Positions 1 to 38,894 of a stretch of DNA of 38,894 bases are shown here, in pieces. The notes below the pieces were generated by a model, which had not been told where the DNA came from, searched no databases, and was given only the letters and a program-made list of their open reading frames with translations. Made by a program: the position numbers and the translations under genes. Origin of the DNA: Chitinophaga pinensis (lineage in GTDB: Bacteria; Bacteroidota; Bacteroidia; NS11-12g; UBA955); assembly GCA_945888525.1 (NCBI GenBank), contig CAMDAF010000024.1, positions 1 through 38,894 on the forward strand. Reading direction: 5' to 3'. Each line of letters opens with the position of its first letter. Position 1 is the stretch's first letter.

Positions 1-204
1 TTAAGAACTCGAACATATAAAGTTGGAATTGGAAGCCCTGTTGAATATTGGTTTAACAGCAAATTGAAAGATTGGGCTTTAGATACATTAAAGGATAATC
101 AACTTAAAAATGAAGCAGAATTAACATTGAAAAAAGATGGAAAATGGTCTTCTTTATTAGTTAGAGATTTATGGCAAAGCATTAATGTAGACTTGATAAA
201 ATGA
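1..204 (+). CDS. Asparagine synthase-like protein, C-terminal end (partial)
   Basis: An open frame runs from the window edge to a TGA at 202-204 and supplies the last 67 residues of a protein. The pattern KVGIGSPVEYWFNSKLKDW followed by a short helical tail resembles the C-terminus of glutamine-hydrolysing asparagine synthases of the AsnB type, which carry a K-x-G-x-x-x-P-x-x-x-W motif there. AsnB-like genes are common in O-antigen and capsule loci, where they amidate sugar acids or other acceptors. The stop overlaps the next start as ATGA (201-204), so the two genes are probably translationally coupled. The family call rests on a short segment. The ATP-binding and glutaminase domains lie outside the window. 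Confidence 0.55.
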   Translation, partial: LRTRTYKVGIGSPVEYWFNSKLKDWALDTLKDNQLKNEAELTLKKDGKWSSLLVRDLWQSINVDLIK

Positions 205-1406
205 AAAAAGTTGTTTATGTTTTTACTTCTGCATCACTTGTTTCAGGCTCAGTCCAAAAAAAAGTAATTAATCAGATACGTACACTCAATAGTTCAGGTT
301 GTATTTGTAAAGGCTTGTTTTTCACTACTGAAAATATAGAAAATACAAATCTTACTGAAGCAGATTTTATACAGGTTGAAAAAATTGAAGGTAGTTTATT
401 TAGAAGCAGCAAACAAAGAACAGCATATCATAAAGCAGTATTTGGTTACTTTCAGAAGTATACTGATTTTGATTTTATCTATTACCGATATCCAGGCGCC
501 CATAGATACTTGCTTTTATTAATGGAAAAATTAGGGAGAAAAGTGTTTTTTGAGCATATTACAGCTGAAACTAAAGAGATTAAATTATATAGATACGAAA
601 ACGAATTCAAATGGAATGTTTCTTCTATTTTAAGTTATCTGGAGTTTTATATATTACCTTTATTTCGAGAGTGGTATTATGGAGCTAAAATTAGAAAAAA
701 AGCTGCTTTTGGAATTTGTAATTCTGAGGATATTGCCACTTACGAAAAACAGATGGCAGGAGGAACTTATCCCACTCTAGTTGCTGGGGATGCAGTAAAC
801 GCCAACGATTACAAAATAAAAGCAAATAGCGAACTTGATGATGAATTTAGGATGGTATTTCTGAAAGGTGCTGCAACCCAAGCAGATTTTAATGGCATAG
901 ACAGACTTCTGAAAGGAATGGCAGCTTACAGAGGATCAACTAAATTAAAATTATATTTGAGAGGGGGGAATTTACTATCAGAAACTAGATTAGCTTCACA
1001 TCTAGGAATTAGCGGTTTAATTGATTTTGGAGGGCATATTAATAAAGAAAATGCAGATTTATTATTTGATTCTATACATCTTGGGATAGGTGCATTGGCA
1101 GTACATCGTAAAGGTTTGAAAAGTACAACCACGATAAAATCTCGAGAATATTTTGCTAGAGGTTTACCTTTTGTATTTGGTCACCATGATCCAGATCTTT
1201 CGGATTCTCCAGAAGCTTTGAGATTTTGTAAACAAATTCCAGCAAATGATGGCCCCATGGATTTAGAAGAGGTAATCAATTGGTATAATAATTTAAATTA
1301 CTCAAAAGAAATTGCAGACGAGATGCATGCGTTTTCATTAAAATATTTGGACTACAATGTTAAAATGCAGCGGCTGGTTTTTTTTAAAGAACATTTAAAT
1401 ATTTAA
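201..1406 (+). CDS. Glycosyltransferase, GT4-like
   Basis: This 401-residue protein has no signal peptide and probably works at the cytoplasmic face of the inner membrane, adding a sugar to the lipid-linked repeat unit. It has a GT-B layout. The N-terminal half starts with a strand and Ser/Gly loop (VVYVFTSASLVSGS) and contains the acceptor-side segment YYRYPGAHRYL. The C-terminal half has a nucleotide-sugar region ending in IKSREYFARGLPFVFG, a position where GT4 enzymes usually have a K-x-x-E-Y-x-x-x-G-x-P motif. The canonical E-x7-E pair is not obvious, so donor and linkage cannot be predicted. Its ATG overlaps the preceding stop. A 127-bp gap to the next gene shows no clear promoter. Confidence 0.75.
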   Translation: MKKVVYVFTSASLVSGSVQKKVINQIRTLNSSGCICKGLFFTTENIENTNLTEADFIQVEKIEGSLFRSSKQRTAYHKAVFGYFQKYTDFDFIYYRYPGAHRYLLLLMEKLGRKVFFEHITAETKEIKLYRYENEFKWNVSSILSYLEFYILPLFREWYYGAKIRKKAAFGICNSEDIATYEKQMAGGTYPTLVAGDAVNANDYKIKANSELDDEFRMVFLKGAATQADFNGIDRLLKGMAAYRGSTKLKLYLRGGNLLSETRLASHLGISGLIDFGGHINKENADLLFDSIHLGIGALAVHRKGLKSTTTIKSREYFARGLPFVFGHHDPDLSDSPEALRFCKQIPANDGPMDLEEVINWYNNLNYSKEIADEMHAFSLKYLDYNVKMQRLVFFKEHLNI

Positions 1407-1533
1407 CCTTCATAAAATTTTTAGAATTGTTTATTCAGTATGTTGCAAAGGAAAATAATTCCATTTCCAAATGAAAAGATATTTTGATTTACAGACAATT
1501 TACCTTCTAATTTAATAAAACCATATAAACCCT

Positions 1534-1935
1534 ATGACAAAATTAAATATTCCTTATATTATCAAATTTAAACGAAATGGCGATTCTTCAATGGGTTATA
1601 TTTCTATTGCAGAAGAGCAAAGCCAAATTCCATTTGAAATCAAGAGAATATTTTGGACGTATTATACGCCTGAGGAAGTTTTTCGTGGCAAACACGCACA
1701 CCACCTAACCGAAATGGTTTTAATTGCAGCAGCAGGAAGTATTTCCGTAAAAACAGAGTTAATTGATGGCAGTATCCAAGAGTTTGTTTTGGATAAGCCA
1801 GACAAAGGTTTGTTTATTCCAACAATGTGCTGGCATACGATGCAGTATAGCCACAATGCGGTTCAAATAGTAATAGCATCTAGTCTGTTTGATGAGAATG
1901 ATTATATACGTTCTTACGATCAATTTAAAACATAG
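1534..1935 (+). CDS. fdtA: dTDP-4-oxo-6-deoxy-D-glucose 3,4-ketoisomerase (FdtA/QdtA-like cupin)
   Basis: This 133-residue single-domain cupin belongs to the WxcM/FdtA family, which moves the keto group of dTDP-4-keto-6-deoxyglucose from C4 to C3 on the way to dTDP-Fuc3NAc or dTDP-Qui3NAc. Family marks visible are RGKHAHH at residues 51-57 (metal- and substrate-binding histidines), GLFIPTMCWH at 92-101 and the C-terminal DYIRSYDQF at 123-131. The length matches stand-alone FdtA and QdtA. An fdtC-like acetyltransferase remnant starts 5 bp downstream and the fdtB-like transaminase follows, which is the expected three-step set. Sequence alone does not separate FdtA (galacto product) from QdtA (gluco product). 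The rmlA and rmlB genes that make the substrate are not in this window. Confidence 0.85.
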   Translation: MTKLNIPYIIKFKRNGDSSMGYISIAEEQSQIPFEIKRIFWTYYTPEEVFRGKHAHHLTEMVLIAAAGSISVKTELIDGSIQEFVLDKPDKGLFIPTMCWHTMQYSHNAVQIVIASSLFDENDYIRSYDQFKT

Positions 1936-1940
1936 CAAGC

Positions 1941-2674
1941 ATGAAATTTAACAATAGAAATATTTTCATCAGCAAGAAAGCCCAAATTGGGAGCAATGTT
2001 AGGATTGGTGACAACACCACTATTTACGACAATGTTGTAATCGCAGATAATGTTATCATCTGCAATGATATTATTATTTGTGAGCCTGATAACGACTATT
2101 GCCATGTAGAGTATGAAAATCTCGCTACTACTATTAAATCAGATTCACTGATAAGAAGTCATGCAATTATTTATTCAGGAGTTGTCTTGGGTTAGGCGTT
2201 TTCGTGTGGACACCGCGTAAAATAAGAGAGAATAGTTTATTTGGTAAAAAGTGTAAAGTTGCTACCCTCTCTGATATTCAAGGGCATGTGTGTTTTGGCT
2301 CCTATTGCTGGTTACATTCTAATATGCACATTGCGCAAAATTATAAAATTGGAAATTTTGTTTTTATATTCTTATTTTGTTTTCACAAATGATTCTACTC
2401 CACCTTCAAATATTTTCAATGGCCCAACTTTTGGAGACCATTCTCAAATAGCTGTTGGTTCGGTAATGCTTCCTGGCACCAAATAGGAAAACATTGTTTG
2501 ATTGCCGCTAGTTTTACTGTAGGAAAAGAAATTGGCGACTACAAATTGGTTTTGGAAAGTCCTGGCAAAGAAGTTAAATATGTCAGAGAAATAGTTTCAA
2601 AGAAAACAGGCCTTTCTCATTATCCATGGCCATATAATTTTGAAAGAGGAATGCCATGGGAAGGAATTGCTTAA
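1941..2674 (+). pseudogene. fdtC: dTDP-3-amino-3,6-dideoxyhexose N-acetyltransferase (FdtC/WxcM-like), frameshifted
   Basis: A left-handed beta-helix (hexapeptide repeat) acetyltransferase of about 244 codons can be reconstructed only by changing frame several times. The first piece (1941-2195) has repeats such as IGSNVRIGDNTTI and ends at a TAG at 2193-2195. The reading continues in another frame with IRENSLFGKKCKVATLSDIQG, shifts again near 2370 to YFVFTNDSTPP, and meets a TAG at 2484-2486. It shifts a third time to IGKHCLIAASFTVGKE and ends at a TAA at 2672-2674. The piece between 2193 and 2225 may hold two further slips, because a GHR motif typical of the family reads in frame 0. Intact homologues acetylate the 3-amino group using acetyl-CoA. 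With this gene broken, the sugar may stay unacetylated or be completed by another enzyme. Clustered indels fit real decay, but assembly error cannot be excluded from sequence alone. Confidence 0.8.
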
Positions 2675-2694
2675 GATGATTGGGTAAATAAAAT

Positions 2695-3801
2695 ATGAAA
2701 ATAAAATACTTAGATTTAAAAATGATTAACCATGCTTCAAAGCATGAATTAATGGAAGCGTTTGAAAGTGTTCTTGATTCTGGGTGGTATATTCTTGGTA
2801 ATAAATTAGAACATTTTGAAAATCAATACGCTGCATATTCACAAACAAATTATTGTATAGGTGTAGCAAATGGTTTAGATGCATTGATTTTGTCCTTAAA
2901 AGCTTTGGACATAAAGACTGGAGATGAAGTAATAGTTCCTTCTAATACCTATATCGCCTCTTGGTTGGCGGTGTCTTATGTTGGCGCAAGGCCTATACCT
3001 GTAGAGCCAAATTGGGCAACATGTAATATTGACCCTTTACTTATTGAAAGTAAAATAACAGGAAGAACTAAAGCAATTATGCCGGTTAATTTGTATGGTC
3101 AAGCTGCTCAATTAAATCTTATTACTGAAATTGCTAAAAAACATGATTTGTTTGTAGTTGAAGATAATGCACAAGCCCAAGGGGCAGTGTGTAAAGGTAA
3201 AATAACTGGTAGTTGGGGCCATGTCAATGCGAGTAGTTTTTATCCAGGTAAAAATTTGGGTGCTCTAGGCGATGCCGGTGCCATTACAACCAATGACGAA
3301 AACTTGAATAATAAAGTTAGAATCATAAGAAATTACGGCTCTCAGAGAAAATATTTCAACGAGATAAAAGGCGTGAATTCTAGATTGGATGAATTACAAG
3401 CTGCTTTGCTTTCTGTTAAATTAAATGTATTGGATACACAAAACAGTCAAAGAATTGCACTAGCAGAAATCTACAATCAACATTTACAAAATGTAGGTGA
3501 CTTAACCTTGCCTACATTGGCAGACTCATGCACATCAGTTTACCATATTTATCAAGTACGAACTTCTAGACGGGATAAATTACAAAATTTTTTGACAGAC
3601 CATGGTATTGGAACCATAATACATTACCCTGTGCCCCCGCACTTGCAAGAGGCCTATACAGAACTTGCATATAAAAGTGGTGATTTTCCAATAGCAGAGA
3701 AAATTGCTGAACAAACATTAAGTTTACCTTTATATCCAGGAATGTTAGCAGAAGACGTTTACACTGTAATTGAAACGATAAAAAAATTCTTCAATGGCTA
3801 A
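2695..3801 (+). CDS. fdtB: dTDP-3-amino-3,6-dideoxyhexose transaminase (FdtB/QdtB-like, DegT/DnrJ/EryC1 family)
   Basis: This 368-residue PLP-dependent sugar aminotransferase is of normal length for the DegT/DnrJ/EryC1 family. It converts the 3-keto sugar made by the upstream isomerase into the 3-amino sugar, with glutamate as probable amino donor. Visible features are GVANGLDALILSLKAL (residues 56-71, cofactor-phosphate side), VVEDNAQAQGA (154-164, the Asp that contacts the pyridine nitrogen), and SFYPGKNLGALGDAGA (181-196), where K186 is the expected Schiff-base lysine. The VVEDNAQAQGA form is typical of the FdtB/QdtB branch. The frame is intact although the acetyltransferase gene just upstream is not. 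The end overlaps the next start by 8 bp. Confidence 0.88.
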   Translation: MKIKYLDLKMINHASKHELMEAFESVLDSGWYILGNKLEHFENQYAAYSQTNYCIGVANGLDALILSLKALDIKTGDEVIVPSNTYIASWLAVSYVGARPIPVEPNWATCNIDPLLIESKITGRTKAIMPVNLYGQAAQLNLITEIAKKHDLFVVEDNAQAQGAVCKGKITGSWGHVNASSFYPGKNLGALGDAGAITTNDENLNNKVRIIRNYGSQRKYFNEIKGVNSRLDELQAALLSVKLNVLDTQNSQRIALAEIYNQHLQNVGDLTLPTLADSCTSVYHIYQVRTSRRDKLQNFLTDHGIGTIIHYPVPPHLQEAYTELAYKSGDFPIAEKIAEQTLSLPLYPGMLAEDVYTVIETIKKFFNG

Positions 3802-4723
3802 ATTATCCATCATCATTCCTTGCTATTATAATGAGTTGAATATTGATTCAACTGCAAAAGAACTTATTGCAAATGAAACCAATTTTCCCGCTGGTACAAT
3901 TTTCGAGTACATTATGGTAGATGATGGTTCAAAAGACAATACCTTTATAGAATTGATGAAGTTTAAGAAATCATATTCAGATAGAGTAAAGATTGTAAAA
4001 TTATCTGGTAACTTTGGAAGCTACAATGCAATTTTGGCAGGTATGAAATATGCCACTGGAGATGCCAATGTTATTGTATCAGCCGACCTTCAAGATCCTG
4101 TTGAATTAATGCCTAAATTTTTCGAACATTGGCAAAAAGGGATAAAACTGGTTTTAGGAAATAGACAAGACAGAGATGATCCTTTCTTCTCAAAAATATT
4201 TGCACAAACCTTTCAATTTCTAATTAAGAAGTATGCTCTACCTACACTTCCAAAAGGAGGTTTTGATTATGTTTTATTTGATAAGCAATTGAAAGATCAA
4301 GTAGTAGAAATGGATGAAAGCAATTCTAATAGTCTTTATTTATTAACTTGGTTGAAATACGAATATATCAGTATTCCATATTCTAGAAAAAAAAGACAAG
4401 CAGGTAAAAGCAGATGGACAATATCTAAAAAAATTAAATTATTTGTTGACACGTTTGTGGCTTTTTCATTTCTTCCGATTAGAATAATTTCAGTTTCTGG
4501 TTTGTTTTTGGGTTTAGTTTCTATAGTTTACGCTTTATACATTATGTACAATAAAATAATAGGAAACATTAGTGTTGAAGGTTGGACAACTATGATGTTG
4601 GTGTTCCTATTTGTATCCTCGTTTCAAATGATTTCATTAGGTATTATTGGCGAATACGTATGGAGAACTTTAGATTCAAGTAGAAAGAGACCAAATTATG
4701 TTGTTGACGTAGTTATTGAATAA
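3794..4723 (+). CDS. Membrane-anchored GT2 glycosyltransferase (DPM1/ArnC/GtrB-like)
   Basis: This 309-residue GT2 enzyme has an N-terminal GT-A domain with LSIIIPCYYNE near the start, VDDGSKDNT at 42-50 and the metal-binding ADLQDP at 97-102. Two C-terminal hydrophobic segments (about 220-250 and 262-290) follow, the second ending near IGEYVWRT. This architecture is shared by dolichol/undecaprenyl phosphate sugar transferases and GtrB/ArnC proteins, which load a sugar onto a polyprenyl phosphate for use outside the membrane. It may supply a side-branch sugar or a modification, with the precise donor unknown. It overlaps the transaminase gene by 8 bp, so the dideoxy amino sugar is a plausible substrate, by context only. 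Confidence 0.82.
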   Translation: MAKLSIIIPCYYNELNIDSTAKELIANETNFPAGTIFEYIMVDDGSKDNTFIELMKFKKSYSDRVKIVKLSGNFGSYNAILAGMKYATGDANVIVSADLQDPVELMPKFFEHWQKGIKLVLGNRQDRDDPFFSKIFAQTFQFLIKKYALPTLPKGGFDYVLFDKQLKDQVVEMDESNSNSLYLLTWLKYEYISIPYSRKKRQAGKSRWTISKKIKLFVDTFVAFSFLPIRIISVSGLFLGLVSIVYALYIMYNKIIGNISVEGWTTMMLVFLFVSSFQMISLGIIGEYVWRTLDSSRKRPNYVVDVVIE

Positions 4724-4800
4724 TCAAATGTTTTAAATAGCACAAAGAAATAATACAATGTTTATAACACGCACATTATATTTGCTATTAATCAAATTGT

Positions 4801-5182
4801 TTGAATAATAAATTCCCAATCACTTTTCCTTTTTTAAATGCAGAGGAAATCAATACACTTTATTTATTAAATCCAAAAGGTTTCATTAAGAGTATACCTT
4901 ATTTTTTTCCCCTTAAGGAAATTAAATCTAATTTTGATTATATTAAAACCGATGCAGTACCAGTTAAGCTTAAAAGAAAATAGAATTATTTTTCTCCAAA
5001 ATACAAATTTTAAAAGAGAACAATTCAAAGTACAAATTCTGAAAATAATAAAATTAATGAAGACTATGAAAAATCCCAAATTTTTATATTGGAAGATGCA
5101 GTGATTTAAATTTCCAGAAAACAAAAAAGAATTTATTAAAGATACCGCTTTTGGTGAATTTATAATTTTTAGAAAAAAATAA
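4801..5182 (+). pseudogene. Decayed gene of unknown function
   Basis: The 459 bp between two intact glycosyltransferase genes hold remains of a coding sequence. One frame beginning at 4801 gives a plausible stretch (FPITFPFLNAEEINTLYLL and onward), then stops at 4981-4983 and about 30 bases further on. The same frame resumes with a reasonable segment ending FILEDAVI and stops at 5107-5109. After one frame change the sequence reads FPENKKEFIKDTAFGEFIIF and ends at a TAA at 5180-5182, directly before the next ATG. The last piece looks like the C-terminus of a small cytoplasmic enzyme, but I do not recognise the family. The stretch from 4724 to 4800 shows nothing convincing. Confidence 0.5.
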
Positions 5183-6397
5183 ATGAAGGATAGGATTTAC
5201 TATTTTGTGGATGATATTGATACCTCATTTGTATTGAATGATATTAGAAAGTTAGCATCGCATACCAAAGAACTGCTTATTTTATCGACAGAAGCAATAG
5301 AAAGAGAGCATTTACTACCAAGTAATGTTAGTATAATTGAAGAATTTATAGACTGGAAAAGATTCAAACCTTTGAATATTTTAGTGTCAAATTTTTTTAC
5401 AATTATTAGTATTTATATCAATGAGTGCTTGTTAAGCAGAAAGTTTATTAAGCCTAAGAGTACCATAGCACTTATATGTTCGAATATCCATAAAGCCAAA
5501 GAAGCTTTAAGAGCAATTGAAGACTTTTCCATTGTCAAGACTAAAAACAACCTTTTTCTTGCCTTCTGGTTTTACGATTGCATTTATTTGGCATTTCTCA
5601 AAAAATGGGGAAATGCAGAAGATGCAGTTTGCAGGGCACATGGAGGAGATTTATTCGAAGAAAGAAGTTCATTAAACGGTAAAGTATTGCTTAGAAATTT
5701 CCAATTAAAATATCTCAACCATGTTTTTTCCGTTTCTGAAACTGGCAGTATATACTTAAAACAGAAGTATCCAAACTATGCTCAAAAAATTAGTGTATCC
5801 TATTTGGGTTCTAAATTTCATATTGATACAAACCCATTTAGTAAAAATGAATTTGTATTAGTAAGTTGTGCTAAAATTAGAGATGTAAAAAGGATACATT
5901 TAATAGCAGAAGCTTTATTAGATATTGGCATTGTAATGAGTTGGTATCATTTAGGTGACGAAAATCTGGATGCCAAGAACGACCCTACTATTGACTTATA
6001 TAAACAAGCTGTTAGTAAACTAAGAAGCAAACAAAATATAAGATATATAAAAGCAGGTAATTTGAGTAATGAAGCACTCTTGAAATTTTACAAAGAACAG
6101 CCCATAAATTTATTTATCAGTGTTTCTGCGGCAGAAGGTATTCCTGTAAGTATGATGGAAGCAATTAGTTATGGCATTCCAATATTATCAACGGATGTAG
6201 GTGGATGTAAAGAAATTGTGAATCAAGAAACAGGCATGTTAATATTTCAAGATCCCAATCCGGAACTTATTAATAAAAAAATTCTTGAATTTAGAAATTC
6301 AGGTATGAATACTATTGAATTTCGAAAAAAAGTTAGAGAATATTGGGAACAACATTTTAATGAGGATATTAATTATGGTGATTTTATAAAAAAATAA
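5183..6397 (+). CDS. Glycosyltransferase, GT4 family
   Basis: This 404-residue retaining GT-B glycosyltransferase shows its C-terminal donor-binding domain clearly. FVLVSCAKIRDVKR lies near residues 228-241 (the usual G/S-R-x-x-x-x-K loop). SAAEGIPVSMMEAISYGIPI follows with a proper E-x7-E pair, and then a Gly-rich DVGGCKEIV. It probably adds one residue to the lipid-linked repeat unit. The gene starts immediately after the decayed gene and ends one base before the ATG of the NeuB-like synthase, so it is co-transcribed with the nonulosonate module. The donor sugar cannot be read from the sequence. Confidence 0.85.
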   Translation: MKDRIYYFVDDIDTSFVLNDIRKLASHTKELLILSTEAIEREHLLPSNVSIIEEFIDWKRFKPLNILVSNFFTIISIYINECLLSRKFIKPKSTIALICSNIHKAKEALRAIEDFSIVKTKNNLFLAFWFYDCIYLAFLKKWGNAEDAVCRAHGGDLFEERSSLNGKVLLRNFQLKYLNHVFSVSETGSIYLKQKYPNYAQKISVSYLGSKFHIDTNPFSKNEFVLVSCAKIRDVKRIHLIAEALLDIGIVMSWYHLGDENLDAKNDPTIDLYKQAVSKLRSKQNIRYIKAGNLSNEALLKFYKEQPINLFISVSAAEGIPVSMMEAISYGIPILSTDVGGCKEIVNQETGMLIFQDPNPELINKKILEFRNSGMNTIEFRKKVREYWEQHFNEDINYGDFIKK

Positions 6398-7408
6398 ATG
6401 AATAATCAAACAGAAATAATCGCTGAAATAGCGCAAGCCCATGATGGCAGTTTAGGCATTGCGCACTCGTATATCGATGCGCTCTATGGAATTGGAGTTG
6501 ATACCATAAAGTTTCAAATGCATATTGCCGAATATGAAAGCAGTGCTCATGAACAATTTAGAGTTAACTTTAGCTATGAGGACAAAACACGTTTTGATTA
6601 TTGGGATCGAATGGGTTTCACTTTTGAACAATGGCAAGGATTAAAGCAACATTGCGAGGATAAAGGATTTAATTTTTTGGCTTCCCCATTTTCGTTAAAA
6701 GCAGTAGAATGGATGGAGCAACTCGGTGTTGAACGGTATAAGATAGCTAGCGGTGAAACAGCAAATTTTTTAATGCTGGATCGTATTTGCAAAACAGGCC
6801 AATCTATTCTATTATCTAGTGGAATGAGCAGTTATTCTGAAATTCAAGAAACCATTGATTTTATTCAATCCCACAAGGGTAAATTTGAAGGCTTGTTTCA
6901 ATGCACAAGTGCTTATCCAACCCCACCGGAAAACTATGGTTTAAACGTTTTGAAAGAATTAAAAAATAAAACCAATGTTAAGGTAGGTTTGAGTGATCAC
7001 TCGGGAGAAATTTATGCACCATTGGCGGCAGTTGCCCTAGGAGCTGAAATGCTTGAAATGCACGTTGTGTTTGATAAGAAAATGTTTGGACCAGATGCTG
7101 CTTCATCATTAACAATTAATGACTTTATACAATTGTGCCAAGGCGTCAGAAAAATTGAAACTTGCTTAAACAACCCAATTGACAAAGATAATATTGATGC
7201 ATTTGAAGATATGAAAATCATGTTTGGTAAGTCGATAACATTATCAAAGGATTTAGAAAAAGGACATATAATTCAATTGGAAGATTTAGAAACTACCAAG
7301 CCGGGAGATAAGGGTATTTCAGCAAAAGTCTACCAATCAATTATTGGAAAAGTGCTTAATAAGAATTTATCAAAGCACACATTTATACAAAACAATGATT
7401 TAGAATGA
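6398..7408 (+). CDS. neuB: Nonulosonic acid synthase (NeuB/LegI/PseI family)
   Basis: The NeuB family condenses phosphoenolpyruvate with a six-carbon N-acetyl sugar (ManNAc or a 2,4-diacetamido sugar) to give a nine-carbon nonulosonic acid. This protein has 336 residues. A TIM barrel comes first, with AEIAQAHDGSLG near the start, IKFQMHIAEYES, FLASPFS, YKIASGE, LLSSGMSS and VGLSDHSGEIYAPLAAVALGA. A C-terminal SAF (antifreeze-like) domain occupies about 275-336. The form AEIAQAHDGSLG with a following FSYEDKTRFDYWDRM segment differs from classic sialic acid synthases (AEIGxNHNG), so the acceptor may not be plain ManNAc. The SAF loop reads TKPGDKGI where many homologues have RPGxGI. It starts right after the previous stop and overlaps neuC by 4 bp. 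Confidence 0.87.
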   Translation: MNNQTEIIAEIAQAHDGSLGIAHSYIDALYGIGVDTIKFQMHIAEYESSAHEQFRVNFSYEDKTRFDYWDRMGFTFEQWQGLKQHCEDKGFNFLASPFSLKAVEWMEQLGVERYKIASGETANFLMLDRICKTGQSILLSSGMSSYSEIQETIDFIQSHKGKFEGLFQCTSAYPTPPENYGLNVLKELKNKTNVKVGLSDHSGEIYAPLAAVALGAEMLEMHVVFDKKMFGPDAASSLTINDFIQLCQGVRKIETCLNNPIDKDNIDAFEDMKIMFGKSITLSKDLEKGHIIQLEDLETTKPGDKGISAKVYQSIIGKVLNKNLSKHTFIQNNDLE

Positions 7409-8562
7409 AAAAAAGGAAAATTTGTGTCATCATAACCGCTCGACCAAGTTACAGCAGGGTTAGGACTGCTTTATTGGCCATTAATGAGCAGCCAGAATTG
7501 GAATTACAATTGGTGGTTGCTGCCTCAGCTTTGTTAGACCGCTATGGTTCAACAATTAATTATATTGAAGCCGATGGTTTTAAAATTGCCGGAAAGGTAT
7601 TCATGGTTATTGAGGGATCTACCCTCACAAGTTCTGCCAAGACAACGGGCATAGGAATTATGGATTTGGCAACAACTTTCGATAATCTAAAGCCTGATAT
7701 GGTTTGTACAATTGGGGATAGATATGAAACAATGGCCACTGCAATTGCGGCAAGCTATATGAATATTCCTTTGGTGCACATACAAGGTGGTGAAGTAACG
7801 GGTAATATTGATGAGAAAGTTAGACATGCCATTACAAAATTATCTGACCTGCATTTAGTCTCTAATGATGATGCAAAGCAGAGGCTAATTAAAATGGGTG
7901 AGTATGAGGATAAAATTCACATTACTGGTTGTCCAAGTATAGATATCGCCAAACAGGTTTTAGACCATTCGAAATTGGATTTTGATCCTTGTCAAAAATA
8001 TGGTGGAGTGGGAAAATATATCGATACAAGTAAGGATTATCTAGTTGTGATGCAGCATCCGGTTACAACAGAATTTGAAATGGCAAAATCACAAACAGAG
8101 AGTTTAATTAAAGTAGTACATGAATTAAATATGCCTGTATTTTGGTTTTGGCCGAATCCAGATGCAGGTAGTGACGGAACAAGCAATGCATTGAGAACAC
8201 ATAGAGAAGAGAATCCTGACAACCAAATTCGTTTCTTTAAAAATTTAGAAGGCGCCGATTTTTTAAAATTGTTGTACCATTCAAAATGCTTAATCGGCAA
8301 CAGCAGTGTCGGTATTCGTGAATGTTCGTATTTGGGAATACCAGTTGTAAACATTGGCAGCAGACAAAATAGGCGTTTGAGGGGCAAGAATGTAATAGAT
8401 ACAGATTACAATCAAGAAAATTTAAGAGAAGCAATTCTCAAACAAGTTAAGCATGGGCATTACCCAATAGAAAATTTATATGGAGATGGCCATGCAGGAA
8501 TTGCAATTGCTAATGTGTTAGTTAATGCAGGAATAGAAATCAAAAAAGTAATTAGTTATTAA
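7405..8562 (+). CDS. neuC: UDP-sugar 2-epimerase, hydrolysing (NeuC/LegG-like)
   Basis: NeuC/LegG enzymes release UDP and invert C2 of UDP-GlcNAc or of UDP-2,4-diacetamido-trideoxyglucose, giving the substrate for the NeuB-like synthase. This protein is 385 residues, the family's normal length. Motifs are ITARPSYSR at 10-18, TIGDRYETMA at 102-111, PLVHIQGGEVTG at 122-133 and the conserved RHAITKLSDLH at 140-150. Further on are a WFWPNPDAG loop and the C-terminal GNSSVGIRE. ATGA overlap with neuB and a 3-bp gap to the amidotransferase make a coupled operon. The absence of LegB and LegC homologues in the window leans to a GlcNAc-derived substrate, but those enzymes could be encoded elsewhere. 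Confidence 0.88.
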   Translation: MKKRKICVIITARPSYSRVRTALLAINEQPELELQLVVAASALLDRYGSTINYIEADGFKIAGKVFMVIEGSTLTSSAKTTGIGIMDLATTFDNLKPDMVCTIGDRYETMATAIAASYMNIPLVHIQGGEVTGNIDEKVRHAITKLSDLHLVSNDDAKQRLIKMGEYEDKIHITGCPSIDIAKQVLDHSKLDFDPCQKYGGVGKYIDTSKDYLVVMQHPVTTEFEMAKSQTESLIKVVHELNMPVFWFWPNPDAGSDGTSNALRTHREENPDNQIRFFKNLEGADFLKLLYHSKCLIGNSSVGIRECSYLGIPVVNIGSRQNRRLRGKNVIDTDYNQENLREAILKQVKHGHYPIENLYGDGHAGIAIANVLVNAGIEIKKVISY

Positions 8563-8565
8563 AAT

Positions 8566-9762
8566 ATGTCAAACACAATGCACGGGCTTCCAGAAGAAGT
8601 TATTTTTTGTAAAAAATGTTGTATATCCAACCAAAGACCAAGTACAAAAAGAGAATTTTCAAAAAAATCAAGTAAAGATACCGAAACGGTTGGCTTTGGT
8701 GATGATGGAATTTGTGAAACCTGTAAATGGTTTGAGTTTAAAAAAACCATCGATTGGGAGCAAAGAGAAAAACAATTGGAAGAATTATGCAATAGATTCA
8801 GAAGAAATGATGGGTCTTATGATGTTATTGTTCCTTCTAGTGGAGGCAAAGATAGTTTTTATGTTGCGCATCAATTGAAATACAAATATGGAATGAATCC
8901 ATTGACCGTTACGTGGGCACCACATCAATACACAGATATTGGATGGAAGAACTTCGAGAGTATGATTGATGCGGGTTTTGACAATGTTTTGGTTACGCCA
9001 AATGGCAAAATTCACAGGGTATTAACCCGTTTAGCTTTCGAAAATCTGGTCAATCCTTTTCAACCATTTATCATTGGACAAAAAAATGTTGCTCCGAGAG
9101 TCGCATTGCAATATGGGGTTCAATTAATTATGTATGGAGAAAATCAAGCCGAAGCACATAATAAATTAGAAGAAAATTTTAGCCCCTTAATGGATATTTC
9201 TCATTTCTGTAAAAAGGAAGGTGAAGAGTTGTATTTCGGAGGTGTTCATATCAATGATTTAATACAACATGGAATTGAAGATAAAGATTTGTATCTTTAT
9301 AAACCATTGCAAGAAGAAACTATAAAAAATGCAGGTATTGAAGTGCACTTTCATAGTTTTTACAAAAACTGGTCAGCACAAGAAAATTATTACTACGCAA
9401 TGGAACATTCTGGTTTTAAATCAAATCCAGACGGAAGAAGCGAAGGCACTTACACCAAATTTGCAAGTTTGGACGACAAAATTGACGGCCAGCATTATTT
9501 CACTATGTACATTAAATTCGGTCAAGGAAGGGCTATGAATGATGTAAATCGTGATATTCGTGATGGCTTTATTAGCCGTGAGGAAGGCATCGAATTGATC
9601 AATAAATATGATGGTGAATTCCCAATCAAATATTTCCAAGAAGTTTTAGATTATATGGAAATAAGTGAAGAACGTTATTGGGAAGTATTAGACAATGCCC
9701 GCTCACCACATTTGTGGGAGAAGCTTAATGGTGAATGGCAATTAAAACACAAAACAAAGTAA
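8566..9762 (+). CDS. N-acetyl sugar amidotransferase (WbpG/PseA-like)
   Basis: This family converts an acetamido group on an activated or free sugar to an acetamidino group, using ATP and ammonia from a HisH/HisF-like pair. The 398-residue protein has a zinc-ribbon-like N-terminus (C15-x2-C18 and C50-x2-C53) and a PP-loop, SSGGKDS at 91-97, of the N-type ATP pyrophosphatase superfamily. These are followed by the family segments YGENQAEAHN and YYYAMEHSGF. Known members include WbpG in Pseudomonas O-antigen synthesis and PseA in Campylobacter pseudaminic acid modification. Here it lies between neuC and the hisF/hisH-like pair, so a nonulosonate precursor or product is the most likely target. 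Which amide is modified, and at what stage, cannot be told. Confidence 0.88.
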   Translation: MSNTMHGLPEEVIFCKKCCISNQRPSTKREFSKKSSKDTETVGFGDDGICETCKWFEFKKTIDWEQREKQLEELCNRFRRNDGSYDVIVPSSGGKDSFYVAHQLKYKYGMNPLTVTWAPHQYTDIGWKNFESMIDAGFDNVLVTPNGKIHRVLTRLAFENLVNPFQPFIIGQKNVAPRVALQYGVQLIMYGENQAEAHNKLEENFSPLMDISHFCKKEGEELYFGGVHINDLIQHGIEDKDLYLYKPLQEETIKNAGIEVHFHSFYKNWSAQENYYYAMEHSGFKSNPDGRSEGTYTKFASLDDKIDGQHYFTMYIKFGQGRAMNDVNRDIRDGFISREEGIELINKYDGEFPIKYFQEVLDYMEISEERYWEVLDNARSPHLWEKLNGEWQLKHKTK

Positions 9763-9835
9763 TCTTTATCGATAGCTTTTGTTTGATGGCTTCTTTTGCT
9801 TCAAAATTTAAAATTGGTAATTTCATAAGAGTAAA

Positions 9836-10585
9836 ATGAAAAGAGTCATCGCGCGATTAGATATCAAAGGAAATAGATTGGTTAAGGGAATTCATCTTGA
9901 AGGTTGGCGATTTTTACCTGAGCACCCTAATGAATATTGTTATAATTACTATTTACAAGGAGTAGACGAAATCATATATGTTGATGCAGTTGCTAGTTTA
10001 TACAATAGAGATTCGCTTAAAGAGATTATAAAAAAGACGACAGACAATGTTTTTGTGCCAATTACAGTTGGTGGTGGAATTAGAACTCTAGACGATGCTT
10101 ATGATATCTTAAGAAGTGGTGCAGATAAAGTTGCAATATGCACCCAAGCGGTAAAGCATCCTGAAATTATTTCTGAAATTGCAGGCAAGTATGGAAACCA
10201 ATGTATGGTGCTGTCTATTCAGGCTAAGAAAAATCAATCAGGTACTTATTCAGTTTGGTATGATGTTGCGAGAGAAAAAACTGAAATTGATGTTGTTGAA
10301 TGGGCTCAAAGAGGCGAGGAATTAGGTGCTGGTGAAATACTCTTAACATCGATAGACCATGAAGGCCTAGAAAGGGGCATGGACAAAGAATTGATAAAAT
10401 TAGTTTCTAGTGCTGTAAGTATTCCGGTTATAGCTAGTGGAGGGTTAGGAAATTCAAAGCATTTTGTAGAAGCAATTGAAAGTGGTGCAGATGCTGTAGC
10501 CATAGCTAAGGCATTGCATTATGAAAGAGTAAGCATCAAAGAAATTAAGGATGAGGCTAGGAAAAATAATATTAAAGTACGCTGA
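9836..10585 (+). CDS. HisF-like (beta/alpha)8 subunit of the amidotransferase system
   Basis: This is a 249-residue TIM barrel related to the cyclase subunit of imidazole glycerol phosphate synthase. Recognisable elements are ARLDIKGNRLVKGIHLEG near the start, VPITVGGGIRT at 74-84, GEILLTSIDHEG at 166-177 and IPVIASGGLGNS at 196-207. D9 matches the first catalytic Asp of true HisF (D11 in Thermotoga). The second catalytic Asp (D130) is replaced by Gln at residue 129 within MVLSIQAKK. That argues against histidine-pathway chemistry and for a role in channelling ammonia to the PP-loop amidotransferase. The gene follows a 73-bp gap without a clear promoter and overlaps the hisH-like gene as TGATG. 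Confidence 0.87.
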   Translation: MKRVIARLDIKGNRLVKGIHLEGWRFLPEHPNEYCYNYYLQGVDEIIYVDAVASLYNRDSLKEIIKKTTDNVFVPITVGGGIRTLDDAYDILRSGADKVAICTQAVKHPEIISEIAGKYGNQCMVLSIQAKKNQSGTYSVWYDVAREKTEIDVVEWAQRGEELGAGEILLTSIDHEGLERGMDKELIKLVSSAVSIPVIASGGLGNSKHFVEAIESGADAVAIAKALHYERVSIKEIKDEARKNNIKVR

Positions 10586-11214
10586 TGGTGAAAAATGTTT
10601 CTATAATTGATTACGGTATGAGCAATTTACTCAGCATCCAAAGAGCTTTTGAGCATGTTGGTGCTCTTGTAAATATCGTAACTACTGAGAAAGAAATCTT
10701 AAATGCTGATTATTTAGTGTTACCAGGAGTTGGCGCATTCCCAGATGGAATGAACGAATTAAATTCAAGACATTTAGTTGCAGCCATTAAAGAGTTTTCT
10801 CAAAAAGAAAGACCTCTTTTGGGTGTTTGTCTTGGAATGCAAATGTTGCTTTCAAGGGGATTTGAGCACAAAGAAACAGCGGGACTTGGTATAATCGAAG
10901 GTGATGTTTTGCCATTGCCAAAAGATATGCCTAATTTTAAAATTCCAAATATAAATTGGCATGAAATAACTGAACCAAACCAAGGTAGATGGAATAACAG
11001 TATTTTGCAAAACACAAAGAATGATACTTTTTTTTATTTTGTACACTCATATTTCGCAAAGCCAAAAGATTCATATGATGTACTTGCTGAAACCAGCTTT
11101 GGTGTTTTGAAATTTGCAGCAGCTGTTAAAAGAAATAATATTTGTGGAACCCAGTTTCATCCCGAGAAAAGTGGCGAACAAGGTTTGAAAATTTTGGCTG
11201 ACTTCTTAAAATAA
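10585..11214 (+). CDS. HisH-like glutamine amidotransferase subunit
   Basis: This is a 209-residue class I glutaminase that hydrolyses glutamine and passes ammonia into the HisF-like barrel. The triad is intact: C82 in LLGVCLGMQML, and H192 and E194 in TQFHPEKSG. Oxyanion-strand residues around LPGVGAFPDGM (46-56) are conserved. Its place between the hisF-like and CMP-sugar synthetase genes, and the Gln substitution in its partner, indicate that it supplies nitrogen for sugar amidination and not for histidine. The start overlaps the preceding stop (TGATG), consistent with a 1:1 complex. The stop is 6 bp from the next ATG. Confidence 0.9.
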   Translation: MVKNVSIIDYGMSNLLSIQRAFEHVGALVNIVTTEKEILNADYLVLPGVGAFPDGMNELNSRHLVAAIKEFSQKERPLLGVCLGMQMLLSRGFEHKETAGLGIIEGDVLPLPKDMPNFKIPNINWHEITEPNQGRWNNSILQNTKNDTFFYFVHSYFAKPKDSYDVLAETSFGVLKFAAAVKRNNICGTQFHPEKSGEQGLKILADFLK

Positions 11215-11220
11215 TTTTAA

Positions 11221-11916
11221 ATGAAAATATTAACAATAATACCAGCTCGAAGCGGTTCAAAAGGGGTGCCAGGGAAAAATATAAAATTGTTAGGTGGTAA
11301 ACCTTTAATTGATTACACTATTCAATTTGCTAAAAACTCTGGGTTAGATAAAATTATAGTTAGCACTGATACAGAAGAAATAGCGAACATATCAAGAAAA
11401 TCTGGCGCAGAAGTTCCTTTCCTAAGACCCGAAAACTTAGCAGATGATAAAACCCCGACTATCGATGTTTTAATGCATTTAATTGAAACTTTAAACTTTA
11501 CTAAAGCAGATTTTGATGCTGTATGTTTATTACAGGCAACTGTACCATTCAGATCTGATACTTTAATGCAGAATTGTATAGAAAGATATATGAAATACAA
11601 TTTAGATTCATTGGTAACTGTAAGGCAAGTCCCTTCTCATTTTAACCCACATTGGACTTTTGAAGCTACTCAAGATCAATTGTTAAAAATATCAACAGGA
11701 GAGAATAAGCTTATAACAAGAAGACAAGATCTACCTCAAGCATACTATAGAGATGGTTCAGTGTATCTAATTTCAATGGATGTATTATTAAATAACAAAT
11801 CTTTATATGGCGAACGACTTGGCTTTTTTGAGAATATAGAAGAGGATTATGTTAATATAGATACTATGAAAGATTGGGATAAAGCAGAAGAATTAATACT
11901 AAAAAATGCCAACTAG
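11221..11916 (+). CDS. neuA: CMP-nonulosonic acid cytidylyltransferase (NeuA/LegF/PseF-like)
   Basis: NeuA-family enzymes activate a nonulosonic acid with CTP to the CMP-sugar used by transferases. The protein has 231 residues, the usual size of the single-domain form. The nucleotide-binding signature is IIPARSGSKGVPGKNIKLL at 6-24 with R10, K14 and K19. It is followed by IIVSTDTEEIA (45-55), EVPFLRPENLADD and VCLLQATVPFRS. The C-terminus has DYVNIDTMKDWDKAE, typical of the family. It closes the six-gene nonulosonate module and overlaps the next ORF by 11 bp. Sequence does not discriminate between Neu, Leg and Pse substrates. Confidence 0.88.
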   Translation: MKILTIIPARSGSKGVPGKNIKLLGGKPLIDYTIQFAKNSGLDKIIVSTDTEEIANISRKSGAEVPFLRPENLADDKTPTIDVLMHLIETLNFTKADFDAVCLLQATVPFRSDTLMQNCIERYMKYNLDSLVTVRQVPSHFNPHWTFEATQDQLLKISTGENKLITRRQDLPQAYYRDGSVYLISMDVLLNNKSLYGERLGFFENIEEDYVNIDTMKDWDKAEELILKNAN

Positions 11917-12907
11917 TTATATAAAAAAAATAGATTTTTTGAGGGCATTATCTATTTTAATCGTGTTGCTTTCGCATTGGATTCATGATTGTAATGTCAA
12001 GGAATTATCATTCTTGGATAATAAAGGCGTATATGGTGTAAATTTGTTTTTCGTTATATCAGGATTTTTAATAACAAGGAATTTAATTTTTGCATTTAAA
12101 ATAAATTCATTCAAGAAATCACTTATTGATTTTTTTAAAAAAAGACTATTAAGGCTACTTCCAGCCTACTATTTATTGCTGTTCACACTATTTATCTTAC
12201 AATATGTTTTAGGTTTTTGGGTTGTAAATAATTATACAGATTATTTATGGTTTATATTTTATATTCCAAATTTTTATATTTATTTCTACGGTTGGAATTA
12301 TCCAAGTTTGAATCAAGCATGGTCATTAGCAGTTGAAGAACAATTTTATTTGATTTGGCCATTTATTGTTTATTTCTTTAAGAAGCACTTAAAAATTGTA
12401 TTTGTAATTTTGATTTTATTTGGTTTTATTTTTACATACTATTTTGATTATCAAGCAGGATTATTTCCAATATCCAATTTTGTATACTTAGCCGGGGGTG
12501 GATTACTGTCTTTATTTGAAAATAAACTTAGCTTAAAGAAGTCAATTGTTATTTTATGTTGCTTAATTCCATTATTAATATTTTTAGATTTAGGATTAAT
12601 TATTAATAGTATAGTCTGGACATTATTTTATGTGACACTTATTAATATTTTTTGTTTTGACTTTTTGGGTATTTATGATTTGATTTTTAGTAATTCTAAA
12701 ATATTGTATATAGGAAAAATTAGTTATGGCATCTACCTTTATCATCGTTTTTTGCCACATTTTATTCATTCTATTCTACAAAAATTTAACATAATAATTG
12801 ATAATCGTATTGTATTTATTTCTTTATTTATTATAGTATTTTTCCTAGCACATTTATCATATAAATACTTTGAATCATATTTTCTTAGAATAAAAAATAG
12901 AATATAA
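11906..12907 (+). CDS. Membrane O-acyltransferase, acyltransferase 3 (OafA/YrhL) family
   Basis: This integral inner-membrane protein of 333 residues has about ten hydrophobic segments. Family signatures are R13 and H24 in the spacing R-x10-H (FLRALSILIVLLSHW), GVNLFFVISGFLI near 44-57 and WSLAVEEQFYLIWP near 138-151. Such enzymes O-acetylate surface sugars, including sialic acids and O-antigen residues. The 11-bp overlap with the CMP-nonulosonate synthetase gene suggests that the nonulosonate or a neighbouring sugar is the acceptor. There is no SGNH domain, so this is the short, membrane-only form. An inverted repeat lies just downstream. Confidence 0.87.
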   Translation: MPTSYIKKIDFLRALSILIVLLSHWIHDCNVKELSFLDNKGVYGVNLFFVISGFLITRNLIFAFKINSFKKSLIDFFKKRLLRLLPAYYLLLFTLFILQYVLGFWVVNNYTDYLWFIFYIPNFYIYFYGWNYPSLNQAWSLAVEEQFYLIWPFIVYFFKKHLKIVFVILILFGFIFTYYFDYQAGLFPISNFVYLAGGGLLSLFENKLSLKKSIVILCCLIPLLIFLDLGLIINSIVWTLFYVTLINIFCFDFLGIYDLIFSNSKILYIGKISYGIYLYHRFLPHFIHSILQKFNIIIDNRIVFISLFIIVFFLAHLSYKYFESYFLRIKNRI

Positions 12908-12929
12908 ATTATTTTTTCTTTAATGAATT

Positions 12930-12972
12930 AATCTAAAACATTAAGAACCTTCAAATTTCTTAATATTAGATT
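12930..12972. repeat. AT-rich inverted repeat (stem-loop) between genes
   Basis: The arms at 12930-12947 and 12957-12972 are reverse complements over 15 positions. AATCTAA pairs with TTAGATT and ATTAAGAA with TTCTTAAT, separated by a small internal loop (AAC against A) and a 9-nt apical loop. It sits in the 108-bp gap between the acyltransferase and the next gene. No T-run follows the stem on either strand, so it is not a classical intrinsic terminator. It could stabilise or process the mRNA, or weaken read-through. Confidence 0.55.
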
Positions 12973-13015
12973 CAAAAAATATTTGCATACGAATTGCATA
13001 CCTAAAACTAAAACT

Positions 13016-14572
13016 ATGCTGGTAGCCAAAAACATTTTAACCCATGACTATTATCTCAAAGTTAGGCAGAAAGGTGTAAATATCTTTTTGTATAATGAAA
13101 TTGATTTTATTCCACCTACTAAGGAAGAAGATAATGAAACTTTCTTTAATTGTTCCTCGCATAGAGTTGAGAGCACATGGTACACATGGGAAGTCAATGA
13201 TAAATTAATTCAGGATTTTAAAATTAGATTTCCTAATTTTTTTAACATCGATGGTTATGATTTAACATTAGCCATTCAAAAAGCAATGTATTGGTCTAAT
13301 ATTAAAACAGGCTTTTTGTGGTATAGTATAAAAACTTATTATCCCCTTACAAAGGTTTATTATGCTGAAGAAATGCATCCCTCAAGTAAGTTAGGTGCAA
13401 TAAGTAGGTATATAAGTGCATTTAGATTGCGCTCTAATTTCAAACTTGGACATACGCAATCTGTTGATTCAAATAAAATAGCTATTCACTTAAGAAGTAA
13501 TTTTCAATTAGGCTTTTATTTAGAATTAATCAATAAGACTAAAAATGATGACAATTTCAAACTTTTTGTTGATCCCGATGTAGATGAAATTTATTTAAAA
13601 GAATTGGGACTAAATACATTGAATGTGGTAAAAACTTCAGGGATAGATGCTCAAATACCTCTCATAAATCCTTTAAAAATGAGTAAGGAAGATAGTTTTG
13701 CTTTAAATATTATTTTGATGTATTGGCACGAATTTGGCGAACACATTGAAACGGCTGAAAGTATGATTCATGATGGTCTGAAAGCAATTTTAATTAATGA
13801 AGGAGAAAATGGTATTTATGGTGCTATAGTTTCTGAGGTATTTAAGAAAAATGGCGTAAAAGTATATAACACCATGAATGGTGTAAAATCTGGCGAAGCC
13901 CAAGATTCGTATGTTAATTTTGATTATTGGTTTGTTTGGGATCAACAAATGAAACAAATGCTTATCGATGCAAATAAATTACCGGAACAGAAATTAATAG
14001 TAAGTGGTCATTTAATTGAAGATTTGATAAGTAATTATCAATACCATAATTCATTAAATTTAGATTTAAAATTTTTAGAAGATAAAAAAGTAATTTCGAT
14101 ATATACGGCTAAAGGCAAACGTTATGCAAAGTTAGCATCAATGAAGTTTCTTTTTGAATTATTAGAAGAAGATGAATCATTGGCTCTAATTATAAGACCG
14201 CATCCTGCCGAAAAGCCTGAGGATTTTATTTTACCGGATAAAAATTTGGATAGAATTCATTTCGCATCCTATAATTCGATAAATGCAAATAGTAGTCTTC
14301 ATGATTTACTTTTAATGTCCGATTTGGCAATTGTTTTTGGGTCAACTGTTGCATTGGATGCTAAGTGGATGGGTGTGCCATGTATTAGTTTTGAAATTAG
14401 AGAAAAGTCACTTATTTATTGCGCAGACAATCATAAAATCAAACATGTTAGCACAATAGAAGATTTTAAAACACTTGTCAAATCATCATTAACCAAAAAA
14501 GTAAAAAACATTGAAGAAAATAAAGCTTCTGTCTCTGATTTTATATTAGAAGAAATACTTAGGAATAATTAA
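13016..14572 (+). CDS. Putative GT-B glycosyltransferase with sialyltransferase-like motifs
   Basis: This large 518-residue cytoplasmic protein has no family name that I can assign with confidence. The C-terminal half looks like the donor domain of a GT-B fold. LIIRPHPAEKPED carries HP at residues 396-397, and LLLMSDLAIVFGSTVALDAKW carries GST at 442-444. An NEG acidic-glycine motif sits at 261-263. Bacterial sialyltransferases of families GT38, GT52 and GT80 share a D/E-D/E-G, HP and S-S/T trio, so transfer of the nonulosonate made by the preceding module is a reasonable inference. CDP-glycerol glycerophosphotransferase-like enzymes also have an HP motif and are the alternative. I chose the ATG at 13016 over an in-frame TTG at 12983. 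The segment HLRSNFQLG echoes an earlier RLRSNFKLG. Confidence 0.6.
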   Translation: MLVAKNILTHDYYLKVRQKGVNIFLYNEIDFIPPTKEEDNETFFNCSSHRVESTWYTWEVNDKLIQDFKIRFPNFFNIDGYDLTLAIQKAMYWSNIKTGFLWYSIKTYYPLTKVYYAEEMHPSSKLGAISRYISAFRLRSNFKLGHTQSVDSNKIAIHLRSNFQLGFYLELINKTKNDDNFKLFVDPDVDEIYLKELGLNTLNVVKTSGIDAQIPLINPLKMSKEDSFALNIILMYWHEFGEHIETAESMIHDGLKAILINEGENGIYGAIVSEVFKKNGVKVYNTMNGVKSGEAQDSYVNFDYWFVWDQQMKQMLIDANKLPEQKLIVSGHLIEDLISNYQYHNSLNLDLKFLEDKKVISIYTAKGKRYAKLASMKFLFELLEEDESLALIIRPHPAEKPEDFILPDKNLDRIHFASYNSINANSSLHDLLLMSDLAIVFGSTVALDAKWMGVPCISFEIREKSLIYCADNHKIKHVSTIEDFKTLVKSSLTKKVKNIEENKASVSDFILEEILRNN

Positions 14573-14576
14573 TAAT

Positions 14577-15236
14577 ATGAAAATCTGGGAACATAAATAT
14601 CCTCAAAGTATATGGGCAAGTGAAATTGTCAAACTCCTAAAATCTAATCCAGATTATTCATTAGGAATAATTGTAGATGCACCCTGCGGAAATGGCATTA
14701 TTGGCAATTTGATTTCTAAAGAATTAGATAATCCTAGAATTTTATTGTTGGATAATGACACCTCATTGTCAAAATCTCCTTATGTTATAAATGAGAAAAT
14801 GGACTATAGAATAGAAGACATCTTTGAGTTTCACATAGAAGGGGATGATCACACTTGGTTGTTAATTAACTCATTATATTGTCTTCCAGATTCTGACAAA
14901 TTAATTTCAGGTGCAAAAGATAAATTTAAATATGTTATTGCTGTTTTTCCAGATATAAAAAGTGCGAATTATAAATACTTCATTAAGAAAAATCCAAATT
15001 TTTCAAATCCATCCGCTATAGACATTGAATCAACCATTAACTTGTTTAAAAAACATGGGTATGATTTAGAATCAAAATCAAATAACACAAAGGTGGCATT
15101 TCATAAATGGAATGGTTTTTTTGATGCGATTAAACTTCCTTTTATATTTAAAAATATAATTTATTTAATTTTTGATAATTTATTGTTTTTTTTATCAGGC
15201 CATTATACGATAATTGCATTCAAGCGCAGTGAATAA
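14577..15236 (+). CDS. Class I SAM-dependent methyltransferase-like protein
   Basis: This 219-residue protein has a Rossmann motif I, IIVDAPCGNGIIG, at 31-43. An acidic end of strand beta2 (LLLDND near 56-61) and WLLINSLYCLPD (about 94-105) stand in the motif IV region. A hydrophobic C-terminal stretch (about 180-213) suggests membrane association. The fold assignment is reasonable but the substrate is unknown. In this context methylation of a sugar, or of an amidino nitrogen, is possible, since N-methylated acetamidino nonulosonates are known in Campylobacter. The gene starts 4 bp after the previous stop and overlaps the next start. Confidence 0.65.
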   Translation: MKIWEHKYPQSIWASEIVKLLKSNPDYSLGIIVDAPCGNGIIGNLISKELDNPRILLLDNDTSLSKSPYVINEKMDYRIEDIFEFHIEGDDHTWLLINSLYCLPDSDKLISGAKDKFKYVIAVFPDIKSANYKYFIKKNPNFSNPSAIDIESTINLFKKHGYDLESKSNNTKVAFHKWNGFFDAIKLPFIFKNIIYLIFDNLLFFLSGHYTIIAFKRSE

Positions 15237-16260
15237 AATAATTTTATCTTTCGACTATGAAATTTATTTTGATGGCAGTAACCATTTAGAAGCACTATTG
15301 GAAAACACCAATAAAATTCTTGCAAGTGCGCGACAAAACAAATCTAAATTGGTGTTTTTTATTGATATTTTTTATCTAATTAAATTGGAAGAAAATGGAT
15401 TATTCCTTCACTGTAATAAATTAAAAGATCAAATTAACAATATGATAAAAGATGGCCATGAACTTCAATACCATCTCCACCCGCATTGGATTAATGCTCA
15501 ATACAACAAAGGAAATGACCATTGGAAATATGATCAGTTAGAATATTCACTATCTGATATTATTAAAATTTATGGAAAATCCTTTGCCTTCGATAAGTTT
15601 AAATTGGGTGTAGATAGAATGAAAGAGTGGTTTAAATATGAGCCTTTAGCATACAGGGCAGGAGGTTTATCAATAGATCAAAATCAGGAAGATTTAATAG
15701 AGTTACTAATACAAAATAAATTTGAATTTGATTCAAGTGTAATGCCCGGATTATATTTACAAGGCAAATTTTTAAACATTGACCATAGATCAGCGCCTAA
15801 AAAAGAAATTTGGAATATAAGTGATAGTTTTTTAAATGAATCTAAAAATCCAAATTCAATTTTAAAGGAAGTACCCATCATGACTATAAATAGCAATGAA
15901 ATTCCCTTTGCAAATAGAATAATAACAAGCATTAAATATAGAACTGTATCTGCATTAAGCGCTAAGGACGATAGTGTAATTGAAAATATCGGAAAACCAT
16001 TTGATTTGGAAATCAATCAAGCAATACATCCAAATAGTATAACTTTCGATAAATCTAAATCGGCGGATACATTGCTTTTAAAGTATTTCACTAAGTATTT
16101 TTTTAAGAAGAATGCAAATTTGATGTGCATTCTTTCCCATCCAAAGAGCTTTTTAAACCAATCTTTTGAGGTATTTTGCGTCTATTTGAAATGGATAGAC
16201 AAAAACAAAAATAAATACGTTTTATCAGGATTTTCAGATATCGTAAGCAGTGAAAAATAG
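15229..16260 (+). CDS. NodB-like polysaccharide deacetylase family protein
   Basis: The start is taken at the GTG at 15229, which gives MNKIILSFDYEIYFDG and 343 residues. An upstream in-frame TTG at 15214 is less likely. The barrel-edge motifs of CE4-type deacetylases are present in variant form. SFDYE (D9, E11) stands for the first motif, FFIDI gives D46, GHELQYHLHPHW (H77, H82, H84, H86) gives the metal histidines, and YRAGGLSID follows. Proteins of this type in glycan loci remove N-acetyl groups from lipid-linked sugars, or have unknown roles. The gene overlaps both neighbours and so belongs to the operon. The spacing of the histidines departs from textbook H-x3-H, so activity is not assured. 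Confidence 0.65.
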   Translation: MNKIILSFDYEIYFDGSNHLEALLENTNKILASARQNKSKLVFFIDIFYLIKLEENGLFLHCNKLKDQINNMIKDGHELQYHLHPHWINAQYNKGNDHWKYDQLEYSLSDIIKIYGKSFAFDKFKLGVDRMKEWFKYEPLAYRAGGLSIDQNQEDLIELLIQNKFEFDSSVMPGLYLQGKFLNIDHRSAPKKEIWNISDSFLNESKNPNSILKEVPIMTINSNEIPFANRIITSIKYRTVSALSAKDDSVIENIGKPFDLEINQAIHPNSITFDKSKSADTLLLKYFTKYFFKKNANLMCILSHPKSFLNQSFEVFCVYLKWIDKNKNKYVLSGFSDIVSSEK

Positions 16261-17576
16261 TTTTCTTTTTGTTGCATATCAGTTTCCACCTATGGGTGGA
16301 CCTGGCGTGCAAAGGAGTTATAATTTTGTTAAAGAACTTAGCAATCAAGGATATTCTCCTATTGTATTAACAATTAAAGAATCAGAAATTGATGCGGCTA
16401 ATTATCAAAAAGATTGGTCTTTAATAGACCAAATTCCAAAGGGTATTAAAATTGTTCGAATAGACTCAGGTCAAAATTTTACTTTGGTAAAGCGTTTAAT
16501 GAAATGGAGAGCGTACCGCTTATTTTGGTATTTCTTTTATCCTTTTTTTTGGGAAAAAATGGCGAATTGGCCATTTGTAGCTTACAAGCACGCTAAAAAG
16601 TTAATTATTGAAAACAATCTGGATTTAGTCTACACCAGCTCTGGTCCATTCTCTTCGCTTATCTTAGGGTATTTGCTTAAAAAAAGATTAAAGGTAAAAT
16701 GGGTTGCAGATTTAAGAGATCCATACACGGATGCTTATGCATGGGCATTTCCTTCAAAAATACATTGGAGGGTCTCGAGACTATGTGAAAAGTGGATATT
16801 GTCTAAGGCCGATCAGCTCATAGTAAATTCACCTGAGGTAAAGAAATTGTTTATTAAAAGAAATATTTTACCAGCGTCTAAAATTAATGTCATTACCAAT
16901 GGATATTAGTAAGCCTTTAAAGATTGCTTATTCTGGAAGCTTGGATGCAAAATACCCAAGTGAATCAAAAGGATTTTTTATACAGGTCAAAAATTTATTT
17001 TGGACATACAAACACGACGCGGTTGATCCTTCAACGCGAAGTGCTTATTTTTTGATTAAAGCCATAGGCTTATTAAAACGCGATTTTAATATCACACCAG
17101 ATGAAATACAAATTGAACTGTGGGGGAATATTCATTCTTTGAATAAGGAACATATAATAGAAGCAGGCGTAAGCGAATTTTTTTACATTGATTCGTATTT
17201 GCCTAAGGATGAATCTTTAAAAAGATTAAGTCAGGCAGATGTGCTTTTTTTACCCCTCGAAAAATCAAATATAAAAGGTCAAGGCACTTTATTTATTCCA
17301 GGTAAATTATTCGAATATTTGAGTACAAGAAAGCCAATTTTGGCGCTTTGTGAACCTTCAGATTGCAGAGACATTATAGAAAATTCTGGCTTGGGTATTT
17401 GCATTGAACCAGACAATCCTGAATTAATAGCAAATGTTTTGTTTCCATTAATTAAAAACAAAATGCTGTTATTAGGACTAATCGCGAATGAAGAATTTAT
17501 CGAAACTTTTGCTTTTAAAAATAAAACCTTAGAGCTTATATCTGTTTTAAATAAAGCAAGCGGTAACTTAAATTGA
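16250..17576 (+). pseudogene. GT4 glycosyltransferase split by a frameshift
   Basis: Two adjacent pieces form one GT4 protein of about 440 residues. The first (GTG at 16250 to TAG at 16907-16909) has the acceptor-domain start FVAYQFPPMGGPGVQRSYNF and ends at INVITNGY, the usual hinge before the donor domain. The second reads on in a different frame with KIAYSGSLDAKYP, ELWGNI and GKLFEYLSTRKPILAL, ending at 17574-17576. The shift lies at about 16900-16909. The stretch between NGY and the donor-domain strand is shorter than usual, so a small deletion may accompany it. It may be inactive, or the two halves may be translated separately and associate. No slippery site typical of programmed shifts is evident. 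Confidence 0.72.
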
Positions 17577-17683
17577 CAAGCTTGTTTTGGGTGTGGATAG
17601 AATTTAAAACTTAAGAATTAATTTCGATTCGATTAATGGTTAATAAAAATGATATTTATCAATCTATAAAATTTAATGCCCTT

Positions 17684-17691
17684 TAATTTTG
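17684..17691 (+). promoter_or_regulatory. Candidate Bacteroidota -7 element
   Basis: TAATTTTG matches TAnnTTTG, 25 bp before the ATG at 17716. It overlaps the in-frame TTG at 17689, which argues that translation starts at 17716. No clear TTG is seen 17-23 bp upstream, so the promoter may be weak or false. Confidence 0.4.
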
Positions 17692-17715
17692 CAAATAGAA
17701 AATAATTACAATAGC

Positions 17716-18699
17716 ATGCAGCATCTTCTAGATGAAAGTCCTTATATACAAGAAATTTTATCTCTTGAAAAAAAGTTTCCTAACCGCAGGGAATTTCATA
17801 AGAACGCTGAGCATTTGTTAAGTAAAATGGGCTCAGATGATGGGTTTTTGAAATTGGTTGTAAAACGAAATTTTGAGGACCAAGGTTACTTAAAACAAGA
17901 ATGGAGTTTGTACAATATTCCATTTTTTTATATATACGAAACGGCTGATTTTTACTTGAAAATTCATTTTTTTCCAAGTATGAAGAACTATGTTGCCGGA
18001 ACGGCTGCACATTGTATCCATCACCATAACAACTATATCCTAACCACAGCAGCTATTTTTGGCTCAGGATATGAAACGATTTTATTTGATAAGGATGTTG
18101 AAATGGATCAAAATACTTTAGATGCTCAGCTAAAAATAAACAAACACTTTACCCAAAAAGAATTCCCAATTCATTGTATTGACGCATGGGAGCCTCATTT
18201 GGTTTTTAATCCTGAGAAGTTTTCTGCCACTTTACAGCTTTGGACCCCTGATCAGAAAAGGGTTACAGACAATCTTAGGGTTAATCCAATTTTAAAAGCC
18301 ATTAAAAATCCATTAAGAAAATTAATTTATGTTTTAGGAATGGAAAAGCAATTTGGTATTGCTTCTAAAAAAACATATCAATGGTATCCAATAGGAAATC
18401 AGTTTAAAGCTATTGAGGAGAACGAATATTTTGAACCTACAAGAAAAGCTGTTGGAGTTGAAATCGATGCCTACAGCATGCAAACTGTCTTTTACTTTCT
18501 TCAAAATAGAAATTTAATTGACGCAGATTTTCTTAAAGATTTCTTAAATAAAGATACCACACCTTTGTATTACAAAACATTCTTAAGTGATGTTTTAAAT
18601 GGTGTTATAATCGAAGAGTCGTTCTGTAAAGAATCAATTAATATACCTGCAAAAACATATACGATTAATGATGTTTTTATTGCTTCAAAATTTGCCTAA
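17716..18699 (+). CDS. Protein of unknown function with a cupin-like histidine motif
   Basis: I do not recognise this 327-residue soluble protein. The ATG at 17716 is chosen because the longer TTG start falls inside a probable -7 element. The central part has alternating short hydrophobic strands and a His-rich patch, HCIHHHNNYILTTAAIFG at 99-116. The H-x-H, x4 and x6-G spacing resembles cupin motif 1, with Leu in place of the usual Glu. H84 in LKIHFFP could be another ligand. A metal-binding cupin-fold enzyme is therefore possible but unproven. It lies between the broken GT4 and a GT4 run, with a 140-bp leader that suggests its own promoter. Confidence 0.5.
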   Translation: MQHLLDESPYIQEILSLEKKFPNRREFHKNAEHLLSKMGSDDGFLKLVVKRNFEDQGYLKQEWSLYNIPFFYIYETADFYLKIHFFPSMKNYVAGTAAHCIHHHNNYILTTAAIFGSGYETILFDKDVEMDQNTLDAQLKINKHFTQKEFPIHCIDAWEPHLVFNPEKFSATLQLWTPDQKRVTDNLRVNPILKAIKNPLRKLIYVLGMEKQFGIASKKTYQWYPIGNQFKAIEENEYFEPTRKAVGVEIDAYSMQTVFYFLQNRNLIDADFLKDFLNKDTTPLYYKTFLSDVLNGVIIEESFCKESINIPAKTYTINDVFIASKFA

Positions 18700-18718
18700 A
18701 CGGCACTGACACCAACTC

Positions 18719-19912
18719 ATGCGCATTATTTATTACTCTCCCCACCCAACCCATGATACCGTAAGCGAAGTTGGATATGCAACCCATCAAAGGGAGGTAA
18801 TACTGGCACTTAGAAATTTAGGACATGAGGTATTTCCTGTTATAATGGGCGGCACTGAAGAAGCCAATTTAAATACCTTAGCTACTAATGTCTATAAAAT
18901 TCCATTATACAAAAGATTAACAAAGCGCCTCTTTCCAAGGTTTATTTGGACTTCTTTGAATAATTATAAATTAATTCGACATGATATTAAAGCAGGGAAA
19001 ATTTTAGAAGAAAATATATTAAAGATTAATCCTGACTTAATTTATGAACGGTCAGAATATCTTCAAGATTCAGGTGCTAAGCTTGCAAATAAATATAATA
19101 TCAAATACTTCATTGAAGTAAATGCGCCATTTGTAGAAGAAATGAATGTCTTTGAGGGGTATTCATTTTACCATAACAAGGCACATGCAATTGAAAGATT
19201 TAAATTAAATTCAGCTACTAAGGTCTTTACTGTTTCATCTGCACTAAAAGATTTTCTTGTGTTGAAATACAATTGTCCTACAGAAAAAATAACCGTTCAG
19301 CCAAATTGTATCAACCCAGAGAAAGTATTTTATGATAATCAGACCGTCGAAAGTCTGCGTGTTGAACTTGGTTTAGATTCTAATAAAGTTATTGGATTTG
19401 TTGGGTCTATGTTTCCATACCATGGCGTCGATGTTCTTATTAACGCTTTTTCAAAGGTAATTGTGTCGTTTCCTAAAACAAAGCTCTTAATTGTCGGCGA
19501 TGGGATAGTGCTAAATGGTTTAAAAAAATTAACACAAAACCTATCATTAGAGCAATCGGTAATATTTACAGGAAAAGTACCACATAAACTTGTTTTTAAT
19601 TACATACAATTAATGGATGTTTGTGTAATGGCAAAGTCTAATTGGTATGGTTCGCCGGTCAAGATATTTGAATATGGTTTGTTGAAAAAACCAATTATAG
19701 CACCCAATAATCTACCCGTAAGAGATGTAATGGTCAATATGCATGATGGGATATTAATTAACGAAAATGATTTGGATTTAGAAAAAGCAATCTGCAATTT
19801 ATTGGAGAATCAGTCGCTTTCTGATCGTTTAGCCAACAACTTCTACAATAAAGTTATTAGCAAGTTTAAATGGAGTAATGCTGCAGAAAGAATAATACAA
19901 TCATGCGGGTAG
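18719..19912 (+). CDS. Glycosyltransferase, GT4 family
   Basis: This 397-residue GT-B enzyme begins at an ATG 19 bp after the previous stop. The N-terminal domain starts MRIIYYSPHPTHDTVSEVGY, a glycine-poor version of the acceptor loop. The donor domain has VIGFVGSMFPYHGVDVLI (about 224-241), LLIVGDG, VIFTGKVPHKL, and SPVKIFEYGLLKKPIIAPN in place of the E-x7-E segment, as in many GT4 proteins with K-x-x-E-Y. The acceptor is expected to be the undecaprenyl-linked repeat unit. It overlaps the next gene by 10 bp. Donor and linkage are unknown. Confidence 0.85.
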   Translation: MRIIYYSPHPTHDTVSEVGYATHQREVILALRNLGHEVFPVIMGGTEEANLNTLATNVYKIPLYKRLTKRLFPRFIWTSLNNYKLIRHDIKAGKILEENILKINPDLIYERSEYLQDSGAKLANKYNIKYFIEVNAPFVEEMNVFEGYSFYHNKAHAIERFKLNSATKVFTVSSALKDFLVLKYNCPTEKITVQPNCINPEKVFYDNQTVESLRVELGLDSNKVIGFVGSMFPYHGVDVLINAFSKVIVSFPKTKLLIVGDGIVLNGLKKLTQNLSLEQSVIFTGKVPHKLVFNYIQLMDVCVMAKSNWYGSPVKIFEYGLLKKPIIAPNNLPVRDVMVNMHDGILINENDLDLEKAICNLLENQSLSDRLANNFYNKVISKFKWSNAAERIIQSCG

Positions 19913-21051
19913 CAATCATTTCTGACGGCGTTCATCCTTATGTAATCGGTGGAATGCAAAGGCATACTTTTTATCTTTGTAAACACCTCAGCTTGTCTGG
20001 AGTTAAAGTAACATTATACCATTTTAACAACAGCGACTTAGATATAAACAAACTAGAAATATTTTCAGAAAAAGAGCGAGAGAATATCGAAAGTATTGTT
20101 GTTCCATTTCCAAGTTCAAATAAACTACCGGGGCATTATATCCGAGATTCTTACGCCTATTCATGCCTTATTCATGATAATATAAAACTTAGAATTAATG
20201 AATTTGATTTTATATACTCCAAAGGATTTAGCGCATGGAAACTAATTGAAGAGAAATCAAAAGGAAGAATTAATTGCCCTCCTATAGGCGTCAAATTTCA
20301 TGGCTATGAAATGTTCCAGAAACAGGCAGATTTCAAAAGCTTATTGCAATCCTTAATTTTAAAACAACCAGTAAAATGGATAAGCAATAATGCTGATTTT
20401 GTTTTTTCTTATGGTGCCAAAATAACAGAGATCATAAAATCTTTAGGTGTTGTAAATTCCAAAATCATTGAAATACCCGCTGGTATAGAGAGCGATTGGA
20501 TCACACAACAAACTAAACCAATAAACAAAGTTAAAAAGTTTGTGTATTTGGGCAGGTATGAAAGAAGAAAGGGTATAGAAGAATTAAATGCAGTTTTAAA
20601 AGAACTGATTTTGAAAGCATGCGATTTTGAATTTCATTTTATTGGGCCGTTTGAGTCTAATCAAACAATTTCATCATCAAAAGTATTTTACCATGGATCA
20701 ATTACCGACAATATGAAGATTAGGGCTATTTTAGACGCTTCTGATTGCCTGGTTTGTCCAAGTTGGAGCGAAGGGATGCCCAATGTAATTTTGGAGGCTA
20801 TGGCCGGCGCTTGCGCGATAATTGCTTCTGATGTGGGTGCCGTATCAATTGAGGTTGATCATAACAATGGGATTTTGATAGAACCAGGAAATAAAAAGCA
20901 ATTAAAAAATGCATTACTCAAATTTCTAACCTTAGACAATCATACAATTGCCAAAATGCAAAAAGCTTCTCGGGATAAAATAATTAATCAATTTGAATAT
21001 TCGATAATAATTAAAGAAGTTGTTTCAAAAATAAAAAATACCATAAACTAA
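19903..21051 (+). CDS. Glycosyltransferase, GT4 family
   Basis: This 382-residue GT-B enzyme has the acceptor-domain loop DGVHPYVIGGMQRHTFYLCKH. The donor-domain marks are FVYLGRYERRKGIEEL (about 212-227), FHFIGPF, YHGSITDN and the canonical SEGMPNVILEAMAGACAIIA with an E-x7-E pair, then DVGAVSIEV. This is one of the clearest GT4 sequences in the window. It overlaps the upstream GT4 gene and ends 1 bp before the membrane protein gene, so the three are coupled. The sugar specificity is not readable. Confidence 0.88.
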   Translation: MRVAIISDGVHPYVIGGMQRHTFYLCKHLSLSGVKVTLYHFNNSDLDINKLEIFSEKERENIESIVVPFPSSNKLPGHYIRDSYAYSCLIHDNIKLRINEFDFIYSKGFSAWKLIEEKSKGRINCPPIGVKFHGYEMFQKQADFKSLLQSLILKQPVKWISNNADFVFSYGAKITEIIKSLGVVNSKIIEIPAGIESDWITQQTKPINKVKKFVYLGRYERRKGIEELNAVLKELILKACDFEFHFIGPFESNQTISSSKVFYHGSITDNMKIRAILDASDCLVCPSWSEGMPNVILEAMAGACAIIASDVGAVSIEVDHNNGILIEPGNKKQLKNALLKFLTLDNHTIAKMQKASRDKIINQFEYSIIIKEVVSKIKNTIN

Positions 21052-21052
21052 A

Positions 21053-22102
21053 ATGATAAAAAGAATAGCCCAATTAAATTTACATGTTCTAATTGTATAT
21101 GTATTACTTGCATTTCCAATGTTTTACTTTGCCTACAAATTTGGTGTTTTATTGCAAGGCTACAAAGATGCAGAATCTTATTTGAAGCTTTATGCAGATT
21201 TGGGTTCACCTGATGTGGAGGCGCCATTTAACATGCGTTTGGTCAGCGCAAGTATTATACATTTAATGGATAAAATAGGTTTAAGGTATCCAACTGAATG
21301 TGCAATTGATGCTTATCCTCAGTTTGACAAAGGTTTGTTCTTTAATAATATTTTCTTTAATTTTCTTTGCATTTCACTTACTTCTTTTTCGTTGTTTACA
21401 ATTTTTAAGAAATTGGAGTTTAATGTACTTTTCTCATTCTTAGCTGGTGTATTGTATTTATTGGGATTTGGCACATTGTTTTATTTGATGATGCCAGGTC
21501 CAGATGCGTTCTCTGTATTAATATTTACTTGGATAGTTTATTTTTATATTCAAAAAAGTGCAGCATTAGTGCCATTGTTTATGTTGCTCATTCTTCAGAG
21601 AGAATATTATTTTTTATCCTTCATGGTAATATCTTTTATGGATTATTTTAAATACAAAAACAAATATTTTGCATTGGTTTTTTTACTAAATATTTTATGT
21701 TTTGCTACTTATTTTGTTTTGAGAAAAACAATTTTTCACACTTACCATTGGCAACATCAAACCTCACCAGAGTTCTTATTAAAGACTTTATTTAACAGCG
21801 ATTTGCAGATTGTACCATTGGTAAAGCAATCTTTGATGACGATGAATGTATATTTGGTTTATATATTCATTCTGATTTACAAAAGGTTTAAAGGAATGGA
21901 GATCAATAAACACCATTTATTTATAACCTTATTTTTATTAACTCAGATTACGATATTGAGTTATGCTGCCACATTTGGAACAAATAATGGAAGATACTTT
22001 TACCTAAATATTCCTTTGTTTCTATACTTTATGATGCTGGAGATGAAGCCATTTTATCCAAGCATATTGGGTTTTGGGGCTAAAGCAGAATCTACAGAAT
22101 AG
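21053..22102 (+). CDS. Polytopic inner-membrane protein of unknown function
   Basis: This 349-residue protein has roughly nine hydrophobic segments. The first is at about 10-31, followed by a periplasmic-looking stretch (FNMRLVSASIIHLMDKIG) that carries charged residues, then a row of TM helices up to FLYFMMLEM. The layout, with an early extracytoplasmic loop, resembles GT-C-type membrane glycosyltransferases, but I see no diagnostic DxD and cannot assign it. It is not a flippase-like protein of the Wzx size. Its last 49 bp overlap the end of the convergent polymerase gene on the other strand. Context says glycan assembly. Confidence 0.55.
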   Translation: MIKRIAQLNLHVLIVYVLLAFPMFYFAYKFGVLLQGYKDAESYLKLYADLGSPDVEAPFNMRLVSASIIHLMDKIGLRYPTECAIDAYPQFDKGLFFNNIFFNFLCISLTSFSLFTIFKKLEFNVLFSFLAGVLYLLGFGTLFYLMMPGPDAFSVLIFTWIVYFYIQKSAALVPLFMLLILQREYYFLSFMVISFMDYFKYKNKYFALVFLLNILCFATYFVLRKTIFHTYHWQHQTSPEFLLKTLFNSDLQIVPLVKQSLMTMNVYLVYIFILIYKRFKGMEINKHHLFITLFLLTQITILSYAATFGTNNGRYFYLNIPLFLYFMMLEMKPFYPSILGFGAKAESTE

Positions 22103-23409
22103 TTTCTGTTCTGTTGCTTACCTTCCTTCATTTTCTTATCAACTATTTTCTTTGTGATGAAATAAATAAAGAAAAACAAAAAGAATCCATTTCCAAAATA
22201 ATTGCCGGTTCTGATCAATCTTACCAAGAACCATATAAATATACTTTGATTGATTAAAGTATAATCTCTTAATTCGTTATCGTTGTATCCTTTTCTCCAA
22301 AGTGCATTTTTTAATAAAAATGTAAAAAACAATCCCAATCCCATTAAACCAGTTTCAGAAAGCAATCTTACGAATAGTGAATTTGCATCTGCAGTGTTAA
22401 ATACACCATATCTAATTATAAAGTCTTTGTCAAAATACTTGCTAAAGTATTTTTTATAATTTGCTTCATGGGTTCCAAGACCAGTGCCTGTAAGAGGATA
22501 ATCATTGAATGCTGCTTTAGCGATTATAAAATTAGAATAAAGAGCGAAGCTGCTGGTGTTAAGCAATTCGATGTCTTCTTTTTTTGTTGAATTATTAGAA
22601 AAGGCCGTAATGGTTTGGGTAAACTTGGTGTTAAACTCTTTCCAATCTTCTTGAATGTTGTTAAAAAGTAAACCAAAAAGTGATATAAATATAGGCAGTA
22701 ATAGTAGTTTCCAACTTTTTAAGGAAAGGTATTTTTTATTAATTAAGTAAAAAAAGAAAACACCACCTATGCCCAAAATTCCTGCAGATGAAAAGGTAAA
22801 GATAAAGCATGCAGCAATAAATGAAAGTAGTAGATAATTGTTGAATTTGCTGTTTACCCTTTCGAAAATTGTTGTTTTGTAAAACACGAAAAACATTGCA
22901 GGAATTAAAGCTACAGCCATAAAATACGGTTCACCCATTAGTCCAAAAATACGGTATAAACCAGAAGAGGTTATGCGAATTTTTTCATTAATATGTATGC
23001 CAGATAAATTTAAGACTTCTTCCAATAGGCCCTCTGCTGCTACAAAAAATGTCAAGTGAATGTACATCCTGAAGATTTTCTTTACCTCAAAATTATTGTT
23101 GGCTATAAAAGTGTAATAGGCTATGGATGTAAAAATAACGCCAAATATTTGTTTTAATACACCAAGCGAAAAAGTATCTTCAATAATACAGATTAATAAG
23201 GTGGTAGAAATAAGTGCTGCTATTGAAAGACTAAACCATCGAGGCAGAATGCCACCTGGTGTTTTAGATTTAAAAAAATAGTGAATGTTTAAAATGAATA
23301 TGACATAGTAAACATAAAAATCAAAAGGAATTTGGTACCTTAGAATAATGAAATCGTCCATAAAAACAGAGGCCACCATGGCCCAACTAAGGAAAGTTTT
23401 GTATTTCAT
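22054..23409 (-). CDS. O-antigen polymerase/ligase-like membrane protein (Wzy/WaaL)
   Basis: This 451-residue protein has about ten to twelve TM segments and a large periplasmic loop in the C-terminal half. The loop contains DYPLTGTGLGTHEANYKKYF followed by NSLFVRLLSETGLMGLGLF, the arrangement characteristic of the Wzy_C/O-antigen ligase family. Such proteins polymerise repeat units or attach the finished glycan on the periplasmic side. It is the only gene of the locus on the minus strand. Its ATG (23407-23409) faces a divergent GT4 gene across a shared promoter region, and its end overlaps the convergent upstream gene by 49 bp. Polymerase versus ligase cannot be decided here. Confidence 0.82.
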   Translation of the reverse strand: MKYKTFLSWAMVASVFMDDFIILRYQIPFDFYVYYVIFILNIHYFFKSKTPGGILPRWFSLSIAALISTTLLICIIEDTFSLGVLKQIFGVIFTSIAYYTFIANNNFEVKKIFRMYIHLTFFVAAEGLLEEVLNLSGIHINEKIRITSSGLYRIFGLMGEPYFMAVALIPAMFFVFYKTTIFERVNSKFNNYLLLSFIAACFIFTFSSAGILGIGGVFFFYLINKKYLSLKSWKLLLLPIFISLFGLLFNNIQEDWKEFNTKFTQTITAFSNNSTKKEDIELLNTSSFALYSNFIIAKAAFNDYPLTGTGLGTHEANYKKYFSKYFDKDFIIRYGVFNTADANSLFVRLLSETGLMGLGLFFTFLLKNALWRKGYNDNELRDYTLINQSIFIWFLVRLIRTGNYFGNGFFLFFFIYFITKKIVDKKMKEGKQQNRNYSVDSALAPKPNMLG

Positions 23410-23434
23410 GGATTAAATTATCTTTGCAAAGGTA
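23398..23434. promoter_or_regulatory. Overlapping divergent promoters around a near-palindromic -7 core
   Basis: On the plus strand TTTG at 23398-23401, a 17-bp spacer and TATCTTTG at 23419-23426 match the Bacteroidota consensus and point to the TTG start at 23441. On the minus strand TACCTTTG (23434-23427) abuts it tail to tail and serves the polymerase gene. The centre CTTTGCAAAG is a perfect 10-bp palindrome. The minus-strand -33 box is not evident. Confidence 0.65.
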
Positions 23435-23440
23435 AAAATT

Positions 23441-24490
23441 TTGCGCGTATTAATTTTATATACTGAATTGGCTGGATATGTTATAGGAAATATTAATCTA
23501 TTTTTAAAAAACAACCCTTCCGCAGAACTAAGCATTATACATTATCCTGTTAATCCAGAAGCGCCTTTTAAAATTCAAAACTTACCTAGGACAAGTTTGC
23601 TTGAATACAATGAATCGAACAAAGTTAAAATAAGAGATTTGCTTATTGAGTTCAAGCCTGAAATTGTGTTATGCTCTGGCTGGGGAAATAAGTTCTATCT
23701 TGAATTAATGAAGATCGTTCCTCTTAACTCTAAGAAAGTTGTATGTTTTGACAATAAATGGAAATCTACTTTCAAACAAAATATATTGGTTTTTTTTTCA
23801 AGGTTTTTTATTTTAAATAAATTTAATTATGCTTGGGTTCCAGGCAATCCACAAAAGAAGTACGCCTTAAAGTTGGGCTTTAAAAGCGAAAACATCTACA
23901 CTGGATTATACCCTGCTGATTCAAACTTTTTTCTTAAAATTGGAAATAAAAAATTGAACAATCAGGGCCCTTATCCTAGAGTTATGCTAAGCGTTGCCAG
24001 GTATATAGTTCAAAAGGACCTACCGACACTTTGGCGCGCATTTATCAATGCGAATTCTAAAACCGGGAACAATTGGGTGTTAAAATGTATCGGTTTAGGC
24101 GACCAATTTGATTCTCGAATAGAAAACCAGTACATAGAGCATTTAGGCTTTAAACAACCCTCTGAAATGGAAGAATATATTTTAACTTCTGGCGTCTATG
24201 TGCTACCAAGTATTGAGGAGCCTTGGGGCGTAGCAGTCCATGAAATGGCATTGAGTGCACTTCCTCTTGTGTTAAGCGAAAAAGTAGGTGCTGCTTCTAT
24301 GTTCTTAAAAGTTGAAAATGGCTTCAGCTTTCCGGCAGGGAATCAAGATAAGTTGGAAGAAATATTGATTGGTATGATGCGAATGGATGATTTACAACTT
24401 AAAGAAATGTCAAGAGAAAGTCTAAAAAGCGGGCAACAATTATCCAGTGATGATTGGTCAAGAACCTTATTGAACATTTATAATTCATAG
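23441..24490 (+). CDS. Glycosyltransferase, GT4 family
   Basis: This 349-residue protein probably starts at TTG (MRVLILYTELAGYV), since the promoter lies only 15 bp upstream and the N-terminus fits a GT-B first strand. That gives a leader of a few nucleotides. The donor domain includes MLSVARYIVQKDLPTLWRAF, WVLKCIGLGDQ and SIEEPWGVAVHEMALSALPL with an E-x7-E pair, then KVGAASMFL. It resembles GT4 enzymes that act on undecaprenyl-linked intermediates. It sits 4 bp ahead of another GT4 gene. The donor is unknown. Confidence 0.83.
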   Translation: MRVLILYTELAGYVIGNINLFLKNNPSAELSIIHYPVNPEAPFKIQNLPRTSLLEYNESNKVKIRDLLIEFKPEIVLCSGWGNKFYLELMKIVPLNSKKVVCFDNKWKSTFKQNILVFFSRFFILNKFNYAWVPGNPQKKYALKLGFKSENIYTGLYPADSNFFLKIGNKKLNNQGPYPRVMLSVARYIVQKDLPTLWRAFINANSKTGNNWVLKCIGLGDQFDSRIENQYIEHLGFKQPSEMEEYILTSGVYVLPSIEEPWGVAVHEMALSALPLVLSEKVGAASMFLKVENGFSFPAGNQDKLEEILIGMMRMDDLQLKEMSRESLKSGQQLSSDDWSRTLLNIYNS

Positions 24491-24494
24491 AAAT

Positions 24495-25646
24495 TTGCAA
24501 ACCCAAAAAACGATATTGATTTTTACCGATTGGTACATTCCTGGCTCAAAAGCCGGCGGACCGATTCAATCGGTTTATAATTTGGCGGGAATTCTTAGCA
24601 AGAATTTTATAGTTAAAGTCGTTTGTCGCGACAGAGACTTGCATTCTGATTCATGTTTTGAAAATATAAAGCAAAACGAGTGGAATGAAATTTCAAATCA
24701 ACATTTTGTATTGTATCTAAGTCCAGATAACACGGGTGTAAAAATAATTAAATCATTAATTAAGGAAAATAGATATAATATTATATATATTAATGGATTA
24801 TACTCATTTTATTTTAGTTTTTTACCCGCATTTATTTCAACAATATACACTGTAAAATCAGTTTTTATTTCAGTAAGGGGGATGCTTCATCAATCTGCAT
24901 TGTCTGTTAAAAGGACTAGAAAAATGATATATCTAGCATTTGCTAAGGGATACGGATTGTATAGAAATGCCACTTTAATGTCTAGTAATTCTCAAGAGAC
25001 CATAGAAATCCAAAGAATTCTAGGCGCACAGAAGATAGGCGAAGTGCCCAATATTCCGATTAATCCTAACACTTTAACTAGACAAGAGAAGAAATTTAAA
25101 GGCGCAAATAATGTGCTTAGGATTTTGTTTTTGGGAAGGATATCTCCTGAAAAAAATCCAATTACCCTAGTAAAAGCGCTTCAAAATGTTCAATTTAGAG
25201 TTGATGTAACTTTCTGTGGTTCCGGCAACGATGGCATATATAGTAGTTCGTTTGAAACGGAATTAAAATTATTGCCCAATTGCGTCAATGTAATTACCAT
25301 TAACGAGCTACCACATAGTGAATTAAGTCAATTGTTTTTCGATCATGATGTTTTAGTTCTGCCGAGCTTGGGTGAAAATTTTGGCCATGCAATTTTTGAA
25401 AGTTTAGCCTTTGGTTTGCCGGTTGTTATTGGGAATAACACACCTTGGAAAAATTTAGAGTCAAAAAATGCAGGAATCGAAATTGAACCTCTAAATGAAA
25501 TCGAGCTATTAAAATACATTTCCTTTTTTAATGATATGAGCCATTATGTTTATTCTGAATGGTCGGATAATGCTATTGGTGTGGCTACTTCATATTATGA
25601 TGAGAATAATTTCGAAGACATATATTTAAAATTGTTCAATGCTTAA
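24495..25646 (+). CDS. Glycosyltransferase, GT4 family
   Basis: This 383-residue GT-B enzyme starts at a TTG that places IFTDWYIPGSKAGGPIQSVYNL correctly as the first strand and Gly-rich loop. The donor domain has ILFLGRISPEKNPITLVKAL near 211-230, with the R and K of the phosphate-binding loop. LGENFGHAIFESLAFGLPVV then gives the E-x7-E pair. The GSKAGGPIQSV loop is typical of WcaI/WcaC-like colanic-acid-type transferases. The stop is followed by a 59-bp gap to the acetyltransferase gene, with no clear promoter. Confidence 0.85.
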   Translation: MQTQKTILIFTDWYIPGSKAGGPIQSVYNLAGILSKNFIVKVVCRDRDLHSDSCFENIKQNEWNEISNQHFVLYLSPDNTGVKIIKSLIKENRYNIIYINGLYSFYFSFLPAFISTIYTVKSVFISVRGMLHQSALSVKRTRKMIYLAFAKGYGLYRNATLMSSNSQETIEIQRILGAQKIGEVPNIPINPNTLTRQEKKFKGANNVLRILFLGRISPEKNPITLVKALQNVQFRVDVTFCGSGNDGIYSSSFETELKLLPNCVNVITINELPHSELSQLFFDHDVLVLPSLGENFGHAIFESLAFGLPVVIGNNTPWKNLESKNAGIEIEPLNEIELLKYISFFNDMSHYVYSEWSDNAIGVATSYYDENNFEDIYLKLFNA

Positions 25647-25705
25647 ATCCTCACGTATAAAAATTTTGTCATTCATATTAATTCTTAACTAAATTCGTAT
25701 TCTAA

Positions 25706-26257
25706 ATGAAAAACACTGTAAACCTTGGCGGCTATAATAATTCTAATTTTAACACCGGTTCTGGTCCGCTTAAAAGAATAGTATGGCATTTTGTTAGTGG
25801 TTTGTTTTTTAAATCGTTTTTCCACTTTTACGGATTGAAGGTTTTTTTATTGAAACTATTTGGTGCAGAAATCGGGATGAATGTACTCATTAAACCCAAC
25901 GTAAATATTAAATATCCATGGAATCTAATAGTTGGTAATAATGTATGGATAGGAGAAGAGGTATGGATAGACAATCTTGTTAAAGTTCAAATAGGAAATA
26001 ATGTATGCATATCCCAAGGCGCCATGCTTTTGTGTGGCAATCATAATTTTAAGAAATCTAATTTTGATCTAATAACCGGAACCATCATTCTCGAAGATGG
26101 TGTTTGGATTGGTGCAAAAAGCATAGTGGGACCTAATGTTATTTGTCATTCTCACAGTGTTCTAGGTGTAAGCAGTGTAGCTAGTAAGGATTTGGAAGCC
26201 TACAGCATTTACAGAGGAAATCCTGCCCTTTTAATCAAAGAAAGAAATATTGAATAA
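25706..26257 (+). CDS. Hexapeptide-repeat acetyltransferase (WcaF-like)
   Basis: This 183-residue left-handed beta-helix acetyltransferase transfers acetyl from acetyl-CoA to a sugar hydroxyl, as in colanic acid WcaF. Visible repeats are GMNVLIKPNVNIKYP, NLIVGNNVWIGEEVWI and VQIGNNVCISQGAMLLCGNH, the last carrying the catalytic-type His near CGNHNF. These are followed by DGVWIGAKSIVGPNV and the terminal YRGNPALLIKER. The N-terminal part with GPLKRIVWHF is typical of the WcaF subgroup. It overlaps the following GT2 gene by 8 bp. This would be the second acetylating activity of the locus besides the acyltransferase 3 protein. Confidence 0.83.
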   Translation: MKNTVNLGGYNNSNFNTGSGPLKRIVWHFVSGLFFKSFFHFYGLKVFLLKLFGAEIGMNVLIKPNVNIKYPWNLIVGNNVWIGEEVWIDNLVKVQIGNNVCISQGAMLLCGNHNFKKSNFDLITGTIILEDGVWIGAKSIVGPNVICHSHSVLGVSSVASKDLEAYSIYRGNPALLIKERNIE

Positions 26258-27011
26258 TTTGAAAGTTTCAATCGTAACAATCTGCTACAATGCAGAAAAT
26301 ACAATATTAAAGACTGTTAAGTCGGTCTTGGATCAGGACTATAAAAACATAGAATACATAATCATTGATGGCGCATCTACCGATAAAACGGTTTCGATTT
26401 TAAATGCGTTTGCCAACAATGAGTTTAAATTGCTTAGTGAGAAAGATGAAGGACTTTACGATGCGATTAACAAGGGCATAAGTATGTGCACTGGCGATTT
26501 AATTGGATTATTGCATTCGGACGATATTTATCCAAAATCCAATGTTATATCTTCAATAGTTTCCCACTTTCAAGCCGATAAATCCTTAGATGCTTTGTCC
26601 AGTTCAGTTGAAATTTATAAATCAGAAAATTTGAATAAACCTTATAGAATTTATAAGGCAAGTCGTTTTAAGAATTGGCAATTTAAAATTGGTATTCAAC
26701 CTCCACATCCAGGATTTTTTATTACCAAAAATGCCTTTGAAAAGGTAGGTTACTACCGCACGCAGTACAAAATTAGCGGCGATTTTGATTGGTTACTAAG
26801 GGCAATTTTACTTAGTAATTTAAACGTAAAGTTTATCCCATACACAAGTGTTTCAATGTTAGATGGGGGCCTAAGTTCTTCAGGATGGAAGAGCAGAATC
26901 AAGATGAACAATGAAGATTTAAAAATCTTAAAATCGCATGGTATTTACAGCAATAAAATCCTTATTTATTTAAAGTATTTTTTAAAGATATTTCAAATAA
27001 TAGGTGTGTAA
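26250..27011 (+). CDS. Glycosyltransferase, GT2 family
   Basis: This 253-residue inverting GT-A enzyme has VSIVTICYNAENTILKTVKS near the start, EYIIIDGASTDKT at 35-47, EKDEGLYDAINKG at 63-75 and the metal site LLHSDDIYP at about 87-95. The form EKDEGLYDAINKG is found in WcaE-like and related O-antigen GT2 proteins, often paired with a WcaF-like acetyltransferase as here. The start is a TTG, since no ATG lies near the N-terminal strand. It is the last gene of the polysaccharide locus. The uvrA gene converges 25 bp beyond, and no strong terminator is seen between them. Confidence 0.85.
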   Translation: MNNLKVSIVTICYNAENTILKTVKSVLDQDYKNIEYIIIDGASTDKTVSILNAFANNEFKLLSEKDEGLYDAINKGISMCTGDLIGLLHSDDIYPKSNVISSIVSHFQADKSLDALSSSVEIYKSENLNKPYRIYKASRFKNWQFKIGIQPPHPGFFITKNAFEKVGYYRTQYKISGDFDWLLRAILLSNLNVKFIPYTSVSMLDGGLSSSGWKSRIKMNNEDLKILKSHGIYSNKILIYLKYFLKIFQIIGV

Positions 27012-27036
27012 TTGAAACCTTTAATGTATCTTGTTT

Positions 27037-29835
27037 CTAATGTAATTTTTTAATTAAAAATTGCCCAGTATAGCTTTCTTTCTTATTGGCAATATCCTCA
27101 GGAACGCCTTCAAAAACTAAGCTACCTCCTTTATCTCCACCTTCTGGGCCAAGGTCAATTAACCAATCGGCACATTTTATTACATCAACATTGTGCTCTA
27201 TTATGATTACTGTGTGGCCTTTCTCAATTAGTGCATTAAAACAGAATAATAGCTTGTGTATATCATGAAAATGTAAGCCAGTAGTTGGTTCATCAAATAT
27301 GAAAACTGTATGGTTTTCTTTGGTATTTCCTTTTCCTAGAAAAGTTGCTAATTTTATTCTTTGCGCTTCTCCGCCACTTAGTGTGTTGCTCGATTGGCCC
27401 AGTGCCACATAACCCAAACCTACACTCTGTAAAGGGGCAATTTTGCCAGATATACTGGGTTTGTCCCTAAAAAATTCCATCGATTCATCAACAGTCATCT
27501 CAAGAATATCGGCAATGTTTTTTCCATTGTAGGTAAGCTCCAAAATCTCATCTTTAAATCTTTTTCCCTTACAAAATTCACAAGGTAAAATAAGATCTGC
27601 CATAAATTGCATTTCTATAGTTACCTCTCCTTCGCCTTTGCATTGCTCGCATCTGCCACCGTCAACATTGAAAGAAAAATGTGAAGGCTTTAGTTTTTTA
27701 GCTTTTGCTGCAGGCAATTCGGAATAAAGTTCTCTTATGCTATCGTATGCTTTAATGTAAGTGATTGGGTTGCTTCGGCTTGATTTGCCAATAGGATTTT
27801 GATCAACCATTTCAACCTGCTTCACCAAATTAATGTCACCAATTATTTTTTCATGTCGACCAGTTCGGGTGCCATTGTAGTTGCCAATTGCTTTATTTAA
27901 ACCTGGGTAAAAAATATTTTTAATTAAAGTTGTTTTTCCGCTTCCACTCACTCCTGTAACACAAGACATGATTTGCAAAGGAATTTTTACACTAATGTTT
28001 TTGAGATTATTTTCTCTCGCACCGACTATTTCAATACTGTTTTTCCAAGTTCTTCTCGTTTTGGGTGTATCAATTCCCATACGCCCACTTAAATATTTGC
28101 CGGTTAAACTTCTTTCATTTTTAAGTATTTCATTAAAAACACCACTAAAGATTAGTTCACCGCCAAATGTGCCCGCTTCAGGTCCTATATCTATAAGCCT
28201 ATCAGCTGCCTTCATCATTTCTTCCTCGTGTTCTACAACGATAACCGTGTTGCCAATTTTTTGAAGACTTTTTAAAACTTCAATTAATTTTAATGTGTCT
28301 CTAGGATGCAAACCAATACTAGGCTCATCCAATATGTACATACTTCCAGTCAAGCTGCTACCTAATGAGGTTGCCAAATTAATTCTTTGTGATTCGCCTC
28401 CACTTAAACTATTGCTAAGTCTATTTAACCCTAAATAACCTAAACCTACATCTTTTAAGAAATTTAATCTATTTTGAATTTCAATAAATATTCGCCCTCC
28501 AATATGCATGTCATTTTCATTCAATTTTACTGAATTGAAATAATAACTCGCCTGCTCAACAGACATTAAAAGCACTTCTTGTATACTTAGCAATTTAGGA
28601 AGTGTTTTATCGAAATTTTCAGCAATAAGTTTTACATATGACGCATCCTTTCTAAGCCTAGTTCCCCGGCAATCTGGACAGGTGGTTTTGCCTCTATACC
28701 TACTCAACATCACTCTATATTGAATCTTATATGACTTTTCTTCTAATGATTTAAAAAAAGCATTTAGTCCTGGTATCTTTTTATTTCCTTGCCAAAGCAA
28801 ATTTCTTTCCTTCTCATTAAGGTCATGGTAACTTCTATGAATTGGAAAATCAAATTCAATCGCCAATTTTACAAAATCGTCTTTCCATTCACTCATGGTT
28901 TCGCCTTTCCAGGGTTGAATACAGCCTTCGTATACGCTTAATGTTTTATCAGGTATTACCAAGTCTTCATCTATTCCAATTACCTGTCCATAGCCTTCGC
29001 ATGTTTTACAAGCGCCTAGAGGATTGTTAAAGCTTAAGAAGTCTTTACTGGGTATTTCAAAATTGATTCCGTCGGCTTCAAACTTATTCGAAAAACCATG
29101 CAACACGTCTTCAACTTTTATATAACAAGTTCCCAATCCTTCCCAAAAGGCACTTTCAACAGAATCGGCCGCTCGGTTTTGCAAATCTTCGTCATCCTTT
29201 TGAATGATTAAACGATCGATAACCAAATAATTCTTCTTAGATTTTAAATCCGTTTTAGGATCAATTTCTGCAATTTTCAATATCCCATTATCCGTGAGAA
29301 TCCTAACAAAACCTTGTTGTATGTAGGTGTTTATGGCCTCTTTTTCTTTACCCTTTTTGATGCTAATTTCACTTAATATCAAAATGCTCTGACCCTCATC
29401 AATAGATTTTATGAAATTTACAACATCATCGGTGGTATCGCGTTTTACTTCCTTTCCACTGATTGGCGATATGGTTCTTCCAATTCGTGAAAAAAGTAGT
29501 TTTAGATAATCATAAATTTCAGTACTGGTTGAGACCGTGCTTCTCGGATTTCTGGTATTTACTTTCTGTTCTATTGCAATTGCTGGGGCCAATCCTTCAA
29601 TAAAATCAACTTCGGGTTTGTTCATTCTACCCAGAAATTGTCTTGCATAACTGCTCAAGCTTTCTACATATCTTCTTTGTCCTTCTGCAAAAAGGGTGTC
29701 AAAAACAAGGCTGCTTTTGCCACTCCCAGATACACCTGTAACAACCGTGAAACTGCCTGAAGGTATTTCAACTTGAATGTTTTTTAAATTATGTACCCGA
29801 GCGCCTCGGATGATGATATTTGGATATTTGGCCAC
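27037..29835 (-). CDS. uvrA: Excinuclease ABC subunit A
   Basis: UvrA is the damage-recognition ATPase of nucleotide excision repair and works with UvrB in the cytoplasm. This 932-residue protein has both ABC modules. Walker A motifs are GVSGSGKSS (34-42) and, in the second module, GVSGSGKTTL. Both LSGGESQRI and LSGGEAQRI signatures are present. Zinc-finger cysteine pairs appear as CKTCEGYG with CPDCRGTRL and as CEQCKGEG with CEFCKGKRF. I start it at the GTG at 29835, giving an AKYPNIIIRGARVHNLKN N-terminus. The longer TTG start at 29877 lies upstream of a -7 element at 29853-29860 and so would not be transcribed from it. It is convergent with the polysaccharide locus and divergent from metH. 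Confidence 0.95.
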   Translation of the reverse strand: MAKYPNIIIRGARVHNLKNIQVEIPSGSFTVVTGVSGSGKSSLVFDTLFAEGQRRYVESLSSYARQFLGRMNKPEVDFIEGLAPAIAIEQKVNTRNPRSTVSTSTEIYDYLKLLFSRIGRTISPISGKEVKRDTTDDVVNFIKSIDEGQSILILSEISIKKGKEKEAINTYIQQGFVRILTDNGILKIAEIDPKTDLKSKKNYLVIDRLIIQKDDEDLQNRAADSVESAFWEGLGTCYIKVEDVLHGFSNKFEADGINFEIPSKDFLSFNNPLGACKTCEGYGQVIGIDEDLVIPDKTLSVYEGCIQPWKGETMSEWKDDFVKLAIEFDFPIHRSYHDLNEKERNLLWQGNKKIPGLNAFFKSLEEKSYKIQYRVMLSRYRGKTTCPDCRGTRLRKDASYVKLIAENFDKTLPKLLSIQEVLLMSVEQASYYFNSVKLNENDMHIGGRIFIEIQNRLNFLKDVGLGYLGLNRLSNSLSGGESQRINLATSLGSSLTGSMYILDEPSIGLHPRDTLKLIEVLKSLQKIGNTVIVVEHEEEMMKAADRLIDIGPEAGTFGGELIFSGVFNEILKNERSLTGKYLSGRMGIDTPKTRRTWKNSIEIVGARENNLKNISVKIPLQIMSCVTGVSGSGKTTLIKNIFYPGLNKAIGNYNGTRTGRHEKIIGDINLVKQVEMVDQNPIGKSSRSNPITYIKAYDSIRELYSELPAAKAKKLKPSHFSFNVDGGRCEQCKGEGEVTIEMQFMADLILPCEFCKGKRFKDEILELTYNGKNIADILEMTVDESMEFFRDKPSISGKIAPLQSVGLGYVALGQSSNTLSGGEAQRIKLATFLGKGNTKENHTVFIFDEPTTGLHFHDIHKLLFCFNALIEKGHTVIIIEHNVDVIKCADWLIDLGPEGGDKGGSLVFEGVPEDIANKKESYTGQFLIKKLH

Positions 29836-29852
29836 GTTTTTTGAGTAACATG

Positions 29853-29860
29853 CAAAGGTA
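29853..29860 (-). promoter_or_regulatory. Candidate -7 element for uvrA
   Basis: On the minus strand TACCTTTG matches TAnnTTTG, 17 bp before the GTG start at 29835. The nearest upstream TTG lies about 14 bp away, a shorter spacer than the usual 17-23 bp, so the -33 box is uncertain. Confidence 0.5.
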
Positions 29861-30061
29861 GATTTTTGTTTTGACAATGGAAATTAAACCTGCCTTTTTA
29901 TTTATGTATGAATGTGGCTAATAATTTTGAATTTATTGTGCTCTAAAAAATGAAACTTTTTCTTCTCTAAGACCAATTTGGTACAAATTACTTATGATAA
30001 GTGAGTTAAGAACTCCAGAATGGACATTTTCGGTAAATGATTTAAGAAGATGGTGATTGAA

Positions 30062-30093
30062 TTGTAAAATTTGATTAAACAGTGATATCTTTG
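30062..30093 (+). promoter_or_regulatory. Promoter of the SAM riboswitch-metH transcript
   Basis: TTG at 30062-30064, a 21-bp spacer and TATCTTTG at 30086-30093 match the Bacteroidota consensus. The expected transcript start, near 30100, falls right before the first stem of the riboswitch. This agreement of independent elements supports both. The rest of the 29878-30061 gap shows nothing else. Confidence 0.7.
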
Positions 30094-30101
30094 CCCCGCA
30101 A

Positions 30102-30208
30102 TTATCAAGAAAAGACGGAGGGAATCGGTCCTGTGAAGTCTTGGCAACCCAATTCGTTAATGCGAATTAAAGGTGCTACATCCTGCCTCAAAATAAGAGG
30201 AAAGATAA
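30102..30208 (+). promoter_or_regulatory. SAM-I (S-box) riboswitch
   Basis: The aptamer matches the S-box consensus. P1 is TTATC (30102-30106) with GATAA (30204-30208). The core contains ACGGAGGGAATCGGTCC, TGTGAAG, TTGGCAACC and GGTGCTACATCCTGCC. An AATTCG/CGAATT hairpin is at 30151-30168 and a CCTC/GAGG hairpin at 30186-30200. It binds S-adenosylmethionine and normally turns off downstream methionine genes when SAM is high. Just downstream a second TTATC (30218-30222) can pair with the same GATAA, and AAGAT/ATCTT is possible in an offset register. This gives an alternative to P1. No T-run terminator follows, so control may act on translation of metH, which begins 62 nt later. Confidence 0.93.
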
Positions 30209-30269
30209 TAGCGGATCTTATCGTTAATCGATTTAAAGTCCTGCTCTTGTGTATTTTGCATTTATTAAA

Positions 30270-32975
30270 ATGAGCAGAACGATATACCCTTATTTGAGAT
30301 TGAGTGGACTTGAGCCACTAACCCAAACCAATGAAACTAATTTTATAAATATTGGTGAAAGAACCAATGTGACTGGTAGTAGAAAATTCGCCAAATTAAT
30401 TTTAGATGACAAATTTGACGAAGCTTTATCGGTTGCTAGGCAGCAAGTTGAAAATGGGGCACAAGTGATTGACATCAACATGGATGAAGGCATGTTGGAT
30501 GGCAAAGCTGCAATGGTAAGGTTTTTGAATTTAATCGCCGCCGAACCAGACATATCAAGAGTGCCGGTTATGATTGACTCATCAAAATGGGAAATTATTG
30601 AGGCTGGTTTGCAATGTATTCAAGGAAAAGGTATCGTTAATTCGATAAGCTTAAAAGGTGGTGAAGAAGAATTCATCAGACAAGCAAAGCTTTTAAAACG
30701 CTACGGAGCAGCAACAGTTGTTATGGCATTTGATGAACTTGGTCAGGCCGATTCATACCAAAGAAGAATAGAAATTTGTAAGAGAGCCTATGAGATTTTG
30801 GTTCATAAAGTCAAATTCCCTGCTCAAGACATCATTTTTGATCCAAACATTTTAACGGTTGCAACAGGTATAGAAGAACATAACAATTATGCGGTTGATT
30901 TTATAAATGCCACAAAATGGATAAAACAAAATTTGCCATATGCTAAAGTAAGTGGTGGAGTAAGCAATATTTCTTTTTCCTTTAGAGGAAATGATGCGGT
31001 AAGAGAAGCTATGCACTCTGCGTTTCTATACCATGCCATTCGAGCTGGAATGGATATGGGTATTGTAAATGCAGGCATGCTTATGGTATATGATGAAATA
31101 CCAAAAGAATTATTAGATAGGGTAGAAGATGTTTTGCTCAATAGAAGAACTGATTCAACAGATAGGCTGCTTGAATTTGCAGAAACGTTTAAAGCAAAGG
31201 GGAAAGAAAAAATCGTAGATGATGCTTGGCGTAAAACTGGCGTTGAAGAGAGGTTAAAGCATGCTTTGATAAACGGAATTACTGATTTTATTGATATTGA
31301 TACCGAAGAGGCAAGGCATTTATTTGATAGACCATTGCATGTTATCGAAGGTCCATTGATGGCAGGAATGAATGTAGTTGGGGATTTGTTTGGAAGCGGT
31401 AAAATGTTTTTACCTCAGGTGGTAAAAAGTGCCCGTGTTATGAAGAAAGCGGTTGCCTATTTAGAGCCATTTCTTCAGGCTGAAAAAGATAAAAATATTT
31501 TGGAAGGCACAAATTTAGCGGAAGCCAATAAAGGACCTGGAAAGATTTTACTCGCCACAGTAAAGGGCGATGTTCACGACATTGGAAAAAATATTGTAGG
31601 CGTTGTATTGGCTTGTAACAACTACGAAATTTATGATATGGGTGTTATGGTTTCTTGTGAGAAGATATTAGAAAAAGCGAAGGAAATTAATGCGGATGTT
31701 ATAGGATTGAGTGGTTTAATAACGCCCAGCTTAGATGAAATGGTTTATGTTGCCCAGCAAATGGAGAAACAGGGATTCAAATTGCCATTATTAATTGGCG
31801 GAGCAACTACAAGTAGGATTCACGCAGCTGTTAAAGTAGCTCCGCAATACAGTGGAACAACTGTTCATGTATTGGATGCTTCTAAATCTGTTCCAGTTGT
31901 ATCTCAATTATTAAATGAGGATTCAAAGGAGGCTTTTTCGAAAAACATAAGAAATGAATACATAAAGTTGGCTGAAGACCACGCAAAAAGACAAACGGCC
32001 AAAGATATTATCACTTATGAGGATGCAAAATCAAACCCTTTCAAACTTGAATTCAATAATCAATCAATATCTAAACCTAAGAAATTGGGTGTAAATTATA
32101 TAATTAGTCAAAATTTAAATGATCTCAGACCACTTATAGATTGGACCCCGTTTTTTCAAACTTGGGAACTTGCAGGAAAATATCCAGCGATATTAAGCGA
32201 TTCTGTTGTTGGTGTGGAAGCGACAAAATTGTTTAAGGATGCCAATGAAATGCTTGATAATATTATCCGTGAGAATTGGTTGCAAGCAAATGCCTCATAC
32301 GCTTTATTGCCGGCATATTCAGACGGTGATGATGTAAAAGTGATGGATGCAGAAGGAAAACATTTAGAGACCTTTCATTTTCTTAGACAACAAAGGAAAA
32401 TGACCAATGGCGTTCCAAATCTATGCTTGTCAGATTTTATAGCACCTAAAAATGATGACATTCAAGATTATATGGGCTTCTTCACTGTCACTGCAGGTAT
32501 CGGAATCGAAGAACACATCAAATGTTTTGAAGACAACCACGATGATTACAACAGCATTTTAATAAAGGCCTTAGCGGATAGATTGGCTGAAGCATTTGCT
32601 GAAAAACTTCACCAATTAATAAGAACTGAGTTTTGGGGGTATGCAGAGAATGAAAATTTAAGCAATGAAGATTTAATTATAGAGAAATATAGAGGCATTA
32701 GACCGGCTCCAGGTTACCCTGCCTGTCCTGACCATACAGAAAAAGGGCCATTGTTTAAACTTCTAAATAATGAATCAGAAATAGGCGTTGATCTAACAGA
32801 ATCGTTTGCAATGTATCCAACTGCGGCTGTTTCAGGATTCTATTTTGCTCACCCAGCGACAAGATACTTTGGACTTGGAAAAATCAATAAAGATCAAGTT
32901 GAAAATTATGCTGCAAGAAAAGGCATTACACTTGAAGAAGCAGAAAGATGGTTAAGGCCTGTGTTGGCTTATTAG
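30270..32975 (+). CDS. metH: Cobalamin-dependent methionine synthase, split form lacking the homocysteine domain
   Basis: MetH methylates homocysteine from methyl-tetrahydrofolate using a cobalamin cofactor. This 901-residue protein begins directly with the folate-binding (pterin) domain, [14 protein letters not shown] near residues 21-34. It continues with the cobalamin cap and the B12 domain, where [12 protein letters not shown] supplies the coordinating histidine H436. It ends with the SAM-binding reactivation domain, which has [12 protein letters not shown] from residue 811. The N-terminal homocysteine-binding zinc domain of full-length MetH (about 1,200 residues) is missing. In many Bacteroidota it is a separate gene, not present in this window. 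The ATG at 30270 is preferred over a GTG at 30249. A SAM-I riboswitch precedes it. Confidence 0.95.
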
Positions 32976-32978
32976 AAG

Positions 32979-33767
32979 CTATTTTTTGTTTTGTGAAGTT
33001 TTGTATTTTTTAAGCGCATAGTAAATCGCTCTTGCCATATTGTTCTGGCCACTATCATTGGCCAAAGTCTTACGGTCAAATTCGCTGCTTAAAAAACCGG
33101 TTTCTATAAGCACGCCAGGCATTGTTGAACGCCAAAGGACTAAAAACCCTGCTTCTTTAACGCCTCTGCTTTTTAATCTGCTTTTTTGCTTGAATTCAGT
33201 TTCAACTAAGCTTGCAAATTTGATACTTTGTGCTCTAAATGCATTCTGCATCAAAGAAAAAATAATATGACCTGCCGGTGAATTTGGATCAAACCCTTCA
33301 TAGGCCTTATTGTTCTTATAATCTTTTTCCAGTAAAATCACATTGTTTTCTCTTTTAGAGACTTGTAAATTGCCTTCTAGCTTATGGGGACCCATCAGAT
33401 ATGTTTCAGTTCCATTGGCTTCTTTATTGTCATTGGCATTGCAATGGATGCTAATAAACAGGTCGGCACTGTTTTTGTTAGCGATATTACTGCGTTCACT
33501 CAACTCAATGAATTTATCAGTTTTTCGGGTATATACAACTTTGACATCTTTTAAACTGTCTTCAATAAACTTGCCCAATTTTAATGCAATTGATAAGGTA
33601 ACTTCTTTCTCCCTGCTCGATCCGCCATTGCATCCTGGATCATGTCCACCATGTCCTGCATCGATAACAATAATGTCAAAGCCATTTATCTTTTCTTCTT
33701 CATGGTTAAATGATGAAAAGACTAAAACAATTAAGCCTACTGAAAGTAATAAGATTCTTCGGTTCAT
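32979..33767 (-). CDS. N-acetylmuramoyl-L-alanine amidase (Amidase_3 family)
   Basis: This secreted zinc amidase cleaves the bond between MurNAc and the L-alanine of the stem peptide, and is often used in cell separation. From the internal ATG at 33767 the protein has 262 residues and begins with a signal peptide (MNRRILLLSVGLIVLVFSSF). The catalytic domain shows IVIDAGHGGHDPG near 32-44 with the first zinc His, EKEVTLSIAL with the Glu ligand, SIHCNAN with another His, and PGVLIETGFLSS with the catalytic Glu. The longer start at 33821 would add 18 charged residues ahead of the signal peptide and is less likely. It lies between metH and a divergent lptD-like gene. Confidence 0.9.
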   Translation of the reverse strand: MNRRILLLSVGLIVLVFSSFNHEEEKINGFDIIVIDAGHGGHDPGCNGGSSREKEVTLSIALKLGKFIEDSLKDVKVVYTRKTDKFIELSERSNIANKNSADLFISIHCNANDNKEANGTETYLMGPHKLEGNLQVSKRENNVILLEKDYKNNKAYEGFDPNSPAGHIIFSLMQNAFRAQSIKFASLVETEFKQKSRLKSRGVKEAGFLVLWRSTMPGVLIETGFLSSEFDRKTLANDSGQNNMARAIYYALKKYKTSQNKK

Positions 33768-33780
33768 CGTTTTATTTTTT

Positions 33781-36468
33781 ATGCTTGACTTTTTTAAATT
33801 AGTTTTGTGCAAAATTCGCATTTTAAATTTGTTTAATCTATTGTCGCAAACTATATATCTCCGTCATTTACTGTGGATAATACAAATAGCGTGCTGCATT
33901 TTGTACACAAATAATGTTAATGCGAAGAATGCCAGTGATTCAAGCAAATCAAATACTTTAGATACATTCAGAATTTCTAAAGATGCCTTAGACGCTATAA
34001 TTGAATACCATGCAGATGATTCAACATATTTTGATTTAGCAAATCGAAAAGCCTACTTATGGGGAAATGCTCGAGTAAAATATGAGGGAATGGACTTAAA
34101 AGCATATCTTATTGTGGTTGACTTTGGGAAACGAGAATTGTATGCCAAGGGCAGAATAAATGATAGCACCGGTAAGTATGTTGGCCGTCCATTGTTTAAT
34201 GATGGCGAAAGGGAAACTGAGGCCGACACAATGATCTATAATTTTGACACTAAGAGAGGTAGAACATACGGCATTGCCATGAAGGAGGGCGATGGTTATA
34301 TTTTGTGCAACAAAGTATTCAGGGACAATGATAACAGTATTTATAGTGATTTAGGAAAGTACACAACCTGTAACAATAAAACCCATCCTCACTTTTATTT
34401 GCAATCTAGAAATTTAAAAATAATTCCCGATAAAAAAATAATTTTTGGTCCTTCTAATCTTGTAATTGAAGAAATACCAACGCCTCTTTATTTGCCATTT
34501 GGATTGTTCCCAACAAAAAAAGGAGAGAAATCTGGTTTAATACCTTTTGAGTATGGCAGCAGTGGTCTTTATGGACCATATTTAAGAAATTTAGGTTATC
34601 ACTTTGCCATTAATGATTATTTAGATCAAAGTATAACAGGCGATTTATATTTTAGAGGAAGTTGGCGAATAGCCTCAAATACCAGGTATGTAAAGCGCTA
34701 TAAATACAATGGAAATTTTAATTTAGAATTTTCAAAATATTTAAATGGCGAAAGGGAAGATTTGAATTTCAAACAAAATACAACTAGAACTTTCCGTTTG
34801 GCATGGCGACACAATCAAGATCCAAAAGCAAAACCTGGATCTTCTTTTTCTTCCAATGTTGACATACAAAAGAACAATGCCTCGAGGTTAAACTCATTAA
34901 ATGCCTCTACAATTGTTACAAATGAATTCGGCTCATCTGTTTCATACTCAAAAACTTTAGTTCCAAATAAACTTGATTTAAGACTAAGTGCTTTGCATAG
35001 GCAGAATACGAGCACACATTCATTTTCAATGACCTTGCCTAACTTAACTTTAAGTATGCAAAGGGTTACCCCCTTTTCTAAGCCAAATGCCTATGGGAAA
35101 TACAAATGGTTCAAAGATTTTGGCGTAAGTTATATCGTTGAAATGGAGAATAGAATTGATACAAAAGACAGCATCTTTTTCTCAGGTAAACCATTGGAGT
35201 CAATTATTCCTGGGTTTTCAATCAATTCTCCAATATCATTGAAGCCAAGCGATGGATTCAAGCAAGGCGTAATTCATTCAATTCCGATCACTCTTGGTTC
35301 TTACAAGTTCTTAAAACAGCATTTTTCGCTTACTCCAACAGTATCTTATCGTGAATTTTGGTACTTTAGAACCATAGAAAAACAATGGAACAGTGCTTTA
35401 GAAAAGTTAGATACCATTTACCATAATGACTTTAGTCGAGCTTCAGATTATAGTGCCAATGTAGCAATAGCCACTCAAATTTTTGGAACCATGCAGTTTG
35501 CCTCTGGTAAAGTTAGTGCAATCCGGCACAATATAACGCCGCAATTAAGCTTTAGTTATAGACCCGATTATGCCAGTGAAAAATTTGGATATTACAAAAC
35601 GGTACAATCTGATACCGGGAAAGGTAAAACAACATACAGTATCTATGAACAAGGAATTAAAGGCTCTCCTCAACCAGGCGCCAGTGGTTTAATGAACTTT
35701 TTAATTATCAATAAGCTTCAGGCCAAAGTTTTTAAGAAAACAGATTCTACTGCCAAATATGAAAATGTTACATGGATAGAAAACTTTAATATCAGCGGTA
35801 ATTATAACTTTTTAGCGGATACTCAGAAACTCTCAAAAATTAGTATAACTGGCTTTACTAAAATATTCAAACAAGTTAGCTTAAACGCAAATGCAGTTCT
35901 AAATCCGTACGCTAAAAAGGCAATTAGCAATGGCAAAGAGTTTTACTTAAATACCTTGGAATGGTCTGATTCTAGGCGAATTGGTACTTGGACCAACGCA
36001 ACCGTTCAGTTGGCATCAGGCATAAATGCAGATATGTTCCGTAAGAAGAAGTCAAATGATACCAGTGGATTAATTAAATCTGAAAAGGATAAACAAGAGT
36101 ATGCTGAAATGATGGGCAATCCCTATGCTTATGTCAACTTTGATTTGCCATGGAGCATAAATGTCAATTATTCATTGATTTATAATAGAAGCAATTTTAA
36201 ATCATTATATACCCAAACATTTAATTTGAGAGGAGATTTTAATTTAACCCCAAAATGGAAAATTGGTTGCAGCTCTGGTTATGATTTTGGCCAGAAAAAG
36301 ATTGCTTATACTCAATTTGACATCAGTAGGCTGTTGCACTGTTGGGCCCTTAATTTCTCATGGATTCCTGACGGTATAAGAAAGAGTTTTACGTTCTCTT
36401 TAAAGGTAAATAGTGGCATGCTGCAGAGCTTGAAAGTTGATAAGAAGCGCAATTGGTTTGACCAGTAA
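33781..36468 (+). CDS. lptD: LptD-like outer-membrane LPS assembly protein
   Basis: LptD forms the outer-membrane barrel that inserts lipopolysaccharide into the outer leaflet. From the ATG at 33781 this protein has 895 residues. A hydrophobic signal segment (LLWIIQIACCILYTNNVNA) precedes the mature N-terminus. An OstA/LptA-like domain follows, with YFDLANRKAYLWGNARVKYE and GRPLFNDGERETEADTMIYN. Then come TPLYLPFGLFPTKKGEKSGL and a long region of alternating aromatic strands suited to a barrel. TAGTTTTG at 33800-33807 looks like a -7 element inside this start, so initiation at TTG 33829 or 33841 is also possible. The divergent amidase starts only 13 bp away. An LPS export function fits the polysaccharide locus nearby. 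Confidence 0.85.
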   Translation: MLDFFKLVLCKIRILNLFNLLSQTIYLRHLLWIIQIACCILYTNNVNAKNASDSSKSNTLDTFRISKDALDAIIEYHADDSTYFDLANRKAYLWGNARVKYEGMDLKAYLIVVDFGKRELYAKGRINDSTGKYVGRPLFNDGERETEADTMIYNFDTKRGRTYGIAMKEGDGYILCNKVFRDNDNSIYSDLGKYTTCNNKTHPHFYLQSRNLKIIPDKKIIFGPSNLVIEEIPTPLYLPFGLFPTKKGEKSGLIPFEYGSSGLYGPYLRNLGYHFAINDYLDQSITGDLYFRGSWRIASNTRYVKRYKYNGNFNLEFSKYLNGEREDLNFKQNTTRTFRLAWRHNQDPKAKPGSSFSSNVDIQKNNASRLNSLNASTIVTNEFGSSVSYSKTLVPNKLDLRLSALHRQNTSTHSFSMTLPNLTLSMQRVTPFSKPNAYGKYKWFKDFGVSYIVEMENRIDTKDSIFFSGKPLESIIPGFSINSPISLKPSDGFKQGVIHSIPITLGSYKFLKQHFSLTPTVSYREFWYFRTIEKQWNSALEKLDTIYHNDFSRASDYSANVAIATQIFGTMQFASGKVSAIRHNITPQLSFSYRPDYASEKFGYYKTVQSDTGKGKTTYSIYEQGIKGSPQPGASGLMNFLIINKLQAKVFKKTDSTAKYENVTWIENFNISGNYNFLADTQKLSKISITGFTKIFKQVSLNANAVLNPYAKKAISNGKEFYLNTLEWSDSRRIGTWTNATVQLASGINADMFRKKKSNDTSGLIKSEKDKQEYAEMMGNPYAYVNFDLPWSINVNYSLIYNRSNFKSLYTQTFNLRGDFNLTPKWKIGCSSGYDFGQKKIAYTQFDISRLLHCWALNFSWIPDGIRKSFTFSLKVNSGMLQSLKVDKKRNWFDQ

Positions 36469-36470
36469 GC

Positions 36471-38894
36471 TTACCTTATAATTCTAATTACACCTTCAAT
36501 TTTATCGTCAGATTTTACATCTGAGTTCTTGCTTTTCAAATTTAAAATATAATAATACGTGCCGTCTGGCAGCATATCTCCATTGTTTTTTAGACGGCCA
36601 TTCCAACAACCATCGGGCAAAACACCATTAAAAACCAGTATTCCCCATCGGTTATAAATCCAAATTTCAGCTTCATCGCAGTTGGGCGTTATTCCACCTA
36701 TTGTGTAGCAATCATTGGTATTGTCACTATTTGGGGTAAATACATTTGGTATTTTTATTGTCGAACTAGGATTGCTAAACAACGACAACTGTAAAACTTG
36801 CGTATCAATGCAACTGCTGCTTGGATGTGTTACCGTGAGCAATACTTTATAAATGCCATCCTTATAAAATCTATGTTTTGGATTTTTATCTGTGTTTATA
36901 ATCGAACTATCGCCAAAATCCCACTTTGATGAATCGTAATCTTTTGATTTGTTTTTGAATGTAAATTCATTGCTGCATTCTTCTGTTTCGAATTCATAAT
37001 CAGCGGTCGGCATTTCCTTAACCGTTATATATGTGGAATCAAATGCAGAAATATTACAAGAAAAAGAGTCAATTGAACTTAATTTTACTTTATAAACGCC
37101 GGGATTTGTATAGGTGTGAATCGGATTTTTGCTGGTGTCGATCGGAGAGCCGTCGCCGAAATCCCAAAAGAATTTATTCGCTTTTCTGCTCTGGTTGGTA
37201 AATACGACCCTTAAATCTTCGCATCCACTTGTTGGGTTTGCTATAAATTTTGCATTGACTTCAAAGTTGATTTGAAAATCAATTTTAAATGAGGCATTGC
37301 TGCATCGTGGACTAAGATTTTTCTTAAATGGAGCCTTGTTGCTTATAGGAAAATCGTCATAATGATTTCCAGGTTCTGGACAACTTGAGCAGACCGATTG
37401 GTAAACGACACCCTTTTTGTCAAATCTTGAAGTTCCACCATCCACATGGTCTTCTGTCAAATTTCCACCATAATAAGAAGCAAAAAGCAAGCTGCTGGCG
37501 TTTTTACTTAAAACCAAAATATAAAAATCGTTGTTGTCGGTTGTTTTCTGGATGGCATCAGAGCTTATCTGCAAACCTTGGGTTGTTAAGGAATGCAGTC
37601 CATTAATATCAATTGGACTACCCCAACCTGAAAAATAAATATTGTCACATTTATCAACTAAAAATGCTGATGGTGCAATCTCAGGATCAAATGTTCGATT
37701 CCCAAAAGTGGTTGATAAATTCATAACACTTATATTTGGCGATAAACGCAAAATAAACTGCCCAGTCTTATCTTTACCATATGTTTTTGCGGTGCGTAAA
37801 ATATAGCCCTCTGTTTGCCCTGCAGCATAAACTTGCCCACTAGCATCTATGTCTAAAAAATATACTTGATCATAGCTGCCGGTTCCTAGGTATGTGCTAT
37901 TTATTAGCTTTCCCTTAAGAGAAAGTTTAGCAATAAAACCGTCTGCCTTTCCGCCATTATAATTGTTTTGATATCCATTAACTGCAAATGACATTGCGGT
38001 GCTTGAAGTGCCTCCTCCAATATAAACAAAAGTGTCGTAAAGTCTAATGCTGTACATGGCATCATCTCCATTGCCGCCGAAATAGGTGCTAAACCTGAGC
38101 GCGCTTAATTGTTTGTCTAAACTAAATATGCATCCATCTTGTGCTGAGGCTCTTGCCATTTGGATGGCTTTTGAAATTGGAAAACTATTGCTGTTGGTTG
38201 TGGAAGCAATATAAACATTGTTTGCTGTATCTACGGCAATATCTCCTCTAAAATCGTCCGAATAATTGTATCTAAGCGAGTTGGTGTTAAGTCCATCATT
38301 TCCAGGTCCACCAATTAAAGTGCCAGCCAATAAGCTCGATCCATCTTCAGAAAGTTTTGTCACAAAAATATCTGTTCCGCCGTTATGCGTGACATCAAAA
38401 CCGCTGGTATCAGTTGGAAAGTCGGGCGAATAACAAGTGCCCATTACCAATAAATTGTCTTGATGGTCGACCACCAAACTGTGCGGATATTCATCTCTAC
38501 TTCCGCCTAAATAGGTGCTGTAAAGAAGGGTAGTGCCAGCGCTATCATATTTGTTAATGCCAATATCACAGGGTAAGTTTGCTGGTGCCTGACCTACACC
38601 ACCAGCATACACAGTTTGAAATGCGCCTGGAGTGACCGGAAACGGACCGCCATTGCTGCCTGTTCCGCCATCTACTATGCCTCCTGCGTACAAATGTGAT
38701 TTAGAATCGTATGTTGCTGTAAAACCAAAATTATCGCCCTGGCTACCACTGTATGTTGAGAAAACTAAAATCGGGTCAATTACCAATTCAAAGGCTTCGT
38801 TATATTCGGAAAGTGAATACGAGAGTTCAAATTTTTGCTTGTTTTTTTTTAAAACGTAGTTGCATTCAACGAGCACCGTATCGTTGTTTATGAT
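36471..38894 (-). CDS. Secreted SBBP/PKD protein with type B sorting domain (partial, 5' end missing)
   Basis: The frame is open to the window edge. The GTG at 38876 is internal, because coding sequence continues upstream as INNDTVLVEC, so the N-terminus is missing. The visible 808 residues contain LVIDPILVFSTYSGSQGDN, then many SBBP-like beta-propeller repeats (pattern STYLGG followed by D and G-x-x-Y). Two PKD domains follow, with WDFGDGSPIDTSKNPIHTYT and WDFGDSSIINTDKNPKHRF. A C-terminal domain has IPNVFTPNSDNTNDC, IYNRWGILVF and GTYYYIL, ending VIRIIR, as in gliding-motility-associated type B sorting domains. Such proteins leave by the type IX secretion system and stay at the surface or are released. 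The specific function is unknown. Confidence 0.9.
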   Translation of the reverse strand: MINNDTVLVECNYVLKKNKQKFELSYSLSEYNEAFELVIDPILVFSTYSGSQGDNFGFTATYDSKSHLYAGGIVDGGTGSNGGPFPVTPGAFQTVYAGGVGQAPANLPCDIGINKYDSAGTTLLYSTYLGGSRDEYPHSLVVDHQDNLLVMGTCYSPDFPTDTSGFDVTHNGGTDIFVTKLSEDGSSLLAGTLIGGPGNDGLNTNSLRYNYSDDFRGDIAVDTANNVYIASTTNSNSFPISKAIQMARASAQDGCIFSLDKQLSALRFSTYFGGNGDDAMYSIRLYDTFVYIGGGTSSTAMSFAVNGYQNNYNGGKADGFIAKLSLKGKLINSTYLGTGSYDQVYFLDIDASGQVYAAGQTEGYILRTAKTYGKDKTGQFILRLSPNISVMNLSTTFGNRTFDPEIAPSAFLVDKCDNIYFSGWGSPIDINGLHSLTTQGLQISSDAIQKTTDNNDFYILVLSKNASSLLFASYYGGNLTEDHVDGGTSRFDKKGVVYQSVCSSCPEPGNHYDDFPISNKAPFKKNLSPRCSNASFKIDFQINFEVNAKFIANPTSGCEDLRVVFTNQSRKANKFFWDFGDGSPIDTSKNPIHTYTNPGVYKVKLSSIDSFSCNISAFDSTYITVKEMPTADYEFETEECSNEFTFKNKSKDYDSSKWDFGDSSIINTDKNPKHRFYKDGIYKVLLTVTHPSSSCIDTQVLQLSLFSNPSSTIKIPNVFTPNSDNTNDCYTIGGITPNCDEAEIWIYNRWGILVFNGVLPDGCWNGRLKNNGDMLPDGTYYYILNLKSKNSDVKSDDKIEGVIRIIR

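Follow-up and report, generated by a model that had tools for sequence, protein, structure and literature searches.

The Legionella pneumophila genes for CMP-Leg5Am7Ac (neuD, neuC, neuB, neuA and a ptmG homologue) resemble the locus described here in NeuC, NeuB, NeuA and a NASAT-type amidotransferase. The sequence comparison with Legionella concerns the amidotransferase: the enzyme in the window (the whole 38,894-nucleotide stretch analysed) matches LpNASAT (PDB 8WEX), its closest relative among solved structures, with 445 bits. According to the available text of PMC3766260, neuD is present in Legionella, as is a dehydratase for making UDP-diNAcBac, whereas neither NeuD nor LegC was found in the window genome. 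In Bacteroidota, complete operons that combine the Leg type with this amidotransferase (L136-L138, L140-L145) likewise cluster NeuB, NeuC, NeuA, HisF, HisH and WbuX, but they additionally have LegC and a dehydratase candidate, their NeuB falls in another clade (L136-L145 being placed by best phmmer match only), and their HisF carries Glu or Asp at the second catalytic position, where the window HisF has Gln.

The Neu5Ac pathway, represented by N. meningitidis SiaC, E. coli K1 NeuB and NeuC and human GNE, shares the NeuC-NeuB-NeuA logic, and the window NeuC groups with GNE. The window locus differs from it in its separate NeuB clade, with K314, R79 and W83, and in the extra amidination genes. 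Finally, fusaminic acid of Fusobacterium nucleatum 25586 is a 5-acetimidoylamino-3,5,9-trideoxy acid with a hydroxyl at C7, as far as the available text of PMC9912281 and PMC13014188 describes it. This contradicts the premise of the sequence-only reading that acetamidino nonulosonates are known only on legionaminic (Leg) or pseudaminic (Pse) backbones. Compared by described chemistry in the same texts, fusaminic acid is like the product proposed below in being 5-acetimidoyl without a 7-amino group, and unlike it in being 9-deoxy and of another configuration.

The six-gene run and its recurrence

Open reading frames and NCBIfam profiles bear out the proposed run of six genes at 6398-11916, encoding NeuB, NeuC, WbuX/NASAT, HisF-like, HisH-like and NeuA proteins (Table 1). 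The gaps between them are, in order, -4, 3, 73, -1 and 6 bases. NeuC, NeuB and NeuA thus lie in one cluster, the gene content looked for in a Neu5Ac pathway.

Table 1 Genes of the cassette and its surroundings, with NCBIfam scores set against their cut-offs
Feature	Position	Strand	Evidence
FdtA	1534-1935		beside DegT aminotransferase
DegT aminotransferase, FdtB-like	2695-3801		beside FdtA
GT4 glycosyltransferase	5183-6397	+	abuts NeuB; relatives upstream of NeuB in related loci
NeuB-like synthase, AEIAQAHDG motif (residues 9-17), distinct clade	6398-7408	+	PF03102 216 bits; SAF domain; tree; TIGR03569 273 bits (below cut-off 400); PseI 212 bits (below cut-off 340)
NeuC-like hydrolysing UDP-sugar 2-epimerase	7405-8562	+	TIGR03568 387 bits (reaches cut-off 236); structure matches; tree
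N-acetyl sugar amidotransferase (WbuX/NASAT)	8566-9762	+	WbuX TIGR03573 339 bits (reaches cut-off 203); LpNASAT 8wex 445 bits; motifs; tree
HisF/WbuZ-like subunit	9836-10585	+	TIGR00735 255 bits (below cut-off 295); WbuZ 254 bits (below cut-off 300); residue alignment
HisH-like glutaminase	10585-11214	+	TIGR01855 207 bits (reaches cut-off 105); Cys82, His192 and Glu194 all present
NeuA-like CMP-nonulosonate cytidylyltransferase	11221-11916	+	PF02348 101 bits; 6ifd 103 bits; top NCBIfam profile PseF TIGR03584, 172 bits (below cut-off 206)
Acyl_transf_3 acyltransferase	11906-12907	+	PF01757 96 bits; overlaps NeuA end
U1, GT-B-fold protein, candidate nonulosonate transferase	13010-14572	+	AF2 and fold matches

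The same six-gene order is found in eight further related genomes among the loci compared, with an AsnB-like gene between NeuB and NeuC in one (G025) and NeuB cut by contig ends in another (G013); in a tenth genome (G016) the cassette is split over two contigs. This recurrence in related genomes shows that the order is more than chance. A contig scan gave seven loci, three of which (L094, L095 and L100) repeat contigs of L077, L078 and L091.

Legionaminic- and pseudaminic-type genes

The genome is 98% complete, and a search of it for LegB, LegC, PseB and PseC returned nothing above the curated cut-offs: the top scores were 140 of 475 bits for LegB (over all 12 PF16363 and 8 PF02719 matches in the genome), 197 of 420 for LegC, 163 of 408 for PseB and 216 of 424 for PseC. 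The NeuD profile for the acetyltransferase likewise peaked at 71 of 161 bits. The claim that dehydratase and aminotransferase genes are absent holds for Leg- and Pse-type genes at these cut-offs, but not more broadly: the window has an FdtB-like DegT aminotransferase, and a PglF-like dehydratase is encoded elsewhere in the genome. We read the window aminotransferase and its FdtA neighbour as a dTDP-3-amino-sugar pair; the FdtA neighbour and a LegC score of 172 of 420 bits rule the aminotransferase out as LegC.

A Pse-type pathway was also rejected, both on the PseB and PseC scores and on NeuB itself. Pse-type NeuB enzymes have a Phe at the position facing C2 (PMC7371886), whereas the window NeuB clade has Gly there in 34/34 members.

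The PglF-like gene lies at the end of contig C38, unlinked to the cassette, and contig C7 carries an intact DegT aminotransferase. An ordinary Leg5Am7Ac-type pathway could be assembled from these if, with an unrecognised acetyltransferase, they made UDP-diNAcBac and fed NeuC. An unlinked dehydratase has precedent in Legionella (in the available text of PMC3766260), and LpNASAT is the solved structure nearest to the amidotransferase. We nevertheless consider this pathway unlikely: the NeuD score argues against a NeuD-type acetyltransferase, the C7 enzyme is the one that gives the LegC score of 197 of 420 bits and has sugar dehydrogenase and decarboxylase genes as neighbours, and both trees set the window proteins apart from Leg-context rows (11/11 for NeuB, 7/10 for NeuC).

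Related loci point the same way. LegC or LegB was found in 0/9 window-type loci. As a positive control, Bacteroidota loci with a Leg-type NeuB and this class of amidotransferase had LegC and a dehydratase candidate in 9/10 cases, L139 being counted as the miss. Across the genomes with the window NeuB clade, 11/16 had neither LegC nor NeuD over cut-off, a count that leaves out G040 and G038 (fragments of 61 and 33 residues) and in which G008, G003, G016, G030, G005 and G009 are 68-86% complete. NeuD was present in 4/16; in G025, NeuD and a non-LegC aminotransferase lie 6-8 kb upstream of NeuB. Ten of the clade genomes have the amidotransferase: seven of these lack both LegC and NeuD, and LegC occurs only in G009, beside a second, Leg-type NeuB.

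NeuB and NeuC

The family tree proposed as a check places the window NeuB in a clade of its own (19/19 rows, support 100/100), apart from the legionaminic-context rows (11/11) and the PseI branch. In this tree LegC-linked NeuBs represent the LegI branch, and the duplicates L094, L095 and L100 and the NeuB fragments of L091 and L092 are left out. PseI and the window clade join as neighbours (94/88), a join which the tree program flags as long branches meeting.

On the sugar side of the active site, all 34/34 clade members have Lys at the site of the catalytic Arg314 and a unique R79 and W83. Compared with N. meningitidis NeuB, H57, D76, R85 and G133 agree and R79, W83 and K314 differ; K1 NeuB also differs from the N. 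meningitidis enzyme. N. meningitidis NeuB carrying R314K is active, according to the available text of PMC6795526. We rejected the Lys as an adaptation to an amidine substrate, as it is present in every one of the 34 members, with and without the amidotransferase. Given K314 and the unique R79 and W83, ManNAc is not established as the NeuB substrate, and we infer the backbone.

The NeuB residues near C4-C6 equal those of none of the reference enzymes compared, which would suit an acid of the fusaminic type (9-deoxy, 5-acetamidino) built from a UDP-6-deoxy-HexNAc. Such an acid occurs in F. nucleatum 25586 (available text of PMC9912281 and PMC13014188), and its route requires a 4,6-dehydratase and a reductase rather than an aminotransferase; the genome does have the PglF-like dehydratase. 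Within the queries used, however, the nine window-type loci share no dehydratase or reductase gene next to NeuB, and we regard this product, too, as improbable. The C4-C6 loop residues were rejected as proof of substrate, since the Leg pattern is also present in K1 NeuB.

Among solved structures the window NeuC is nearest to human GNE (4zht, 230 bits; 5zlr, 180 bits). The NeuC tree joins it with human GNE, a UDP-GlcNAc 2-epimerase, with moderate support (SH-aLRT 90), and separates it from 7/10 Leg-context NeuC rows. Both trees place E. coli K1 NeuB and NeuC, which are true sialic acid enzymes, with the Leg-context rows; membership of a clade is therefore no proof of substrate.

The amidination genes and the proposed product

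NASAT/WbuX enzymes are marked by a PP-loop SGGxDS and a tetracysteine CxxC...CxxC (PMC10607449), and the window protein has SGGKDS at 92, CKKC at 15 and CETC at 50. The HisF-like protein has Gln in place of the second catalytic Asp, which rules it out as a histidine enzyme; the residue at this position varies with amidotransferase class. Searches with NeuB or LegC had first brought up the nine window-type loci and L114/L115, so proximity to NeuB was counted from amidotransferase searches: NeuB lies within the stretch around the amidotransferase relatives in 22/27 genomes, two lack it, and three (L154, L156 and L158, which are short and lie at the end of a contig or close to it) could not be judged. 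In the WbuX tree most members of this subfamily are linked to NeuB, and amidotransferases of other classes are set far apart in a clade of their own.

The NeuB/NeuC/NeuA trio might instead make an unmodified nonulosonate, with the amidotransferase set acting on some other sugar in the polysaccharide that contains it. The trio occurs without the insertion in 6/16 clade genomes, 0/15 further genomes of the phylum with the NeuB clade are amidotransferase-positive, and HisH-HisF(-WbuX) sets of other classes occur close to nonulosonate loci (L083, L086, L087, L092, L112 and L113). Yet the set sits between NeuC and NeuA in 9/9 window-type loci, and this, together with the NeuB linkage of its subfamily, the distance of the other-class enzymes and the class-specific HisF residue, makes such a division of labour very unlikely.

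We lean slightly towards a module whose product is a nonulosonic acid derived from UDP-GlcNAc and activated with CMP, in which a backbone of the sialic acid type carries a 5-acetamidino group, i.e. 5-acetamidino-neuraminic acid. The GlcNAc-derived acid of the sequence-only reading thus survives in part: it loses its Leg/Pse-only premise and keeps the absence of Leg/Pse genes above cut-off, the separate NeuB clade, the NeuC nearer to GNE and the recurrence without LegB or LegC. As we infer the route, its substrates and the order of its steps, NeuC would convert UDP-GlcNAc to ManNAc, NeuB would condense ManNAc with PEP to a Neu5Ac-type acid, and NeuA would activate this with CTP. HisH would release ammonia from glutamine and HisF would hand it on to WbuX for an ATP-driven swap of the acetamido oxygen for NH. 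The CMP-sugar is the probable substrate of this swap, as has been reported for PtmG.

With a little more confidence, we expect the product to be a nonulosonic acid absent from every list we came across, either this zwitterionic sialic acid or one on another backbone set by the R79/W83/K314 NeuB clade, which would be spread over Bacteroidota, the amidination unit having entered the neuC-neuA interval in a single family. A search by name for an amidine of neuraminic acid found no paper among the open-access articles covered. The acetamido group is a feature commonly read by sialidases and sialic-acid lectins. If the proposal is right, a C5-amidine sialic acid would lack this group and be zwitterionic rather than acidic, amidination would be a plug-in unit independent of the Leg/Pse backbone, and the cassette would offer a gene signature for locating such glycans.

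The adjoining glycosyltransferases would build the acid into a surface polysaccharide, with U1 as a candidate. U1 has no match in Pfam; its AF2 model has a mean pLDDT of 88.1 and GT-B fold matches, and in 11 related loci its relatives follow either NeuA or a dehydrogenase.

Gene content and order of the cassette

The sequence-only reading placed six genes in one tight run, and the ORFs of the window confirm this with exactly the same coordinates, all six being intact and on one strand. The genes, spaced by -4, 3, 73, -1 and 6 bases, match family models for NeuB, NeuC, a WbuX-type N-acetyl sugar amidotransferase, HisF/WbuZ, HisH and a cytidylyltransferase (NeuA), with NeuC, WbuX and HisH reaching the curated NCBIfam cut-offs and NeuB, HisF and NeuA missing them. 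A glycosyltransferase gene lies immediately next to NeuB, and at the other end of the cassette an Acyl_transf_3 gene shares 11 bases with the 3′ end of NeuA. The earlier reading withstood both of the refuting checks that it had proposed, and we predict that the cassette is a nonulosonate module carrying an amidination unit on a Neu-type backbone.

Coordinates of features in the window and in other loci
Feature	Sequence	Coordinates
Glycosyltransferase	Window	5183-6397
Six-gene cassette	Window (+ strand)	6398-11916
U1	Window	13010-14572
GT4 glycosyltransferase, two ORFs	Window	16250-16909 and 16887-17576
Broken DegT aminotransferase	Contig C37 (locus L043)	12048-13078
D-2-hydroxyacid dehydrogenase-like gene	Locus L077	14994-15920
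Asparagine-synthetase-like amidotransferase	Locus L097	12860-14563
Asparagine-synthetase-like amidotransferase	Locus L098	12888
Asparagine-synthetase-like amidotransferase	Locus L099	12860

Nine genomes (G000, the source genome, and G003, G005, G008, G009, G010, G012, G013 and G025) carry WbuX-HisF-HisH between NeuC and NeuA; in G025 an AsnB-like gene separates NeuB from NeuC, and in G013 contig ends cut NeuB. NeuB, NeuC and NeuA occur without the insertion in six genomes (G015, G017, G030, G035, G042 and G048), with four other genes preceding NeuA in G048 and WbuX-HisF present on a separate contig in G017. One contig of G016 ends past NeuC and another starts with WbuX-HisF-HisH. The fetched stretches of G009, G013, G015 and G030 also contain other-class HisH-HisF sets at separate positions. 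In a phylum sample of 395 genomes, 16 had NeuB of the window's clade and 14 had the amidotransferase (E <= 1e-60); the source genome was the sole one with both.

A D-2-hydroxyacid dehydrogenase-like gene is found near NeuA in 12 of the 20 clade loci examined, for example L077; its place in the window is occupied by an acyltransferase. Three loci (L097-L099), two of them from Flavobacterium genomes and the third from another member of the Bacteroidota, have an asparagine-synthetase-like amidotransferase gene directly after NeuA. The window also encodes one GT4 glycosyltransferase as two overlapping ORFs; locus L080 has a pair of similar lengths (218 and 222 aa) in the same place, and judging by these lengths and this position the split may be genuine.

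Phylogeny of NeuB, NeuC and WbuX

The sequence-only reading had raised placement of NeuB in the LegI or PseI branch as an outcome that would make this a known pathway. The NeuB tree (38 rows) instead gives the window NeuB its own clade: all 19 rows group together (support 100/100), separate from the N. meningitidis-like group and from 11 Leg-context rows, which are linked to LegC and with which E. coli K1 NeuB groups. The clade joins PseI at 94/88, a join flagged as long branches meeting. Residues Q28, A29, H57, D76, R79, W83, R85 and K314 (N. meningitidis numbering) are invariant in 34 clade members; position 314 is R in 11/11 Leg-context and 5/5 N. meningitidis-like rows and in N. meningitidis, K1 and PseI. 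An excerpt of one report (PMC7371886) describes a Gly that distinguishes Neu and Leg synthases from Pse enzymes, and at the position taken from that excerpt all 34 members have the Neu/Leg-type Gly.

In the NeuC tree (39 rows, built by a quick method, with human GNE and K1 as long branches), the 21 rows of the window clade group with GNE, the human UDP-GlcNAc 2-epimerase (SH-aLRT 90). The motif GGEVTGNID is present in 21/21 of these rows and QHPVT in 20/21; GNE has GGEVSGTID and QHPVT. Seven Leg-context NeuC rows lie opposite the window clade, with K1 and 5zlr, and three fall on its side (L108, L110 and L111). The nine WbuX rows from window-type loci form a single clade (100/100; 32 rows), distant from five other-class amidotransferases, and the sister clade includes LpNASAT from Legionella pneumophila, whose structure is solved according to an excerpt of PMC10607449.

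Legionaminic and pseudaminic acid precursor genes

Acetamidino Leg and Pse are already known, and the same sources, as excerpted, describe fusaminic acid as a 5-acetimidoyl acid with a C7 hydroxyl (PMC9912281, PMC13014188, PMC12940168). Fusaminic acid, so described, contradicts the earlier premise that acetamidino nonulosonates are confined to Leg and Pse backbones. No report of an amidine of neuraminic acid was found under several spelled names in an open-access library.

The earlier observation that Leg/Pse dehydratase and aminotransferase genes are absent from the window extends to the source genome (2.42 Mb, 63 contigs, 98% complete; the window is the entire contig C24) at the level of the curated cut-offs: LegB, LegC, PseB and PseC all stay below them. 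Top scores were 195-197 of 420 bits for LegC, 216 of 424 for PseC and 71 of 161 for NeuD, and, across all 12 PF16363 and 8 PF02719 matches, at most 140 of 475 for LegB and 163 of 408 for PseB, the last from a PglF-like dehydratase encoded at the end of C38. Among the dehydratase, aminotransferase and NeuD-type acetyltransferase families scanned, this genome thus yields no full set of Leg or Pse precursor genes; a precursor dehydratase alone is possibly present. Two strong intact DegT aminotransferases were detected, one in the window adjoining FdtA and one on contig C7 whose neighbours look like genes for UDP-glucose dehydrogenase and UDP-xylose synthase. On C37 a third DegT gene is interrupted by several stops, next to FdtA-like and acetyltransferase genes that are both intact; the window has an intact FdtB-like gene. 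The NeuB family has two matches, the cassette NeuB and a 36-bit match on C2 that reads as a DAHP synthase.

Identity to the window NeuB is bimodal across 59 related genomes, at 53-82% for the clade versus 24-34% for others longer than 70 residues. Sixteen genomes carry the clade NeuB (including the source genome at 100%, and G013, where it is in two pieces). LegC exceeds its cut-off in 14/59 genomes, in 11 of them within ~2.5 kb of a ~30%-identical NeuB; among the 16 it occurs in G009 and G035, each time beside a second, Leg-type NeuB (L109 and L110). NeuD exceeds its cut-off in 14/59 genomes and 4/16 clade genomes (G009, G016, G025 and G042), and 11 of the 16 have neither gene above cut-off. 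Completeness is 68-86% in six of the 16 (G008, G003, G016, G030, G005 and G009) and 99-100% in G012, G025, G035, G042 and G048.

As a control, amidotransferase searches returned 14/395 phylum and 14/70 family genomes, or 27 with the source genome counted once. NeuB lay within the fetched stretch in 22 of the 27 and was not found in stretches L134 and L135; those of G011, G016 and G017 are too short to judge its proximity. In ten loci (L136-L145) an amidotransferase of this class occurs with a NeuB that is Leg-type by best hit. Nine of them also carry both a LegC-like gene and a LegB-/PglF-like candidate, the latter weak in L137 (53 bits); L139 lacks the two. In the nine window-type loci no gene had LegC or LegB as its best hit; L084 (G025) carries NeuD and a different DegT aminotransferase at 6-8 kb upstream. 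Three loci pair the class with an N. meningitidis-like NeuB (L114, L115 and L133), with an Fe-type alcohol dehydrogenase and a DegT aminotransferase present in L114 and L115. Loci L112-L116, where such a NeuB lies beside NeuA, NeuC and these two genes, with a close amidotransferase in two, are another putative nonulosonate cluster.

Proposed pathway and a candidate transferase

The window HisH retains Cys82, His192 and Glu194, which we take to be the catalytic residues. We compared two HisF positions, presumably the catalytic Asp sites: the window HisF retains the first Asp. The second position possibly marks substrate class: Gln occupies it in 9/9 window-type rows, Glu in 10 rows whose neighbouring amidotransferase is close, and Asp in the remaining 11. 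No further HisF-like protein above 26 bits was found in the source genome (98% complete), which makes a role of the cassette HisF in histidine synthesis unlikely; no match reached the HisF cut-off, and the organism may be a histidine auxotroph.

By the established enzymology of these families, NeuC would convert UDP-GlcNAc to ManNAc, NeuB would convert ManNAc to a Neu5Ac-type acid and NeuA would convert this to the CMP-sugar. HisH would release ammonia from glutamine for HisF to relay, and WbuX would use ATP to swap the acetamido oxygen for NH. Amidination would take place on the CMP-sugar, a step carried over from PtmG, for which an excerpt of PMC3766260 reports it.

U1, a window gene, has no Pfam match. 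In a structure model built from 13 sequences (mean pLDDT 88.1), residues 153-520 resemble GT-B-type folds, with UDP-GlcNAc 2-epimerase 8ahe as the best match (Z 19.9, rmsd 3.9, 332 residues), compared with Z 14.6 and rmsd 6.2 across 312 residues for WaaA. A shared fold is not proof of function, and U1 is a candidate nonulosonate transferase by gene position: in 11 related loci it comes after either NeuA or a dehydrogenase gene, with two copies in L077, L080 and L092.
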